Source: an uncultured Roseobacter sp. (GTDB lineage: Bacteria; Pseudomonadota; Alphaproteobacteria; Rhodobacterales; Rhodobacteraceae). From it: a DNA stretch of 64,000 nucleotides. The notes beneath the pieces were generated by a model, which was given only the letters and a program-made list of their open reading frames with translations, ran no database searches and was not told where the DNA came from. Both the position numbers and the translations under genes were made by a program. Shown here in pieces: positions 1 through 64,000 of this stretch (positions within the stretch are counted from its first letter, which is position 1; every line of letters starts with the position of its first letter). Where the stretch lies: contig CANKZM010000004.1 of the NCBI GenBank assembly GCA_947488305.1, positions 315,501 to 379,500 of the forward strand, in the 5' to 3' direction.

Positions 1-558
1 AATACGGTCATTGGGGCGGTAGCTTTCGCGGCCGATCTTCTCGTTTCGGCGCAGAATCGCTTCGCCCGCGCCCACATCGACGATGACGTTGCCGTATTCC
101 TCGCGCTTGACCAGGCCGTTGATGATGGTGCCGGCACGATCCTTGAATTCCTCGTACTGACGGTCGCGCTCGGCCTCACGGACTTTTTGCAGAATCACCT
201 GTTTGGCGGATTGTGCCGCGATCCGACCCATCTCTACCGGCGGAACTTCTTCGATGAACTCCTGCCCAACTTCCGGGTTTTCCATATATTGCTTGGCCTG
301 CTCAACGGTGAACTCGGCCTGATAGTTTTCCAGATCTTCGTCTTCGACCACGGTGCGGACCCGGGTGAAGGTCGCGCGACCCGTTTTCCGGTCGATGTGC
401 ACACGAATGTCCATCTCGGCGCCGTAGCGGGACTTGGCCGCACGTGCGAGTGATTCTTCCATCGCTTCGACCACCAATCCGGGGTCGATCATCTTTTCGC
501 GGGCCACGGCCTCGGCGGTTTGCAAAAGCTCCAGCTGATTTGCAGATGTAATGGCCAT
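1..558 (-). CDS. nusA: NusA transcription elongation/termination factor, N-terminal part (cut by window edge)
   Basis: These 186 codons are the N-terminal domain of NusA. It begins MAITSANQLELLQTAEAV and contains the family stretch around DPGLVVEAMEESLARAAKSRYG, followed by the start of the S1 region. NusA binds RNA polymerase and modulates pausing, termination and antitermination. The ATG at 558 follows the rimP stop with no gap (TAA then ATG), so the two are co-translated. This is the usual rimP-nusA order, with infB expected beyond the left edge. The reading frame is open to base 1, so the truncation is only the window boundary. The identification is firm; the S1/KH domains cannot be seen here. 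Confidence 0.95.
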   Translation of the reverse strand, partial: MAITSANQLELLQTAEAVAREKMIDPGLVVEAMEESLARAAKSRYGAEMDIRVHIDRKTGRATFTRVRTVVEDEDLENYQAEFTVEQAKQYMENPEVGQEFIEEVPPVEMGRIAAQSAKQVILQKVREAERDRQYEEFKDRAGTIINGLVKREEYGNVIVDVGAGEAILRRNEKIGRESYRPNDRI

Positions 559-1149
559 TTATTGCTCTCCCTTGGCGGAAATTTCCGTCTCTGTCTCGTC
601 AGATATTTCGTCAAACTTGGTTTCGTCCAATGCGCCCGCAGCTTTGCGCTGGCGCAACATTTCCTTGATCAGATCATCGGTCAGCACAAGCTTGGCCTCC
701 GACAACCAGTCGAATTTCAAACCGATGGTGCCTTCGGCGACGTTGATCAGCACTTCATCGTCCTCAACACCCGCCAGCTCGCCTTTGAAACGGCGGCGCC
801 CGTCAATCATCTCGGCGGTTTCGATCTTGGCCTCATAGCCTTCGAACATCTCGAAGTCCTTGAGCCGCGTCAGCGGGCGATCAATCCCCGGACTGGAAAC
901 TTCCAGCGTGTACTCATCCAGGATCGGATCCTCGACATCCAACACCGCACCAACGGCTTGGCTGATCTCTGCACAATCATCGACTTCGATGCCACCATCG
1001 GGCTTATCGGCCATGATCTGCAGTGTTGTTGTCTTGCCGGACATCAGCCGCACGCGCACCAGCTCAAACCCCATATCCTCGATCACCGGGGTGATGATCT
1101 CGGCCATGCGGCGGTCAATGGCGGCTTTGGCAATCAGGTCGTTGGTCAT
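559..1149 (-). CDS. rimP: Ribosome maturation factor RimP
   Basis: This 196-aa protein is RimP, which helps mature the 30S subunit. It shows [24 protein letters not shown] at the N-terminus (given here in part), then [20 protein letters not shown] and the [10 protein letters not shown] motif typical of the family. I chose the ATG at 1149, which has an AGGA about 5 nt upstream. The ATG at 1167 lacks a Shine-Dalgarno and adds only six residues. The gene is first in the rimP-nusA operon. A GC-rich hairpin with a U-run sits about 27 nt upstream of the start and may control it. Confidence 0.95.
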
Positions 1150-1175
1150 AGGTCCTGCGGGTTTCATTCAAGCAC

Positions 1176-1199
1176 AAAAAAACGGGCGCGCGGCCCGTT
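1176..1199 (-). terminator. Intrinsic-terminator-like hairpin in the rimP leader
   Basis: On the minus strand a perfect 7-bp stem, AACGGGC with GCCCGTT around a 5-nt GC loop, is followed directly by a run of seven T. Its T-run ends about 27 nt before the rimP ATG, too close for another promoter to fit between. It is therefore either a leader attenuator of rimP-nusA or a leaky terminator after the 1294-2187 gene. Premature terminators in rimP leaders have been proposed in other proteobacteria, so attenuation is plausible. That function is inferred. Confidence 0.7.
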
Positions 1200-1252
1200 G
1201 AATTATCCGGTGGAGCTTTTGGTTTGGACCCGAAAGCGCCGCTGTTAAAAGC

Positions 1253-1281
1253 CATATAGACCCGCGCCGCTGCCACCGCAA
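1253..1281 (-). promoter_or_regulatory. Possible promoter for rimP-nusA
   Basis: On the minus strand a TTGCGG hexamer and a TATATG hexamer are separated by 17 bp, close to the sigma-70 pattern. They lie between the upstream stop codon (1294) and the leader hairpin (1176-1199). A transcript from here would carry the hairpin in its 5' leader. This is a pattern match by eye only. Confidence 0.4.
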
Positions 1282-1293
1282 CCCCTGATCGTG

Positions 1294-2187
1294 TCAGGCC
1301 ATCCACCAACGCTCCGCCGCACGCAGGTTATCCAGTGGCCAACGCCTGCCGATCTGGCTGGGCAGAGCGATACAGCGATCGACCGCGGTATTCATGAAAT
1401 GCTCTTCCGGCAACATGGTGATGTTGGTCGCGTCACCCAGATCGGCAATATGCGTGAGGTCAGCGACATCCACGTATTTATCCCTCAGGGCTTCGGCACG
1501 GACGGCGTCGGCAGATAGCGCCACCAGTTCGACTTCATCAAACCAACCGGAAAGGCCGTCTTTGTAGTGCATCTCGACGCGGTGCGCCAAAAGCTGGCGG
1601 CCGGGCTGGAATTTATGGACGCGGTATAGCCCGGTGCCGATCCCGTCCCGCATGGCCGCTTCCATATGGTCAGCCGGATAGATCACAAGGCGCGGGTCCG
1701 ACAGGCGATACGGGAAATCTGGGTCTCCCTCGCTCAATTCAACGCGAACACGATTATCACCGACCTGCAAAACCTGTGTCACGTCGGCAAGAAGCGTATC
1801 CCGGTGCAGATCGAACGAGGCCATGACATCTGCTGGGCCGAAATCCTGAGCATTGTGGAAGGTCACGCCCGCACGAAGCTCAAGCACCCAGCTTCGAGCG
1901 TCGGATGATCCCGTCCATTGCGTTGCCAATTCCCCCCGCAAGGTGCCATCTGCCGCGATTTCGGTCAGCGTATCAAACACGGTCCCGACCATTGCAACAT
2001 TCATGAACAGGCCATGGTCCTGCCGGCTGTCAAATACATGCTCCCGTGCCGCGCCCGACAAAGCCGCACGCAGACGCCCGCCGCGTTGCGGACTGGCCTG
2101 AACTGAAACACCAGTCGCCACCAGCAAAGCTGCGGCGGCACCGGAGGCAAAAAGCGCCCGTCGATCGATCTGTGGGCGCCCTGTCAC
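1294..2187 (-). CDS. Short family-5 (DppA/OppA-like) extracellular solute-binding protein, no cognate permease nearby
   Basis: This 297-aa protein has an N-terminal export signal with twin arginine (RRALFASGAAAALLVATG) and then family-5 solute-binding motifs. These include the stretch around GTVFDTLTEI, LRAGVTFHNAQDF..DVMASFDLHRD and a final MNTAVDR region. Full-length members are about 500 residues; this one stops after roughly the first lobe, ending AERWWMA. The GTG start overlaps the pip stop as GTGA, so translation is probably coupled. No ABC permease or ATPase lies nearby. It may be a naturally short orphan binding protein or a decayed one. The frame is intact and codon use matches its neighbours, so I keep it as a gene. 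Confidence 0.75.
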   Translation of the reverse strand: MTGRPQIDRRALFASGAAAALLVATGVSVQASPQRGGRLRAALSGAAREHVFDSRQDHGLFMNVAMVGTVFDTLTEIAADGTLRGELATQWTGSSDARSWVLELRAGVTFHNAQDFGPADVMASFDLHRDTLLADVTQVLQVGDNRVRVELSEGDPDFPYRLSDPRLVIYPADHMEAAMRDGIGTGLYRVHKFQPGRQLLAHRVEMHYKDGLSGWFDEVELVALSADAVRAEALRDKYVDVADLTHIADLGDATNITMLPEEHFMNTAVDRCIALPSQIGRRWPLDNLRAAERWWMA

Positions 2188-3155
2188 TGTCCGCCAATCC
2201 TGTCCATTGTGCGCACCAATTCTGCACTGATTCCCGGTTCAGATAAAGCATGCCCAGCGTTTCTGACCATTTTCAGTTCACAATTCTCCCACGCTTGCGC
2301 GAGTTTATAGGCATTGTCCGGGGGGCAGATCATATCGTATCTGCCCTGCACGATAACACCTGGGATATGCGCGATCCGACCCATATGAGCAAGGATCTGG
2401 CCATCAAACTCCAAAAAGCCAGCATTCGAGAAGTAGTGGTTTTCCAGCCGTGCAAAGGCCCGCGCGTATTCCCCTGGGCTGTCCGACGTCGTGCCAGAGG
2501 AATGGATTGACGCCAACGCATTTTCCCATGCGGACCAGGCCTTGGCATATCGTGTCTCCTGCGTCATATCGCCGGAAAACAACCTGCGCCGATAAGCTTC
2601 GATCAGATCTCCGCGTTCGTCCGCTGGAACGAGAGAGACAAATCTCTCCCAGACTTCAGGCCAGAATTTTCCCGCACCTCCGCCGTAGAACCAATCGAGT
2701 TCAGCCTGCGTCATGAGGAAGACCCCGCGCAGTACCAGATGTTGCACCGCATGCGGATGTGCCTGCGCATAGATGAGCGAAAGGGTTGCCCCCCAGCTGC
2801 CACCAAATACGATCCAGGACTCGATGTCGAACTCACGCCTGATGCGTTCAATATCCTCCACCAGATGCCATGTCGTATTCTGATTGACACTGGCATGGGG
2901 TCGAGACCGCCCACACCCGCGCTGATCGAACAGCACGATGTGATAGATTTCTGGATCGAAATAGCGCCGCATGGCCGGGCTGCACCCGCCACCAGGTCCG
3001 CCGTGCAAGACAACGACGGGAATGCCATCGGGGTTGCCGCATTGCTCAACATAAATGCGATGGCCCTGGCCCACGTCCAACATCCGCTGATCGAAAGGGT
3101 CGATCGGCGGGTAAAGATACTGAACTGCGCGCTTTTGGTCCGAGAATTTGTCCAT
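2184..3155 (-). CDS. pip: Proline iminopeptidase (alpha/beta hydrolase)
   Basis: This 323-aa alpha/beta hydrolase removes N-terminal proline from peptides. The oxyanion motif HGGPG is at residues 51-55 and the nucleophile elbow GGSWG at 118-122 (Ser120). The predicted acid is Asp274 (GRYDMICP) and the base His302 (NAGHALSEP). The sequence QRGCGRS and the N-terminal YPPIDPFDQRMLDV are characteristic of the S33 Pip family. An upstream extension to 3305 is open but overlaps ubiG on the other strand and lacks family sequence, so I start at ATG 3155. It overlaps the downstream solute-binding gene by 3 bp. Confidence 0.92.
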   Translation of the reverse strand: MDKFSDQKRAVQYLYPPIDPFDQRMLDVGQGHRIYVEQCGNPDGIPVVVLHGGPGGGCSPAMRRYFDPEIYHIVLFDQRGCGRSRPHASVNQNTTWHLVEDIERIRREFDIESWIVFGGSWGATLSLIYAQAHPHAVQHLVLRGVFLMTQAELDWFYGGGAGKFWPEVWERFVSLVPADERGDLIEAYRRRLFSGDMTQETRYAKAWSAWENALASIHSSGTTSDSPGEYARAFARLENHYFSNAGFLEFDGQILAHMGRIAHIPGVIVQGRYDMICPPDNAYKLAQAWENCELKMVRNAGHALSEPGISAELVRTMDRIGGQ

Positions 3156-3203
3156 TAGAGGCCTATATAGTACGAAACCGCAATTGAGCACATGGAGCCC
3201 AGA

Positions 3204-3953
3204 ATGCAAGCGCCACAAACAACTGTTGATCCATCTGAAATTGCTAAATTTGAGGCAATGGCGGCTGAGTGGTGGGATGAAAACGGGAAATTCAAGCCGC
3301 TGCATATGCTGAACCCGTGCCGGCTTGACTATATCACCAGCCAGATCGCCGGCGAATTTGACCGGGACCTGACGGTTCCTTCAGCGTTTGAGGGATTGCG
3401 CATTCTGGACATTGGATGCGGTGGTGGTCTGCTTGCAGAGCCAATGGCGCGTCTGGGCGCGGATGTCGTGGGTGCAGATGCGGCAGAGCGCAATATACCC
3501 GTGGCAAAAATCCATGCAGAGCAGTCAGGATTGAAGATCGACTATCGCCATACAACTGCAGAAGCCCTGGCGGATGCGGGTGAACAATTCGATGTGGTCC
3601 TGAACATGGAGGTGGTGGAGCATGTGGCTTCTCCTATCGACTATCTGATCGCCTGCCGGAAGCTGCTCAAGCCCGGCGGCTTGCATATTTGTTCGACCAT
3701 CAACCGCAATCCAAAATCCTACATGATGGCTATTATCGGGGCAGAACATGTGATGCGATGGCTGCCTAAGGGCACACATGAATGGTCAAAATTCATCACC
3801 CCAGACGAGCTTTACGCGTTGATGCGCGACGCTGGTCTGGATCCGGTGGATCGGAAGGGGTTTGTGTTCAATCCGGTCACCTGGTCCTGGCGTCTATCGG
3901 ACAGGGATCTGAGTGTGAATTACGTAACCGCAAGCCTCAAGCCAGGCGCCTAA
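3204..3953 (+). CDS. ubiG: Ubiquinone biosynthesis O-methyltransferase UbiG
   Basis: This 249-aa class I SAM methyltransferase performs the two O-methylations in ubiquinone synthesis. The N-terminus [22 protein letters not shown] is the UbiG signature (quoted in part). The SAM-binding LDIGCGGG is at residues 68-75, and NMEVVEHV and KLLKPGG follow. I chose ATG 3204 because GGAG lies 6 nt upstream; ATG 3192 has no clear Shine-Dalgarno. It is divergent from pip, and its stop overlaps the marR stop by 3 bp tail to tail. Confidence 0.95.
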
Positions 3954-4390
3954 TCCTTGCCTAGTTGAATGCGCAACTCGCGCAGGATGGGCAAGGCACC
4001 GCGCACTTCATCCGCACCCACCTTTTCCACCATCTGATTGATGAGTGGCGTGACGGTCCCGACCGCATAGTCACGCGCCTGCCGTCCTGCCGGGCTAATG
4101 GCCACAAACTTGCGCCGCGCGTCGTCCCAATCGGGGCGGATATGCACATAACCTGCCCACTCCAGCTTGCTCAGGGTGTTCGTCATCGCCCCGCGTGTCA
4201 CATGGAAAGTTTCCGCCAGCTGAGCGGGCGTGCGTTCATCAGCGACCCATGCCAAATGATTGAGGACGGAGAAATGCGAAATCTCCATACCCTTGGGCAA
4301 CACACGGCTCAAACGAGCGCGGACCAGCTGGTCCGTTGCCATGATCTCCGTAAACAGGGAGATCGCTAAGGCGTGTTGGTCTTCGTTCAT
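3950..4390 (-). CDS. MarR-family transcriptional regulator
   Basis: This 146-aa protein has a MarR winged helix: [46 protein letters not shown] is the recognition region (residues about 37-80), followed by the wing [17 protein letters not shown]. MarR proteins are dimeric repressors that release DNA on binding small phenolic or thiol-reactive ligands. The gene is last in a chain grxC-nitrilase-marR in which each stop overlaps the next start as TGATG. It may therefore respond to something handled by that operon. Its ligand and operator cannot be told from sequence. Confidence 0.88.
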
Positions 4391-5220
4391 CAGGGTCCGT
4401 CAAAAGGTCTAGCATTTGAAAGGCTTGGGATTTTCCCTCGCGCCTCATTTACCTTTTCCATATCGAGGTCCGTGATGTAAACGCCGGGTTCGCTACCTGC
4501 GTCCAATTGCACCTCTCCCCAAGGGGTCACGACCAGTGAATGCCCATATGTTGACCGGGTTTTGTGTGTCTTGCTTGCGTGCGTTCCGGTCTGCGCCGGC
4601 GCCAGCACATAACACCCCGTTTCGATTGCTCTTGCGCGCAGCAACGTGTGCCAATGCGCAGCCCCGGTAACGGGTGAAAACGCCGCTGGAACCGTCAGGA
4701 TCTCTGCCCCTGCCCGTGCCAGCGCAACGTGGAGCGCAGCAAAGCGCACATCGTAGCACACGGTCATGCCAACCATTCCGAAGTCTGTCGGTGCGACGAC
4801 CGCCTCGATACCGGGCCGGTAGCCATCAGATTCGCGAAATGTCTCCTCCGGCGTGACTTGCACATCAAACATGTGGATTTTGTCATAGCGCGCCACGATG
4901 TCCCCCAAAGGGTTGATCATGAACGACCGATTGGCGAAACGACCATCTTCATCATGTGTTTTCAGACCAAGCGAGCCAATTAGCAGCCAAATACCCGCGT
5001 CCCGCGCCGTATCGCGTAGCGCGGCAAGGGTCTGGTCTGTGTCTTCCAGCTGCAGCACCGCATTCTGGTGCGAGCGACTTGTCGAAACACAATTTGTAAC
5101 CTCAGGGGTCAGGACAAACTCCGCCCCCGCCGCTACCGCGTCACGGATGTAGTTCAATGTGGTCGGCAGATTCTCTGACGGATCATCTGTTACATTGAGC
5201 TGGATGAGCGCGATCTTCAT
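4390..5220 (-). CDS. Carbon-nitrogen hydrolase (Nit/omega-amidase-like nitrilase superfamily)
   Basis: This 276-aa cytosolic amidohydrolase has the complete nitrilase catalytic triad: Glu40 (TPEVTN), Lys114 (RYDKIHMFDV) and Cys155 (TVCYDVRF). The KIHMFDV and CYDVRF motifs match the Nit1/Nit2 branch, whose members deaminate keto-acid amides or deaminated glutathione. A glutathione-related role would suit the preceding glutaredoxin gene, but the substrate is inferred. The ATG at 5220 overlaps the grxC stop by one base; a TTG one codon earlier is less likely. Confidence 0.88.
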   Translation of the reverse strand: MKIALIQLNVTDDPSENLPTTLNYIRDAVAAGAEFVLTPEVTNCVSTSRSHQNAVLQLEDTDQTLAALRDTARDAGIWLLIGSLGLKTHDEDGRFANRSFMINPLGDIVARYDKIHMFDVQVTPEETFRESDGYRPGIEAVVAPTDFGMVGMTVCYDVRFAALHVALARAGAEILTVPAAFSPVTGAAHWHTLLRARAIETGCYVLAPAQTGTHASKTHKTRSTYGHSLVVTPWGEVQLDAGSEPGVYITDLDMEKVNEARGKIPSLSNARPFDGP

Positions 5221-5477
5221 CAAGCGGCAAGCAGCTTGTCGAGATCACCTTTCCGCTCAAGCTCATAAAGATCATCACAGCCGCCCACGTGCATTTCGCC
5301 GACGAAAATCTGAGGCACGGTACGACCACCGTTGGCCCGCTGCACCATTTCCGGCTTGCGGTCCGGATTAGCCCAAACATCCACCTCGGCGAAATCGACT
5401 CCCTTTTGGGACAGCAACCGCTTGGCGGCATGGCAGAAACCACAGAGCGGCGACGTGTAGATTTCCACGGTCTTCAT
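5220..5477 (-). CDS. grxC: Glutaredoxin 3 with a CGFC active site
   Basis: This 85-aa thioredoxin-fold protein starts MKTVEIYTSPLCGFCHAAK, placing the redox cysteines at 12 and 15. The cis-proline motif TVPQIF and the glutathione-binding GGCDDL follow, as in Grx3. The active site reads CGFC rather than the textbook CPYC, which may shift redox potential; CGxC variants are known in glutaredoxins. The protein reduces disulfides and glutathionylated cysteines with GSH. It lies 37 bp downstream of comF and overlaps the nitrilase gene. Confidence 0.93.
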   Translation of the reverse strand: MKTVEIYTSPLCGFCHAAKRLLSQKGVDFAEVDVWANPDRKPEMVQRANGGRTVPQIFVGEMHVGGCDDLYELERKGDLDKLLAA

Positions 5478-5514
5478 AGAAAATTCCTTTTCAACTGGCG
5501 TGCTGAAAAGGCAT

Positions 5515-6246
5515 TTAGGTATCTTTTGCCACGCGCGCTAGGGCTACGACGTAAACAGGTCCTGATCCGGCTGCAAGGCAGGCGTCCGCCGCAGAAGATA
5601 AGGTCGCCCCCGAAGTCAGGACATCATCAACCAGCAATACTGGCCGGCCTGCCATCCGATGCCGCCGACGCGGGTGCGCCCGAATGGCGCCCTTTACAGA
5701 CGTAAAGCGAACCTCTTTCGTCAAGCCATCCATGGATTGCGTGCGCCGTTGGCGTTGCAAAAGATCGGGGCACACGGGCAACCCGGTATGACGTGCCAAA
5801 GCCTGAGCAAGCAAAGCCGACTGGTTATATCGACGTTTGAGCAGCCGCATCCAATGCAGCGGCACAGGCGCAATCAACATGTTCTCCAATGGCAGGTCCT
5901 CGATGGCACGCGACATCCAGAGCGCGGCTGGCTCCGCAATCTCCTGACGATCACCATGTTTTAACGCCAGAATCATTCGCCGTGCATTGTCTTTATAGAG
6001 CAACGCCGCACGCCCCTTGGCCCATGGTCGGGGCGTAATCATGCAGTCATCACATTTCAGTGTATCACCATGATCGTCTCCTGGAAGCGGCGTGCCGCAG
6101 GTGTCGCAGATCGACCCACCGATAAAGGGCGTATCCCGCCAGCACTCACCACACAGACCAAAATCGCTTTCGACCTGCCCGCCGCACCCAAGACAACGAG
6201 GCGGATAAACCAATGAAACTGCCGTTTGAAATCCTAGCTCCGCCAC
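5515..6246 (-). CDS. comF: ComF family protein (zinc-ribbon plus phosphoribosyltransferase domain)
   Basis: The protein has N-terminal CxxC pairs (CLGC, CGEC, then CDTC and CDDC), typical of the ComF zinc ribbon, and a C-terminal PRTase loop VLLVDDVLTSGAT. ComF proteins are linked to DNA uptake in naturally competent bacteria; in Rhodobacterales the role is unproven. I start at GTG 6246 because GGAGAGG lies 9 nt upstream and the product (243 aa) begins close to the usual FQTAVSLVYPPRC. The ATG at 6264 is in frame but its codon overlaps the start codon of the divergent methyltransferase gene. Confidence 0.85.
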   Translation of the reverse strand: MAELGFQTAVSLVYPPRCLGCGGQVESDFGLCGECWRDTPFIGGSICDTCGTPLPGDDHGDTLKCDDCMITPRPWAKGRAALLYKDNARRMILALKHGDRQEIAEPAALWMSRAIEDLPLENMLIAPVPLHWMRLLKRRYNQSALLAQALARHTGLPVCPDLLQRQRRTQSMDGLTKEVRFTSVKGAIRAHPRRRHRMAGRPVLLVDDVLTSGATLSSAADACLAAGSGPVYVVALARVAKDT

Positions 6247-6262
6247 TTTATTTGACCTCTCC

Positions 6263-7081
6263 ATGACCACTCAACCGCCGCTGACCGATTCCCACGCACT
6301 TTCATTGCGCCGCAAACGCGCGACGGCCGAAGGAATGTTTCTGCAAGAATCGGCAGCGGATGAGATCAAGGATCGCGTGGGCTTGGTTAACAGGACGTTT
6401 ACGCAAGTCGCCGTGGTCACGCCCTATGCGGATGTCTGGGCAACACGGTTTCCCGGCGCACGGATCGTAAGCGATACAGATACCCTCGCGTTAGAGCCGA
6501 ATTCCTGTGATTTGATTCTGCATGCGATGTCACTGCATTGGTCAAACGATCCAGTCGGACAGTTGATCCAATGCCGGCGCGGACTCACACCAGATGGGCT
6601 GATGATCGCTGCAACATTGGGCGGGCAAACGCTCGAAGAGTTGCGCAGATACCTTGCGGAGGCAGAAGCATCGCTCACCGGAGGACTTTCGCCCCGTGTC
6701 GCACCAATGGGTGAGATTCGCGACTACGGAGCGTTGCTGCAAAGGGCCGGGTTATCATTACCCGTGGCCGACAGCCTACCGCTAAAAGTCCAATATCGGG
6801 ACGCCTTCCATTTGATGCAGGATCTGCGCGACATGGGCGAAACCAACGTGCTGTCTTCCCGCCATCGCACAATTCCTCCAAAATCACTGTTTTTCGAGAC
6901 TGCCCGCCGTTATCAGGACGCGTTCGCAAATGAGAATGGCAGTATCTTTGCCAGTTTCGAGACGATCTTTCTGACCGGTTGGGCACCCGACCCCAGCCAA
7001 CAACAACCGCTCCGGCCCGGCTCCGCAAAATCCAGGCTGGCTGATGCGCTTAAGGTACCGGAGCGCCCTTTGCGTGATTGA
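6263..7081 (+). CDS. NDUFAF5-like methyltransferase-fold protein
   Basis: This 272-aa protein resembles the NDUFAF5 (complex I assembly) branch of class I methyltransferases. It has RRKRATAEGMFLQESAADEIKDR at the N-terminus (quoted in part), DLILHAMSLHWSNDPVGQL in the centre and GGQTLEELR, all features of that group. The glycine-rich SAM loop is not recognisable; the corresponding segment reads FTQVAVVTPY. SAM binding may be altered or lost. In mitochondria NDUFAF5 hydroxylates an arginine of NDUFS7, so a complex I role is possible but inferred. No Shine-Dalgarno precedes the ATG, and no better start exists downstream. Confidence 0.8.
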   Translation: MTTQPPLTDSHALSLRRKRATAEGMFLQESAADEIKDRVGLVNRTFTQVAVVTPYADVWATRFPGARIVSDTDTLALEPNSCDLILHAMSLHWSNDPVGQLIQCRRGLTPDGLMIAATLGGQTLEELRRYLAEAEASLTGGLSPRVAPMGEIRDYGALLQRAGLSLPVADSLPLKVQYRDAFHLMQDLRDMGETNVLSSRHRTIPPKSLFFETARRYQDAFANENGSIFASFETIFLTGWAPDPSQQQPLRPGSAKSRLADALKVPERPLRD

Positions 7082-7135
7082 CCCTCGCCGAAAACCGTCT
7101 ATCTGACGACACGACCCGAGTTAAAGGAAACCAAT

Positions 7136-8206
7136 ATGCTGGACAGCAGCTCGACCGCAGATGCAATGGTACGGCCCGCCCACGCGGAGGCAGACCATCC
7201 AGCGATCGCCAAACCCAGAATTGGTGTTTTGATTGCCAACCTTGGGACCCCGGACAACTATGACTATTGGTCGATGCGTCGGTATCTGAATGAATTCCTT
7301 TCAGATCGTCGCGTGATCGATTACAGCCCGTGGATTTGGCAGCCACTTCTGCAGCTGATCATCCTGTCAAAGAGACCCTTTTCCAGTGGCGCGGCCTATA
7401 AGTCGATCTGGAATGAAGAAGCGGGCGAAAGCCCTCTGATGACCATTACCAAGGCGCAGACCGCCAAGATCAAGGAAGTGATGTCGACCCGTCATGGCGA
7501 GGAAGTCATGGTTGATTTCTGCATGCGGTACGGCAACCCTTCGACCCGTTCAAAGGTGGCGGAAATGACTGCCGCCGGGTGCCGTAAGATATTGTTTTTT
7601 CCGCTTTATCCGCACTATGCGGGGGCAACGTCCGCCACCGCAAATGACGAGTTCTTTCGGTCACTCACCTATGAAAAATGGCAGCCGACGACACGCACGG
7701 TGGACCCCTACTATGACCGCCCGGACTATATCGAGGCACTCGCTCAGTCGATTGAAAAAGCCTATGCGGATTTGGAAAAACGACCAGATATTCTGGTGTG
7801 CTCCTACCACGGGGTACCCATTCGTTACTTGATGGAGGGCGATCCCTACCATTGCCAATGTCAGAAAACCACGCGCCTGCTCAAAGAACGTCTTGGGTGG
7901 GAAGATACGGAGATCACGACGACGTTCCAATCCCGCTTTGGGCCGGAAGAATGGCTGAAGCCATACACAGTGGAAGAAGTGGCTCGACTGGCGGAAGCAG
8001 GCAAAAAGAACATTGCCGTTTGTGCGCCAGCGTTTTCGGCCGACTGCATCGAGACGCTCGAAGAGATCAATGAAGAGATCAAGGAAAGCTTTGAGGAAGC
8101 TGGAGGCGAGTCGTTCACCTATATTCCCTGCCTCAACGATGACGATGCGCATATTGAAGCGCTTTGTAATGTCATCGACGATAACCTGAGCGGCTGGACA
8201 AGCTGA
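7136..8206 (+). CDS. hemH: Ferrochelatase
   Basis: This 356-aa enzyme inserts Fe2+ into protoporphyrin IX, the last step of protohaem synthesis. It shows NLGTPDNYDYWSMRRYLNEF (quoted in part), LYPHYAGATSAT, the metal-binding His225 in SYHGVP and Glu306 in the ETLEE motif. The Cys-rich segment YHCQCQKTTR is also typical. AAAGGAAA precedes the ATG by about 5 nt. A strong bidirectional terminator follows. HemJ (44516-44965) and HemW (36440-37597) in the same window also serve haem metabolism, but the three genes are not clustered. Confidence 0.96.
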   Translation: MLDSSSTADAMVRPAHAEADHPAIAKPRIGVLIANLGTPDNYDYWSMRRYLNEFLSDRRVIDYSPWIWQPLLQLIILSKRPFSSGAAYKSIWNEEAGESPLMTITKAQTAKIKEVMSTRHGEEVMVDFCMRYGNPSTRSKVAEMTAAGCRKILFFPLYPHYAGATSATANDEFFRSLTYEKWQPTTRTVDPYYDRPDYIEALAQSIEKAYADLEKRPDILVCSYHGVPIRYLMEGDPYHCQCQKTTRLLKERLGWEDTEITTTFQSRFGPEEWLKPYTVEEVARLAEAGKKNIAVCAPAFSADCIETLEEINEEIKESFEEAGGESFTYIPCLNDDDAHIEALCNVIDDNLSGWTS

Positions 8207-8218
8207 TCAGCGCATAAA

Positions 8219-8247
8219 AAAAGGCGGTGCCAAAGACACCGCCTTTT
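8219..8247. terminator. Bidirectional intrinsic terminator between hemH and the 58-aa protein gene
   Basis: A perfect 11-bp stem, AAAAGGCGGTG with CACCGCCTTTT, encloses a 7-nt loop. Because the stem starts with A and ends with T, both strands end in a U-run. It separates two convergent genes and should stop transcription from both sides. Confidence 0.9.
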
Positions 8248-8267
8248 AAGTTTTTGGTCGCTAGCGC

Positions 8268-8444
8268 TTACGCTACAGCTGCTGCAACGATAACCAGCAG
8301 GATCAGCGGCAGGATGATACCTGCTGAAGAACCTTGTGTCTCTTCGACAACGACAGGTGCTTCAACAATCGGCTCTTCCAAAGAACCAGCAAAAGCTGTG
8401 GATGCTGCGGCTGTAAGAGCTGCTGCGAGAACGAGTTTTTTCAT
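8268..8444 (-). CDS. Small exported or membrane-anchored protein of unknown function (58 aa)
   Basis: The protein starts MKKLVLAAALTAAASTAFAG, a clear Sec signal peptide with a cleavage site after AFA. An acidic stretch EEPIVEAPVVVEETQGSSAG follows, and it ends in a hydrophobic helix ILPLILLVIVAAAVA that probably anchors it in the membrane. The ATG at 8444 has a consensus GGAGG 7 nt upstream. The 3' side is closed by the terminator at 8219-8247. I recognise no domain. The strong ribosome-binding site and dedicated terminator suggest a well-expressed monocistronic gene. Confidence 0.8.
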   Translation of the reverse strand: MKKLVLAAALTAAASTAFAGSLEEPIVEAPVVVEETQGSSAGIILPLILLVIVAAAVA

Positions 8445-8584
8445 TTCATAACCTCCAGAAAAGGCATGCTTCGCAATGCGATAGCACACGCCCAAGACTT
8501 ACCTCGTGGTTGAATGTAAAACATCATAAGTCCGTCTTTGCAAACCAGATTCTTAAAATCCGGCGTGGAACCGCAGGAATGTCG

Positions 8585-9196
8585 TCAAATTAGCAACACT
8601 TGTGTGCCAACTTCCGCCATTTCGTAAAGCTCTTCGATGTGCTCGTTGTAGAGGCCGATGCACCCGTTCGACGATTGCCGACCGATCTTGCGCGTATCAT
8701 GGGTGCCGTGAATGCGGTAATAGGTCCAGCTCAGATGGAGCGACCTTGTGCCAAGCGGATTGTCAGGACCCGGCGGGATATAATCCGGCCAGTCAGGATT
8801 GCGCTTGAGCATTGAGGGCGTTGGCCGCCAATCCGGCTCCGGATCCTTCAGAACAACCCGAGTCCGGCCCTTGCGCGTCAATTCTTCGGTCAAAGGCACG
8901 CTGGACGGGTAGAGTTTGTAGAAGTTTCCACCCTCAGCCCAATAGTGCAACGCACGGCTGTCGATATCGACCAGGATCGCGCCTTTGCGCAGGTCGGAGA
9001 AATACGGCCGCCAGTCCACCGTCCGGAAGCTGGAGATGTTGCGGCGTACGGTCTCAGTGATGTCACGCTCACCCTGCGTCGTGGCAGGGGAGTTCACTGA
9101 CCCCAGGTCCTGCGCAATTGCGGGTGAAGCGAGCATGGCCGCGCTTCCAGCAAGGAATGCCCGCCGTCCCGGTGTTTTGAAATTGTTTCCAGACAT
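8585..9196 (-). CDS. L,D-transpeptidase (YkuD domain), probably Tat-exported
   Basis: This 203-aa protein has a twin-arginine-like signal (GRRAFLAGSAAML, residues 10-22, cleavage near AIAQ). The YkuD catalytic motif is intact: His163 and His166 in RIHGTHD, then SSNGCIGL with nucleophile Cys179. Such enzymes form 3-3 peptidoglycan cross-links or attach proteins to peptidoglycan in the periplasm. It lies about 140 bp upstream of the 58-aa protein gene on the same strand and is divergent from a CAP-domain lipoprotein. A second, distinct YkuD protein is 700 bp away. Confidence 0.9.
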   Translation of the reverse strand: MSGNNFKTPGRRAFLAGSAAMLASPAIAQDLGSVNSPATTQGERDITETVRRNISSFRTVDWRPYFSDLRKGAILVDIDSRALHYWAEGGNFYKLYPSSVPLTEELTRKGRTRVVLKDPEPDWRPTPSMLKRNPDWPDYIPPGPDNPLGTRSLHLSWTYYRIHGTHDTRKIGRQSSNGCIGLYNEHIEELYEMAEVGTQVLLI

Positions 9197-9361
9197 GCTG
9201 ATGTCTCCCTAAGCGCGAATCCGCATAAATTTCGCAGCAGTTTATTGCGAGAATGCCGCAGTCGCAAATCAAAGAGATGTCATCAAGGGGTTCAAGCGCT
9301 TGTGCGTTTGAAAAATCAGGAATTGCAGGATATGTGGCTTCGCAACGTCTAGGAGACTTCA

Positions 9362-9907
9362 ATGAACCGTCTGATTTCCATTCTTGTAGCCCTTACAGTG
9401 GTTTTATCCGCCTGCGCGCCCTCTACACCCAGTTCGAACTATGGTGCAGATGGCAAGGCAGTGCCTCAGGTTTACAAGATCAGAAACCGGGACACATCCG
9501 ACATTCAGTTCCGTATGCTCGATTCGATAAATGCCCTGCGCAGTGCATCCGGCCAACCTGCGGTTGCCCTTGATTCGCAACTGAACGCAGCGGCAGCGAC
9601 TCACTCAAAGGATATGGCAGTGCAGAGCCGGCCCTGGCATTTTGGATCAGATGGGTCGTCCCCGATCGAACGGGTGCAGCGTGTCGGCTTTATCGGTTCG
9701 CTGGTTGGCGAGAATATTTCCGAAACGTATGAGACCGAGCTTGAAACTCTGGCTGCGTGGATGGAACAGCCCGACACGCGGCGCGTGATCCTGTCACCGG
9801 ATGCAGATGCCATGGGCTTTGCCTGGCACCAGGAATCCAATGGCAAAATCTGGTGGACGCTCATTCTGGGCGACAGGGGTGGCGCGCCAATACAGGTGAA
9901 CAGCTGA
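9362..9907 (+). CDS. CAP/SCP-domain lipoprotein
   Basis: This 181-aa protein begins with a lipoprotein signal ending VLSAC (Cys18). The mature part is a CAP domain: MLDSINALRSASGQPAV, ATHSKDMAVQSRPWHFGSDG and VGENISE, and near the end LILGD. Bacterial CAP proteins are secreted; their activity is mostly unknown, and some act on the envelope. AGGAGA lies about 5 nt before the ATG. It sits between two L,D-transpeptidase genes that are transcribed the other way, which hints at a cell-wall role. Confidence 0.88.
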   Translation: MNRLISILVALTVVLSACAPSTPSSNYGADGKAVPQVYKIRNRDTSDIQFRMLDSINALRSASGQPAVALDSQLNAAAATHSKDMAVQSRPWHFGSDGSSPIERVQRVGFIGSLVGENISETYETELETLAAWMEQPDTRRVILSPDADAMGFAWHQESNGKIWWTLILGDRGGAPIQVNS

Positions 9908-9919
9908 TTCTGAAACGTA

Positions 9920-10417
9920 TCAGGGGTTGATCTTGATCAGCGTGTCATTTTTGACCATCGCGTAGATCTCTTCCATCTCGGGGTTTGTCACAGCGATGCA
10001 GCCCCAGGTCCAGTCACCCGACACTTTCTTGAACGGTGACTTCTGCCCATGGATAAAGATGTCACCACCGGCTGATTTACCCACCGCCTTCGCCGCCGCG
10101 TAGTCGACAGTATTGGGATAGGAGATCCCGAGCGACAGGTGGAATTCACTGTTCGGGTTGCGACGGTCAATGCGGTACAGCCCTTCGGGCGTTTTTCCGT
10201 CACCCTCAAACTCCTTATGACCTTCGGGCGCGAATCCAAGCTGGATATCGTATGCGCGCAAAAGGGCATCTTCGTGGAAAAGATACATGCGCCGGTCTTC
10301 TTTGTTCACCACCACAAAGGTGACTTCCGGCCCATTGTATTTCTTAAATTTCGAACTTGCGCACCCGCCCAGCGCTATCAGCGCTGCGGTGCTCATCATC
10401 AATTCGCGTCGACGCAT
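9920..10417 (-). CDS. L,D-transpeptidase lipoprotein (YkuD domain)
   Basis: The 165-aa product has a lipobox ALGGC (Cys19) and a compact YkuD domain. The motifs are TPEGLYRIDRRNPNSEFHLSLGISYPN (quoted in part), then HGQ with His123, and GDWTWGCIAVTN with Cys140. The domain is of the ErfK/YafK type, whose members include the DpaA enzyme that releases Lpp from peptidoglycan. Cross-linking and hydrolytic roles cannot be separated here. It is convergent with the CAP-domain lipoprotein gene, 12 bp away. Confidence 0.9.
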   Translation of the reverse strand: MRRRELMMSTAALIALGGCASSKFKKYNGPEVTFVVVNKEDRRMYLFHEDALLRAYDIQLGFAPEGHKEFEGDGKTPEGLYRIDRRNPNSEFHLSLGISYPNTVDYAAAKAVGKSAGGDIFIHGQKSPFKKVSGDWTWGCIAVTNPEMEEIYAMVKNDTLIKINP

Positions 10418-10505
10418 TTCTTGCTGTCCTGTTTATCGAATTTTTTGCCTGCTCTTTTATCAACCGTCTACCATGAGCAACGGGTTAAGCAAGGTAACAA
10501 ATCCG

Positions 10506-11285
10506 TCAGGAGGGGGGCTTTTGGTTCAGTTTTTCTTCGATTGCCACAAGACGCGTCAGAACTTCATCGCGGTAAGCATCGGTCTGCTCCCCCGCTTCCT
10601 GCTGGTGCGCGTCCTGCATGGAGTTCACGATCAAGCCGACCAATAGGTTCACCACGGCAAAGGTCGTGACCATGATGAAGGGCACAAAGAAGGCCCAGGC
10701 ATAGGGGTAAACCTCCATCACCGGGCGTACGATTCCCATGGACCAGCTTTCCAGCGTCATGACCTGAAACAGCGTATAGCCACTTTGCGGCAGGGAGCCG
10801 AACCATTGCGGAAAGCTTGCCGCAAAGAGTTTCGTGGCGATCACGGAGCCGATATAAAAGATGATCGCCATCAGCAGAAAAACGCTGCCCATGCCGGGCA
10901 GGGCGGTCACAAAGCCTTCGACCACGCGGCGCAGCGACGGCGCGACCGAGATAACCCGCAAGACCCGCAGAATACGCAACGCCCGCAGCACGGACATGGT
11001 TTGGGATCCGGGCACCAGGGCCGCGCCCACGATCAGCACGTCAAAGATATTCCAGCCGCTGTGAAAGAACCGTTTGCCGCGCGCTACCAGCTTGAGGAAA
11101 ATCTCAACGACGAAAAACGCAAGGCAGGCCTTGTCCAGCGCGATAATCAAGCCGCCTGCTACACTCATGAGTTTCGGAGACGTCTCCATCCCCAGCAGAA
11201 CCGCGTTGAATATGATCACACCGATGACAAGATTGGTCACCCAGCGCTGGTCCAGCCAGACATCAAGCTTCTCTCTCATACCCAT
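10506..11285 (-). CDS. Bacterial voltage-gated sodium channel (NaChBac/BacNav family)
   Basis: This 259-aa single-domain ion channel has six predicted membrane segments. S4 carries arginines at every third position (R101, R104, R107, R110 in VLRALRILRVLRVIS). The selectivity filter TLESWS is at 177-182, matching NaChBac-family Na+ channels and not K+ channels. The C-terminus from about residue 228 is acidic and ends in a helix typical of the tetramerising coiled coil. I start at ATG 11285, with GGAGA 5 nt upstream; ATG 11279 is two codons in. It follows the RNA methyltransferase gene by 20 bp and is likely co-transcribed. A characterised homologue is NavSp1 of Silicibacter (Ruegeria) pomeroyi. 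Confidence 0.92.
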   Translation of the reverse strand: MGMREKLDVWLDQRWVTNLVIGVIIFNAVLLGMETSPKLMSVAGGLIIALDKACLAFFVVEIFLKLVARGKRFFHSGWNIFDVLIVGAALVPGSQTMSVLRALRILRVLRVISVAPSLRRVVEGFVTALPGMGSVFLLMAIIFYIGSVIATKLFAASFPQWFGSLPQSGYTLFQVMTLESWSMGIVRPVMEVYPYAWAFFVPFIMVTTFAVVNLLVGLIVNSMQDAHQQEAGEQTDAYRDEVLTRLVAIEEKLNQKPPS

Positions 11286-11305
11286 CGGGGTCTCCTCATT
11301 GCGAT

Positions 11306-12532
11306 TCAAGCCATATGGGGCGCGGTGAAGCAGGCCGCAAGCTCCACATGAGCCGACCAGCGGAATTGGTCTACCACCTGAACCCATTCCAAATCGTAAC
11401 CAGCAGCAACAAGAACCGCCGCATCGCGGGCGAAGGTAACCGGGTTGCACGAAACATAGGCGATGCGGGGTACATTCGACCCGACCAATTCAGCAACCTG
11501 CGCTTCGGCACCAGCGCGTGGCGGGTCGAGGACAACTGCCTCCGCCTTTGCCAGCTCGTCAGCCATCAGCGGGCGACGGAACAGATCGCGCGTCTCTGTG
11601 GTGACACTTTTGAGCCCCTCGCCGTGACGCCAACCAGCATCCAGGCTCATCAACATATCTGCCTCACCTTCGACGGCGTGAACCTCAGCCACCCGCGCCA
11701 ATGGCAAAGAAAACGTCCCGCACCCGGCAAAGAGGTCAATGATCTTTGACGCGCGCTTGGTGATTTCCTTGACTGAATCGGTCAGAACTTTCTCGCCATG
11801 GGCTGTTGCCTGAAGAAAGGACCCCGGTGGCGGCACAACTTCGATTCCGTCAAAGCTCTGGACCGGCGGATGGCGCAAGCCAATGACCTCATCCTCCCAC
11901 GTCAACCGCGCCAATCCTGCGGTCTCGCAAATTGCGGCCAGATGTTGACTCATCTGCCCATCAAGCGGTTTTCCGCCCCGCACAGCGACGTCCAACCCGG
12001 CCTTGCTGAGGGTGACCATGACCGACAGGGCGGTCTTGCGGCTGGCACCGATCATGGCGAGAGTTTCAGCGACGGAGGCACCTTCCCGCACGGCGGGGTC
12101 AAGCAACAGACAATCGGGGATCGGAACGATAGTGTCAGAGGCGCGCCCGTAAAACCCGACCATTGCACCCTTCTTGGTGCGACGCGCGGCAAAACCCGCA
12201 CGACGGCGCGCCTTCGCGGGCGATGTCTCTATGGTGCGGAAATGCGTCTCTAACCCGTGCGCGCTCAGCGCGTGCCGAACCACGTCAACTTTCCACTCAA
12301 CAACAAATTCATCGTCTGCATGCTGCAGCTGACAGCCGCCGCAGGACTTGTAATGCCTGCAAGGCGCCGCCACACGCCGGTCCGACGGTGTGATGATCCG
12401 GGCATCCAGCAGTGTCTGGCCTTCCAGCTTACCTGCGACCTGCTCGCCGGGCAGGGTCCGCGGTACGAACACCGGGCCATCCGCGATCCCGTCTCCATGC
12501 AGGCCCAGTCGTGTGATGCTAACTTCAGTCAT
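11306..12532 (-). CDS. RNA m5U methyltransferase of the TrmA/RlmC/RlmD family
   Basis: The 408-aa protein has an N-terminal TRAM-like segment, then a [4Fe-4S] cysteine set (C58, C64, C67 in CRHYKSCGGCQLQH, and C141). The C-terminal Rossmann domain shows DLFAGCGTFSLPLA, VLDPPRAGA and the catalytic SCNPVTFARD with its nucleophilic Cys. These motifs define uracil-5-methyltransferases acting on 23S rRNA (U747/U1939) or tRNA U54; the exact target is not deducible. It lies 38 bp after the ABC exporter pair and 20 bp before the sodium channel, so all four may share a transcript. Confidence 0.9.
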   Translation of the reverse strand: MTEVSITRLGLHGDGIADGPVFVPRTLPGEQVAGKLEGQTLLDARIITPSDRRVAAPCRHYKSCGGCQLQHADDEFVVEWKVDVVRHALSAHGLETHFRTIETSPAKARRRAGFAARRTKKGAMVGFYGRASDTIVPIPDCLLLDPAVREGASVAETLAMIGASRKTALSVMVTLSKAGLDVAVRGGKPLDGQMSQHLAAICETAGLARLTWEDEVIGLRHPPVQSFDGIEVVPPPGSFLQATAHGEKVLTDSVKEITKRASKIIDLFAGCGTFSLPLARVAEVHAVEGEADMLMSLDAGWRHGEGLKSVTTETRDLFRRPLMADELAKAEAVVLDPPRAGAEAQVAELVGSNVPRIAYVSCNPVTFARDAAVLVAAGYDLEWVQVVDQFRWSAHVELAACFTAPHMA

Positions 12533-12570
12533 GGACTTGCTTTAGGTTGATTTGGCCGACGCTACCAGTG

Positions 12571-14403
12571 TCACTCTGCCGCCTGCGTTCGGATAAACCC
12601 GCCAGACTGCCGATCCCAATACTGCGCGTACAGCCCGCCTTGCGCCAAAAGCTCTTCGTGGCTGCCATCTTCAACGATATGGCCATCGTCCATCACCACA
12701 ATACGGTCCATTTCAGTGAGCGTGGACAAACGATGCGCGATGGCCAGCACGGTCTTGCCGTCCATCACGCGTTCCAACGCGGTTTGGATCGCTGCTTCGA
12801 CCTCACTGTCGAGCGCGCTTGTCGCCTCGTCCAGCACAAGGATCGGCGCATCCTTGAGAATGGCGCGGGCCAAAGCGATCCGCTGCCGCTGCCCGCCGGA
12901 GAGCTTGACACCCCGCTCGCCAAGGTGCGCGTCATAACCCGTGCGCCCCTTATGGTCCTGCAAGGTTTCGATGAACTCATGTGCTTCGGCTTTCCGGGCC
13001 GCGGCGATCACCTCCGCCTCGGAGGCATCGGGACGACCGTAGAGGATATTGTCTCGCGCCGACCGGTTGAACATGGCTGTCTCTTGCGTGACCATACCGA
13101 TGTTGCGCCGCAGGCTTTCCTGCGTGACTACCCTGATATCGGTACCATCTATTAGAATTTCACCATTTTCCGCGTCATAGAGCCTGAGAAGCAGCGACAC
13201 GAGCGTCGATTTTCCAACGCCCGACGCGCCGACAATACCGAGCTTTTCACCCGGGTGAATGGTCAGGTTGATGTCTTGCACGCCGCCGACATCGCGGCCA
13301 TATGCGAAGTTTAAAGCGCGCATTTCGATCTCGCCACGCGGTACCTGCAAGGCTTGTGCGCCGGGATCGTCATCGACCCGGTTGCGGGGCGTCAGGGTAC
13401 GAATGCCATCTTCAATCTCGCCAATGTTGGCGTAGATTTGCATCAGCGTAAAACTCACCCATCCCGTCATCTGCGCGATACGGATCGCGACGGCACCCGC
13501 CGCCACGATATCGCCCTCGCTCGCCTGACCGGACTGCCAGAGCAGGATTGTGCCGCCGATCAGAACCACAGGCAAAATGCCTGCAAGTGACATCAACGCA
13601 AAGCGGAACCCCGCAGCAAGATAGCCAAAAGCCACAGCCCGTTGGCGGAAAACCTCCATTGCACCCAAGGCTGCACGGTCTTCGAACTCCGCATGTGCAA
13701 AGAGCTTTACCGTTTTGATATTAGTAATAGTATCAACAACCTGACCGGATACCATGGCCCTCGCACTGGCCCGCCCGGCAGACCGTTCGCGTACCCGGGG
13801 CAGAAACCAGTTGATCAGCGCAAAATACGCAATCAACCAGACGCCGAACCCGAGCGTCACTCGCCAATCGATTGCCAGTAACAACAACACCGAGCCAAAC
13901 AAGGAGGCCAGTGCGAAAGCCACTACGTTGATGATCTCCGACACCACATCTGTCACCGCCCGCGCCGCCTGCATCTGTTTTTGCGCAATCCGGCCCGCGA
14001 AATCATCATCAAAGAAACCAACCGTCTGACCCAAGGTCCAACGGTTGAGACGCGACAGCACCAGCGGATTCAGATTTGGCTGAACGATGATCGCGTTGGC
14101 CGATGCGGAAAGGCCAAATAGCACCGGACGCGCGAGCAGGAAGAACGCAACCGATCCAATCACGACCGTCAGATTCTGGGTGCTGAAGAACTGATCTGGC
14201 CCCAGATCTGCTGCGGCATCAATCACGAGGCCAAGGATCAGCGCCGTGCCGGCTTCCATGGCGCCAGCGAGCGCTGACAGAAAGCCGGCAAGAACCAATG
14301 CCGGCCACGACCCCGACAGACACCATCGCATGAACGCCCCGAGCTGTTGCGGCGGCGGCCCCTCGGCGGCGCGAAAGGCATCGATCCAGCTTTCAATCTT
14401 CAC
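12571..14403 (-). CDS. ABC exporter half-transporter (TMD-NBD fusion), second of a pair
   Basis: This 610-aa protein has a six-helix exporter membrane domain (residues about 30-330) and a C-terminal ATPase with Walker A GASGVGKST, signature LSGGQRQR, Walker B ILVLDEATS with catalytic Glu, and H-loop IAHRLST. The GTG start overlaps the upstream exporter stop as GTGA, so the two chains are made together and probably form a heterodimer. Both keep the catalytic Glu, unlike degenerate-site heterodimers such as TM287/288. Substrate is unknown; lipids and drugs are common for this class. Confidence 0.9.
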   Translation of the reverse strand: MKIESWIDAFRAAEGPPPQQLGAFMRWCLSGSWPALVLAGFLSALAGAMEAGTALILGLVIDAAADLGPDQFFSTQNLTVVIGSVAFFLLARPVLFGLSASANAIIVQPNLNPLVLSRLNRWTLGQTVGFFDDDFAGRIAQKQMQAARAVTDVVSEIINVVAFALASLFGSVLLLLAIDWRVTLGFGVWLIAYFALINWFLPRVRERSAGRASARAMVSGQVVDTITNIKTVKLFAHAEFEDRAALGAMEVFRQRAVAFGYLAAGFRFALMSLAGILPVVLIGGTILLWQSGQASEGDIVAAGAVAIRIAQMTGWVSFTLMQIYANIGEIEDGIRTLTPRNRVDDDPGAQALQVPRGEIEMRALNFAYGRDVGGVQDINLTIHPGEKLGIVGASGVGKSTLVSLLLRLYDAENGEILIDGTDIRVVTQESLRRNIGMVTQETAMFNRSARDNILYGRPDASEAEVIAAARKAEAHEFIETLQDHKGRTGYDAHLGERGVKLSGGQRQRIALARAILKDAPILVLDEATSALDSEVEAAIQTALERVMDGKTVLAIAHRLSTLTEMDRIVVMDDGHIVEDGSHEELLAQGGLYAQYWDRQSGGFIRTQAAE

Positions 14404-16238
14404 GCGTTTTCCTCAATGGTCAGGAACCCGCCTGACTGACGGGCCCAGAAGTCTGCATATAGTCCGCCTTTGGCCAAAAGCGCGTCATGCGGACCATCTT
14501 CGACAATCCGGCCCTGATCGAGCACCAGGATGCGGTCCATTTGGGCAATCGTAGAGAGCCGATGCGCAATCGCGATCACCGTTTTGCCTTCCATCATGCC
14601 GTATAGCGTATCCTGAATAGCGGCTTCCACCTCGCTATCGAGCGCGGAGGTTGCCTCATCCAGCAGCAGAATCGGTGCGTTTTTCAGGATCACACGCGCC
14701 AAGGTCACCCGCTGGCGCTGACCGCCTGAAAGCTTCACGCCCCGCTCACCCACATGGGCCTCATAGCCTTGCCGCCCTTCCGGGTCTTCAAGGTCCAGAA
14801 TGAACTCATGCGCCTGTGCCTGTTTGGCTGCCGCGATCATCTGCTCTTCGCTGGCATCGGGCCGTCCATAGAGCAGGTTGTCCCGCACCGATCGATGCAA
14901 CAAAGAGCTGTCTTGCTGAACCATACCGATGGCAAGCCGCAGACTGTCTTGTGTGACGTTGTTGATGTCCTGTCCGTCAATCATGATCTTGCCGTTTTCC
15001 GGATCGTAAAACCGCAAGAGCAGTTTGACCAAAGTCGATTTGCCGGCGCCGGAACGACCAACCAAACCCACCTTTTGACCCGGAGGGATCGTGAGGCTCA
15101 CGCGGTCAAGACCGCCGGACTTGCGCCCGTAGTGGTGGCTCAGCTCTTCCACCTCGATTTCGCCATTCATCAACTGCAAGGGTTTGGCCTGATCCGCATC
15201 CGTCAGGGTGATCGGCTGCGCAATGGTCCGCATACCTTCCTTGACCACACCCAATTCGCGGAAAAAACTGGTCAGCGCCCACATGATCCACCCGGTCATG
15301 GCGTTAAGCCGCAGCGTCAGGGCCGAGGCGGCCGCCACGACGCCCACGCTGGCGCTGCCCTGCATCCACAATAGGAACGCCCAGCCGACCACACCAACGA
15401 TCAGCAAACCGTTCAGCATGACCAGCGTGAAATCCATGATCGTGAAGATACGCATTTCTTTCAGAAACGTCTGGCGCGCCTGTTCAATGGCCTCTTTGGC
15501 GTAGTCGAGCTCCTTTTCATGATGCGCGAACATCTTGACCGAATGGATGTTGGTATAGGCATCTACCAGCCGCCCCGTCAGTTGCGAGCGCGCATCTGAC
15601 GCGGCCTCGGACGCCGGACCGACACGGGTGACGGTCCAATGCACAAGCCATCCGTAGAGCACAAACCAAACCAGCAACGGGATCAAAAGCCGCGGGTCAG
15701 AAATGCTCAGCAGGATCGCCGCACCAATAAAATAGGCAAGCGAGAAGGAGATCGCGTCGAATATCTGGAAAATAACCTCGCCGGCGGCGGCGGGCGCCTG
15801 CATGATCCGGTTTGCGATACGTCCGGCGAAATCATTCTCGAACCAACCGACGGATTGCCGAAGCACATGCCGGTGTGCCCGCCAGCGCATCAACATGCCA
15901 AAATTCGGCAGAATTGCATTGTTCAGGAGCAGCACATCAAGCGCCTGTATGACAGGACGCAAGAAGATGACGAACAATGCCATCAGGATGAATTCTAAAC
16001 CGTATTCCTGCCACACACGGGCCGGATCACCCTCCATCAGATCAACCACCCGTCCCATATAATAGATCAGCCCGACCTCGATCGCGGCGACAAGAATGGA
16101 CATGAGAGTGGCGAACAGGAAGAGTTTGCGGAACTGCTCAGCAAAGGACCACAGGAACGGCCAAAGCCGACGCGGTGGCGTGTCGGTCGTTGGATAGACC
16201 GCATAGGGGTCAATAAGGTTTTCAAAGAAGCGGAACAT
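14400..16238 (-). CDS. ABC exporter half-transporter (TMD-NBD fusion), first of a pair
   Basis: This 612-aa chain has an exporter membrane domain followed by an ATPase with Walker A GRSGAGKST, signature LSGGQRQR, Walker B ILLLDEATS and IAHRLST. It is similar to the next gene over its whole length, which suggests an old tandem duplication. AAGG lies 9 nt before the ATG. The leader upstream holds a miniature ORF and a terminator-like hairpin ending 27 nt before this gene, so expression may be attenuated. Two more genes (RNA methyltransferase, Na+ channel) follow on the same strand with short gaps. Confidence 0.9.
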   Translation of the reverse strand: MFRFFENLIDPYAVYPTTDTPPRRLWPFLWSFAEQFRKLFLFATLMSILVAAIEVGLIYYMGRVVDLMEGDPARVWQEYGLEFILMALFVIFLRPVIQALDVLLLNNAILPNFGMLMRWRAHRHVLRQSVGWFENDFAGRIANRIMQAPAAAGEVIFQIFDAISFSLAYFIGAAILLSISDPRLLIPLLVWFVLYGWLVHWTVTRVGPASEAASDARSQLTGRLVDAYTNIHSVKMFAHHEKELDYAKEAIEQARQTFLKEMRIFTIMDFTLVMLNGLLIVGVVGWAFLLWMQGSASVGVVAAASALTLRLNAMTGWIMWALTSFFRELGVVKEGMRTIAQPITLTDADQAKPLQLMNGEIEVEELSHHYGRKSGGLDRVSLTIPPGQKVGLVGRSGAGKSTLVKLLLRFYDPENGKIMIDGQDINNVTQDSLRLAIGMVQQDSSLLHRSVRDNLLYGRPDASEEQMIAAAKQAQAHEFILDLEDPEGRQGYEAHVGERGVKLSGGQRQRVTLARVILKNAPILLLDEATSALDSEVEAAIQDTLYGMMEGKTVIAIAHRLSTIAQMDRILVLDQGRIVEDGPHDALLAKGGLYADFWARQSGGFLTIEENA

Positions 16239-16264
16239 GGTCAGTGGCCTTGAGGTGGAATATC

Positions 16265-16296
16265 AAAAATGTCCGGACGCCAGTGGGGCTGTCCGG
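16265..16296 (-). terminator. Terminator-like hairpin in the leader of the ABC exporter operon
   Basis: On the minus strand CCGGAC (16291-16296) and GTCCGG (16273-16278) form a 6-bp outer stem. GCC/GGC adds 3 bp inside, with one bulged base, and the loop is CCACT. Three bases later comes a run of five T (16265-16269). The T-run ends 27 nt before the ATG at 16238, which leaves no room for a promoter. Segment ACAGCC of the 5' arm can instead pair with GGCTGT just after the mini-ORF stop (16312-16317). This is the arrangement expected of an attenuator. Confidence 0.6.
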
Positions 16297-16317
16297 CGGG
16301 GAAGGGTTATTACAGCC

Positions 16318-16344
16318 TCAGCTGTCCCAGATCCCGCGATACAT
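16318..16344 (-). CDS. Putative 8-codon leader peptide (MYRGIWDS) upstream of the ABC exporters
   Basis: A consensus GGAGGA (16352-16357) lies 7 nt before an ATG that opens eight codons, M-Y-R-G-I-W-D-S, then TGA. Its last codons (segment ACAGC, 16321-16325) can pair with GCTGT just after the stop (16312-16316). The same post-stop segment can alternatively pair with the 5' arm of the terminator hairpin. An in-frame ATG at 16365 would give a 15-residue version. The frame is open further upstream into the CCA gene, but without an ATG. This could also be coincidence, since only the ribosome-binding site and pairing support it. Confidence 0.45.
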   Translation of the reverse strand: MYRGIWDS

Positions 16345-16406
16345 TTTGTATTCCTCCATGTTCATATCGCTCAGGTAGCAGAAAACGGCCCCATCTGTCG
16401 AGGGGG

Positions 16407-17579
16407 TCAGCGACCTGTCATCAAATCTTCACGGCTGAGCGTGAAACCCGAACCGATCCAGAGCTGTTCCAATCGAGCAATTTCAGCGCCAAGTGCCTTG
16501 CCTTCAAAAGCGGGCATCAGATCGTTGGCCGTCACCGGGAACTTAGCCATCGCGGCCGTCTCGATCTCACGAACCTCGGCGCGGGACGGCGGCATCGCAG
16601 CAAGTGCGGCCCGAAGCGCCGCCGCCGATTTCGCGAGCTCCGATCCCTTACGGTACGCCACTTCCGGCAGGGGTTGTGCGCTATATCCCGCCTCCACGAG
16701 ATCGCTCAGACGGCGCGCATCATTCCGGCTGAGACGCAGACGATCCGGGACATCCTCTCCACCCAAGGCGGCGAGACGCAGCATCGGATCCGGCGGCAAA
16801 CCCAACCATGAGGCGATCGCGACTGTCGGTGCCAGAAAGCGATCATCACTGCCGGGCAGAACCCGCAATAGGCACCCGGTCTGGCGCATTGCTGCGACGG
16901 CGGCGGAGGGGTCCTCGGCGGCCAACAGTTTTATCATTTCAGCGCCGGTTCTTTCCGCCGAAAGCGTCTCTAACCCGTTGGTATTTCGCGAAATAGCGTC
17001 GAGTGCATCCACCTCGAACCCTTCATCCGGGTCGGCGTAGGTGGCATGAAATCGAAAAAACCGCAGAATTCGCAAGTAGTCTTCGCGGATGCGCCGGTCT
17101 GCATCTTCGATAAACCGAATGCGCCGCTTGAGACAGTCTTGGTATCCAGTGCCCAGCGGATCAATGACCTGACCTTCTGGCGTTGCATAAAGTGCATTGA
17201 GCGTGAAATCGCGGCGGCGTGCATCTTCGGCCATGTCTTTGGAAAAAGTAACAACTGCGCGGCGCCCATCCGTTTCCACATCGCGGCGAAAACTCGTGAC
17301 CTCGAAACCTTTTCCATTCACGACCACGGTTACCGTGCCATGTTCAATCCCTGTCGGCACCGCTTTGAACCCAGCGGCTTCGGCACGCTCCGTCACCAGG
17401 TCCGGGGGCAAGGGCGTCGCAAGATCCACGTCGGAACCGCCTTGGTCCAACAGCGCGTCCCGAACGCAGCCCCCAACGAAAAAAACGGACCCGCCCAGCG
17501 CATGCGCCAAAGATTGCGCATCGGAATCCTTCAGCCACGCTGTCTCAGGCGGCAGAGTTATGTCATCTGGTCGGTCCAT
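16407..17579 (-). CDS. cca: CCA tRNA nucleotidyltransferase
   Basis: This 390-aa class II enzyme adds or repairs the 3' CCA of tRNAs. The catalytic head is visible: FFVGGCVRDALL, then SDVDLATPL with the metal-binding DxD, followed by GTVTVVVNGKGFEVTSFRRD (quoted in part) and RRRDFTLNALYA. The RNA/protein recognition EDYLRILRFFRFHATY is also present. I start at ATG 17579 (MDRPDDITLPP). The longer open frame reaches 17663 but overlaps the NUDIX gene more deeply. The start lies 22 bp inside the preceding nudL gene, so translation is probably coupled. Confidence 0.93.
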   Translation of the reverse strand: MDRPDDITLPPETAWLKDSDAQSLAHALGGSVFFVGGCVRDALLDQGGSDVDLATPLPPDLVTERAEAAGFKAVPTGIEHGTVTVVVNGKGFEVTSFRRDVETDGRRAVVTFSKDMAEDARRRDFTLNALYATPEGQVIDPLGTGYQDCLKRRIRFIEDADRRIREDYLRILRFFRFHATYADPDEGFEVDALDAISRNTNGLETLSAERTGAEMIKLLAAEDPSAAVAAMRQTGCLLRVLPGSDDRFLAPTVAIASWLGLPPDPMLRLAALGGEDVPDRLRLSRNDARRLSDLVEAGYSAQPLPEVAYRKGSELAKSAAALRAALAAMPPSRAEVREIETAAMAKFPVTANDLMPAFEGKALGAEIARLEQLWIGSGFTLSREDLMTGR

Positions 17580-18157
17580 GCCCGCAACATACGCGCAGTT
17601 GCGCCCCAGATGTAATAGGGCCCGTAAGGCACCGCGTAGTAAGAGCGCCTCTGCCCGCGCCACCGGCGCCCTTCGATGATGAAATTCGACGCATTCAACA
17701 CATGCGCCAGCGGAACAGAGAAGACTTCCGCGACTTCGCCCGGTTCCGGCACGATCTCGAAAGGCCTACGTACGTGACAGATGACCGGCGTTACAAGAAA
17801 GCCAGTGACGGTTTCATGCGCAGGTAATTGGCCCAGAACCTCGACATGCGCAGGCGGCAATCCGATCTCTTCATGGGCCTCTCTGAGTGCAGCGGCAATC
17901 ACATCGTCATCGCCTTCATCCTGCTTCCCGCCCGGAAAAGCGATTTGGCCCGGATGATGCTTCAGGCCCGAGGAGCGTTTTGTCAAAAGCAGCTGCAACC
18001 CGTCCGCGCTGTCGGTGAGTGCTGCCAAAACACCGGCAGGGCGCAATTTGCGCCCCGCCGGAAGAACCGTATTCGGGTTCAGATCAAAGTCGGACGACGG
18101 CCTGCCGGGCCGCGCAAGCGCCGCCCTTATACCCGCCAAGTCAGGCATCTGGGCCAT
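17558..18157 (-). CDS. CoA pyrophosphatase-type NUDIX hydrolase (NudL-like)
   Basis: The 199-aa protein has an intact NUDIX box, GGKQDEGDDDVIAAALREAHEEIGL (key residues G, E, REAHEE), and the UPF0035 extension LLTKRSSGLKHHPGQIAFPGG just before it. That extension marks the coenzyme A pyrophosphatase subgroup (NudL), which hydrolyses CoA to 4'-phosphopantetheine and 3',5'-ADP. I start at ATG 18157, with GAGG 9 nt upstream; ATG 18148 is possible. It overlaps hslO by 17 bp upstream and cca by 22 bp downstream, making a tight three-gene unit. Confidence 0.88.
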   Translation of the reverse strand: MAQMPDLAGIRAALARPGRPSSDFDLNPNTVLPAGRKLRPAGVLAALTDSADGLQLLLTKRSSGLKHHPGQIAFPGGKQDEGDDDVIAAALREAHEEIGLPPAHVEVLGQLPAHETVTGFLVTPVICHVRRPFEIVPEPGEVAEVFSVPLAHVLNASNFIIEGRRWRGQRRSYYAVPYGPYYIWGATARMLRAWTDQMT

Positions 18158-19130
18158 CACCCGTCGCCTCAAACCCAACTGTTTTTGGGTCCAGATCGTA
18201 ATGCGCGCCACAGAACTGGCAATCCGCTGTGACACGCCCGGCATCCGTGGTCATCTTTTCAATGTCACGCGCCGAATAGATCGACAGACTTTGACGCACA
18301 CGATCTTCAGAACAGGTACAGCCAAACCGAACCGGCTGCGCATCATAGACCCGCGGCGTTTCCTCGTGAAACAACCGCAATAAAAGGTCGTTGGGTGCCA
18401 CTGAAGGTCCGATCAATTCCATCTCCTCGACAGTATCGAGCAGGATGTTCACACGGTTCCAGTTCTCTTCCTGGTCACCTTGCACCAGATCAGACGCTTG
18501 CAATACGTCACCTGTTCCTTCGCCCCGCGCCACGAATGGCGAGGCTTTGGGCATGTGTTGCAACATGATGCCACCGCCGCGCCAATGCTCTGCCGAACCC
18601 TGCTCGGTTGACCGGCCAAAGCTGAGCGAAAAGCGGGTTGGCAACTGTTCGGACTGCGCAAAATATGCTTCGGCACAAGCAGACAGCGACCCACCAGCCA
18701 GCGGCGTGATGCCCTGATAGGGGGTCATACCTTTGCCTTGGTCTATCATGATGGCGAAATACCCCTCGCCAACCTGATCAAACGCGGGCCCGTCCGTCAG
18801 TTTGTCTGCATCATAGCTCGCATAGGCTCTGATCCGCGCGGGCGCGCCGTCTTCTTCCGGGCCGTAGTAATCTGTGGCGATCATCCGTACGGCACCTTTG
18901 GACTGGACCTGCAATTGCAACTTCCAACGCAACTTGATGGTCTGGCCAATCAAAGCCGTCAACAAAGCCATCTCGGCCACCAACGCCTCAACTTGTGGCG
19001 GGTAGTCATGTTGCTTGAGAATGCCGTTCAGTACCCCGTCCAAACGGGCAACACGCCCGCGCATATCGCTGGCGTCCAACTGAAAGGGCAGGACGGTATC
19101 GTCCCATGCGATCTGATGTCCGAGTGTCAT
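18141..19130 (-). CDS. hslO: Redox-regulated chaperone Hsp33
   Basis: This 329-aa cytosolic holdase is activated when its zinc-bound cysteines oxidise. The C-terminal switch is present as FGCTCSEDR and ADCQFCGAHY, i.e. CxC and CxxC. The core shows QGKGMTPYQGITPL and AEAYFAQSEQLPTRFSL (quoted in part), typical of the family. I start at MTLGHQIAWDD (ATG 19130), with AGGA 8 nt upstream; the longer frame to 19172 lacks support. It heads the hslO-nudL-cca unit and is divergent from another NUDIX gene. Confidence 0.95.
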   Translation of the reverse strand: MTLGHQIAWDDTVLPFQLDASDMRGRVARLDGVLNGILKQHDYPPQVEALVAEMALLTALIGQTIKLRWKLQLQVQSKGAVRMIATDYYGPEEDGAPARIRAYASYDADKLTDGPAFDQVGEGYFAIMIDQGKGMTPYQGITPLAGGSLSACAEAYFAQSEQLPTRFSLSFGRSTEQGSAEHWRGGGIMLQHMPKASPFVARGEGTGDVLQASDLVQGDQEENWNRVNILLDTVEEMELIGPSVAPNDLLLRLFHEETPRVYDAQPVRFGCTCSEDRVRQSLSIYSARDIEKMTTDAGRVTADCQFCGAHYDLDPKTVGFEATGDGPDA

Positions 19131-19211
19131 TGGGGTTTCCTTAAGCCTAGCCGCTTGGCATACCGCGTCCATATAAGGGCCTCAAGCCCGATAAAAAGAG
19201 GACCAGCCAGA

Positions 19212-19661
19212 ATGATACCAAGGGTCGGCCATGCACCAGACGCAGAGCGCAAATACGTTTTGCGACCGGGCGCCTATGCCATTCTGCCGCTGAAAGGCCG
19301 GTTTTTGCTGACCATGCAAATCGCTGAGAGGGTCGATATCCAGTTGCCCGGAGGCGGCATTGATCCTGGAGAGGGGGCGTTACAAGCGCTTCATCGTGAG
19401 GTGCTGGAAGAAACCGGTTGGCGCATTGCCAAGCCGCGACGCGTGGGGGCGTTTCGAAGGTTTGTCTTCATGCCGGAATACGACCTCTGGGCAGAAAAGC
19501 TTTGCCAGGTCTATGTCGCGCGCCCCGTGAGGCAGATTGCCGAGCCAACTGAGCCGGATCACGAAACGCTTGTGCTCTCAGCTCCGCAAGCAATCGAAGC
19601 ACTTGGCAACGATGGTGATCGGCGCCTCCTTAGCCGTTACGTTTCTTTGACGTCGGGCTGA
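19212..19661 (+). CDS. NUDIX hydrolase of unknown substrate
   Basis: This 149-aa protein is essentially a NUDIX domain: GAYAILPLKGRFLLTMQI, then the box GGGIDPGEGALQALHREVLEETGW with all conserved Gly, Glu and REVLEE residues (quoted in part). The start ATG 19212 has AGAGGA 9 nt upstream. The same frame is open far upstream, but that part lies antisense to hslO and is not real sequence. The 3' end overlaps the receiver-phosphatase gene by 25 bp tail to tail. Substrate could be a nucleoside diphosphate derivative; it cannot be specified. Confidence 0.85.
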   Translation: MIPRVGHAPDAERKYVLRPGAYAILPLKGRFLLTMQIAERVDIQLPGGGIDPGEGALQALHREVLEETGWRIAKPRRVGAFRRFVFMPEYDLWAEKLCQVYVARPVRQIAEPTEPDHETLVLSAPQAIEALGNDGDRRLLSRYVSLTSG

Positions 19662-20920
19662 AACTCAAACACAATGCCTGACACGTCATCGGGGAATTCC
19701 CCGCTGCCGGCGAATTCGCTCAGTTTCCAAACCACGGTCTCCAGCAAGGCCGGCCCCTTGACGTCTGCCAGCTCACTCAGCATTTCCGCCAGGCCCGACT
19801 CGCCCAACATGATCTCTTCGTCATTCGGGCATTCTGTCACCCCGTCAGAAAGGATAATCAGGCGATCGCCAGGGTTGAGTTGCGTCTCAAAAACATCAAA
19901 GGAGACCCCCGACATCAGTCCAACGGGAAATCCGCCAGTACCGTCCTGCTCGATATCACCATTTTTGCGTTGAATAACCGGATGGGGATGTCCGGCCTGA
20001 CCAATTTTAACAGCGCCTGATTCCAGATCAATATCCGCGAGCATCAAAGTAAAATAATGCTCCGTCTCCATTTCACCGAGCACCATCTCGTTCAGGCTTT
20101 CAATCGCCTGATCAAGTGGTCGCGACCGATAGGTTCCATCCTCTGACTTTTCGAGCGTTATGTTTTGGTCCAGCGCGTTGGCGGAAAGATACCCGGCTAG
20201 CCTTGCAGTCATCAACGCCGAACTGATCCCATGCCCCGAAACATCCAGCCCATAAAGACCAAGGCGGCCTTCACCAACGGAGTAATATCCGACCAGATCC
20301 CCACCGACGTGCCCGCTTGATCGCAACATGAGGGAAAGATGACTACCTTCAATCTCCTTGAACCTTTCAGGCAAAAGAGATTGCTGCAGCTTCTTGGCTT
20401 CCATGAGGTCGCTGTCGAGCGAATCATAAAGCCGCTGCAATTCATCAAGCGTATCCGTGATGACCCGGTTTTTTTGTTTCAGCTCACGCTGCATTTCGAT
20501 AATCCGCTCACCAGCGGTGATACGTGCGCGCAGTTCGCTGCCATTGACGGGTTTGGTCAGAAAGTCATCGGCACCCGCGTCCAGACCCTCCGCAACGTCG
20601 TTCTTTTCGCTCTTGGAGGTCAGGAGAATGAAATAGCCATAGCTTTCGGATGTTATCTCTCTGAATTTCTTACAAAATTCAATGCCAGTCATACCTGGCA
20701 TGATCCAGTCGCTAATAACAAGTTCAGGTTTGCGTTCGAGGCAGATCGTAATTGCCTCAGCACCGGAATCAGCCTCAACAACTTCATACCCCCATCGTGC
20801 GAGCGAGCTCGACAGAATCTTGCGCTGCAACCGACTGTCATCCACGACTAGGATGAGGCGCTTTTGCGCATCCTGCGGATCCGGCGTCAAAGAGGTGTTG
20901 AGGTTTGGCAGTGCTGGCAT
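19637..20920 (-). CDS. Response regulator fused to a PP2C/SpoIIE-type serine phosphatase
   Basis: The 427-aa protein has an N-terminal receiver domain (ILVVDDSRLQRK with acidic D27/D28, phospho-acceptor D71 in ISDWIMPGMTG, LLTSKS and LTKPV). A coiled-coil linker rich in Glu/Gln follows (about 130-180). The C-terminal PP2C domain shows GGDLVGYYSV, LYGLDVSGHGISSAL, ILSDGVTE and DDVSGIV with the metal-binding Asp residues. The layout matches RsbU/HsbR-like phosphatases that dephosphorylate anti-anti-sigma factors. No STAS or anti-sigma gene is near. A GTG at 20950 is an alternative start. An Hpt protein is encoded divergently. Confidence 0.9.
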   Translation of the reverse strand: MPALPNLNTSLTPDPQDAQKRLILVVDDSRLQRKILSSSLARWGYEVVEADSGAEAITICLERKPELVISDWIMPGMTGIEFCKKFREITSESYGYFILLTSKSEKNDVAEGLDAGADDFLTKPVNGSELRARITAGERIIEMQRELKQKNRVITDTLDELQRLYDSLDSDLMEAKKLQQSLLPERFKEIEGSHLSLMLRSSGHVGGDLVGYYSVGEGRLGLYGLDVSGHGISSALMTARLAGYLSANALDQNITLEKSEDGTYRSRPLDQAIESLNEMVLGEMETEHYFTLMLADIDLESGAVKIGQAGHPHPVIQRKNGDIEQDGTGGFPVGLMSGVSFDVFETQLNPGDRLIILSDGVTECPNDEEIMLGESGLAEMLSELADVKGPALLETVVWKLSEFAGSGEFPDDVSGIVFEFQPDVKET

Positions 20921-21024
20921 TTTTGTCCATTGAAATGGGTTTGATGACACCCTGCTAGCCGCCGAGCCTTAAGGACCAATGAAAGCTAAAATTTGAGGGA
21001 ATTCTCCGTTTCAATAAACCGAAT

Positions 21025-21044
21025 GTTAGTAGGTATTGGCTAAC
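21025..21044. promoter_or_regulatory. Inverted repeat GTTAG-N10-CTAAC upstream of the Hpt gene
   Basis: A perfect 5-bp inverted repeat spaced by 10 bp lies 26 bp before the Hpt start, in the region shared with the divergent receiver-phosphatase gene. The size suits a dimeric regulator site. Five base pairs can arise by chance, so this is only a candidate. Confidence 0.25.
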
Positions 21045-21069
21045 CCGAGTGTGTTGTAAGAGGTGCAAA

Positions 21070-21402
21070 ATGATTGATTGGGATCGTGTGGCCGCGCTTA
21101 GAGAAGAAGTAGGGCCGGAAGACTTTGACGAGGTTGTTGAGCTTTTTCTCCAGGAAGTTGACGAAGAAATCGAAGCTCTCGACCCGAACTCTCAGCAAGA
21201 GGGATTGGCTGAAAAGCTGCATTTTCTGAAAGGTAGTGCGCTCAGCCTCGGGTTCCGTGAATTCTCAGGCCTTTGTCAGACTGGCGAATCCGCTTTGACG
21301 GCAGATCCCGCAGCACAAGTCGACGTTCAAGGACTACAATCGAGCTACCAAACATCGCGCAGCGCCTTTCTGGCAGATCTACCGCAACGTTTCGCGAGCT
21401 AA
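21070..21402 (+). CDS. Histidine phosphotransfer (Hpt) domain protein
   Basis: This 110-aa protein is a stand-alone Hpt domain. The phospho-acceptor His51 lies in EKLHFLKGSALSLGF, the canonical HxLKGSA context, and the flanking helices are acidic. AGAGG precedes the ATG (21070). It is divergent from the receiver-phosphatase gene, and the two probably exchange phosphate, as HptB and HsbR do in Pseudomonas. That partnership is inferred from adjacency. No histidine kinase is encoded in the window. Its stop overlaps the SDR gene tail to tail. Confidence 0.88.
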   Translation: MIDWDRVAALREEVGPEDFDEVVELFLQEVDEEIEALDPNSQQEGLAEKLHFLKGSALSLGFREFSGLCQTGESALTADPAAQVDVQGLQSSYQTSRSAFLADLPQRFAS

Positions 21403-22193
21403 AGCAGTCGATAGAACCGTTCCGGGCGGGCATCACCAAAGGAGTCCAGAGCCTGCTTGCGCAAGCGTTTCATGCCCTCGATCCATGCGTCGTGATCTTG
21501 AGCACGTGATCTTGCGTATTTCGACACCTGCTGGTGTGGCAAAATCATGAACTGATCTTGTTCCACCGCCTGCAAGATCACCTGCGCCACATCCTCTGCA
21601 GTCAACAAAGTATCCCTTGATTTGGCCTCTTCCGCTGTCAATCCGATCAAAGAAGTCGCTACGTATTGTGGGCAGACAACCGAGACACCGAGCCCGTCAG
21701 GGCCATGAGTGATGGCCAGGGACTCCGCAAAGCTGACGGCGGCATGTTTGGTCGCGGAATAAGCGGCATCTCCGATCTGATTCAACAGTCCCGCTGCAGA
21801 TGCCACGATCACGAAATGACCGCCCCCGCGCGCCGCTATCTCGGGTAAAAGCGCCCGCGCCGCAAAGACATGTGCCATCACGTTTATCGACCAGCACCGT
21901 GCCCAATCCTCATTTGATGCAGACGCGGCTCCATCCGGCTGATCAGATAAAACACCCGCGTTAGAGACATAAATATCAACCGGGCCGATCCGTTTCCGGA
22001 CTTCTGCAATCGCAAGCTGGAGGCTCGGTTCATCGGATACATCACAAAGAACCTGATGTGGGTCGTCCTCTTCAAGGCCCGCCCGATCAATGATGCAAAC
22101 CGTTGCACCCGCCCGCCTAAACTGGTCAGCAAGTGCCTTGCCAATCCCGTTTGCGCCACCTGTGACAACAACATTCTTGCCGCGCACTTGCAT
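21399..22193 (-). CDS. Short-chain dehydrogenase/reductase
   Basis: This 264-aa classical SDR has the cofactor loop TGGANGIG at residues 11-18, the NAG motif (VSNAG) and the catalytic pair Tyr145/Lys149 in YSATK. An Asp at the end of the second strand (CIIDRAG) favours NAD(H). The substrate is not evident. The start is 3 bp after the ilvA stop, so the two are probably translated from one mRNA, but SDRs of this type are not part of isoleucine synthesis. Its C-terminal tail (about 200-264) is longer than the minimal fold. Confidence 0.88.
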   Translation of the reverse strand: MQVRGKNVVVTGGANGIGKALADQFRRAGATVCIIDRAGLEEDDPHQVLCDVSDEPSLQLAIAEVRKRIGPVDIYVSNAGVLSDQPDGAASASNEDWARCWSINVMAHVFAARALLPEIAARGGGHFVIVASAAGLLNQIGDAAYSATKHAAVSFAESLAITHGPDGLGVSVVCPQYVATSLIGLTAEEAKSRDTLLTAEDVAQVILQAVEQDQFMILPHQQVSKYARSRAQDHDAWIEGMKRLRKQALDSFGDARPERFYRLL

Positions 22194-22196
22194 ATT

Positions 22197-23429
22197 TCAG
22201 ATCACAAATTGAGCAAGTGTTTCGTCATTTGTGATGTCGGTATAGGTAAAGCCACCCTCATCAATGCGTCGGAACATCTCGCCGAAATTCCGCGGGTTGT
22301 CGGTTTCAATCCCTATCAGGACAGACCCGAAGTTGCGCGCGGATTTCTTCATATATTCGAACCGCGTGATATTGTCGTTCGGGCCCAGCATTTGCAGGAA
22401 GTCCTTCAACGCTCCGGGACGCTGTGGCAACCTCAGGATGAAGTATTTCTTCAAACCGGCATAGCGCTGAGCACGTTCCTTTACCTCCGGCAGGCGTTCG
22501 AAATCGAAGTTTCCGCCCGAGGTAACCGCGACAACCGTTTTCCCCCGGATCAGGTCAGCGATCTCGCTCAGCGCTTCGACAGCCATTGCACCTGCGGGTT
22601 CCAGAACGACGCCCTCTACGTTCAACATTTCCACGATGGTGCCGCAAATCCGGTCCTCAGACAGGTTGATAACCTCTTCCAACGGGACATCCTTGAGCCG
22701 CGCAAATGTGCGTGACCCGATCCGCGCAACTGCGGCCCCGTCCACAAAATTATCAATGGGTGAGACATCCATGGGCGCCCCTTCGGCCAAGGCTGCAGCC
22801 AGACTCTTGGCGCCCGAAGGCTCGACGAACGTGTAGGCGACTTCGTCCGAAAAATAACTGCGCACACCCGCAGACAAGCCGCCACCTCCAACCGGTAGGA
22901 CGATACGATCTGGGGCCCGGCCCATTTGCTCAAGCACCTCGGACGCGACGGACGCTTGACCCTCGATCACATCGTCGTCATCGAATGGGGACAGGAAATG
23001 CCCGTCGGCCTCAGTACAAAAGGCCTGCGCTTCCGCCAAAGTCTGGTCGAAATAATCTCCGATCAGACGCACTTCCACGTGGGCCCCACCAAACATCCGC
23101 GTCTTCATCACTTTCTGATCGGGCGTTGTAACGGGCATGAAAACCACACCCTTGACCGCGAAATGCTTGCACATGAACGCCATGCCCTGCGCATGATTGC
23201 CAGCACTGGCGCAGACAAAAAGGCTGTGGTCCGGAATAACCTTGCGCATCGCGTTGAAAGCCCCGCGCAGCTTGTAGGACCGCACAGGGCTGAGGTCTTC
23301 GCGCTTGAGCCAGATGTCCGCGTCATACCGCGCGCTCAACAGATCGTTGCGCATCAGCGGGGTGGCAGGAAAGACATCCCGCATGGCGGTTGCAGCGGCG
23401 TCAGCGCTTTTCCGGAAAGATTGGGTCAT
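22197..23429 (-). CDS. ilvA: Threonine ammonia-lyase (threonine dehydratase)
   Basis: The 410-aa PLP enzyme deaminates threonine to 2-oxobutanoate for isoleucine synthesis. PLP binds Lys53 in VRSYKLRGA; the phosphate loop is PVGGGGLSAG, and SAGNHAQG is present. The C-terminal 80-90 residues (KKYFILRLPQRPGALKDFL and following) form one ACT-like regulatory domain, as in the short biosynthetic form. A purely catabolic TdcB would lack it. It precedes the SDR gene by 3 bp. Confidence 0.93.
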   Translation of the reverse strand: MTQSFRKSADAAATAMRDVFPATPLMRNDLLSARYDADIWLKREDLSPVRSYKLRGAFNAMRKVIPDHSLFVCASAGNHAQGMAFMCKHFAVKGVVFMPVTTPDQKVMKTRMFGGAHVEVRLIGDYFDQTLAEAQAFCTEADGHFLSPFDDDDVIEGQASVASEVLEQMGRAPDRIVLPVGGGGLSAGVRSYFSDEVAYTFVEPSGAKSLAAALAEGAPMDVSPIDNFVDGAAVARIGSRTFARLKDVPLEEVINLSEDRICGTIVEMLNVEGVVLEPAGAMAVEALSEIADLIRGKTVVAVTSGGNFDFERLPEVKERAQRYAGLKKYFILRLPQRPGALKDFLQMLGPNDNITRFEYMKKSARNFGSVLIGIETDNPRNFGEMFRRIDEGGFTYTDITNDETLAQFVI

Positions 23430-23485
23430 TCTGCTTCACTGCCGCATCACCACGTGAAGGGCAAGGAATACATCGGTCTACACCG

Positions 23486-24241
23486 TCAGGCCAGTTCCCG
23501 TTTTTCGATATAAACGCCGTAAAGCGTGGTGAGGATACTCACGTTGATCATTGGCAAAACAAGGAACGACGCGAAGATCATTAAGAGCACACCAAGCACC
23601 GGGACAAAGGCCAGCACTGTAAAGACCATCTGCACGACGATCTGAAACAGGACAGTCACGATCAACAAGACGACAAATGTCCAGGTTTCTCCTTTTGTCG
23701 CGCCCCATGCCTCACCCAAACGGATTGGCTGACCAACAGCAGCCGCCGGTAGAATGATCGACAAGCGATAGAAGCCGACGACGACGACCAGCATGAGGGC
23801 AAACATAAGCGGCACCCCGAGCAGCGGCACCGATTGAATAAATCCCATCAAAACGAACATGATTGGAATCATAAAGACCGCCGCAACCAGCCCTAGCAGC
23901 AGGGACCGCCCGAGATAGGCCAGAATTCTGTCGGACCGGAAGGGTGGCAGTAGCCGGTGGGGATATTCCTCTAACAGGATAAACCTATGCCACGATACGG
24001 CAATCCACAGCATGACCGTGACGAAGATGGCCACGGTCAGAAAAATGAATCCGGCATTCGGTTGATGCGCGATGGTCCCAGCGTTCTCGTCAAAAACCTC
24101 TGCCGGAACACCGAAGATAAAAAACAGGGACACAAAGGCAGCAGTTGCGATCAACGCTGGCCCGATCGTGATCTGCAAGACCTGCTTGAAATTCCCCAGC
24201 ACCATGCGCACGGAATGCACGAAAATCTTCCAGCCTAACAC
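23486..24241 (-). CDS. Polytopic membrane protein of unknown function
   Basis: This 251-aa protein is strongly hydrophobic, with about six predicted membrane helices (for example near residues 25-45, 65-85, 110-165, 190-240). A short amphipathic N-terminus, LGWKIFVHSVRMVLGNF, precedes them. I recognise no named domain; the long uncharged helices late in the protein resemble DUF-type integral membrane families of Rhodobacterales. The GTG start is preceded by GGAG at 9 nt. It lies upstream of ilvA on the same strand and is divergent from argG. Confidence 0.75.
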   Translation of the reverse strand: MLGWKIFVHSVRMVLGNFKQVLQITIGPALIATAAFVSLFFIFGVPAEVFDENAGTIAHQPNAGFIFLTVAIFVTVMLWIAVSWHRFILLEEYPHRLLPPFRSDRILAYLGRSLLLGLVAAVFMIPIMFVLMGFIQSVPLLGVPLMFALMLVVVVGFYRLSIILPAAAVGQPIRLGEAWGATKGETWTFVVLLIVTVLFQIVVQMVFTVLAFVPVLGVLLMIFASFLVLPMINVSILTTLYGVYIEKRELA

Positions 24242-24378
24242 AACCTCGTCTCCTCATTAATCTATCAACGATCTCGGAAAGGGTAAGATCGCAATATTAA
24301 GAGTGCGTCAATTCGCAAAACTTGCCCCGCCTGTGAAAAAACGCTAGGGCGCAATCGGAATCTAGAAGGAAACTTTCC

Positions 24379-25599
24379 ATGTCCGCGCCCAAAAAAGTTG
24401 TGCTCGCCTATTCCGGCGGTCTTGATACCTCGATCATCCTTAAATGGCTGCAAACGGAATACGGCTGCGAGGTCGTGACCTTCACCGCCGATCTGGGCCA
24501 GGGCGAAGAGCTGGAGCCCGCGCGCAAGAAGGCCGAAATGATGGGCGCGAGTGACATTTACATCGAGGACCTGCGCGAGGAATTCGTGCGTGATTTCGTC
24601 TTTCCCATGTTCCGGGCCAATGCGGTTTACGAGGGACTCTACCTGCTGGGCACCTCCATCGCGCGGCCGCTGATCTCCAAACGGCTGGTCGAAATTGCCG
24701 AGGAAACCGGCGCGGATGCCGTTGCCCATGGCGCGACGGGCAAGGGCAACGATCAGGTCCGGTTTGAGCTCGCGGCCTATGCGCTGAACCCCGAGATCAA
24801 GGTGATCGCGCCCTGGCGCGAGTGGGATTTGAGCAGCCGCACAAAGCTGATCGACTTTGCCGAGAAAAACCAAATCCCCATCGCCAAAGACAAACGCGGC
24901 GAGGCCCCCTTCTCTGTCGATGCAAACCTGCTGCACACCTCGTCTGAGGGCAAGGTGCTGGAAGACCCTGCCGTGGATGCGCCAGACTACGTCTACCAGC
25001 GCACCGTGAACCCCCAGGATGCACCCGATACGCCGGAATATGTGGAAATCGGGTTCGAAAAGGGCGATGCGGTCAGCATCAACGGCGCAGCCATGTCACC
25101 CGCCACCATCCTGACCAAGCTGAACGAATTGGGCGGCAAACACGGCTGCGGACGGCTTGATCTTGTGGAAGGTCGCTTTGTCGGCATGAAATCGCGGGGC
25201 ATCTATGAAACGCCCGGCGGCACGCTTCTGCTCGAAGCGCATCGCGCCATCGAATCCATCACGCTCGACCGCGGGGCGATGCACCTCAAGGACGAGCTGA
25301 TGCCGCGTTATGCGGAACTGATCTACAACGGGTTCTGGTACAGCCCGGAACGCACCATGCTGCAGGCCGCAATCGACGCAAGCCAGGCCCATGTGACCGG
25401 CACCGTGCGGTTGAAGCTCTACAAAGGGCATGTGCGCACCGTCGGGCGCTGGTCTGATCACTCGCTCTATTCCGAAGCGCATGTCACCTTTGAGGATGAT
25501 GCGGGTGCTTACGATCAGAAGGACGCCGCTGGGTTCATCCAGCTGAACGCGCTTCGACTGAAGCTGTTGGCCGCACGGGATCGCCGCCTAAGGCGCTAG
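24379..25599 (+). CDS. argG: Argininosuccinate synthase
   Basis: This 406-aa ligase joins citrulline and aspartate using ATP, in arginine synthesis. The N-terminal ATP loop [18 protein letters not shown], the [14 protein letters not shown] motif and [10 protein letters not shown] are diagnostic. The length is normal. AGAAGGAAA precedes the ATG. Third codon positions look more GC-rich than in the genes either side, consistent with a highly expressed gene. Its stop overlaps the following gene tail to tail by 4 bp. No other arg gene is nearby. Confidence 0.97.
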
Positions 25600-26291
25600 T
25601 CTAACACCGCTGCTCGCATTTTCTCGTAATGCGGCAGTGCATGTTCCAGTATGTCGCGATGCTTGGCATCTACCTCCGGTAAGGGCCCTTCCGCCCCGGC
25701 GAATCCGGTACTTCGATGCACCGCACCATACCAATGAGCGGCCCAGACACCATCTTCGGTGCGCGGTCCGGCGGGCCAGCGCAACATTGCCGGATCAAAG
25801 GGCAGATCAACCGCCGAACAGAGTCTGCGCAGGGCTTTTTCCGGGTTTTGGCGTATATCGAAGCTGTCGATGACGACCCCGCCTAACTGATCATAAAGCG
25901 CGCTTTGCTGGACAAAACCGATCTGTTCGAGCGTCAAATCATCCCATTTGGCAGAATAGCTTGCGATGACCCGGGCGGGATGGCGAATAAGGTGGATGTT
26001 CACGCATTGCGCCGCCCAATCCAGCGGGAACCCGTCAACCATGTGATGGGGCATGTGCTTCATATAGACATGCGGGGTGGTTTGTGGCGCAAGACAGGCT
26101 TGGGCGACTGTGGTTGCATCGCTTTCCTGCGCCTGCAGGATTTCATCTCGCATGGGATGATTCACCCCTGTCGCGCGGAGATAGGCTGCGTAGAAGGGCT
26201 CATCCATGATTGTAAAATCTGGTCGCGCGCCAAAGCTATACATCATTGCGGTCGACAGATTTCGCGGCCCGGACCACATCGCGATACGCAT
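25596..26291 (-). CDS. Sulfotransferase-like P-loop protein
   Basis: The 231-aa protein begins [16 protein letters not shown], a PAPS 5'-phosphosulfate-binding loop, and has [16 protein letters not shown], the 3'-phosphate site. These two motifs fit the sulfotransferase fold, but the acceptor and even the reaction are uncertain. Related bacterial proteins are often annotated simply as sulfotransferase family. It is convergent with argG and divergent from msrA. I see no other sulfur-transfer gene around it. Confidence 0.75.
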
Positions 26292-26477
26292 CGAAGGTTC
26301 CTCACTGTTATTGTTTCATGCAGCGGTCGAGCCGCCAGAGAATTGTTTCAGATCACGTTAAAAAGCCCGAGCCAAACTGCCAAGCCCGTAAACTGTCTTC
26401 ACCAGCGCGTGAGATATGGCTTGGGATGATTGCGATGTCGGCAGCACTTCGGCACCCTTAAAGAAAGGAGACCCGTT

Positions 26478-27140
26478 ATGACTCGTTTTTCGACACTGAA
26501 ATCCATAGCGCTTGCCGGTATGATCGCAATTGGCATTTGCGCGCAAGTGACCCAATCCAAGGCTGCGGATCTTGAAACCATCACCGTCGCTGGCGGGTGT
26601 TTTTGGTGCGTGGAATCGGATTTTGAGCGGGTGAACGGGGTGAAGGAGGCTGTCTCCGGGTATACTGGCGGAACGGTTGCCAACCCGACCTACAAACAGG
26701 TGACCGGCGGTGGCACCGGACATTTCGAGGCAGTTCAGATCACGTTTGACCCCGGTATCGTCAGCCGGGACAGGCTCTATGCCATGTTTTTCCGCTCTGT
26801 CGATCCGACGGATGCGGGCGGCCAGTTCTGTGATCGTGGCGACAGCTACCGAACCGCCATTTTCACAAGCTCGGTAGAGCAGGCAAATGCCGCCAAGACC
26901 GCAAAGGCCGAGGCACAAGCGGCATTGGGCGCAACGGTTGTAACACCGATCCTGCAAGCATCGGATTTTTACCCCGCCGAAGATTATCACCAGGACTACT
27001 ACAAAGGAACGAAACTGGTGATCACGCGTTTTGGGCCGAAACGCCAGGCATCCGCTTACAAGGCGTATCGCGAGGCTTGCGGACGCGATGCACGGGTCAA
27101 AGAGCTTTGGGGAGATGCAGCACCCTTTGCGGGCAGCTAA
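26478..27140 (+). CDS. msrA: Peptide methionine sulfoxide reductase MsrA, exported form
   Basis: This 220-aa protein begins with a Sec signal (KSIALAGMIAIGICAQ, cleavage after SKA), so it should act in the periplasm. The MsrA core follows: VAGGCFWCVESDFERV with catalytic Cys41, GYTGGTVANPTYKQV and YHQDYY. It reduces Met-S-sulfoxide. The start ATG 26478 has AAAGGAG 7 nt upstream. There is no msrB beside it. The stop overlaps the following kinase gene tail to tail by 4 bp. Confidence 0.95.
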   Translation: MTRFSTLKSIALAGMIAIGICAQVTQSKAADLETITVAGGCFWCVESDFERVNGVKEAVSGYTGGTVANPTYKQVTGGGTGHFEAVQITFDPGIVSRDRLYAMFFRSVDPTDAGGQFCDRGDSYRTAIFTSSVEQANAAKTAKAEAQAALGATVVTPILQASDFYPAEDYHQDYYKGTKLVITRFGPKRQASAYKAYREACGRDARVKELWGDAAPFAGS

Positions 27141-28009
27141 CCCAACCGCTGGTCCTCAAGTTCCTTAAGATCGGGGATCACATCTGCCGTTCCCATGCGC
27201 GTAACCATGAGTGCCGCCGCTCGTGTCGCAAGATCAATCGCCTGCGGCATGGGCATGCCACGATCCAGACCAGCGATCAGGTATCCGGTGAAGGTATCGC
27301 CCGCGCCAGTTGTGTCGATGGCGTCAACTTTGACGGCGGGAAAGCCCTGCGGCGCCGACCCTTTTGGCACCCATCTGCATCCTTTGGCACCCAAGGTGAC
27401 AACGATATCCGAAACCGGAAGATCGTCTAAGTTAGAGCCTGTTTCTTTGGCCAGTTGGTCTGCCTCAACCTCATTCAGAACCAGCAAGTCCAAGTCATCT
27501 AGAACTGCGCTCACAGCAGTGGCGTCAAACGGAGCTGCGGCATAGGTCACGCGCAGCCCCAGTCTCTTGGCCATTTTCACCGCTTTGGCCTGCCCATTGG
27601 TTTCATTTTGAGTGACAAAAAAATCTCCGGCAGACGCTTCGGACAGGGCCGCGCCAATCATGGCTTCAGAAATGGCGTGGTTCGCGCCTGAAAAGACCAC
27701 GATTGCGTTTTCACCGTTGGTATCCACGCAGATGTTGGCGTGCCCAGTAGGCACCTGCACTTCACCGATATGGCGTGTGTCGACACCATATTCCAAGAGC
27801 CGTTCTACCGCCCAGCGCCCGTCAGGCCCCACGGCACCGATATGCACGACCCGCGCCGCGGCCCGGGCAGCCGCCACCGACATATTGGCCCCTTTGCCAC
27901 CAAGACCCTGCGTCAGATCTGTCGCTGCCAGTGTTTCGCCCGGTCCGACAAGGTGGGAAACACGGTAGACGTTGTCGGCGTTGATGGACCCGAGGTTGTA
28001 GATTGTCAT
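27137..28009 (-). CDS. PfkB-family sugar kinase (ribokinase-like)
   Basis: The 290-aa kinase has the N-terminal PfkB motif GLGGKGANMSVAAARAA and the C-terminal DTTGAGDTFTGYL containing the catalytic Asp. Ribokinase-like elements such as GPGETL and NEVEAD are present, making ribose or another pentose/nucleoside the likely substrate. Its start overlaps the maeB stop as TGATG, so it is probably translated with malic enzyme, although the two have no obvious metabolic link. Confidence 0.85.
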   Translation of the reverse strand: MTIYNLGSINADNVYRVSHLVGPGETLAATDLTQGLGGKGANMSVAAARAAARVVHIGAVGPDGRWAVERLLEYGVDTRHIGEVQVPTGHANICVDTNGENAIVVFSGANHAISEAMIGAALSEASAGDFFVTQNETNGQAKAVKMAKRLGLRVTYAAAPFDATAVSAVLDDLDLLVLNEVEADQLAKETGSNLDDLPVSDIVVTLGAKGCRWVPKGSAPQGFPAVKVDAIDTTGAGDTFTGYLIAGLDRGMPMPQAIDLATRAAALMVTRMGTADVIPDLKELEDQRLG

Positions 28010-30264
28010 CAGCCGACCCTGCAGGCCGCCAGAACGGCCATGTTCAGAATGTCATTGGCGGTCGATACGCTGGAGCAGATTTGAATTGACCCATCAACAC
28101 CTGACAAAATCGGCCCGATCACGGTCGCGCCCGCCATTTCCTGCATGAGCTTGACTGAAATGCTGGCTGAATGCCGCGCAGGGACAACAAGAATGTTCGC
28201 CGGTCCGGTCAGTCGCGAAAAGGGGTAGTTGGCTTGTGCGCTTACGTTGAGAGCGACATCCACAGTCATTTCACCCTCATATTCGAAATCAACACCCCGC
28301 GCGTCGAGCACATCTGGCGCACGGGCCATTTTAATGGCGCGTTCAGAAAGCGGATACCCGAAGGTCGAGAAGCTGACAAAAGCGACACGCGGCTCAAGCC
28401 CCATGTTTCGCGCAACACTCGCCGCCTGCTCTGCAATATTGGCAAGATCTTCCTCATCGGGCCATTCATGCACGAGGGTATCCGCAATGAAGACGATACG
28501 CCCTTTGTGCAAAAGCGCGGTGATCCCCGCGGCCTTGTCATGTTTGGACGCATCAAAGACGTGGTTGATCCGATCCAGGATATGCGCTGACTTTCGTGTC
28601 GCCCCAGTTACCAATCCTTCACCATGGCCATGGGCCAACATCAGCGCGGCAAAGACATGTCGGTCGCGAGCAGCCAGCCGGTGCACATCTTGCGCGTCAA
28701 ATCCGCTACGATTGAGCCGGTTGTAGAGAAAATCCTTATAGGTCTCTAGGTGCGTGGTGTTGGCGGCATTGACGATTTCGATTTCGCGGTGCGCATCCGC
28801 CAACCCCGCCTTTTCCAGACGCTCTTTCACATCATCCGGCCGCCCAACCACCAGCGATTTGCCAAAACCGGCCCGCTGATACATCACCGCAGCGCGCAAC
28901 ACGCGGGGGTCGTCCCCTTCGGCAAAGATCATACGGGCCTGATTGGCACGCGCGCGGGCGTTGATGCCGCGCAGAATGCTCGCCGTCGGATCCATGCGGG
29001 TTTTCAGGGAAAGCTCATAGGCATCCATGTCGATGATCGGGCGCCTTGCCGCACCGGTATCCATTCCCGCCTTGGCGACGGCGGGTGGAACCCGATAAAT
29101 CAGCCTTGGATCAAATGGTGTTGGAATAATGTAATCCCGCCCGAACGACAGGTTTTTTCCATAGGCCAGGGCAACTTCATCGGGCACATCTTCCCGTGCA
29201 AGATTTGCCAATGCATGAGCACAAGCGATCTTCATCTCGTCATTAATTGCGCGCGCGTGGATGTCTAGAGCGCCGCGAAACAGGTAGGGGAACCCCAATA
29301 CGTTATTGACCTGATTGGGATAATCGCTGCGTCCGGTGGCCACGATGGCATCGGCGCGAACGCTCTGCGCCTCTTCTGGCGTGATCTCAGGGTCAGGATT
29401 GGCCATGGCGAAAATCACCGGGTCTTCGGCCATACTGCGGACCATATCTTCGGTGACGGCGCCCTTCACGGAGACCCCCAGAAACACATCCGCGCCTTTC
29501 ATGGCGTCTTCCAGTGTGCGGGCCTCGGTCACAACCGCATGGCCCGATTTCCACTGATTCATGCCCTCGGTGCGGCCTTGGTAAATCACACCCTTGGTAT
29601 CACACATGATGCAATTCTGGTGCCGTGCTCCCATCGCCTTGAGCAATTCGAGACAGGCAATGCCCGCAGCACCCGCGCCGTTCAGCACGATCTTCACGTC
29701 CTCAATTTTCTTTTTGGACAAATGCAGCGCGTTGATCAGACCCGCCGCGCAAATCACTGCTGTGCCGTGTTGGTCGTCATGAAAGACGGGGATGTCCATC
29801 TCTTCCTTGAGACGTTGCTCGATGATGAAACACTCTGGTGCCTTGATGTCTTCGAGATTGATGCCCCCAAAGGTCGGTCCCATCAATTTGACGGCATTGA
29901 TGAAGGCGTCAGTGTCTTCGGTGTCGAGTTCGATATCGATACTGTTCACATCCGCAAAACGTTTGAACAGAACCGCTTTTCCTTCCATCACCGGCTTCGA
30001 GGCCAAGGCGCCGAGGTTGCCCAATCCCAGAACCGCCGTACCATTGGATATCACCGCCACCAGGTTGCCCTTGTTTGTGTAGTCATAGGCGGTTTCCGGG
30101 TTTTCCGCGATTGCTTCGCACGGGACAGCGACACCAGGCGAATACGCGAGGCTCAGATCCCGCTGCGTTGTCATCGGGACCGTTGCGGTCACTTCAAACT
30201 TGCCCGGCTGAGGTTCCAGATGAAAGGCGAGCGCCTCTTCGGCAGTCACGCGGTTCTTTGACAT
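28009..30264 (-). CDS. maeB: NADP-type malic enzyme with C-terminal phosphotransacetylase-like domain
   Basis: This 751-aa hybrid enzyme decarboxylates malate to pyruvate. The malic half (to about 425) shows YSPGVAVPCEAI, FHDDQHGTAV, GAGAAGIACLELL and MANPDPEI. The rest is a PTA-like domain (ARANQARMIFAEGDDPRVLRAA, GPILSG..ANDILNMAVLA, quoted in part), regulatory in known MaeB proteins. I chose ATG 30264, which has GGGGGA 8 nt upstream; ATG 30279 is an alternative. It could feed pyruvate and NADPH from malate, the same metabolite used by malate-CoA ligase at the other end of the window. Confidence 0.93.
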   Translation of the reverse strand: MSKNRVTAEEALAFHLEPQPGKFEVTATVPMTTQRDLSLAYSPGVAVPCEAIAENPETAYDYTNKGNLVAVISNGTAVLGLGNLGALASKPVMEGKAVLFKRFADVNSIDIELDTEDTDAFINAVKLMGPTFGGINLEDIKAPECFIIEQRLKEEMDIPVFHDDQHGTAVICAAGLINALHLSKKKIEDVKIVLNGAGAAGIACLELLKAMGARHQNCIMCDTKGVIYQGRTEGMNQWKSGHAVVTEARTLEDAMKGADVFLGVSVKGAVTEDMVRSMAEDPVIFAMANPDPEITPEEAQSVRADAIVATGRSDYPNQVNNVLGFPYLFRGALDIHARAINDEMKIACAHALANLAREDVPDEVALAYGKNLSFGRDYIIPTPFDPRLIYRVPPAVAKAGMDTGAARRPIIDMDAYELSLKTRMDPTASILRGINARARANQARMIFAEGDDPRVLRAAVMYQRAGFGKSLVVGRPDDVKERLEKAGLADAHREIEIVNAANTTHLETYKDFLYNRLNRSGFDAQDVHRLAARDRHVFAALMLAHGHGEGLVTGATRKSAHILDRINHVFDASKHDKAAGITALLHKGRIVFIADTLVHEWPDEEDLANIAEQAASVARNMGLEPRVAFVSFSTFGYPLSERAIKMARAPDVLDARGVDFEYEGEMTVDVALNVSAQANYPFSRLTGPANILVVPARHSASISVKLMQEMAGATVIGPILSGVDGSIQICSSVSTANDILNMAVLAACRVG

Positions 30265-30410
30265 CAGCTGATCCCCCATTTCTGACGCTCTAGGCTTATC
30301 GGATGCAGGGGACAGCCTCAATATACCAGTTTTGCAATTTAAAGATGTAAAATGATGTGATAACGTCACCTGATAATTGATTACTTCGAGGCGAATTCCA
30401 AGGCAGTTTC

Positions 30411-30587
30411 ATGACGGATCATTTTGAATTCAATTTTGAAAAACCAACAAAATCAAGCAGCAACACGGTGCTCGATAACATTATCGAATTTCCCCTCTTT
30501 TCCCGCAAAGAGACTAGCGCGCCACCAGTTTTTGTTCTGAGTGAAAAATACCGCGTCCACGACGCCAGCTTACGCGAAAACAGCTGA
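30411..30587 (+). CDS. Hypothetical 58-aa protein upstream of mutS
   Basis: Between maeB and mutS (30265-30706, otherwise empty) lies an intact 59-codon frame opening MTDHFEFNFEKPTKSS and containing NIIEFPLFSRKE and APPVFVLSEKYRV. AAGG sits 7 nt before the ATG. The composition is that of a plausible soluble protein, neither hydrophobic nor repetitive. I recognise no family. It may be a real small gene or a chance frame in AT-rich DNA. After its stop, 30588-30693 holds nothing I can name apart from the G-tract that follows. Confidence 0.45.
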   Translation: MTDHFEFNFEKPTKSSSNTVLDNIIEFPLFSRKETSAPPVFVLSEKYRVHDASLRENS

Positions 30588-30693
30588 GGCGTGTCCTCCG
30601 CTGGTTCTGCTGTCCGCTCTCAATTGCTCGGATAAATCAGGATTTTCGGCTTTCAGGCCCCGCGATGCATTTGTAAGGTCGCCCTAGTGTTCT

Positions 30694-30703
30694 GGGGGGG
30701 GGG
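30694..30703 (+). repeat. G10 homopolymer at the mutS ribosome-binding site
   Basis: Ten consecutive G lie 4-13 bases before the mutS ATG. This is the longest G run I noticed in the window. It occupies the place of the Shine-Dalgarno and is itself the only purine-rich ribosome-binding element. Tracts of this length slip during replication, especially without mismatch repair, so spacing to the ATG could vary. Confidence 0.85.
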
Positions 30704-30706
30704 ACT

Positions 30707-33346
30707 ATGGGTGCTGTAACGCCAATGATGGCGCAATATCTCGACCTGAAAGCCGGGTATGCAGACGCGCTGCTGTTCTACCGCATGGGCGATTTTTACG
30801 AGATGTTCTTTGACGATGCTGTCGCCGCAGCCGAAGCGCTCGACATTGCGCTGACGAAACGCGGAAAACATGACGGCGCGGACATCCCGATGTGTGGTGT
30901 CCCGGTTCATGCTGCCGAAGGCTACTTGTTGACCCTCATTCGCAAAGGATTTCGGGTTGCTGTCTGCGAGCAGATGGAAAGCCCTGCCGAGGCGAAAAAA
31001 CGCGGGTCGAAATCTGTCGTCAAACGCGATGTTGTGCGCCTGGTCACACCAGGGACCCTGACCGAAGAAGCCCTGCTGGAAGCACGGCGCAACAATTACC
31101 TCGCGGCCTTTGCTCAGGTGCGCGACACGCAGGCGCTGGCCTGGGTCGATATCTCTACCGGCGCGTTCAGCGTAATGCCTCTTGCCACCGTGAAACTGGG
31201 CCCGGAATTGGCAAGGCTCGCACCCTCCGAGCTGATCTGCTCAGAAAGCTCCGAGGCCGAATTGCGCGACATAGCGGAGGATTTTGGTATTGCGCTGACG
31301 GGTTTGTCCCGCGCGTCTTTTGACAGCACCGCCGGTGAGGAGCGCATTTGCAGCTTGTTTGGTGTGGAAACTTTGGACGCCTATGGCAGCTTCACCCGGG
31401 CAGAAGTCGCGGCCATGGGCGGGATCATCCAATACCTCGAAATCACGCAAAAAGGTAAACTTCCCTTGCTACGCCCTCCGCAGAAGGAGAGTGAAACGCG
31501 CACGGTTCAGATTGATGCCGCCACACGGCGTAATCTTGAACTGACCGAAGCGCTGTCGGGCGGGCGGAACGGATCACTCCTGTCGGTGGTGGATCGGAGC
31601 GTCACCGCAGGCGGCGCGCGACTTTTGGCACAGCGGCTGGCCAGCCCGTCCCGGGACCTCGACAAGATCAACCTGCGCCTTGATGCTGTCGCCTTTGCAC
31701 ATGAGGCCAGCGATCAAAGGCATGGCTTACGGGATCAGTTGAGGAAGGTGCCAGATCTGGACAGGGCTTTGTCCCGCTTGTCACTGGATCGGGGCGGGCC
31801 GCGCGATCTTGCGGCGATCCGCAATGGTCTGACCCAAGCGGCCATGTTGCATGAAAAGCTTGCTTCACAATCTCTACCATCGTTGCTGGCCGACGCAGTA
31901 GCGCAGCTTGCAGGACACGATCCCCTGATTGATCGTTTGGATGCCGCATTGATCGCTGAGCCGCCATTGCTGGCACGGGACGGCGGCTTCATCGCGGATG
32001 GCCATGATCCGGACCTTGATAAAGCCCGTAACCTGCGCGATCAGGGTCGAGGCATCATCGCCCAGATGCAGAGGAAATTCGTCTCTGATACGGGGATTTC
32101 GTCCCTAAAGATCAAGCACAACAACGTTCTTGGCTACTTTATAGAAACTACGGCCACCCACGCGGAAAAGATGCTCTCGCCGCCTTTGTCCGACACATTC
32201 ATCCACCGGCAAACAACTGCTAATCAGGTCCGTTTCACGACTGTTGAGCTATCTGAGCTGGAAACCAAGATCCTCAATGCGGGCGCGCGAGCGCTGGAGA
32301 TCGAGAAACGACTATTTGAAACCCTGCGGGCGGATATTCTGTCCCATGCGGCAGAAATTGCGCAATGTGCCGCCGCGCTGGCGGAAATTGACCTGACCGC
32401 AGCGCTCGCAGAACTGGCCGCCAACGAGAATTGGTGTCGCCCCCATGTCGATACGTCGCGCGATTTTGCGATTCAAGCAGGGCGTCATCCGGTGGTCGAA
32501 CACGCCTTGCGGACGCAATCGGGCGCGCCTTTCATCGCCAATGACTGTGATCTGAGCGCCGAGAGTGACGCCGCCCAGATATACCTGCTCACCGGGCCAA
32601 ACATGGCGGGTAAGTCAACTTTTCTACGACAAAATGCGATCATCGCGCTGCTGGCCCAGATGGGGAGTTTTGTGCCCGCGCAATCGGCCCACATCGGTCT
32701 GATCAGCCAGTTGTTCAGCCGAGTCGGCGCATCCGACGATCTGGCGCGCGGGCGATCTACCTTCATGGTGGAAATGGTTGAGACAGCCGCAATTCTCAAC
32801 CAGGCGGACGACCGGGCACTGGTGATCCTTGATGAAATTGGCCGGGGGACCGCGACCTATGACGGCCTATCGATTGCCTGGGCCACGCTGGAACATCTGC
32901 ACGACGTGAACAAAAGCCGCGCGCTTTTCGCCACGCATTACCACGAAATGACGGCGCTTGCCGGAAAGCTCACCGGTGTGGAAAACGCCACCGTCACAGT
33001 GAAGGAATGGGAAGGCGAGGTGATCTTCCTGCATGAGGTGCGCAAAGGTGCAGCCGACAGGTCTTACGGCGTGCAAGTCGCCCAGCTTGCCGGGTTGCCT
33101 CCTGCTGTCATTGCGCGGGCGCGCGTGGTCCTCGAAGCTTTGGAGAAGGGCGAACGCGAGGGGGGTGCGACACAGAAAACCCTGATCGACGATCTGCCGC
33201 TGTTTGCCGCAACGCCTTCTCCACCTCCGCAACCAGCCAAGACCTCTGCGGTCGAAGAAACACTGGCGGGCATTCATCCCGACGAGCTCACGCCGAAAGA
33301 AGCGCTCGATCTTCTTTACAAACTGAAAGAGGCGGCCAAATCCTGA
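30707..33346 (+). CDS. mutS: DNA mismatch repair protein MutS
   Basis: This 879-aa ATPase recognises mismatches. The N-terminal mismatch-binding FYRMGDFYEMFFDDA contains the F-x-E wedge, and TPMMAQYLDLK precedes it. The ATPase shows Walker A TGPNMAGKSTFLRQ, LVILDEIGRGT and ATHYHEMT. The C-terminus HPDELTPKEALDLLYKLK matches MutS dimerisation tails. The ATG at 30707 is the first plausible start; a G10 tract sits just before it. It is convergent with grpE. Confidence 0.97.
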   Translation: MGAVTPMMAQYLDLKAGYADALLFYRMGDFYEMFFDDAVAAAEALDIALTKRGKHDGADIPMCGVPVHAAEGYLLTLIRKGFRVAVCEQMESPAEAKKRGSKSVVKRDVVRLVTPGTLTEEALLEARRNNYLAAFAQVRDTQALAWVDISTGAFSVMPLATVKLGPELARLAPSELICSESSEAELRDIAEDFGIALTGLSRASFDSTAGEERICSLFGVETLDAYGSFTRAEVAAMGGIIQYLEITQKGKLPLLRPPQKESETRTVQIDAATRRNLELTEALSGGRNGSLLSVVDRSVTAGGARLLAQRLASPSRDLDKINLRLDAVAFAHEASDQRHGLRDQLRKVPDLDRALSRLSLDRGGPRDLAAIRNGLTQAAMLHEKLASQSLPSLLADAVAQLAGHDPLIDRLDAALIAEPPLLARDGGFIADGHDPDLDKARNLRDQGRGIIAQMQRKFVSDTGISSLKIKHNNVLGYFIETTATHAEKMLSPPLSDTFIHRQTTANQVRFTTVELSELETKILNAGARALEIEKRLFETLRADILSHAAEIAQCAAALAEIDLTAALAELAANENWCRPHVDTSRDFAIQAGRHPVVEHALRTQSGAPFIANDCDLSAESDAAQIYLLTGPNMAGKSTFLRQNAIIALLAQMGSFVPAQSAHIGLISQLFSRVGASDDLARGRSTFMVEMVETAAILNQADDRALVILDEIGRGTATYDGLSIAWATLEHLHDVNKSRALFATHYHEMTALAGKLTGVENATVTVKEWEGEVIFLHEVRKGAADRSYGVQVAQLAGLPPAVIARARVVLEALEKGEREGGATQKTLIDDLPLFAATPSPPPQPAKTSAVEETLAGIHPDELTPKEALDLLYKLKEAAKS

Positions 33347-33373
33347 CCGCCCCCCGTTCCATTGAGAATCGCG

Positions 33374-33937
33374 TCAGCTGGCAGGTGTCGATGAAACCCC
33401 AACCTGCGCAGGGCGCAACAGACGATCATGGAGCATGAACCCTTCAGCGGCGACCTGAATGATGTCGCCCGCCTTTGTGCCGGGAACGGGCGCTTCAAAC
33501 ATCGCCTGATGGTGCTGCGGGTCGAAACGATCGCCAACCTCGGGCGCGATGATCTCGATCCCGTGTTTTTTGAAAACGCTCAGTAGTTCGCGCATCGTCA
33601 GCTGAATGCCTTCGATCAACGCACTGTTGGCTTCTTTCTGTTCGTCCGTGACAGTCTCAAGCGCACGCTTCATGTTGTCATAGACCGGCAGCATGTCCCG
33701 TGACAGTTTCGAGCCGCCATAGTTTTCGGCTTCGCGGCGATCCCGCTCGGATCGTTTCCGGGCGTTCTCTGCATCCGCAAGCGCGCGCATGAACCGATCT
33801 TTCAGCTCATCCCGCTCTGCGCGGAGCTGGTCGATCTCCAGCGCCTCATCATCAATTTCTTCCATCTCCTCGGCGTAGGCTTCCGCCTCTGCATCTTCGA
33901 TGTCGTCGAGGAATTCTTCGTTCTTAGGTTCTGCCAT
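33374..33937 (-). CDS. grpE: GrpE nucleotide-exchange factor
   Basis: The 187-aa cochaperone resets DnaK by releasing ADP. It has an acidic N-terminus, a long coiled coil (IDQLRAERDELKDRFMRALADAENARKR, quoted in part) and the C-terminal beta domain with GIEIIAPEVGDRFDPQHHQAMFE. The gene follows hrcA by 9 bp on the same strand, a common heat-shock pairing. DnaK/DnaJ are not in the window. Confidence 0.95.
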   Translation of the reverse strand: MAEPKNEEFLDDIEDAEAEAYAEEMEEIDDEALEIDQLRAERDELKDRFMRALADAENARKRSERDRREAENYGGSKLSRDMLPVYDNMKRALETVTDEQKEANSALIEGIQLTMRELLSVFKKHGIEIIAPEVGDRFDPQHHQAMFEAPVPGTKAGDIIQVAAEGFMLHDRLLRPAQVGVSSTPAS

Positions 33938-33946
33938 TTTAACCCT

Positions 33947-35011
33947 CTAGCTCCGGTCGGACACCAGCTTGCCAACCAGTTGCGCCGTATAGTTCACAAT
34001 CGGAACGATCCGGCCGTAATTCAATCTCGTCGGACCAATGACGCCGACGGCACCAATCATCTTTCGATCAGCGTTCATATATGGGGAAACCACCAGAGAG
34101 GAACCCGAAAGTGAAAAAAGTTTGTTCTCAGAACCAATAAAAATGCGCACACCGTCGCCTTCTTCGGCCAGTTCGAGGAATTCGGCGATGTCACGCTTGC
34201 GTTCGAGGTCGTCAAAGAGCTGGCGAATAAGCTCCAGGTCCTCGCCTTCGCCTTCATCGTTCAGAAGATTGGAGCGCCCACGCACGATCAGCCTTTCAAA
34301 CTGATCACCTTGACCTTCCCAGACGGCCAACCCACTTTTGACCAGGTCCTGCGCCAACAGATCGATTTCCTGGCGGCGGTTCTCAATTTCTTTCCGAATT
34401 GAACCGTGTAATTCGCTCAGCGTTTTTCCCTCTATCAAGGCGTTCAGGAAATTCGCGGCCTCCCGCATCGAACTTGGTGTCTGGCCTGCTGGCGGCGTAA
34501 AGAGCCGGTTCTCCACATGACCATCCGCGAAGACGAGCACGACAAGCGCGCGATCCGGGGACAAGGAAACAAATTCAATGTGTTTGATGGGTGCTTCATG
34601 TTTTGGGGTCATCACAAGCGATGCCCCTTGCGTCACGCCGGACAGAGCGGAACCGACCCGATCAAGAATGCCGCTCACATCTTCCGAATTTGACGTCATG
34701 GTTGCGTCGATCTTTTCACGGTCAAGATCATCCGGGTCGCCGATTTCCAGCAGACCATCGACGAAAAGGCGCAAACCCTGCTGCGTTGGGACACGTCCCG
34801 CGCTGACATGCGGGCTGTCGAGCAGGCCCAAATACTCCAGATCCTGCATGACATTGCGAATCGTGGCAGCACTGACCTTTTCACTGAAATCGCGCGTAAG
34901 AGTGCGCGAACCTACTGGAAGACCATCTTGCAGGTAGCCTTCGACCACGCGTCGAAATACTTCGCGCGAGCGGTCGCTCATCTCTCCCAGTACGTTTGGC
35001 ACGTCGTTCAT
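33947..35011 (-). CDS. hrcA: Heat-inducible transcription repressor HrcA
   Basis: The 354-aa repressor binds CIRCE elements of groESL/grpE operons. The winged helix is at the N-terminus (LPVGSRTLTRDF, SAATIRNVMQDLEYLGLL), then SPHVSAGRVPTQQGLRLFVD. The C-terminal GAF-like domain includes GAVGVIGPTRLNYGRIVP. I see no CIRCE (TTAGCACTC-N9-GAGTGCTAA) upstream of this gene, so it may not regulate itself. It is divergent from rph. AGGA lies about 8 nt before the ATG. Confidence 0.95.
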   Translation of the reverse strand: MNDVPNVLGEMSDRSREVFRRVVEGYLQDGLPVGSRTLTRDFSEKVSAATIRNVMQDLEYLGLLDSPHVSAGRVPTQQGLRLFVDGLLEIGDPDDLDREKIDATMTSNSEDVSGILDRVGSALSGVTQGASLVMTPKHEAPIKHIEFVSLSPDRALVVLVFADGHVENRLFTPPAGQTPSSMREAANFLNALIEGKTLSELHGSIRKEIENRRQEIDLLAQDLVKSGLAVWEGQGDQFERLIVRGRSNLLNDEGEGEDLELIRQLFDDLERKRDIAEFLELAEEGDGVRIFIGSENKLFSLSGSSLVVSPYMNADRKMIGAVGVIGPTRLNYGRIVPIVNYTAQLVGKLVSDRS

Positions 35012-35125
35012 ATCAGCTTCCTACGTCGCATGGCATAAAAGCATAAACCCTGCGGAATTCAATCGGGGTTGCATCCTTCCCTTCCGGCCCTGTATCGACA
35101 GGACGCACACATCAAAGGATAGAAC

Positions 35126-35839
35126 ATGCGCCCTTCTGGTCGAGAACTGAACGAAATGCGAACTGTTTCAATCGAAACAGGGTTCACAAAACATGCTGAG
35201 GGCTCGGCGCTCATCAAGATGGGTGACACCCATGTTCTGTGTACCGCGACCATAGAGGACCGCGTGCCCCCCTTTATCAAGGGATCAGGTCTGGGATGGG
35301 TGACAGCCGAATACGGCATGCTGCCCCGCGCGACCAACACCCGCATGCGCCGTGAAGCTGCTGCGGGAAAACAAGGCGGACGCACGGTCGAGATTCAACG
35401 ACTGATCGGGCGGTCCTTGCGCGCGGGCGTTGACCGCGTCGCCTTGGGTGAGCGCCAGATCACAGTGGATTGTGATGTTCTGCAAGCCGATGGCGGCACG
35501 CGCTGTGCCTCCATCACAGGAGGATGGGTCGCTTTGCGACTTGCGGTGAACAAACTGATGAAAGCCGGAGATGTCATCTCTGATCCGCTGGTTGATCCCG
35601 TCGCGGCGATAAGCTGCGGCATCTATGCGGGACAACCTGTTCTCGATCTCGACTACCCCGAAGATTCCGAAGCGGGCGTCGATGGAAATTTCATCATGAC
35701 CGGCTCAAAACAACTGATCGAAGTGCAGATGAGTGCCGAGGGCGCCACATTTTCACGCGATCAAATGAACGCGCTGATGGATCTGGCCGAAAAAGGCGTG
35801 TCCGAATTGGTCGCTGCACAGAAAGCTGCCACTGCATGA
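35126..35839 (+). CDS. rph: Ribonuclease PH
   Basis: This 237-aa phosphorolytic exoribonuclease trims tRNA 3' ends. It shows [12 protein letters not shown], the YTKHAEGS-type stretch [47 protein letters not shown] and the catalytic [13 protein letters not shown]. The length is normal. A CCTGT-ATCG-ACAGG hairpin (35089-35102) lies in its short leader. The stop overlaps rdgB by 4 bp. Bases 35164-35179 in this gene form a parS-like palindrome with an altered centre. Confidence 0.97.
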
Positions 35840-36447
35840 CCCGAAAGTTCGATGGCTCTCGCATTTTGATCGCCACGCATAATGCGGGCAAGCTGGACGA
35901 AATGCGCCAGCTTTTTGCACCGCATAGCGTTGAGGTTGTGGGCGCTGCCGAACTGAACCTTGGCGAACCTGAAGAGACCGAAGACACATTTGTCGGCAAT
36001 GCCCGGATCAAGGCCCGCGCCGCCGTGGATGCGACCGGCCTGCCCGCGCTGGCGGACGATTCCGGGATCGAGGTGCAGGCGCTCAATGATGCACCGGGTG
36101 TTGTGACCGCGGATTGGGCTGAAACGCCCCATGGTCGCGATTTTGTTATGGCAATGACCAAGACTCATGACATGCTTGAGGCGATAAGCGCGCCCCACCC
36201 CCGTCGCGCCCGCTTTCGGGCGACATTGGTGCTTGCCTGGCCTGACGGGCATGAAGAGATTTTCGACGGGCGCGTCAACGGCACCCTCGTTTGGCCGATA
36301 CGCGGCACGATCGGGCATGGCTATGACCCGATGTTTCAACCGGATAGGTATGACGTTACCTTTGCCGAGATGGACCCTGCCGAGAAAAACCGCATCAGCC
36401 ACCGTGCGGATGCCTTTGCCAAGCTGATCGCAGGTTGCTTTGGCTGA
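35836..36447 (+). CDS. rdgB: XTP/dITP pyrophosphatase (RdgB/HAM1)
   Basis: This 203-aa enzyme removes deaminated purine nucleotides (dITP, XTP) from the pool. Family motifs are [43 protein letters not shown] and GYDPMFQPD, ending near [11 protein letters not shown]. It follows rph with a 4-bp overlap and is itself overlapped by hemW by 8 bp, so the three form one operon. Confidence 0.96.
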
Positions 36448-37597
36448 GGATTGGGAACAGGGCGGCTTTGGGCTCTATATCCATTGGCCGTTTTGCGAGG
36501 CAAAGTGCCCCTACTGCGATTTCAATAGCCATGTGTCACGGCAAATAGATCAGGGCGCTTGGCGTGCTGCCTATCTGACAGAGCTCACCCGTGCGGCTGC
36601 CGAAACAGAAGGTCGTGTCTTGCGGTCGGTATTTTTTGGCGGTGGCACGCCAAGCCTGATGGATCCGGATACCGTCGCGGCGATCATCGAAGCGATCCGC
36701 CTCCTCTGGCCTGTGGCCAATGATCTGGAAATCACATTGGAGGCCAACCCCGGCTCCGTCGAAGCTGGCCGTTTCGCTGCCTACCGGACCGGGGGTGTGA
36801 ACCGCATCTCCATGGGCGTTCAAGCGCTCAACGATGCGGACTTACGTCGGCTCGGACGGATCCATACTGCCGCAGAGGCAATGACCGCTTTCGATATTGC
36901 GCGCCGCACCTTTGACCGCGTCAGTTTTGATTTGATTTACGCCCGACAAGGCCAGAGCCTGAAGGACTGGGACGCAGAGTTGCGCCAGGCCCTGGACATG
37001 GCCGTCGATCATCTGTCGCTGTACCAACTGACCATCGAACAGGGCACAGCCTTTGGTGATCGCTACAACGCCGGAAAGCTGCGCGACCTGCCCGATGACG
37101 ATCTGGGCGCTGATCTCTATGCAATGACGCAGGACATATGCGGCGCGGCAGGCATGCCCGCTTATGAGGTATCAAACCACGCGCGTGACGGCGCCCAATC
37201 CCGGCACAATCTGATCTATTGGCGCTATGGCGATTACATAGGCATTGGTCCGGGCGCGCATGGACGGTTGACCATGAATGGCTCCCGTTGGGCGACCGAG
37301 TGTTTCTCCAACCCGACCCGCTGGCTTGCGGAAGCGACTACCGGCAAAACCGAAAAACCCCGTGCCGCGTTGTCGCCACGGGCGCAGGCACAGGAGTTCT
37401 TGCTCATGGGTCTGCGTCTGAAAGAAGGCGTCAGCCTGAACCGCTATGCGTCCTTGAATGGTGTGCCGCTTGACCCCGGCACAATCGATGAATTGCGCGA
37501 TATCGGTATGATTGACGTTCAAAACGATAGGTTAGTTGTTTTAAATCAAGGGTTTATGGTTTTAGACGCCGTGATATCGAAGCTCTTGAACGACTAA
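36440..37597 (+). CDS. hemW: Radical SAM haem chaperone HemW
   Basis: The 385-aa protein has the radical-SAM cluster CEAKCPYC (CxxxCxxC) followed by DFNSH. The CPYCDFNSH wording marks HemW, not the oxygen-independent coproporphyrinogen dehydrogenase HemN. FFGGGTPSLM and GVQALNDADLRRLGRIH are also typical. HemW binds haem and delivers it to target proteins. The start is a TTG at 36440, inside rdgB, with AGG 7 nt upstream. The stop overlaps parB tail to tail. Confidence 0.92.
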   Translation: MAEDWEQGGFGLYIHWPFCEAKCPYCDFNSHVSRQIDQGAWRAAYLTELTRAAAETEGRVLRSVFFGGGTPSLMDPDTVAAIIEAIRLLWPVANDLEITLEANPGSVEAGRFAAYRTGGVNRISMGVQALNDADLRRLGRIHTAAEAMTAFDIARRTFDRVSFDLIYARQGQSLKDWDAELRQALDMAVDHLSLYQLTIEQGTAFGDRYNAGKLRDLPDDDLGADLYAMTQDICGAAGMPAYEVSNHARDGAQSRHNLIYWRYGDYIGIGPGAHGRLTMNGSRWATECFSNPTRWLAEATTGKTEKPRAALSPRAQAQEFLLMGLRLKEGVSLNRYASLNGVPLDPGTIDELRDIGMIDVQNDRLVVLNQGFMVLDAVISKLLND

Positions 37598-38481
37598 CTG
37601 CCACTTAGTAGACGACAAAGCTCATCAAGATCTTCGAGGCTCTTGTAAGTCAGGGTCATTTGCCCGCCCTCTTGCCCTGGCTTGTGGTTGATTGCCACTT
37701 TCATGCCCAGGGTTGCAGAGAGATCACCTTCGAGTGCTTTGGTGTCGGCGTCCTTCTCTTCGCTCCTACTTGGCTTGGGCGTATCCGAGATCTGGTCCGG
37801 GCGTTCTTTCTTGACCAAGGCTTCCGCCGCGCGCACGGATAACCCGCCTTTGATGATCTGCTGGGCCAGCTTGATCGGGTCATCTGCCGGGATAAGCGCG
37901 CGCGCATGCCCCGCACTCAGGTCCCCCTGACGTACCATTTCAAGCACCGCGTCTGGCAGATGCAACAATCGGAGAAGGTTTGCGATGTGGCTCCGGCTCT
38001 TGCCGAGGGCCTCCGCCATCTTCTCTTGCGTATGACCAAACCTGTCCATCAACTGACGATACCCTGCCGCCTCTTCGATCGGGTTCAGATCAGCGCGCTG
38101 GATGTTCTCGATAATCGCTACTTCGAGCACTTCGACGTCCGTGAACTCGCGCACCACAACGGGCAGCTCATGCAGTTGCGCCCGCTGGGCCGCGCGCCAG
38201 CGACGCTCACCCGCTACAATCTCATACGAAGCGTCCCCAACCTTCCGAACGATCAGCGGCTGGATTATGCCCTTTTCCTTGATCGAAGCTGTCAGGTCAT
38301 CCAGATCCCCATCAGCAAACCGCTTACGTGGCTGATCCGGATTTGGCGCGATTTGCTCGATGGGAATGGTCCGTTCGGCCGCAGCCGGGCCTGTGCTGAC
38401 GACGGCCTCGGCCTCGGCCACATCTGACATCAACGCTGAAAGCCCGCGCCCTAACCCTCTCTTGCGATCAATCCCCGCCAT
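37594..38481 (-). CDS. parB: Chromosome partitioning protein ParB
   Basis: This 295-aa CTP-dependent clamp loads at parS. It begins with RGLGRGLSALM, then the ParB/Srx domain (IAPNPDQPRKRF, IIQPLIVRK, YEIVAGERRWRAAQ with the GERRxR CTPase motif) and an HTH (FGHTQEKMAEALGKSRSHIANLLRLL). The C-terminal dimerisation domain ends LDELCRLLSG. Two parS sites lie 1.4 and 3.3 kb upstream. It follows parA by 10 bp. Confidence 0.97.
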   Translation of the reverse strand: MAGIDRKRGLGRGLSALMSDVAEAEAVVSTGPAAAERTIPIEQIAPNPDQPRKRFADGDLDDLTASIKEKGIIQPLIVRKVGDASYEIVAGERRWRAAQRAQLHELPVVVREFTDVEVLEVAIIENIQRADLNPIEEAAGYRQLMDRFGHTQEKMAEALGKSRSHIANLLRLLHLPDAVLEMVRQGDLSAGHARALIPADDPIKLAQQIIKGGLSVRAAEALVKKERPDQISDTPKPSRSEEKDADTKALEGDLSATLGMKVAINHKPGQEGGQMTLTYKSLEDLDELCRLLSGS

Positions 38482-38491
38482 TGCTGCCCCC

Positions 38492-39301
38492 TCAAGCCAC
38501 CTTCACTTTGTTCTTTTCTAACACTTCCTTTGCGAGCGCGCGATAGGCCTGCGCGCCCTTCGACGCGGTATCATAGGTCAATACCGGCATCGCAAAGGAG
38601 GGCGCTTCGCTCAATCGCACATTGCGGGGGACTTTGGTCCGAAACACCATTTCCCCCAGGTTCTCCCGCGCATCCTGTTCGACCTGCAAGGACAAGTTGT
38701 TGCGTCTGTCATACATGGTCAACACAATACCTTCGATCCGGAGGTTCTTATTTCCGGTCTGCCGCACCTCGCGAATAGTCAACATCAACTGCGATAGACC
38801 TTCCAGCGCAAAGAACTCGCTTTGCAGCGGAACCAATACAGAGTGGGAGGCAATCATCGCGTTGACCGTCAAAAGGTTCAGCGATGGTGGGCAATCGATC
38901 AGGATATAATCCAGTTCAAATTCATCGATCTGCGCCTGCCGCAGCGCATCGTGCAGCAAGAAACTCCGCTTTTCATTGGACATGAACTCCAGATCAGCCG
39001 AGCTCAGGTCCACGGTCGCAGGAACGATCATCAATCCCGGCATCACAGTTGGCAGGATTACCGATTTCAGGTCTGCGTCGCCCAGAAGCAAATCATACGT
39101 TGTGAACGCCCGATCCTCCACATCGATCCCAAGCCCGGTTGACGCGTTGCCCTGCGGGTCAAGATCCACCACCAATACGCGCGATCCCGCCTCAGCCAGT
39201 GCCGCAGCCAGGTTGATCGAGGTCGTAGTCTTGCCAACGCCGCCCTTCTGATTGGCAATGGCAATGATCTTTGGGCCGGAGGGGCGCGACAGGTCAGACA
39301 C
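38492..39301 (-). CDS. parA: Chromosome partitioning ATPase ParA
   Basis: The 269-aa deviant-Walker ATPase moves ParB-parS complexes. It shows [20 protein letters not shown] (KGGVGKTT), [15 protein letters not shown] and LIDCPPSLN. It lacks an N-terminal HTH, so it is the chromosomal (Soj-like) type, not a plasmid regulator. The GTG start at 39301 has AAGGAAA upstream and overlaps rsmG by 8 bp. Confidence 0.97.
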
Positions 39302-39905
39302 GCGTGATTTCCTTTATTTCAAGAATTGCTGCTGCTTCGTTCGTTTTACTGCGGTGCGCGTTGATCGTGAAGGACCACGAGTCGCGGGCGCTTTGAACTT
39401 CTTTCTCCCATGTTTCGCCCTTGAGAAAAAGCGCTGTTCCATCGGGATGCAGGTGTCGTTCCGCAAAGGCCAATAACCCCGGTAATTCAGTGAGCGCACG
39501 CGCCGACAGCACATCTGCCGCTAGCGCTGGCACGGTTTCTACCCGCTGGGTCAAAATCTTGGCATTCAGCCCAAGCTCCCGAACAACGGTTCGGAGAAAG
39601 GCGCCTTTGCGCACGTCGCTCTCAACCATTGTCACCCGTCGATCCGGCATTGAATGCTTGGCACAAATTGCAACAACGAGCGCCGGGAACCCCCCACCAC
39701 TGCCAATATCCACCCAGTTTTCCGCTTCTGTACAGAACTCAACAAGTTGTGCTGAATCCCAAATGTGGCGGAACCACAGATCGTCAATACTAGATTTGGA
39801 CACCAAATTGATCTTCGGATTCCATTTAAGCAGTAAATCATGGAATAGCCTGAGGTCTTCTAGTGTTTCACGTGAAACATTTCCGCCAAAGTCCGGCACA
39901 GCCAT
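39294..39905 (-). CDS. rsmG: 16S rRNA (guanine527-N7)-methyltransferase RsmG
   Basis: This 203-aa enzyme (GidB) methylates G527 of 16S rRNA; loss gives low-level streptomycin resistance. It shows [39 protein letters not shown] and SARALTEL. The N-terminal NVSRETL is encoded by the embedded parS site. The ATG at 39905 overlaps the mnmG stop as TGATG. Confidence 0.95.
39864..39879. promoter_or_regulatory. parS centromere site inside rsmG
   Basis: TGTTTCACGTGAAACA is a perfect 16-bp palindrome identical to the consensus parS. It lies in rsmG, 563 bp upstream of parA. ParB clamps are expected to load here and spread, organising the origin region 5 kb away. Confidence 0.97.
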
Positions 39906-41776
39906 CAAGCGGTCTTCTTTCTTTGCATCTGGCGAATTCTCGACAAGATGAGCGTCAGCGCAGCTGGCGTCATACCATCTATCCGGCTCATCTGTGCCAG
40001 CGTGCCAGGACGAATTGCGTTGAGCTTTGACGTCAATTCGTTCGACAGCCCATCTAGCCCATCGTAGTCGAAGTCCTCTGGGATCTTCTGAGCTTCATCT
40101 TTCCGCAGCAATTCGATGTCTTTTTGCTGCCGTGCGATGTAATTCGCATATAAGGCCTCTCGCTCCATTTGGAGGCGTGTGGTTTCAGATATAGTGGCAA
40201 AGGAAGAATCCAGTTGCTCCACTTCTGAAAATGAGACATCTGGGAAAGCCAAGAGCTGCATGGCGGTCCGACGGGTCCCGTCCTGATTGATGCGAATACC
40301 TACCACAGCGGCCTGAGACGGTGTGAAAGACTGCGACAATAAAAGATCCCGGGCCATTTCCAGTTGCTCAGTCTTCTCCAGAAATGCTCGCTCGCGAACC
40401 TCGTTGACACACCCAAGAGCGATACCCATCGGCGTTAGCCGCTGATCAGCGTTATCCGCTCTGAGCGACAATCGAAACTCTGCCCGAGAGGTGAACATTC
40501 TGTACGGTTCCGTCACACCTCGTGTGGTCAGATCATCAATCATTACCCCGATATAGCTCTCAGATCTTGAGAACGTGACCGATGGCTTATCTTGCGCCTC
40601 ACAAGCGGCATTCAGTCCCGCGACCAAACCTTGCGCTGCAGCCTCCTCATATCCTGTGGTTCCATTGATTTGACCTGCAAGATATAGACCCGGTACGCTG
40701 CGTACTGCCAACCTGTCATCGAGGGCACGCGGATCTACGTAATCATATTCGATCGCATATCCGGGCTGGAGAATCTCGGCATTTTCCAAACCAAAAATGG
40801 AATGGACGTAATCCACCTGCACATCTTCGGGCAAAGACGTCGAGATGCCATTGGGGTAAACCGTGTCGGTGGTTAGGCCTTCAGGCTCAAGAAATACCTG
40901 GTGAGAGTCCTTATCCGCAAAACGCACAATCTTGTCTTCGATAGAGGGGCAGTAGCGCGGCCCAACCCCGTCGATATGCCCGCCATACATTGCGGATCGT
41001 TCGAGATTTTGTCGAATAATATCATGGGTTTTCTCATTAGTATGGGTAATGCCACATGAGATTTGCCGCGCGGTTACGCCTTTTGACAGAAAAGAAAATA
41101 GCGTTGGGTCATCATCCCCAGGTTGGTCCTGCAAAACATCCCATCGAATGGTTTTTCCATTCAACCGTGGTGGCGTTCCAGTCTTCAGGCGTCCCATGGG
41201 CAGGTCAAAGCTGTCCATTCTATCTGCGAGCAGTACCGAAGCTTTATCGCCCAGACGACCGCCTGAACGAGACACATCACCAATGTGAATAATGCCGCGC
41301 AGAAAAGTGCCAGTCGTCAAGACAACTGCTTTCGCATCAATTTCTGTACCATCCTCCAAAACAACACCGCTCACACGGTCACCGGTCATCTTGAAATCAA
41401 CTGCTTCCCCGACCAGGATATCCAGATTTTGTTGTCCGATGGTCGCCGCCAACATCTTCTTGTGGTAAATTGAACGATCCGACTGAGCACGAGGCCCCTG
41501 CACAGCTGGCCCTTTACGACGATTCAAAAGGCGAAATTGAATACCCGCCAAATCCGCAACGCGACCCATGACCCCATCAAGCGCGTCGATCTCACGAACA
41601 AGGTGCCCTTTGCCAAGCCCCCCAATTGCCGGATTACAGGACATCACCCCAATGCCGCTCTCGGACAATGTGATCAAGCCTGTCTTCGCGCCCATTCGCG
41701 CAGAGGCATGCGCTGCTTCAGTGCCAGCATGACCACCACCAATAACCAGAACATCAAAATGTTTCACGTGAAACAC
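39905..41776 (-). CDS. mnmG: tRNA uridine 5-carboxymethylaminomethyl modification enzyme MnmG
   Basis: This 623-aa FAD protein (GidA) acts with MnmE on the wobble uridine of tRNAs. It shows [73 protein letters not shown] and [16 protein letters not shown] (longer runs quoted in part). I prefer the GTG at 41776, giving VFHVKHFDV as in other alphaproteobacteria; a TTG at 41791 is possible. The second parS site immediately follows this start. It lies 4 bp after mnmE. Confidence 0.93.
41760..41775. promoter_or_regulatory. parS centromere site at the 5' end of mnmG
   Basis: A second perfect TGTTTCACGTGAAACA occupies codons 2-6 of mnmG (residues F-H-V-K), adjoining the GTG start. It is 1.9 kb from the parS in rsmG and about 3.2 kb from the left border of the origin region. 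Confidence 0.97.
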
Positions 41777-41780
41777 TCCA

Positions 41781-43067
41781 TTACTTGCCAAGGCAAAAGC
41801 TAGAAAAGATTTCGTCCAGCAGGTTTTCTACATCCACCCGACCTACAAGCGCTTCAAGCGCTCGAATCGCGGAGCGAAGTTCCTCTGAGGCTATATCATA
41901 GTATTCCGGGCCACGCGCCAACACCTCTTGAGCCGCCTGCAATTCATCAAATGCCCGTGTCATCGCCATTCTATGCCGTTCATGTGTGGCAAGACCTGCT
42001 TGTTCCGCGCGAGAGGACAGCGTGTTTTGAATTGTTGCGATCAATTCCGTTACACCCGCCCCCGTTTTTCCAGAGATTCCGCCATGCGCAGTTGGCTGCA
42101 AATCCACCTTCGGCGTCAATCGAATATCATCGCATTCAGGTTTCAAAAGCAGGTCTTCATCTTCGCCCGCCAGGAAAATCCGTAGATCGGCCTGCTTTGC
42201 ACGCTCCAAGGCGCGTTCGATCCCAATACTTTCAATCTGATCACTGCTTTCTCGGAGCCCCGCCGTATCCAAAAAGGTGACGGGCAACCCATCCAGATCC
42301 ATACGTACTTCGATTACATCTCGAGTGGTCCCTGCAACTTCGGACGTAATGGCCGCATCACGGCCTGCCAGTCGATTCAGTAACGTCGACTTCCCTGCAT
42401 TGGGCGCACCGACCAAAGCCACTTCAAATCCATTACGAATGCGTTCTGCGATATAGCTTCCTTTGATCTCAGCCTCGATATCACCGGAAACTCCCGAGAT
42501 TAGCTCGTTGACCTCGGGCGTGACATCTACCGGAACATCCTCATCCGCAAAATCAATCGTTGCTTCAAGCAATGCGGCGGACCGAATGAGATCAACCCTC
42601 CAGCGCTCAACACGATCCCCGAGCGCGCCCGATAGAACGCGCATCGCTTGCCGCCTCTGCGCATCGGTTTCAGATTCGATCAGATCAGCGAGGCCTTCAA
42701 CCTGCGCCAGATCCAACTTGTTGTTCATCAATGCTCGCCGCGTGAATTCCCCAGGCTCCGCCAGCCGCACGCCGGCATTGGCGCTCAAAGCAGATAAGAC
42801 CGCTTTGGTTACAGCCATGCTGCCGTGCAGATGGAATTCGACGACATCTTCGCCCGTAAAGCTCGCGGGTGCGGCAAAGGTCAGAACAAGTGCCTGATCC
42901 AGTACCTCTCCATCAGGCGATCTGAGATCTCTGAGACCAGTTGCACGAGGCGCAGGCAAATGGCCGCACAAAGCCTCAGCAACTGCGTGTGCTTGAGGCC
43001 CGGAAATCCGAATAACGGATACGCCCGCGCGCCCCTGTGCTGTTGCAGGTGCAAAAATGGTTTCCAT
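41781..43067 (-). CDS. mnmE: tRNA modification GTPase MnmE
   Basis: The 428-aa GTPase (TrmE) partners MnmG. It starts [23 protein letters not shown] (quoted in part), has the folate-binding N-domain ([19 protein letters not shown]), a G domain with GAPNAGKST and DTAGLRES, and the C-terminal FCLGK whose cysteine is essential. The stop is 4 bp before the mnmG GTG. It follows rho by 29 bp on the same strand. Confidence 0.96.
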
Positions 43068-43096
43068 AACTTAACCCACTGTTTTTAAACAATAAG

Positions 43097-44389
43097 TTAG
43101 GTATTCATTGAATCGAAGAAGTCCGAATTTGTCTTGGTTTGCTTGAGCTTCGAAATCAGGAACTCGATCGCGTCCGTCGTACCCATCGGGTTCAAAATAC
43201 GGCGCAAGACAAAGGTTTTCTGAAGATCGATCTTGTCGACCAGCAAATCCTCTTTCCGGGTGCCGGACTTGAGAATATCCATCGCCGGGAAGACGCGCTT
43301 GTCGGCCACTTTCCGATCCAGCACGATTTCCGAGTTACCAGTGCCTTTGAATTCTTCGAAGATCACTTCATCCATACGGCTACCGGTTTCGATGAGCGCT
43401 GTCGCGACGATGGTCAAGGACCCGCCTTCTTCAATGTTCCGCGCCGCACCAAAGAAACGCTTTGGTCGTTGCAGGGCATTTGCATCCACACCGCCGGTCA
43501 GAACTTTACCAGAGGACGGAACAACTGTGTTGAACGCACGACCCAGCCGCGTGATCGAGTCGAGCAGGATGACGACATCCCGTTTGTGTTCGACCAACCG
43601 CTTGGCTTTTTCGATCACCATGTCAGACACCGCCACGTGGCGGGTTGCGGGCTCATCGAAAGTGGAGGACACAACCTCGCCTTTGACAGAGCGCTGCATG
43701 TCGGTAACTTCTTCTGGCCGCTCATCAATGAGCAGAACAATCAGGTAGCATTCCGGATGGTTCCGTTCGATCGAGTTGGCGATGTTTTGCAGCAAGACCG
43801 TCTTACCTGTCCTGGGCGGCGCGACAATCAACGACCTCTGACCTTTCCCGATTGGAGCGACAAGATCGATGATACGGGATGATCGGTCTTTGACGGTCGG
43901 ATCATCAATTTCCATCGTCAGCCGTTCATCCGGGTAAAGCGGTGTCAGGTTTTCGAACGCTACCTTGTGGCGGGCCTTTTCGGGGCTCTCGAAATTGATT
44001 TGAGTTACATCCATCAAGGCGAAATAACGTTCGTTGTCATCTGGCGCCTTGATCACGCCCTGAATGGTATCGCCCGTCCGCAAAGAATATTTTCGGATCA
44101 TGTCAGGCGACACGTAGATGTCATCTGGACCGGGCAAATAGTTCGCCTCCGGTGACCGCAGGAATCCAAAACCGTCCTGCAACACCTCAAGCACGCCATC
44201 ACCAGAGATTTCCCAGCCTTCATCTGCCCGCTCACGCAGAATCTGGAACATCATCTCACCCTTGCGCATGGTGGATGCATTTTCGATCTCGAGATCTTCT
44301 GCCATCGACAGAAGGTCTTTCGGACTCTTCCGTTTAAGATCCGCGAGATTCAGTTGTTCGGTTGCGATTTCGCCGTGTTCAGATGCCAT
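43097..44389 (-). CDS. rho: Transcription termination factor Rho
   Basis: This 430-aa hexameric helicase terminates transcription. It has the Rho N-terminal [19 protein letters not shown], the cold-shock-type RNA-binding fold ([30 protein letters not shown], quoted in part), and the ATPase with [11 protein letters not shown] and [14 protein letters not shown] start at ATG 44389. An in-frame ATG at 44428 would add 13 residues but lacks a Shine-Dalgarno and the extension is unlike Rho. The leader has small hairpins (CCCC-GTCC-GGGG near 44462-44473). Confidence 0.95.
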
Positions 44390-44515
44390 GGAAATACCCG
44401 TATCGGCGCGATGTCTCGCATCGGCCATTTAAACGCTAAAGATGTCAGGTCTGCGCCATCCCCGGACGGGGTGGTAGCTGCGATGTAAGCTCTGGAAGGG
44501 CGGGAGTCAAATGAT

Positions 44516-44965
44516 TCAGAATTTCAGCACGACGGAAAAAACAATGACCACCATCAAAATCGTAGGCACTTCGTTCATCATTCGGTATTGCCGACCGGTC
44601 AAAACGTTTTCGCCAGAAATGAAATCCTTCCGCCGGCGACCAAGCCAATGGTGGAACCATGTCATTCCCAATACTGCACCGGCCTTGCTCCAAGGCCAGA
44701 ATGAACCCCAGTCGACAATTCCCGGCGTAAAGACAAGACAAAGACCAAATACCCACGTCGCGATCATCGCAGGGTTCATGATTGCACGAAGCAAGCGCCG
44801 CTCCATGGTCTGAAACATCTCGTGAGTAGTGCCGGACTGACCAACCTGCTCTACATGATACACAAAAAGCCTGGGCAGATAGAACAACCCTGCCATCCAG
44901 GCAATAACGGAGATTATATGGAACGCTTTGAACCAAAGATAGCCGTTCGCCAAAAAGTCAGACAT
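44516..44965 (-). CDS. hemJ: Protoporphyrinogen IX oxidase HemJ
   Basis: This 149-aa membrane protein (UPF0093) oxidises protoporphyrinogen IX, one step before HemH. It shows YLWFKAFHIISVIAWMAGLFYLPRLFVYH (quoted in part) with the conserved first-helix His, then MERRLLRAIMNPAM and four membrane helices, ending in a hydrophobic stretch. It borders the origin region; in Caulobacter hemE occupies the corresponding place. Confidence 0.92.
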   Translation of the reverse strand: MSDFLANGYLWFKAFHIISVIAWMAGLFYLPRLFVYHVEQVGQSGTTHEMFQTMERRLLRAIMNPAMIATWVFGLCLVFTPGIVDWGSFWPWSKAGAVLGMTWFHHWLGRRRKDFISGENVLTGRQYRMMNEVPTILMVVIVFSVVLKF

Positions 44966-45046
44966 TACATGCTCCGTTCTCCTGGCTCTCTTATAAATAA
45001 ATAAAGAAAGATAAAAAGATGATGATTATGTAGGGGCAGCCAGATC

Positions 45047-45055
45047 TGTGGATTA
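45047..45055 (+). promoter_or_regulatory. DnaA box, one mismatch
   Basis: TGTGGATTA differs from TGTGGATAA at one position. It lies between the two AT-rich segments of the origin region. Confidence 0.6.
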
Positions 45056-45109
45056 TAGGTTTTTCCGCCGAGTTTTACGGATGGGACAACTTCTAACCAA
45101 AAACGTTAA

Positions 45110-45147
45110 TTTGTTTTCGAGATCTGAAAAAATCATTCGAAAACAAA
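45110..45147. repeat. 11-bp perfect inverted repeat in the origin
   Basis: TTTGTTTTCGA (45110-45120) and TCGAAAACAAA (45137-45147) are exact reverse complements separated by 16 bp. The arms are AT-rich and no T-run follows on either strand, so this is not an intrinsic terminator. A protein-binding palindrome or an extrudable duplex in the unwinding zone is more likely. Confidence 0.85.
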
Positions 45148-45187
45148 ATGATACGATCAATATTCTTGCAATCAAATTGAATATCTC

Positions 45188-45196
45188 TGTGGATAA
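45188..45196 (+). promoter_or_regulatory. DnaA box, exact consensus
   Basis: TGTGGATAA matches the consensus exactly. It directly follows the AT-rich segment and faces the one-mismatch box at 45213-45221 in inverted orientation, 16 bp away. Confidence 0.8.
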
Positions 45197-45212
45197 ATCG
45201 GTAAGTTCTTTG

Positions 45213-45221
45213 TTATCCCCA
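45213..45221 (-). promoter_or_regulatory. DnaA box, one mismatch
   Basis: TTATCCCCA differs from TTATCCACA at one position and is inverted relative to the box at 45188-45196. Confidence 0.6.
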
Positions 45222-45358
45222 GAATGAACTTATTCTTGTTCCCCCCGGTACGAAAAGCTGCAAACCCATTGAGGGACGGCAGTTGTAAACCGGGTTGCGC
45301 TTTGAGTTACTTTTGCCCGATACCATCCCCTAACAAATCCTTAACGCTGCACACAGGC

Positions 45359-45367
45359 TTATCCACA
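45359..45367 (-). promoter_or_regulatory. DnaA box overlapping the maf start codon
   Basis: TTATCCACA is an exact DnaA box whose last A is the first base of the maf ATG. DnaA bound here could also restrict maf translation initiation or transcription. Confidence 0.8.
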
Positions 45368-45966
45368 TGACGCAGCCGCTCATCCTTGCATCCGGCTCAG
45401 AAATTCGCGCCACTTTGCTGCGCAACGCCGCAGTAGATTTCACTGTATCCAAAGCACGGGTGGATGAGGAGATGGTCCGTGAAGCTTTACTCTCGGAAGG
45501 CGCGACCCCCCGAGATATTGCCGATACCCTGGCAGAACTCAAGGCGCGGAAGGTCAGTGAAAAACATCCCGGCGCCCTGGTACTCGGGTGTGATCAAGTG
45601 CTGGACCATCGAGGTACATTGCTCTCAAAACCCCGGACGCAAGAGCAAGTCAGAGCGCAGCTGAGAGATCTGCGGGGAGATCGACATTCTCTATTGTCTG
45701 CGGTGGTGATCTGCGAAAACGGACAGCCAATATGGCGGCATGTTGGTATCGTTCGTTTACGAATGCACGAGATTTCGGATGAATTTCTGGATGACTATGT
45801 GACGCGCAATTGGGACAGCATTCGCCATTCGGTCGGAGGGTACAAGCTCGAGGAAGAAGGCGTGCGATTGTTTTCCCGTATCGAAGGTGATTACTTCACG
45901 GTGCTGGGTTTGCCGTTGCTGGAGCTCTTGTCCTATCTGACGTTGCGGGGGGATTTGAAAAGATGA
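45367..45966 (+). CDS. maf: Maf-family nucleoside triphosphate pyrophosphatase
   Basis: This 199-aa protein belongs to the Maf/HAM1-fold pyrophosphatases that hydrolyse dTTP, UTP or modified nucleotides and affect septation. It has [14 protein letters not shown], the KA..KA-type segment [25 protein letters not shown] (quoted in part), and [28 protein letters not shown] (quoted in part). It starts at the last base of a DnaA box, and its stop overlaps aroE by 4 bp. It is the first gene right of the origin. Confidence 0.93.
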
Positions 45967-46796
45967 GTGAAACAAGAATTCCGCTGGCTGGCGTGATCGG
46001 GTCGCCGATCGCGCATTCTCGCTCCCCACAATTGCATCGTCACTGGTTGCAAGCCTACGGTGTCCGCGGATTCTATATTCCGATGGAAGTAGCGTCGGCT
46101 GATCTTGAACAGGTCTTGCGGACGCTGCCCAAGATGGGCTTCGTCGGCGTGAATATTACCATCCCTCATAAAGAAGCGGTGCTGGGCCTCGCGGATCTGG
46201 TCACAGACAGGGCAACGCTGATTGGTGCTGCGAACACCTTGATTTTTCGAACGGATGGCAAGATTCACGCTGACAACACAGATGGTTACGGATTTCTGGA
46301 AAACCTGCGGGCGGGAGCACCGGACTGGAAGGCCGAAGATGGCGCTGCTGTAGTATTGGGCGCGGGTGGCGCTGCGCGGGCGGTCATTGTCGCATTGCTC
46401 GATGTGGGTGTCCCAAAGATCATCTTGACCAACCGAACCCGAAGCCGTGCGGAAAAGCTGCAGGCCGATTTCGGAAACCGGGTCCAGGTGGTGGATTGGG
46501 TGCAGGCTGGCAACGCTTTGGAACAGGCGGCTTTGGTGGTCAACACATCCTCTTTGGGCATGGTGGGGCATCCTGAAATGCGTGTGCCCTTGGATGGGTT
46601 GCGCCGTGATGCGGTGGTGACGGATCTGGTTTACAATCCGCTCAAGACAAAGCTTTTGGAAGCTGCTGAGGCCAAAGGATGCCGGACAGTAGACGGTTTG
46701 GGCATGTTGTTGCATCAGGGGGTTCCGGGGTTTGAACGGTGGTTCGGGCCGCGCCCAGCAGTGACTGAGGCCACCCGAAGGGCCGTTTTGGCGTGA
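45963..46796 (+). CDS. aroE: Shikimate dehydrogenase
   Basis: The 277-aa enzyme reduces 3-dehydroshikimate with NADPH. It shows the shikimate-binding [30 protein letters not shown] with the catalytic Lys, NTDGYGF, and the cofactor loop [11 protein letters not shown] with NRTRSRA. The start overlaps maf and the stop overlaps coaE, continuing an origin-proximal operon. Confidence 0.96.
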
Positions 46797-47386
46797 CGTT
46801 CAAGCTTGGCCTCACAGGCTCCATAGGTATGGGGAAATCGACGACTGCTCAGATATTTGTCGACGAAGGATGCGCGCTTTGGGATGCAGATGCCGCGGTC
46901 CATCGCCTTTATGGGAAAGGCGGGGGAGCGGTTGCGCCGCTCGCAGAAGTCTTCCCCCACGTTATCGAAAACGACGCGGTTTCGCGCGACAAGTTGAAAG
47001 CGGTTATTGCAAAAAATCCGTCGGCCCTAGAGACCATTGAAGCGATTGTGCATCCGCTTGTGGCCGCTGACCGGGAACGCTTTCTGGCGGAGACAGGAGC
47101 GGATATCGCTGTGCTGGACATCCCGTTGCTTTTTGAAACGGGTGGTGACACGCAGATGGATGCAATCGCCTGTGTTTCCATTCCGGCCGAGGAACAGAAA
47201 CGCCGTGTTCTGGCGCGCGGAACGATGACGGCCAGCCAATTCGAACAGATCAGCGCGAAACAGATGCCAAACGCTGAAAAATGTGCGCGATCTGATTACG
47301 TGATCGTCACAGATACGGTTGAACACGCGCGGGCGCAGGTCCAAACTATCGTCAGAGAGATCAGGGAAGGCTTGAAACATGCGTGA
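46793..47386 (+). CDS. coaE: Dephospho-CoA kinase
   Basis: This 197-aa kinase catalyses the last step of CoA synthesis. The P-loop GLTGSIGMGKSTTAQIF, DADAAVHRLYGKGG and VLDIPLLFETG are diagnostic. It uses a GTG start at 46793 that overlaps the aroE stop (GTGA). The gene lies 1.4 kb from the origin, where dosage is highest in growing cells. Confidence 0.96.
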   Translation: MTFKLGLTGSIGMGKSTTAQIFVDEGCALWDADAAVHRLYGKGGGAVAPLAEVFPHVIENDAVSRDKLKAVIAKNPSALETIEAIVHPLVAADRERFLAETGADIAVLDIPLLFETGGDTQMDAIACVSIPAEEQKRRVLARGTMTASQFEQISAKQMPNAEKCARSDYVIVTDTVEHARAQVQTIVREIREGLKHA

Positions 47387-48065
47387 AGTGGTGCTGGACA
47401 CGGAGACTACAGGTTTTGACCCTGAAACCGGCGACCGGATCGTGGAAATAGGCGCTGTTGAATTAATGGGCCACGTCACCACGGGCAAGACCTACCACCA
47501 GTACATAAATCCTGAACGGTCGATTCCGGAAGAGGCTTTTGAGGTGCACGGTCTTGGCGATGAATTCCTGCGGGACAAGCCGAAATTCGCCGAAATCGGT
47601 CAAGCCTTCCTCGATTTCATCGGCGACGCGAAACTCGTCATTCACAATGCGTCATTCGATATGAAATTCCTGAACGCAGAGCTGAAATGGATGGGCCTGC
47701 CACAGCTCCCGCTGGATCAGGCTATTGATACGCTGGAGATTGCGCGTAAACGGTTTCCGGGGTCACCCGCATCGCTTGATGCGCTCTGCCGCAGGTTCAA
47801 TATCGACAACTCCGCCCGGACATTACACGGTGCTTTGCTCGACAGTGAAATTCTGGCGGAGGTGTATCTGGAGCTGATTGGTGGTCGTCAGCCGGATTTT
47901 GGCTTGTCGACGTCCGAATCTCGAAACGGCGGTTCAGCAGAGACGAAATGGGTGCCGCGCCCACGCCCAAACCCGCTTGCCTCGCGGATCAGTTCCAAAG
48001 AGGCCGCCGCCCACGCTGAGTTTGTAGCAAAGCTGGGCGACGACGCACTGTGGAAAAAAGCCTGA
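47379..48065 (+). CDS. dnaQ: DNA polymerase III epsilon subunit (3'-5' proofreading exonuclease)
   Basis: The 228-aa exonuclease proofreads replication. Exo I is REVVLDTETTGFDPETGDRI (D and E of DxE), Exo II is IHNASFDMKFLN, and Exo III has RTLHGALLDSEIL with the catalytic HxxxxxD. The C-terminal tail (about 185-228) would bind the alpha subunit. It overlaps coaE by 8 bp and is followed tail to tail by secB. Confidence 0.95.
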   Translation: MREVVLDTETTGFDPETGDRIVEIGAVELMGHVTTGKTYHQYINPERSIPEEAFEVHGLGDEFLRDKPKFAEIGQAFLDFIGDAKLVIHNASFDMKFLNAELKWMGLPQLPLDQAIDTLEIARKRFPGSPASLDALCRRFNIDNSARTLHGALLDSEILAEVYLELIGGRQPDFGLSTSESRNGGSAETKWVPRPRPNPLASRISSKEAAAHAEFVAKLGDDALWKKA

Positions 48066-48563
48066 TCAGGCGTCCATTTTTGGCTGTTCAGAGTTCTGAC
48101 GTTTCGCTAGCTCGTTCCGATAGAGCGACAGGAAATCGATGTTTTCGAGGTTCAGTGGCGGGAAGCCTCCGTCTCGTGTCACGTCGCTGACGACTCGGCG
48201 CAGGAACGGGAAGATCATGCGTGGGCATTCGATCAGCAGGAACGGGTGCAATTGGTCTTCGGCCACGTTTTCGATGTGAAAGATGCCGACGTAGTCGATT
48301 TCCAAAACAAAGAGCGTTGCGTCGCCGTCTTTGGCCTTGGACGTGACGTTTAGCTTGATGGCGCTTTCATACTGGTTCTCGACCGTGCGTTTCTTGGCAT
48401 CAAGGTTCACTTGCACCTGCACGTCAGGCTGCGCGTCAGCTGGCGCGCCTTTCTGTGACATGATGTTTTCAAAGGACATGTCACGAATGAACTGGCCCAA
48501 CACCCGCATTTGCGGTGCTTGTGGTTTTGCAGCTTTTTCGGTTTTTGCTTCTTCTTCGGCCAT
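48066..48563 (-). CDS. secB: Protein-export chaperone SecB
   Basis: This 165-aa tetrameric chaperone delivers preproteins to SecA. It shows FIRDMSFENIMSQKGAP, the DYVGIFHIENV and the FPFLRRVVSDVTRDGGFPPLNLENIDF (quoted in part) stretch characteristic of SecB. The N-terminal tail is acidic and lysine-rich. It is convergent with dnaQ, adjacent at the stop, completing the usual maf-aroE-coaE-dnaQ-secB neighbourhood. Confidence 0.96.
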   Translation of the reverse strand: MAEEEAKTEKAAKPQAPQMRVLGQFIRDMSFENIMSQKGAPADAQPDVQVQVNLDAKKRTVENQYESAIKLNVTSKAKDGDATLFVLEIDYVGIFHIENVAEDQLHPFLLIECPRMIFPFLRRVVSDVTRDGGFPPLNLENIDFLSLYRNELAKRQNSEQPKMDA

Positions 48564-48618
48564 TATGCGCTCCTGGGATAAAAAATTTCTGGAGCCTTAC
48601 CAGCTTGACGGGGGGTTC

Positions 48619-49110
48619 TCAATGGTCGGTCCAGCCAGAAGGTTTCTTGCCTTGATCGCCATCAGTTTGGACCTCTGAATATTCACCTTCGATCACATCT
48701 CCGCGCGCGGCTCCGCCTGGGCGATGTGTTTGTTGAGGCCCCTGTCCTGTTGAGAAACTCTGCACCTTAACGCGGGCCTTGATGGCCTGGAAGGCCGCGG
48801 TCCTTACCCCAGGCACGAGGAGTAGAAAGCCGACTGCATCGGTAAAAAAGCCCGGTGTCAGCAGTAAAGCGCCGGAAAACAGGATCATCGCACCATGCGC
48901 AAGGGGTTCGGTCGGGTCCTGCATCTGATCGAAGGACGATCTGAGTTGTCCCAATGCGAGCGCCCCCTGATTACGGACCAAAACCGTACCGAGGATGGCC
49001 GTGATAATGACCGTAGCCAGGGTCCAGCCAAGGCCAATGGCCCCACCGATTTGGATAAACAGCGCGATTTCGATCAGCGGTATCGCAAGAAAGGCGATAA
49101 ACAGCCACAT
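48619..49110 (-). CDS. fxsA: FxsA-family membrane protein
   Basis: This 163-aa protein begins MWLFIAFLAIPLIEIALFIQIGG (quoted in part), then GWTLATVIITAILGTVLVRNQG and GALLLTPGFFTDAVGFLLLVPGVR. This is the FxsA pattern of membrane helices followed by a cytosolic tail. In E. coli FxsA relieves phage T7 exclusion by the F plasmid; its normal role is unknown. AAGGAAG lies 7 nt before ATG 49110; the longer frame to 49161 has no support. It is divergent from the Tim44-like gene. Confidence 0.88.
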   Translation of the reverse strand: MWLFIAFLAIPLIEIALFIQIGGAIGLGWTLATVIITAILGTVLVRNQGALALGQLRSSFDQMQDPTEPLAHGAMILFSGALLLTPGFFTDAVGFLLLVPGVRTAAFQAIKARVKVQSFSTGQGPQQTHRPGGAARGDVIEGEYSEVQTDGDQGKKPSGWTDH

Positions 49111-49144
49111 TTTGGTACTTCCTTTCGTACGACCTACGGTGGAC

Positions 49145-49172
49145 TTGACGGTGTCCTGCACCTACATAAGAC
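49145..49172 (+). promoter_or_regulatory. Possible promoter of the Tim44-like/mltA/smr operon
   Basis: TTGACG and TAAGAC are spaced 16 bp apart, 44 bp before the start at 49216. The -35 matches five of six consensus bases; the -10 matches only three. This is a weak, visual assignment. Confidence 0.3.
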
Positions 49173-49215
49173 GTCTGACAGCCTGTTTCCATATTTTGCC
49201 TGACACGAGGTCCTA

Positions 49216-49878
49216 ATGCAGAATTCGCCTTTAATACAGCTTCTGGTGCTTGCCGGTATTGCTGTCTTTTTGATTCTCCGCCTTAAGAACGTGCTGGGAA
49301 CACGGGATGGATTCGAACCAGGGCCGTCACAAACGCCTTTGCCGGACCGTGGACCATCGCATGATTTCGAAGTGATCGATGGGGGACCAGATCTCGACAT
49401 CACGGATCATGTTGACGAGGATTCCGACGCGGCAGAAGCGCTGGCAAACATGAAACGCATCGAACCTGCCTTCAACGTGACGGAGTTTTTGGGCGGTGCG
49501 CGCGGTGCCTATGAGATGATCGTCATGGGCTATGAGAACGGAGAGCTGGATCAGATCCAGCCCTTCCTGGCCGAGGATATTTACGACTCTTTTGTCGATG
49601 GTGTTGCCGCACGTGAGGACCAAGGACTTACTGTTGAGGCAAGCTTTATCGGAGTGCGTGAGATCAAACTGATGGATGCAACTCTGGATCAGGATACAAA
49701 TGAAGCTGAATTAACTATTCGGTTTACCGGAGAGTTGACCTCCGCCGTGCGGAATAGCGAAGGTGAAATCATCGAGGGCAGCCTGACCGAAGTGAGACGC
49801 CAGAAGGACACATGGACATTTTCGCGCCATATGGGGTCGGACGACCCAAACTGGATGCTGGTCTCCACAGACGGGTGA
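49216..49878 (+). CDS. Tim44/TimA-like domain protein with N-terminal membrane anchor
   Basis: The 220-aa protein has one N-terminal membrane helix (LIQLLVLAGIAVFLILRL) and a C-terminal Tim44-like domain: FNVTEFLGGARGAYEMIVMGYENGELDQIQPFL (quoted in part), then LTIRFTGELTSAVR and KDTWTFSRHMGSDDPNWMLVS (quoted in part). Mitochondrial Tim44 tethers the import motor; bacterial forms are inner-membrane proteins of uncertain function. GAGG precedes the ATG. Its stop overlaps the mltA GTG as GTGA. Confidence 0.88.
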   Translation: MQNSPLIQLLVLAGIAVFLILRLKNVLGTRDGFEPGPSQTPLPDRGPSHDFEVIDGGPDLDITDHVDEDSDAAEALANMKRIEPAFNVTEFLGGARGAYEMIVMGYENGELDQIQPFLAEDIYDSFVDGVAAREDQGLTVEASFIGVREIKLMDATLDQDTNEAELTIRFTGELTSAVRNSEGEIIEGSLTEVRRQKDTWTFSRHMGSDDPNWMLVSTDG

Positions 49879-50912
49879 AGCAGGCAATTGCCGCAGTTTG
49901 CTGTGCGGGGCTGTTGACCATGAATGGTGCCGCACTGGCTGAAACTGAAATCACGGTTCTGTCTTTCGACGACCTCGATGGCTGGTCAGAGGATGATCAC
50001 GCCGCTGCGTTTGACGTTTTCACAAGTACATGTGCAGATCTTGATGACCCCGATTGGCAGGCAGTCTGCGCCTATGCGACCTCGAAACCAGACCCGCGTA
50101 AATTCTTTGAACTGCTGTTTCGCCCGGTCCTGATCGAGGATGGGAAAGACGCGCTATTTACGGGCTATTTCGAACCCGAGCTGAATGGTGCGCGCAGACC
50201 TTCCGCCCGCTATCGCTACCCGCTTTACAAGATGCCACCCGAAGCGAAGGGCGTAGACCAATGGTTTTCCCGCCGGGATTTATTGGAACAGGGCAAGCTG
50301 GAAGGGCGTGGGCTTGAGATTGCCTGGGTAGATGACCCTGTTGAGAAATTCTTCCTGCAAATTCAGGGGTCTGGTCGGATTAATTTGCCGGATGGGTCGA
50401 AATTGCGGGTCGGCTACGGCGGCAAGAACGGGCACGAATACCGCTCCATCGGGCAGGAGTTGGTGCGGCAGGGTATCTATCAGCCGCATCAGGTGAGCGC
50501 CGAGGTGATCAAGAACTGGGTGCGCCGCAATCCGGGCCCCGGTGAGGAGCTGCTCTATCACAATCCTTCTTATGTGTTTTTCCGTGAGGTAAGCGAGGTG
50601 CCCGCGCACCTGGGGCCGCTGGGTGCCATGAATCGCTCGGTCACCACGCTGCGGTCGATCGCCGTCGATCCTGCCTTTACACCTCTGGGTGCCCCTGTCT
50701 GGATTGAAAAGGACGGACGCGACCCGATGCGCCGCCTGATGATCGCGCAGGATACCGGATCGGCCATCAAGGGGGCGCAGCGGGCGGACATTTTCTTTGG
50801 CACCGGCGATGCGGCAGGCCGGGCCGCCGGTCAATTGAAAGACCCCGGACGCATGATTGTCCTGCTGCCCATCCAGCGCGCCTACGCGATGCTGCCAGAG
50901 GGGTCGGAATGA
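49875..50912 (+). CDS. mltA: Membrane-bound lytic murein transglycosylase A (MltA)
   Basis: This protein cleaves peptidoglycan glycan strands. I start at GTG 49875, giving 345 aa with a signal VKQAIAAVCCAGLLTMNGAALA (quoted in part) ending before ETEITV. The MltA domain shows ALFTGYFEPELNGAR, FFLQIQGSGRI, YGGKNGHEYRSIG, and the 3D domain has PLGAPVWIE, MIAQDTGSAIKGAQRADIFFG (quoted in part) with the catalytic Asp. An ATG at 49812 would run through the signal and seems wrong. It overlaps smr by 4 bp. Confidence 0.93.
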   Translation: MKQAIAAVCCAGLLTMNGAALAETEITVLSFDDLDGWSEDDHAAAFDVFTSTCADLDDPDWQAVCAYATSKPDPRKFFELLFRPVLIEDGKDALFTGYFEPELNGARRPSARYRYPLYKMPPEAKGVDQWFSRRDLLEQGKLEGRGLEIAWVDDPVEKFFLQIQGSGRINLPDGSKLRVGYGGKNGHEYRSIGQELVRQGIYQPHQVSAEVIKNWVRRNPGPGEELLYHNPSYVFFREVSEVPAHLGPLGAMNRSVTTLRSIAVDPAFTPLGAPVWIEKDGRDPMRRLMIAQDTGSAIKGAQRADIFFGTGDAAGRAAGQLKDPGRMIVLLPIQRAYAMLPEGSE

Positions 50913-51499
50913 CCCGCCGAAAGTTAAGACCGGAAGAAATCGAACTCTGGCGCGAAGTGACAAAAAATACCGACGCCATGCATCGCCCGCAGACCTTTGA
51001 TCCTGAAGCCTACGCCCCTAAGCCAACCCCAAAAAAAGAACCAGAGCGCCTACGTGTCACGCTCGACGGGAAAACGCCGCCGAAACCTGCCGCCAGAAAA
51101 ACCAGCTATGATCTTGTTCCAGCACTGCCGGACCGGTTGCAAAAATCACCGGTCCAAATGGACCGGAAAACCTTTGGGCGGATGAATCGCGGCAAGCTGC
51201 AACCAGACGCGCGCATTGATCTTCATGGCATGACCCTTGATCGCGCCCATAGCGCATTAACGCGGTTCATCCTGTCCTCGCACGGTGGCGGAAAAAGGCT
51301 GGTTCTGGTGATCACGGGCAAGGGCAAGGATCGGGATGAAGGGGGACCGATCCCGACCCGCTTTGGCGTCTTGCGGCATCAGGTACCACAGTGGCTGTCG
51401 ACACCACCACTGTCGTCCGCAGTTTTACAGGTCAGCCAGGCCCATGCCAGCCATGGCGGCGGCGGGGCCTATTACGTTTACCTCAGGCGGCAGCGTTGA
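50909..51499 (+). CDS. Smr-domain protein
   Basis: The 196-aa protein has a charged, low-complexity N-terminus (to about 95) and a C-terminal Smr domain: ARIDLHGMTLDRAHSAL with the LDLHG-type motif, LVLVITGKGKD and SQAHASHGGGGAYYVYLRR. Smr domains are often RNA/DNA endonucleases, some acting on stalled-ribosome mRNA. It is the last gene after mltA. The 3' end overlaps the MFS gene by 17 bp tail to tail. Confidence 0.9.
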   Translation: MTRRKLRPEEIELWREVTKNTDAMHRPQTFDPEAYAPKPTPKKEPERLRVTLDGKTPPKPAARKTSYDLVPALPDRLQKSPVQMDRKTFGRMNRGKLQPDARIDLHGMTLDRAHSALTRFILSSHGGGKRLVLVITGKGKDRDEGGPIPTRFGVLRHQVPQWLSTPPLSSAVLQVSQAHASHGGGGAYYVYLRRQR

Positions 51500-52709
51500 A
51501 CAGATCGCGCTGATACCGCAGAATTCCAAAGCCGGCCAGCGCTCCACCAAATAGGTAAAAGGCAGCTATGGGTATCATTTGCTGTGGAAAATCAATACCA
51601 TAGTCGATAAAGACGCCTGTAATCCCGGGGCCAATGGCAGACCCAAAGACCATAAGCGCCGCTGCTGCCGCTTTGATCGCACCCAGATGGCGCGTACCAT
51701 AGAAGACAGCCCAGAAGGTGGTAATCCCTGTACTATGCATGCCCTGCCCGATGCCAAAAACGGTCAGCGCGATCCCCGCAGCGAATATCGTTTCCGCATA
51801 AGACAGCAACACGAAAGCAACGGCGAAGGGGATCAGTTGAAAGGGCACAACCCACTTCACACCGAAACGATCAATGGCCCATCCCGCCACAAAGGTCGTG
51901 GCGATCATGGATAGGGTGAAAATGGGCATCAGCGACACATAAGATACAAGGCTCCACCCCTTTGTTTCGGTCAGATGCACCTGCTGAAAAAAGAGCGCGG
52001 TACCCCATGCAGGGGGGCCGAGCATCAAGGGTACGAGCAGATAGAAGAGTGGGTGACGCAACATCTCTGAACGTGACCAATGCCGGCCACCCATTCCGAG
52101 GCTTGAACTGTCTTCGGCAAGAGATTGCGGCGTGCGTTCCTGCCGGAGCAGCCGTTGGATCAGGGGAATCGTGCCCAAAACACAAAGCGCTGCGACACCC
52201 CAGAGCCACCGCCAGTCAATGAAGACGAGCAATGCCACGAAGATGATCGGTAGCACAGCCTGCCCCGCAGCAAAGCCCATAGAGGCGATCGAAATCGCCC
52301 GCCCTCGGGCCGCAACAAACCAGCGCGCCATAGCAACGTAGGCGATTTCAGACATCATTCCCTGCCCCAGCAGCCGCAGGAAATAGATGACAACGATGAG
52401 CAAAACCCAATGGTGCACAACCGCCATCGCGACGCAGGCAATGGCCAGCAGGATCATGATCCAGAACGACAGGGACCGTACCCGGTATGTATCCGTAAGA
52501 ATGCCCGCCCAGACCATCGTGATTGCGGAAATCGTTGTGCCCAGAGTGTAGAGCGCACCCCACTGCCCGTCGGTAAGGTTGAAATCCTGCATGATCTCGC
52601 CTGCAAAAAGCGCAATAAAAAACGTCTGCCCATAAGAGGACGTGAACGAGAGCACGAAACCACCAAGCAGGAACAGCCTGTTTTCAATGAGAAACCGCAG
52701 ATAGCCCAT
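51483..52709 (-). CDS. Major facilitator superfamily transporter
   Basis: This 408-aa protein has about twelve hydrophobic segments and an MFS loop 2-3 motif (GILTDTYRVRSL). The N-terminus has GGFVLSFTSSYGQTFFIALFAGEI, similar to nitrate/monocarboxylate-type MFS proteins of Proteobacteria, but the substrate cannot be named. It lies 39 bp downstream of hslU on the same strand and may be co-transcribed with it. Confidence 0.85.
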   Translation of the reverse strand: MGYLRFLIENRLFLLGGFVLSFTSSYGQTFFIALFAGEIMQDFNLTDGQWGALYTLGTTISAITMVWAGILTDTYRVRSLSFWIMILLAIACVAMAVVHHWVLLIVVIYFLRLLGQGMMSEIAYVAMARWFVAARGRAISIASMGFAAGQAVLPIIFVALLVFIDWRWLWGVAALCVLGTIPLIQRLLRQERTPQSLAEDSSSLGMGGRHWSRSEMLRHPLFYLLVPLMLGPPAWGTALFFQQVHLTETKGWSLVSYVSLMPIFTLSMIATTFVAGWAIDRFGVKWVVPFQLIPFAVAFVLLSYAETIFAAGIALTVFGIGQGMHSTGITTFWAVFYGTRHLGAIKAAAAALMVFGSAIGPGITGVFIDYGIDFPQQMIPIAAFYLFGGALAGFGILRYQRDLFNAAA

Positions 52710-52747
52710 AAGCCACCTGTCGCAGGCGTCAGGGCATTTGAAAAGCC

Positions 52748-54055
52748 TTAAAGCACGTAGCGGCTGACATCCGTGGATTTCGTGAGGGCGCCGAGATTCT
52801 CGTCGACAAAGCCGGCATCCACGACGATCTCTTCACCGGCGCGATCAGGAGCAGAGAACGACAGCTCCTCAAAGACCCGCTCCATCACGGTGTAGAGCCT
52901 GCGCGCGCCGATATTCTCGACCGCCTGGTTCACGTCGGCGGCAATTTTGGCGAGCGCCGCAATGCCGTCTTCGGTAAAGGACACAGTGACCTGCTCTGTC
53001 CCCATCAGGGCCGTGTATTGCAGGGTCAGGGCATTATCGGTTTCGGTCAGGATGCGGACAAAATCCTCTTCCGTCAGGGCACGCAACTCCACCCGGATCG
53101 GCAGACGGCCTTGCAGTTCGGGCAGCAGGTCAGAGGGTTTGGCGATGTGAAAGGCGCCCGACGCGATAAAAAGCACATGGTCGGTTTTGATCGGCCCGTG
53201 TTTGGTGGAAACGGTTGTCCCTTCGATCAGCGGCAGCAGATCGCGTTGGACGCCTTCGCGGCTTACATCTGCCCCCCGTGCATCGGAACGCGCACAGACC
53301 TTGTCGATCTCATCAAGGAAGACGATGCCGTTCTGCTCCACCGCTTCGATGGCGGTGCGGGTGACGGTCTCATCATCCAGCAGCTTGTCGGCCTCTTCGC
53401 CAATCAGGATTTCGTAGCTTTGTGCGACGGTCAGTTTCTTGCGGGTCGTACGGCCGCCAAAGGCTTTGCCGAAGATATCGCCCAGGTTCATCATGCCCAT
53501 ATTCGCGCCCGGCTGCCCGGGAATATCCATCATCGACATCGGGTTTGACGTGTCAGCGACCTCAAGTTCGATCACCGTATCGTCCAGTTCCCCCGATTTC
53601 AGCTTTTTGCGGAACATCTCGCGGGTACTTTCCCGCGCATCCTCGCCCGCAATTGCACTTATGACCCGTTCTTCGGCAGCGCTGTGGGCGCCGGCCTTCA
53701 CGTCTTCGCGCATGTAGTCCCGCGTGGTGATGATCGCTGCGTCCAACAGATCGCGAATGATCTGTTCCACGTCACGTCCGACATAGCCGACTTCGGTAAA
53801 CTTGGTGGCTTCGACCTTCAGGAACGGGGCGCGCGCCAGTTTTGCGAGCCTGCGGCTGATCTCGGTCTTGCCGACACCGGTCGGCCCGATCATCAGAATA
53901 TTCTTGGGATACACCTCGTCGCGCAGATCGTCGCCGAGCTGCTTGCGGCGCCAGCGATTGCGCAAAGCCACGGCAACCGCGCGCTTGGCGTCTTTTTGTC
54001 CGATGATGAAACGATCAAGTTCTGAAACAATTTCGCGGGGGGTAAGGTCGGTCAA
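52748..54055 (-). CDS. hslU: ATP-dependent protease ATPase subunit HslU (ClpY)
   Basis: The 435-aa AAA+ unfoldase works with HslV. It starts [20 protein letters not shown], has Walker [16 protein letters not shown], the pore GYVGRDVE, Walker [12 protein letters not shown] and ends VDRYVL-like at SRYVL, the C-terminal tail that activates HslV. The start is a TTG with AGGA upstream. Unusually, hslV is not adjacent: two unrelated genes lie in between. Confidence 0.95.
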
Positions 54056-54223
54056 GGGTCTGTCCTAGTCTGATTTGTTACAAGGCATGTAAGGATCAGG
54101 GGCGAAAGGGGCAACCACGAACACGAAATGATCCGGCCTTATCACGTGAGAGAGAGCGCCCTGTTCTGAAAAATAGGAGCACGTAGGTCTTTGGTATCGA
54201 AATCGAAAAGACTGGAGATCAAC

Positions 54224-54607
54224 ATGGACCGCCGCGCATTTCTTAAATTCACTTTGGCCGCAGGAGCAGCCACCCTCGTTACACCTGCTTTGGCAGGTGG
54301 CCATGGACGGGTCGGCACATTTGTCAAAAAGAACAGTTACGCCGTCACTGGGCGCGCGGAACTTGTCAAAGAGGGCAATGGCTATGTGGTCAACTTGCTG
54401 GATGATTTCAGCTTTGCCAAAGCGCCGGATCCAAAGATTGCGCTGGGCCGGAACGGGTACGACAAAACGACCTTGATGGGTCTTTTGAAATCCACCAAGG
54501 GCGCGTCAACCTACAAGGTGCCAGCGGGCATTGACGCGGGTTCCTACAACGAGGTTTGGATCTGGTGCGAGAAGTTCAACGTGCCGCTGGCTGTGGCGAC
54601 ACTCTGA
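54224..54607 (+). CDS. Secreted DM13-domain protein
   Basis: The 127-aa protein has a twin-arginine signal DRRAFLKFTLAAGAATLV, cleavage near ALAGG. A DM13 domain follows: YVVNLLDDFSFAKAPDPKIALG, YKVPAGIDAGSYNEVWIWCEKFNVPLAVATL (both quoted in part). DM13 proteins are thought to take part in extracellular electron transfer or hydroxylation through a conserved Cys, here in WIWCEKF. GGAG lies 6 nt before ATG 54224. It is divergent from hslU and convergent with the DUF2157-like gene. Confidence 0.8.
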   Translation: MDRRAFLKFTLAAGAATLVTPALAGGHGRVGTFVKKNSYAVTGRAELVKEGNGYVVNLLDDFSFAKAPDPKIALGRNGYDKTTLMGLLKSTKGASTYKVPAGIDAGSYNEVWIWCEKFNVPLAVATL

Positions 54608-55672
54608 TCACACACAAGGTGGTAGCCGATGCCGGGGGATCGCCCCCGGCAAGGCATTCATCAGCAAAGACCGGATTTTTTCCCATCTCGCGCCCAGCAA
54701 GACCAGAAAAACTCCTAGAGCAAAAATCATCACGACAGCCTCTTGCCCATCGAAAATGGTGCGGCTGAGGATCACGATATAGCCAATCGCGGCGATCAGA
54801 AATGAACGCCGGTCAATCACAATGGCTACAAGTGCAAAGAACGCGAGGACGGCAAAAAGGAACAGGTTGCTGGCCGTGCTGTCTTGCGCCAACAGGCTGA
54901 GGGCAATGGTATTGACCAGCGCCGGGGCCGCGATGACGTGAAGCCAGAACCCGTTCGCTGCCCGCCGTGTCACCCTGTGCGGGTCCGACATGTCAAATGC
55001 CATTGCAACGGCAAAGACGATCAAGCCAAGCACAAGCGTGATCAGGGCAAAAGGGCCATCCGCGGACAGAAGGAAAAGATCACGCGGAGTCGCGGGTGCT
55101 CCCGCGCTGTTCCCGGCGATCAAAACAGAGACTAAGAACGCAGAAAGCGCGATAATGGCCAGCGCAAAGGGTACCCGGAACCGGAACCAGAAGACCAGCA
55201 AGGCAAACGTCGCCAGCGCCAACGGAAACGGTACACTGCTGTAGTTCCGCTGGGCCATCATGAACAGCTCACCCAGACCGCTTATAAACCCATAAGCGGC
55301 ATTTCCCGCAAACATGATCGAAAGCGCAATTGCCGGGGCCACCATCCGCCGCCGTCGGACAAAATACTCCGAGAGCAACCAGATGACCGCGCCGCCAATT
55401 AGGCTGGTGACAACCAGATAGCCCCGGATGTTTTCTGCAAAGGACAACGTGCCGAAGGTTACGATCCCGACCCAGCCAGTGGCGAGAATGGCCAAGCCTA
55501 CAACGATGAAGATCTCATTGAACCCACGAAAAAGCTCGAAAGGTTCATCACCGGGGTGCAAGTCTTGTCGTGCGCCGCGCCGTTGGTCCGCCAGCGCGGT
55601 CAGGGATACCGCCTGCGCTTCGGTCAGGATCCCTGCCCCGACCGCCGCGCGGACATCATCCTTTTCGATCAT
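54608..55672 (-). CDS. DUF2157-like polytopic membrane protein
   Basis: This 354-aa protein begins with a soluble segment ([31 protein letters not shown], quoted in part) followed by about ten hydrophobic helices. The short helical N-terminus plus multispan layout resembles DUF2157 proteins, which have no known function. Its ATG overlaps the hslV stop by 4 bp (ATGA), so it is translationally coupled to the protease subunit. Its stop abuts that of the DM13 gene. Confidence 0.75.
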
Positions 55673-56226
55673 GCGGTGATCGTCTCTACCGTCAGATTGC
55701 CATTGGTATAGACGCAGATATCCGCCGCGATTGCCATCGCATCCCGCGCAACCTGTTCGGCAGAACGGTCGCTGTCCATCATGCCACGAGCGGCGGCCAG
55801 CGCGAAATTTCCGCCCGACCCGATGGCGGTCACATCATGTTCCGGCTCCAGCACGTCGCCTGCGCCAGTGATAACAAAGATATCCTTGCCGTCGGAGACG
55901 ATCAGCATGGCTTCGAGCTTTTGGAGGTACTTGTCCGTCCGCCAATCCTTGGCCAGTTCGACGCTTGCGCGCGCCAACTGCCCCGGGGTGGCTTCCAGTT
56001 TTGCCTCCAGACGCTCCAGCAGGGTGAAGGCATCCGCGGTTGAGCCGGCAAAGCCTGCCACAACATCAGATCCACCCGGGCTGAGCCGCCGCACCTTGCG
56101 CGCAGTGCCTTTGATGACTGTCTGGCCCAAGGACACCTGACCGTCGCCGGCGATCACAACCTCGCCCCCTTTTTTAACCCCGATGATCGTTGTGCCGTGC
56201 CAGCCGGGGAATTCTTCGCGCGTCAT
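55669..56226 (-). CDS. hslV: ATP-dependent protease subunit HslV (ClpQ)
   Basis: The 185-aa proteasome-like peptidase has propeptide [11 protein letters not shown] and active-site Thr12 at [18 protein letters not shown]-type sequence [20 protein letters not shown] (quoted in part), [19 protein letters not shown] (quoted in part) and [14 protein letters not shown] follow. AGGAGA lies 5 nt before ATG 56226. A heat-shock-type promoter pattern lies upstream at 56254-56282. A DUF2157-like gene is coupled downstream, and hslU starts 1.6 kb further. Confidence 0.96.
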
Positions 56227-56253
56227 GAGCGTCTCCTGTCTGTCTTGCGCTGT

Positions 56254-56282
56254 ATATGGCCCGCAGCCTGCGCAGGTACAAG
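56254..56282 (-). promoter_or_regulatory. RpoH-type (sigma-32) promoter candidate for hslV
   Basis: On the minus strand CTTGTA and CCATAT are spaced exactly 17 bp. This matches the reported Sinorhizobium RpoH1 consensus (CTTGAA-N17-CCANAT) at all but one position. It lies 28 bp before the hslV ATG, a suitable distance, and hslVU is a classical heat-shock operon. Confidence 0.65.
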
Positions 56283-56432
56283 GCTTTCTACACCAGGACC
56301 CCTGTTCACAGGCTGAACCCCAAAAACCGCTCCGGAAGGTCATATTTAGGCCTGATTTCCCGGGTTTTCATGCGTTTCGGCAGGATCCAACGGGATCACG
56401 GCTTGTAACGTGGGGGTGAAAGCACCATATTA

Positions 56433-56448
56433 TGTATACCATTGTACA
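56433..56448. promoter_or_regulatory. Imperfect palindrome before the YqiJ-like gene
   Basis: TGTATACCATTGTACA has matching ends TGTA/TACA and partial internal symmetry, 18 bp before the start at 56467. It could be a repressor operator. The symmetry is imperfect, so this is speculative. Confidence 0.2.
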
Positions 56449-56466
56449 CAATTTATGGACGGACGG

Positions 56467-57189
56467 ATGTTCGATGTTTTCCTGACGGAACCCTTTGTTC
56501 CGTTTACAATTTCGCTCGCGCTGCTGTTTGGATTGCTGACGTTAGAGCTTGTTCTCGCCTTACTGGGCGGGTCGCTTCTGGGCATGGGCGCGGATGCCGA
56601 TGTGGATCTGGATATGGCCGATCTTGGCGATCTGGATTTGGGTCTGGATGCGGCGGACCTCGCGGATGTAGAGCTTGCTGATCTGGACGCGGACTATGAC
56701 ACCGGTCAGACATCAACCCTCGACGCCGGTCCGATTTCATGGCTGGGCATGGGTAAAGTGCCGGTGATGATCTGGATCGCGGCTTTGTTGCTCGGCTTCG
56801 GCCTTGCCGGCCTGATCCTGCAACAATTGATATCCTCCATCCTTGGCTTTGCGCTTCCCGCGAGTCTTGCGATTCTGCCTGCAGCTTTTGTTGGCTTATG
56901 GTTTGCCCGCACCTTCAGCGTGGTCTTTGCCCGGCTCCTGCCGAAAACGGAAACCAGCGCGCTGTCGAACCGTCATCTTGGCCGGCGGACCGGCAAGGTT
57001 ACTCAAGGAACTGCGAAACGAGGCGCCCCTGCCGAGGTGCGTGTCACCGACCGCCATGGGAATTTCCATTACCTGCGTGCGGAGCCTCTGAAAGACGCCG
57101 AAACCATACCCGCTGGCACAAATGTACTGGTGCTGCGGCACCGCGCCAATGATGGCTACCGATTGGTGCCATTGGCCGCAGGCCTATGA
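56467..57189 (+). CDS. YqiJ/NfeD-like membrane protein
   Basis: The 240-aa protein has a first hydrophobic pair of helices (PFTISLALLFGLLTLELVLALLG, quoted in part), a long acidic Asp/Leu-rich loop (DVDLDMADLGDLDLGLD), two more helices (about 130-185) and a C-terminal OB-fold-like NfeD segment (GRRTGKVTQGTAKRGAPAEVRV). NfeD/YqiJ proteins are encoded beside flotillins and build the same membrane platforms. I start at ATG 56467; ATG 56455 gives four extra residues. Confidence 0.83.
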   Translation: MFDVFLTEPFVPFTISLALLFGLLTLELVLALLGGSLLGMGADADVDLDMADLGDLDLGLDAADLADVELADLDADYDTGQTSTLDAGPISWLGMGKVPVMIWIAALLLGFGLAGLILQQLISSILGFALPASLAILPAAFVGLWFARTFSVVFARLLPKTETSALSNRHLGRRTGKVTQGTAKRGAPAEVRVTDRHGNFHYLRAEPLKDAETIPAGTNVLVLRHRANDGYRLVPLAAGL

Positions 57190-57246
57190 AAACAAAAATG
57201 AATTCAATGCTACCCCAACCGACCACCGAGATAAAAGGAGACTGAT

Positions 57247-58962
57247 ATGGACCTCGTCACAATAGGCATCATCGTTGCCAGCGTCATAGGATTTTTGCTT
57301 TTTGTGGGTCTCGTATTGGGGCGGCTTTATCGTCGTGCAACCCGTGAAGTCAGCCTCGTCAAAACCGGTGCTGGCGGCAAGAAGGTGATCATGGACGGAG
57401 GTACCGTTGTCGTTCCTTTGCTGCACGAGGTCAGCCCGGTCAATATGAAGACGCTGCGTCTTGAAGTACAACGGTCTCATGAGGGGGCGTTGATCACGAA
57501 AGACCGGATGCGGGTTGACGTGGGTGTGGAATTCTACGTGTCGGTCAATGCAACCGAAGAAGGCATTGGTCGTGCCGCGCAGACACTTGGCGATCGAACC
57601 TTCTTTGTGGATCAGTTGCGGGAGTTGATCGAGGGTAAACTGGTCGATGGTCTGCGCGCGGTGGCGGCGCAGATGACGATGGATGAGTTGCATGAAAACC
57701 GCGCGGAATTCGTGCAGGAAGTCCAGAATGCTGTGTCCGAGGACCTTCTGAAGAATGGTCTCGAGTTAGAGTCGGTTTCCCTGACAGCTCTGGACCAGAC
57801 ACCCTTTGAAGCACTGGATGAGAACAACGCGTTTAATGCGGTGGGGATGCGGAAACTTGCAGAGGTTATCGCGCTGTCCAAGAAAGAGCGCGCTGAAATT
57901 GACGCGGATGCGGACGTCTCGGTACGCCGGGCCGCCATGGAAGCGGAACGTCTCAAGCTGAAGATCGAACAGGACGAACAGCAAGCCGCCATCGCGCAAC
58001 GTCAGGAGATTGCGACACTTGAGGCCGCACAAGAGGCCGAAATTGCCCGCCGTCAGGAGGATGCGGAACGCGAGAAAGAGCAGGCCCGGATCAAACGGGA
58101 AGAAGCTATTCGCGCAGCAGACATTGCCCGTGAACGCACAATCCGCGAAGCCGAAATCAATCGGGACCGTGAGCTGGAAGTGGCAGATCAGGACCGGCAG
58201 ATCATCATTGCTACAAAGTCGGAAGAGGAAAGCCGCGCACGGGCCTCGGCAGATGAGGCGCGGGCGGAAGCCACCAAGGCGTCAGAAAGCATCGAAACTG
58301 CACGCTCTGTCGCAACCGCTGAGCGTGCCAAACGCATCGCGCTGATCGAAGCGGAACGGGAGGCGGAGCGTGAAGCCACGCACATTCGTCTTGCCGCGCA
58401 AGCGGAAAAGGACGCAGCGCAAGACCGTGCTGAAGCGCATCGCGAAGAGGCGCGCGCAGATGCCGACGCGCTGACAATCCGAGCGGAAGCCAAGAAAACC
58501 GACCTGCTTGCAGAAGCGGAAGGTCGACGCGCGATTGTCGAGGCTGAGAACGCCATCGCCGAAGAAATCGTGAACATGAAGGTGGCCTTGGCCCGCCTTG
58601 AGAAACTACCGGAAGTTGTTGCCCAGATGGTCAAACCTGCCGAGAAGATCGATTCGATCAAAATCCACCACGTTGGTGGCATGAATGGCCTGCCAGGCTC
58701 TGCGGGCGGTGGCGGCAATGGGGAAAAGGCACCCATCAATCAGGCGCTGGATTCGATCATGGGCATGGCTGTTCAGATGCCGGCCTTGAAGAAATTGGGA
58801 GAGGATCTGGGTGTTTCAATGGAGGACGGCGTTGCCGGTTTGACGGGTAGCCTTACGTCAAACGATGGCGAAATCACTCAAAAACGCGACGAGACTCCAG
58901 CAAAGTTGCCCGAGCCAAAACCTTCGCTCGATCGTCCGGGAACAGCTACTGCTGCAGAATGA
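57247..58962 (+). CDS. Flotillin-like protein (YqiK family)
   Basis: This 571-aa protein has an N-terminal membrane hairpin (IGIIVASVIGFLLFVGLVLG), an SPFH/PHB domain (VPLLHEVSPVNMKTLRLEV, EGKLVDGLRAVAAQMTMDEL) and a very long Glu/Ala/Arg coiled coil (about 215-460). The C-terminus has EKLPEVVAQMVKPAEKID and a Gly-rich tail. Flotillins assemble ring-like membrane microdomains. AAAAGGAG precedes the ATG, 57 bp after the NfeD-like partner, so both are co-transcribed. A terminator follows. Confidence 0.92.
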   Translation: MDLVTIGIIVASVIGFLLFVGLVLGRLYRRATREVSLVKTGAGGKKVIMDGGTVVVPLLHEVSPVNMKTLRLEVQRSHEGALITKDRMRVDVGVEFYVSVNATEEGIGRAAQTLGDRTFFVDQLRELIEGKLVDGLRAVAAQMTMDELHENRAEFVQEVQNAVSEDLLKNGLELESVSLTALDQTPFEALDENNAFNAVGMRKLAEVIALSKKERAEIDADADVSVRRAAMEAERLKLKIEQDEQQAAIAQRQEIATLEAAQEAEIARRQEDAEREKEQARIKREEAIRAADIARERTIREAEINRDRELEVADQDRQIIIATKSEEESRARASADEARAEATKASESIETARSVATAERAKRIALIEAEREAEREATHIRLAAQAEKDAAQDRAEAHREEARADADALTIRAEAKKTDLLAEAEGRRAIVEAENAIAEEIVNMKVALARLEKLPEVVAQMVKPAEKIDSIKIHHVGGMNGLPGSAGGGGNGEKAPINQALDSIMGMAVQMPALKKLGEDLGVSMEDGVAGLTGSLTSNDGEITQKRDETPAKLPEPKPSLDRPGTATAAE

Positions 58963-58989
58963 TTTCAGACCATTCTATTTGAAACAAAT

Positions 58990-59018
58990 AAACGCCCGCC
59001 AGTGTGCGGGCGTTTCCT
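58990..59018. terminator. Intrinsic terminator between the flotillin and ScfR genes
   Basis: AAACGCCCGC (58990-58999) pairs perfectly with GCGGGCGTTT (59006-59015) around a 6-nt loop. The T-run (TTTCCTTT) is weak on the plus strand, and A-rich sequence on the other side could serve the minus strand. It separates convergent genes. Confidence 0.8.
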
Positions 59019-59030
59019 TTGGCGCAGACC

Positions 59031-60434
59031 TCAGTGGTCATAACGTGTGGCACCGCGCCTGCGCGTATCCAGCGGATCGGTTAGTACAACCGCGTCATGC
59101 GCCCGCTGATCGCATTGTTGCCGTGGACAAATGCGGCAATTGATTCCGATTGGTGTGATTTGCTCTCCTGTCATCGCGAGACCTTCCGCATACCCAATCG
59201 ACCCGATGTCATCGACAGAGCAGCCCATCGCGACCGCCAGCCGCAAATCCTGCGCATAGCGCGTAACGGATGGCCGGTCGACTGTTCGGGAAAATACAAA
59301 GAAGCGGCTGGAATCGGGCATCTCGACAAATTGCGTATTGATCCGACCGGGGGTTCTGAACGACGTGTGGATGTCCAACCTGGGGCAGGCGCCGCCATAC
59401 TCCGCCAGATGAAAGTCGGTGGCATTGAACCTTTTGGTCACGTTGCCTGCCTTGTCGATACGAAGAAAAAAGAAGGGAACGCCCCGCGCCCCGGAGCGCT
59501 GGAGCGTGGTCGCACGATGGCAGGCTTGTTCAAAGCTCACACCAAAGCGTGCGGCCAGATGTGCGAAATCATACTTGCTCGCTGTCGCTTCAGAAAGAAA
59601 AGCACCATATGGCATCAAAACCGCTGCGGCAAAATAGTTGGCCAACTCGACGTGGCATCTGGATTTTCCGCGCGGATCCGCCACATCAGCTTCATCCAAT
59701 AGTTTGTCCAAGGTCTCTTTCTGCTCAATCAGGCCGCAGATATGGGTCAGCTGAAACACTCGGTTCGGGTGATCCAAGGCACGGCTCAACGTCACCTGTC
59801 GGCGAGTTTCGTCATATGCCCGCAGCGCGCCCGGTAATTCATCTACCGCAACCACACGCACTGTAATACCGAACCGATCATGCAGCCGCGCTTTGAGTGT
59901 TGCGTAGATATCGTCGGGCTCAACACGCTGATCTCCCCAGAATGCTTCCGCCGCTGTTTCGAGTTCTGCAAAGTGGTTTTTCCGCCGTCGAAAGAAGGTA
60001 TGTACTGCAGCTTCCGGCGAAACCCCGGGTCGCCCGGCCTCAGGATTTCGCTGTTCCGACACGGATAACAATTGATCTGTTGCCGCAAGATAGGCTCGGT
60101 GCAATCGCAAGAACGCAGTTGCAAGATCGGGACTATGGGCCAACGCGGCCCGCAATTGCGTCAAATCTGCATGATCCGCCTCAAAAAGAGGATCCTGCAG
60201 GGCGGCGCGCATATCGGCGAGCTGCGCGGTATCCTCGTCATCGGCAATGTCGCGCCAGTCGACGCCATAGACCTCCAAGAGCTTTAGCAGGACAGGAACG
60301 GAAACGGACCGCTCGTTCTTTTCCAACAGATTGACATAAGAGGTACTGATGCCAAGCGCCTGGCCCATCTGGCCCTGCGTTTGCTTCTTTTCTTTGCGCA
60401 GGCGACGCAAGCGGGGTCCGACAAAAACTTTCAT
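59031..60434 (-). CDS. Short-chain fatty acyl-CoA regulator (ScfR) family transcription factor
   Basis: The 467-aa regulator has an N-terminal XRE helix-turn-helix (RLRRLRKEKKQTQGQMGQALGISTSYVNLLEKNER, quoted in part), a degenerate ImmA/IrrE-like middle (FQLTHICGLIEQ, without HExxH), and the ScfR C-domain ending GINCRICPRQQCDQRA with three clustered Cys. Relatives RamB, MccR and PccR sense acyl-CoAs and control acetate or propionate use. The start is ATG 60434. It is divergent from sga-mcl-mtkAB, and TTTACAAA repeats lie between them, so these genes are its likely targets. Confidence 0.88.
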   Translation of the reverse strand: MKVFVGPRLRRLRKEKKQTQGQMGQALGISTSYVNLLEKNERSVSVPVLLKLLEVYGVDWRDIADDEDTAQLADMRAALQDPLFEADHADLTQLRAALAHSPDLATAFLRLHRAYLAATDQLLSVSEQRNPEAGRPGVSPEAAVHTFFRRRKNHFAELETAAEAFWGDQRVEPDDIYATLKARLHDRFGITVRVVAVDELPGALRAYDETRRQVTLSRALDHPNRVFQLTHICGLIEQKETLDKLLDEADVADPRGKSRCHVELANYFAAAVLMPYGAFLSEATASKYDFAHLAARFGVSFEQACHRATTLQRSGARGVPFFFLRIDKAGNVTKRFNATDFHLAEYGGACPRLDIHTSFRTPGRINTQFVEMPDSSRFFVFSRTVDRPSVTRYAQDLRLAVAMGCSVDDIGSIGYAEGLAMTGEQITPIGINCRICPRQQCDQRAHDAVVLTDPLDTRRRGATRYDH

Positions 60435-60448
60435 GTTTTCCGCATAAC

Positions 60449-60521
60449 GCAAATTTTACAAATTTACAAATTATCAAGTTGTGTAATTTCGCATTTACAG
60501 CAGGACCCGTAACAATTTTAC
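60449..60521. promoter_or_regulatory. Cluster of TTTAC/GTAAA motifs between ScfR and sga, candidate operator
   Basis: Two exact tandem copies of TTTACAAA occupy 60455-60470, preceded by GCAAATT. Downstream are TGTAA-N8-TTACA (60482-60499) and GTAA-N5-TTAC (60509-60521). Known ScfR-family sites are close to TTTGCAAA. The cluster starts 14 bp before the ScfR ATG and ends 53 bp before sga, so it could control both genes. Function is inferred from position and resemblance. Confidence 0.5.
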
Positions 60522-60574
60522 GAATTCGCGTCTCGCGGGCATGTTGCCGTCACCCACCTAAAGGATTTGGAATC

Positions 60575-61780
60575 ATGCAGACAGGTCAGACACATCTTTT
60601 CATCCCCGGACCGACGAATGTACCGGAAGCCGTCCGGCAATCTATGAATGTGCCGATGCAGGATATGCGGGCCCCGGACTTTGGCGCGCTGACGCTGAGT
60701 TTGTTTGATGATCTGAAAGAACTGTTTAGCACGAAAGACGGAACAGTGATGATGTTTCCCGGCTCCGGCACCGGCGCCTGGGAGGCGGCAATCACCAATA
60801 CGCTCAACCCCGGCGACAAGGTGTTGATGAGCCGTTACGGCCAATTCTCCACGCTTTGGGTGCAAATGGCGGAACGTCTCGGCCTAGATGTCGAGGTAAT
60901 TGATGTGCCGTGGGGCGCCGGGGTTCCGGTCAAAGAGATTGGGCGTCGTCTGGGGCAGGACACCCACGATGCGATCAAGGCCGTCTTTGTGACACACAAC
61001 GAAACGGCAACCGGTGTGACATCGGATCTGGCGGCGGTGCGCAGGGTGCTGGATGAAAACTTCCATGATGCGTTGCTGTTTGTGGATGGCGTGTCATCCA
61101 TTGGCTCTCTTGACTTTCAGATGGACGAATGGGGCGTGGATCTGGCTGTGACCGGGTCGCAAAAAGGCCTGATGTTGCCCGCTGGCCTTGGGTTTCTCGG
61201 CGTGAGTGAAAAGGCCATGGAGGCCAGCAAAACGGCCACCATGCGCCGCGCGTTTTTCGAATTCTCGGACATGGTGAACATGAACAGAGACGGGTATTTC
61301 CCCTACACGCCCCCAACGCAGCTGCTGCATGGGCTGCGTAAGTCTTTGGACCGTATCTTGCGGGAAGAAGGCCTGGAGAACGTGATCGCACGACACCACC
61401 GCCTTGCCGAAGGTGTGCGCCGTGGCGTGTCGGCCTGGGGGCTTGATCTGGTTGCTGAGCATCACACCCTGTATTCCGACACGGTGTCAGCGATCCGGGT
61501 GCCTCAGGACGTGGATGCGTGCGAGGTGCTTCACGTCGCCTATGAAGATTTCAACACCTCCTTTGGCTCAGGCCTTGCACGTCTTGCAGGCAAGGTGTTC
61601 CGCATTGGTCACCTTGGTGACATGAACGAGGGTATGTGCCTCACGGCGCTTTCGGTCGCTGAGATGTCCCTGGCGCGTGCGGGTGCCCACATTCAGCTGG
61701 GCTCCGGTGTTGGCGCCGCACAAAACTGGTTTGCATTCGGAGAAGAGATCACGCCCCCGCTGCGTGTCGCCGCTGAATAA
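60575..61780 (+). CDS. sgaA: Serine-glyoxylate aminotransferase (alanine/aspartate-glyoxylate class V family)
   Basis: The 401-aa class V PLP aminotransferase has Lys197 in AVTGSQKGLMLPAG as the PLP lysine, FIPGPTNVPEAV, FPGSGTGAWEAA and VDGVSSIGSLD. It is near serine-glyoxylate aminotransferases and also to BhcA of the beta-hydroxyaspartate cycle. The neighbours (malyl-CoA lyase and malate-CoA ligase, no bhcBCD) favour a serine-cycle role: glyoxylate plus serine to glycine plus hydroxypyruvate. AAAGGA lies 9 nt before the ATG. Confidence 0.88.
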   Translation: MQTGQTHLFIPGPTNVPEAVRQSMNVPMQDMRAPDFGALTLSLFDDLKELFSTKDGTVMMFPGSGTGAWEAAITNTLNPGDKVLMSRYGQFSTLWVQMAERLGLDVEVIDVPWGAGVPVKEIGRRLGQDTHDAIKAVFVTHNETATGVTSDLAAVRRVLDENFHDALLFVDGVSSIGSLDFQMDEWGVDLAVTGSQKGLMLPAGLGFLGVSEKAMEASKTATMRRAFFEFSDMVNMNRDGYFPYTPPTQLLHGLRKSLDRILREEGLENVIARHHRLAEGVRRGVSAWGLDLVAEHHTLYSDTVSAIRVPQDVDACEVLHVAYEDFNTSFGSGLARLAGKVFRIGHLGDMNEGMCLTALSVAEMSLARAGAHIQLGSGVGAAQNWFAFGEEITPPLRVAAE

Positions 61781-61804
61781 TTCAAGAATACGAAAGGCTT
61801 ACAT

Positions 61805-62746
61805 ATGTCTCATACGCTCCATCCCCTGCGCAAACAACGGCTGCAACGCTCAGAACTGGCGGTCCCTGCATCGAATGTAACGATGATCGAAAAAGCCGCC
61901 GAAGGATTGGCGGATTACGTTTTCCTCGACCTTGAAGATGCTGTTGCGCCGCCAGAAAAAGAGCAGGCGCGCAAGAACGCGATTGAGGCGCTCAACGACA
62001 TCGACTGGGCCGCCAAGGGCAAGACCGTTTCAGTTCGTATCAACGGGTTGGACACGCATTATATGTACCGCGATGTGGTGGATGTGATGGAGCAGGCGGG
62101 CGACAGGGTCCACACGTTGCTGGTGCCAAAAGTCGGTGTCCCGGCTGACCTGTACATGGTTGACGCAATGGTCAATCAGATCGAACAGGGGCGGGGGTTA
62201 ACCACACGCGTGGGGCTTGAAGCTCTGATCGAAACCGCGCTGGGCATGGCCAACGTCGACGCAGTCGCTCAGTTTGGTGGCCGATTGGAAGCGCTCCATT
62301 TCGGAGTTGCAGACTACGCAGCATCAATGCGCGCCCGTACAACTAATATCGGTGGGTTGAACCCCGACTATCCCGGCGATCAATGGCACGCATCGATTAC
62401 CCGCATGGTGATAGCATGCCGGGCTTACGGGTTGCGTGCGATCGATGGCCCCTTTGGCGATTTCAGCGATCCGGAAGGCTACAAGGACGGCGCGAAGCGG
62501 GCGGCAGCCTTGGGATGTGAAGGCAAATGGGCCATCCACCCCAGTCAGATCGCCTTGGCCAATGAAGTCTTCAGCCCGCCTGAGACCGAAGTCACCAAGG
62601 CCGAGCGGATCATCGAGGAACTCAAAGCCGCCGAGGCCGCAGGCAAAGGTGCCGCGTCTCTTGATGGAAAAATGATCGATGCCGCCAGCGAAAAAATGGC
62701 CCGCAACGTCATCGACGTCGCAAAGGCTATCGCCGCCAAGGTTTAG
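61805..62746 (+). CDS. mcl: Malyl-CoA lyase (HpcH/HpaI aldolase family)
   Basis: The 313-aa lyase splits malyl-CoA to glyoxylate and acetyl-CoA. It shows [32 protein letters not shown] with metal-binding residues, [41 protein letters not shown] and [16 protein letters not shown] with [16 protein letters not shown]. The wording is closer to Methylobacterium MclA than to Rhodobacter Mcl1, though a loop near residues 185-200 is shorter. It follows sga by 24 bp. Confidence 0.93.
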
Positions 62747-62799
62747 GTCGGCTCGAACCCCGACCACCTATTCTCACGAACTCATCAGGGAGCATAACA

Positions 62800-63975
62800 A
62801 TGGACATTCACGAATATCAGGCCAAGGAGATACTTGCTCGGTTCGGCGTCCCCGTTCCGCGTGGTGGATTGGCGTGGTCGCCCGAACAGGCGGCTTTCCG
62901 TGCACGTGAGATTGGGCCCGCACCCTATGTAGTCAAAGCCCAGATACACTCCGGAGGGCGTGGCGAGGCTGGGGGTGTCAAACTTTGCACAACGGACAGC
63001 GACGTCCGTGCCTATGCCGAAACCCTTTTTGGAAAGACACTTTGCACAAAGCAAACCGGTGAACGTGGCAAAGACATTTATCGCCTGTGGGTCGAAGAAG
63101 CCTCTGACATCGCCCGAGAGCTTTATCTGGGCTTTGTGCTGGACCGGAAATCTGAGCGCATCATGATTGTTGCCTCACAGGAAGGCGGCACGGAGATCGA
63201 GGACCTTGCGGAAGAGCAGCCAGATACGCTGATTCGGATGGTTATCGACCCCGCCGTGGGGCTAGTTGGCTATCAGGCACGGGAGCTGGCGTTTGAGTTG
63301 GGGCTGGAAGGGCCGCAGGTCAATCAAATGGTCGCGGTCTTACAGGCCTGCTATCGCGCCTACAGTGATCTCGACGCCACCATGGTTGAGATCAATCCGC
63401 TGGTGGTGACGGGGGCCGGTGATCTGATTGCGCTGGATGCCAAGATGTCATTTGACACCAACGCGCTCTACCGGCGCCCGGAAGTTGCCGCGCTGCGCGA
63501 TCCCAGTCAGGAAGACCCGCGCGAAGCCATGGCCGCTGATAACGGTCTGGCTTATGTCGGACTTGATGGTGACATCGGCTGCATCATCAATGGTGCGGGC
63601 CTCGCGATGGCCACGATGGATATGTTGAAGCTCTCGGGCGGGGAGCCGGCAAACTTTCTCGACATTGGCGGCGGTGCCAGCCCCGAACGCGTGTGCCAGG
63701 CGTTCCGAACTGTTCTGTCGGACGCAAACGTCAACGTCATCCTCGTGAACATTTTTGCCGGCATCAACCGGTGCGATTGGATCGCGAAAGGGGTGGTGCA
63801 GGCCTATAAGGAAGTTGGTCTGACCATACCGGTTGTCGTCCGCCTTGCGGGCACAAATGTGGAAGCCGGACAGGATATTATCCGCACGTCCGATTTGCCG
63901 ATCACCGTAGCCGACACGCTCGCTGAAGCTGCGGAAGCAGCCGTCGCACACCGTAGCCAGCCCAAAGCTGCTTGA
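62800..63975 (+). CDS. mtkA: Malate-CoA ligase beta subunit (MtkA)
   Basis: This 391-aa ATP-grasp protein resembles succinyl-CoA synthetase beta. It starts [20 protein letters not shown], has [46 protein letters not shown] (quoted in part) and [18 protein letters not shown]. SucC usually reads NIFGGI, and the flanking mcl and sga make malate the likely substrate. It forms malyl-CoA from malate, CoA and ATP together with the alpha subunit that begins at 63991. AGGGAG precedes the ATG. Confidence 0.9.
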
Positions 63976-63990
63976 GAAAGGACCAGATCA

Positions 63991-64000
63991 ATGGCCATTT
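63991..64000 (+). CDS. mtkB: Start of the malate-CoA ligase alpha subunit gene (cut by window edge)
   Basis: An ATG at 63991 opens M-A-I and runs to the window end. AAAGGA lies 8 nt upstream, and it begins 15 bp after mtkA. The alpha subunit (SucD-like) always follows the beta subunit in these operons, so this is very probably mtkB. Only ten bases are visible, so the call rests on position. Confidence 0.65.

Follow-up and report, generated by a model that had tools for sequence, protein, structure and literature searches.

The DNA analysed here, called the window, is a stretch of 64,000 nucleotides from an uncultured Roseobacter sp., and all genes and features discussed below lie on its minus strand. 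A gene for a CCA-type nucleotidyltransferase (PolyA_pol domains by Pfam) ends at 16407 and is followed by the genes for two ABC exporter subunits. Subunit 1 (14400..16238; Pfam ABC_tran and ABC_membrane) is the putative controlled gene and is taken as ABCB type, its best-scoring solved chains being ABCB exporters; subunit 2 occupies 12571..14403 (Pfam). Behind them lie genes for an RNA (uracil-5)-methyltransferase family protein (11306..12532; PF05958) and for an ion channel (10506..11450 as the longest ORF, with the PF00520 domain at 10509-11282). When 8-kb loci were searched by tblastn, the nucleotidyltransferase gene was found in 51 of the 58 loci with enough upstream sequence, and the methyltransferase and the channel in 22/24 and 12/21 loci, respectively, with enough downstream sequence. 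An earlier note on this DNA had named exporter, RNA methyltransferase and channel as one gene set, and these counts agree with it.

Between the nucleotidyltransferase and the exporter, the same note had described a leader with a short ORF and four segments, of which 1:2 and 3:4 would pair in a terminated state and 2:3 in an antiterminated one. Every element that it named is present where it was placed. The Shine-Dalgarno sequence (SD) GGAGGA, read from the sequence at 16352..16357, is followed after 7 nt by an ATG (16344-16342) that opens the leader ORF ATGTATCGCGGGATCTGGGACAGCTGA (16318..16344), which has 8 codons and encodes MYRGIWDS-stop. Segment 1 is ACAGC (16325-16321) in the last leader codons, segment 2 is GCTGT (16316-16312), segment 3 is ACAGCC (16292-16287) and segment 4 is GGCGTCCGG (16281-16273). 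The hairpin of segments 3 and 4 had been described as followed by five T; the T-run is there (16269-16265), but it does not follow immediately, three bases (ACA) intervening. In the window's own genome one match to the leader peptide pattern was found with up to 2 mismatches allowed. Seven codons 5' of the leader start there is another ATG in frame, with no clear Shine-Dalgarno site (MNMEEYK-MYRGIWDS; 16365-16345 in the window), and such upstream extensions of the leader ORF are frequent in the window's genus.

The leader ORF in related genomes

The exporter N-terminus was searched in 19 genomes of the window's genus and in 198 genomes of the family, one per genus. We took 148 upstream regions, 19 from the genus and 129 from the family, the latter drawn from 149 matching genomes besides the window's own, with mostly the weakest matches left out. 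A further search at the level of the order yielded genomes of the same family only, and the loci compared are all within that family. A candidate ORF was found in 78 loci; L088, L121, L129, L130, L152 and L153 were dropped by eye, and L136, L154 and L155 were dropped later for an unclear leader or exporter start. With seven extra ORFs in kept loci removed, 69 loci remained. Together with 74 loci obtained by pattern matching they made 143, of which 100 were retained at below 85% identity and 99 had flank enough for folding. These 99 leaders comprise 72 of class I and 27 of class II, the two kinds described below; L183, which has its leader upstream of this exporter, is outside these counts.

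In the window's genus, all 19 genomes have the ORF M[YNF]RGIWxx-stop, 103-111 nt 5' of the same ABC exporter; in one of them GTG instead of ATG opens it. A strict rule (ATG at -98..-130 from the exporter, strong SD, 7-12 codons) holds for 18 of the 19 genus loci and for 49 of the 129 loci of other family genera, against 0.1 expected from dinucleotide shuffles in each set; it fails in the other 80 family orthologs of the exporter. The mini-ORF with its Shine-Dalgarno site, proposed at first from the window alone, is by this comparison of sequences real and conserved in orthologous leaders (19/19 in the genus, 49/129 in the family). In the leaderless orthologs L126, L127, L131, L140 and L148, little sequence separates the exporter from the gene upstream, and near the exporter start codon there is a different promoter-like motif (TTTCC.. 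then CTATAT).

Two kinds of leader occupy the same place in other genera. In class I the peptide is MYxG[IL]W with 2-4 residues added; class II encodes differing peptides of 8-11 codons, for example MNNGMHRPLV, MIYRIRTALV and MYRDRTPISFA; the motif MYxG[IL]W is kept in class I, which outside the genus is defined by that motif, and is not kept in class II. The class I ORF was also found in 17 of 19 further loci, which lie outside the set-up data and are partly close relatives. GGAGG is present in 88 of the 99 leaders. Their ORFs have 8 residues in 49 cases, 9 in 3, 10 in 41 and 11 in 6; a length of 9 is thus rare beside 8 and 10-11. A collection-wide DNA pattern, GGAGG-N6..9-ATGTAYNNCGGGATYTGG, matched at least 117 stretches; among the 80 matches listed, 75 lie directly 5' of this exporter, 3 are cut off by the locus edge, and L208 and L234 are chance matches in records of other phyla. 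Phaeobacter and Ruegeria are among the genera with records in which the leader occurs.

A predicted promoter, TCGACA - 17 nt - CTACCT (16373..16401), was located by motif comparison just past the stop codon of the nucleotidyltransferase gene, and transcription is expected to start near 16366. The motif xGAC(A/T)-N16..18-xTAnnn, common to both leader classes, occurs 25-85 nt 5' of the ORF in 90 of the 99 leaders against 3.8 expected from mononucleotide shuffling, a comparison in which the motif was derived from the very sequences scored. Its -10 part in the window is poor, and a sigma-70 consensus scan of the window listed no promoter at 16373..16401. With this circularity and the negative sigma-70 scan in mind, we treat the motif as strongly conserved but unproven as a promoter.

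Long-range and inner helices

RNAalifold on MAFFT alignments of classes I and II gave no structure, and the 3' parts of these alignments do not align. We used partner swapping instead, in which the pairing energy of a pair of scan windows within a species is compared with that obtained after swapping the partners between species; the scans assumed no structure. Among 26 leaders less than 68% identical, 46 of 1,598 window pairs had z below -3 and 2 had z above +3, on a scale inflated by shared ancestry (taken over every window pair, z has a spread of 1.2-1.7 instead of 1). The top pair was P0 (s-18:t-6, z -6.1), followed by A:B (-5.3), s1:s2 (-4.8), P3 (s2:s3, -4.5) and P1 (leader start with t-42, -4.4). 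Larger leader sets agree: P1 reached z -9.4 in class I and -6.2 in class II. The class I scan, which also gave P3 at z -5.9, used the first 60 of 73 loci, and the class II alignment, A2, holds 22 of the 27 leaders, L082, L146, L162, L163 and L167 being omitted as hard to align.

P0, found both by the scan and in the minimum free energy (MFE) fold of the window, joins GAACATGG (16356..16363), which overlaps the leader SD, to CCATGTTC (16233..16240), which holds the exporter start codon (16238-16236). A P0 helix of at least 6 bp is found in 65 of the 99 leaders, compared with 42% of swapped pairs, and 42 of these 65 helices touch the exporter ATG; within the genus alone, covariation of P0 is not significant. 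P1, taken from the genus alignment, joins GGAATACAAAATGT (16341..16354), containing the leader start codon, to ACATTTTTGATATTCC (16257..16272), which includes the five T that had been read as a terminator tail. In that alignment 93.6% of the P1 cells are paired, with double changes at 4 of 9 pairs, and in L010 a GTG leader start is matched by CAC instead of CAT in the P1 partner.

Swapping the 5' part of the leader between species reduced pairing of the leader ribosome-binding site with the exporter region to 0.51, from 0.75 in own sequences, which scored higher in 90 of the 99 leaders; it weakened the fold in 81 of 99. The exporter ATG was paired with anything at 0.63 in own sequences, barely above 0.56 in chimeras. 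Pairing of the ATG with the leader was 0.48 in own class I sequences and 0.30 in chimeras (p 0.002), the excess in class II was not significant (p 0.18), and the lock on the ATG was higher in own than in chimera for 57 of the 99 leaders. In these swap tests, the exporter start used for L134 and a few others, which match from residue 2, lay slightly downstream of the true one. The ATG shows a small excess over chimeras, one that in class II lacks significance; the evidence for locking is hence better for the leader ribosome-binding site than for the exporter ATG. The pairing predicted to hide the downstream start region (P0/P1) is, by these comparisons, conserved, more weakly for the exporter ATG than for the leader ribosome-binding site.

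P2 and P3 correspond to the 1:2 and 3:4 pairings of the earlier note, both of which find support in the genus. P2, seen in the genus alignment, joins segment 1 (16321..16325) to segment 2 (16312..16316) and has double changes at 4 of 5 pairs, with 70.5% of cells paired. P3 has its 5' arm CCGGAC at 16291..16296, overlapping segment 3 and identified in the class I scan, and its 3' arm GTCCGG at 16273..16278, within segment 4 and found by the scan and the genus alignment; double changes occur at 2 of 5 pairs. The 2:3 antiterminator fared differently: in 19 genus loci the scan windows holding segments 2 and 3 gave -7.44 kcal/mol with their own partners and -7.65 kcal/mol with swapped ones (z +0.5).

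The scan also pointed to two further pairings. A:B joins leader codons 2-4 to sequence past the stop codon and has double changes at 5 of 7 pairs in class II; it is strong in class II and weaker in class I, and in the genus there was no signal for it (z +0.5). The s1:s2 helix joins the stop region to e+21, is exclusive with P3 and covaries in other genera. The arrangement of A:B, s1:s2 and P3 in class II could be a three-way switch. In class II leaders such as L109 (L109:367-503), the spacing of A:B and s1:s2 is that of an H-type pseudoknot (about 7 bp, 1 nt, 8 nt and 6 bp in L109), and s2 is shared with hairpin P3. A small hairpin, GCTC-N4..8-GGAGC, can be drawn around the exporter SD in many genera (L056, L058, L097, L145 and others); it is frequent by eye but gave no covariation (z +0.1, +2.3 and +0.8) and was set aside. 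Over the family as a whole, comparison of the leaders bears out as sequence features the ORF with its SD, the helices and the motif resembling a promoter.

Predicted effect of ribosome occupancy of the leader

Without constraints, the MFE fold of the window is a closed form in which P0 (GAACATGG:CCATGTTC) makes 8 bp, including the exporter ATG. The helices GGAATA:TATTCC and AAAATGT:ACATTTT are also present and enclose P2 and P3, and the T-run at 16269-16265 sits within P1. The predicted probability of pairing between exporter ATG and leader is 0.998-0.999 in the window for five assumed transcription starts. When the folded sequence stopped short of the exporter ATG, the gain in stability over shuffles was only moderate (z -1.85).

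Masking the leader start in the window gave an accessibility of the exporter ATG of 0.54 for transcripts starting at 16367 or later, and of 0.27 and 0.34 for the longer 5' ends 16374 and 16370; with the stop region masked it stayed at 0.00. Across species, the start mask raised accessibility of the exporter start from 0.33 to 0.48 in class I (up in 40 and down in 16 of 72) and from 0.36 to 0.56 in class II (up in 14 and down in 7 of 27), and the stop mask gave no rise. Masking codons 4-5 had hardly any effect on the exporter start (0.35 in both classes), and the folding thus fails to reproduce stalling within the ORF as the signal. When a mask was placed 5' of the SD as a control (s-28..s-16), the start became accessible to much the same extent as with an initiating ribosome (0.46 and 0.47), because P0 extends there. 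As structures in the folding model, a closed form, presumed off, and an open form with a ribosome at the leader start, presumed on, are both obtained.

The mechanism that we propose is as follows. A leader transcript, probably from its own promoter, would begin with a strong ribosome-binding site and the 8-codon ORF. With some 110 nt more transcribed, the leader SD and start region would pair with sequence that runs up to and over the exporter start codon (P0 and P1), enclosing the P2 and P3 hairpins, and in this closed form neither start site would be free. A ribosome that initiates on the leader ORF, or is held at its beginning, would stop P0 and P1 from claiming their 5' strands and leave the exporter start exposed; a ribosome already at the leader stop codon would not expose it. 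Since occupancy of the leader start would open the exporter start, slow or arrested initiation on the leader should raise exporter translation. Repression by the closed form, its opening by leader occupancy and the putative trigger, a stress on ribosomes, are inferred. Whether the exporter is made is probably decided by ribosomes on the leader ORF, and we think it likely, with some reserve, that the element is a translational attenuator with a logic like that of toiL-topAI or erm, opened by ribosomes at the leader start.

What happens behind the lock could be more elaborate. Blocked translation might allow Rho to terminate the untranslated RNA inside the exporter gene, as at toiL-topAI, whose lock and uORF logic are the same in the portion of the report available to us (PMC12121999). 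Such an output would refine translational attenuation; it is compatible with our results and fits them equally well, but the sequence reads the same for a Rho output as for pure translational control. We regard it as possible, if rather doubtful.

Another question is whether any signal is read at all. The leader ORF may be a constitutive device for ribosome loading or coupling, in which the lock sets the ratio of leader to exporter translation. The class II peptides share no clear sequence, so that no sequence-specific arrest is needed, and many orthologs have no leader (80/129 family loci fail the strict rule), as might be expected of such a device. The alternative inner helices A:B, s1:s2 and P3 covary, however, which suits a switch, and we consider the constitutive device unlikely. 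Peptide arrest alone was set aside as an explanation that is not needed, since the class II peptides differ.

Possible termination and related systems

The earlier note had placed the output in transcription: ribosome-mediated attenuation of the trp or BmrB type, with 3:4 and the T-run as intrinsic terminator and 2:3 as antiterminator. The window does have a hairpin plus five T, 1:2 and 3:4 covary, and the covariation of s1:s2 in other genera would provide a helix exclusive with P3; BmrB is described as controlling another heterodimeric ABC exporter in this way in the part of PMC4191407 consulted. The T-run, however, is not conserved, most relatives having CATTTCG... in its place, and it is accounted for as the 3' strand of the covarying P1; the 2:3 pairing is unsupported in the genus. 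Where 6 T of 8 were required, terminator-like sites were about as frequent as in shuffles in either class (class I 9/72 against 9.1; class II 2/27 against 2.6). With 5 T of 8, class I lies above shuffles, in favour of a terminator (43/72 against 28.0, sd 4.3), and class II is at shuffle level (11/27 against 10.2); with 4 T of 8 the counts are 64/72 against 53.1 and 20/27 against 19.9. The stretch 20-35 nt 5' of the exporter start is U-rich and could produce the class I excess. A consensus terminator scan listed none at 16297-16265, its loop limit of 8 being such that it would miss this 12-nt loop. Judged on the 99 leaders and their shuffles, an intrinsic terminator is mostly rejected, with the class I excess at 4-5 T of 8 remaining, and we hold transcription attenuation to be quite improbable. 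The earlier idea of a translated-leader attenuator before the exporter thus survives as to its kind, since the ORF, its SD and the 1:2 and 3:4 pairings are conserved, but not as to its output through a terminator and the 2:3 pairing. A metabolite riboswitch or other structured RNA with an accidental ORF would agree with the strong structure and with an architecture common to both classes, but the SD, start, stop and ORF length are kept and the presumed core sequence is not, and Rfam covariance models gave no match (window 15800-16900 at E up to 5; 20 related loci at the gathering threshold), which makes it very improbable indeed.

For the translational attenuator that we prefer, several known systems offer comparison. 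In the erm and cat translation attenuators, a short leader peptide precedes a downstream start hidden by RNA, the position of the ribosome acts as the sensor, and arrest at inner codons frees the downstream start; the folding results here favour occupancy of the leader start, not of inner codons. Trp-type attenuators have mutually exclusive pairings behind a leader ORF; unlike these, the present leader has no run of regulatory codons and no conserved terminator. The nearest described logic, by analogy, appears to be that of toiL of E. coli topAI-yjhQP. In the available part of its description, toiL is a short uORF whose region takes part in long-range pairing with the ribosome-binding site downstream; the proposal is that this pairing is opened by a ribosome at the start of the uORF and that tetracycline holds ribosomes there; ermB and ermC are named in the same text (PMC12121999). 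As far as that text goes, the present element differs in gene and sequence; its uORF SD is itself a partner of the exporter start region, its peptides fall into two classes across a family, and its inner helices form alternatives.

BmrB-bmrCD of Bacillus subtilis likewise has a leader peptide before a two-gene ABC exporter; according to the part of the report at hand, that leader has 53 codons with an intrinsic terminator inside (PMC4191407), whereas here there are 8 codons, no conserved terminator and an output that is apparently translational. In the portion available of a report on mgtQ, which precedes mgtB in Salmonella, a small ORF and alternative stem-loops promote transporter translation in response to a different trigger, and pairing between two ribosome-binding sites is not mentioned in that portion (PMC8092293). 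The bacteria studied here are not named in the accessible part of PMC4833913, which deals with leader genes. A literature search found no description of the element, as judged by titles and the beginnings of abstracts and with subscription journals mostly outside its scope, and MYRGIW, MYYGIW, YYGIWF and YRGIWF occur in no paper of the literature searched.

More tentatively, and with somewhat less than even confidence, we suggest a family-wide RNA with two mutually antisense ribosome-binding sites, in which initiation at each would open the other. Inside it, the pairing of leader codons with sequence past the stop and the pairing across the stop would form an H-type pseudoknot competing with P3, a switch that might read the position of a ribosome on 8-11 codons without a given peptide. 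If the proposed mechanism is right, a family of marine bacteria would gain ribosome-sensing control of an ABCB-type exporter. A leader that keeps its ORF length and RNA partners, but in class II not its peptide, would also separate the sensing of ribosome position from that of the nascent peptide. Among the 59 class I loci that were not picked with the DNA pattern, 58 have GGG as the codon for Gly-4, which points to codon choice or to pairing of the RNA.
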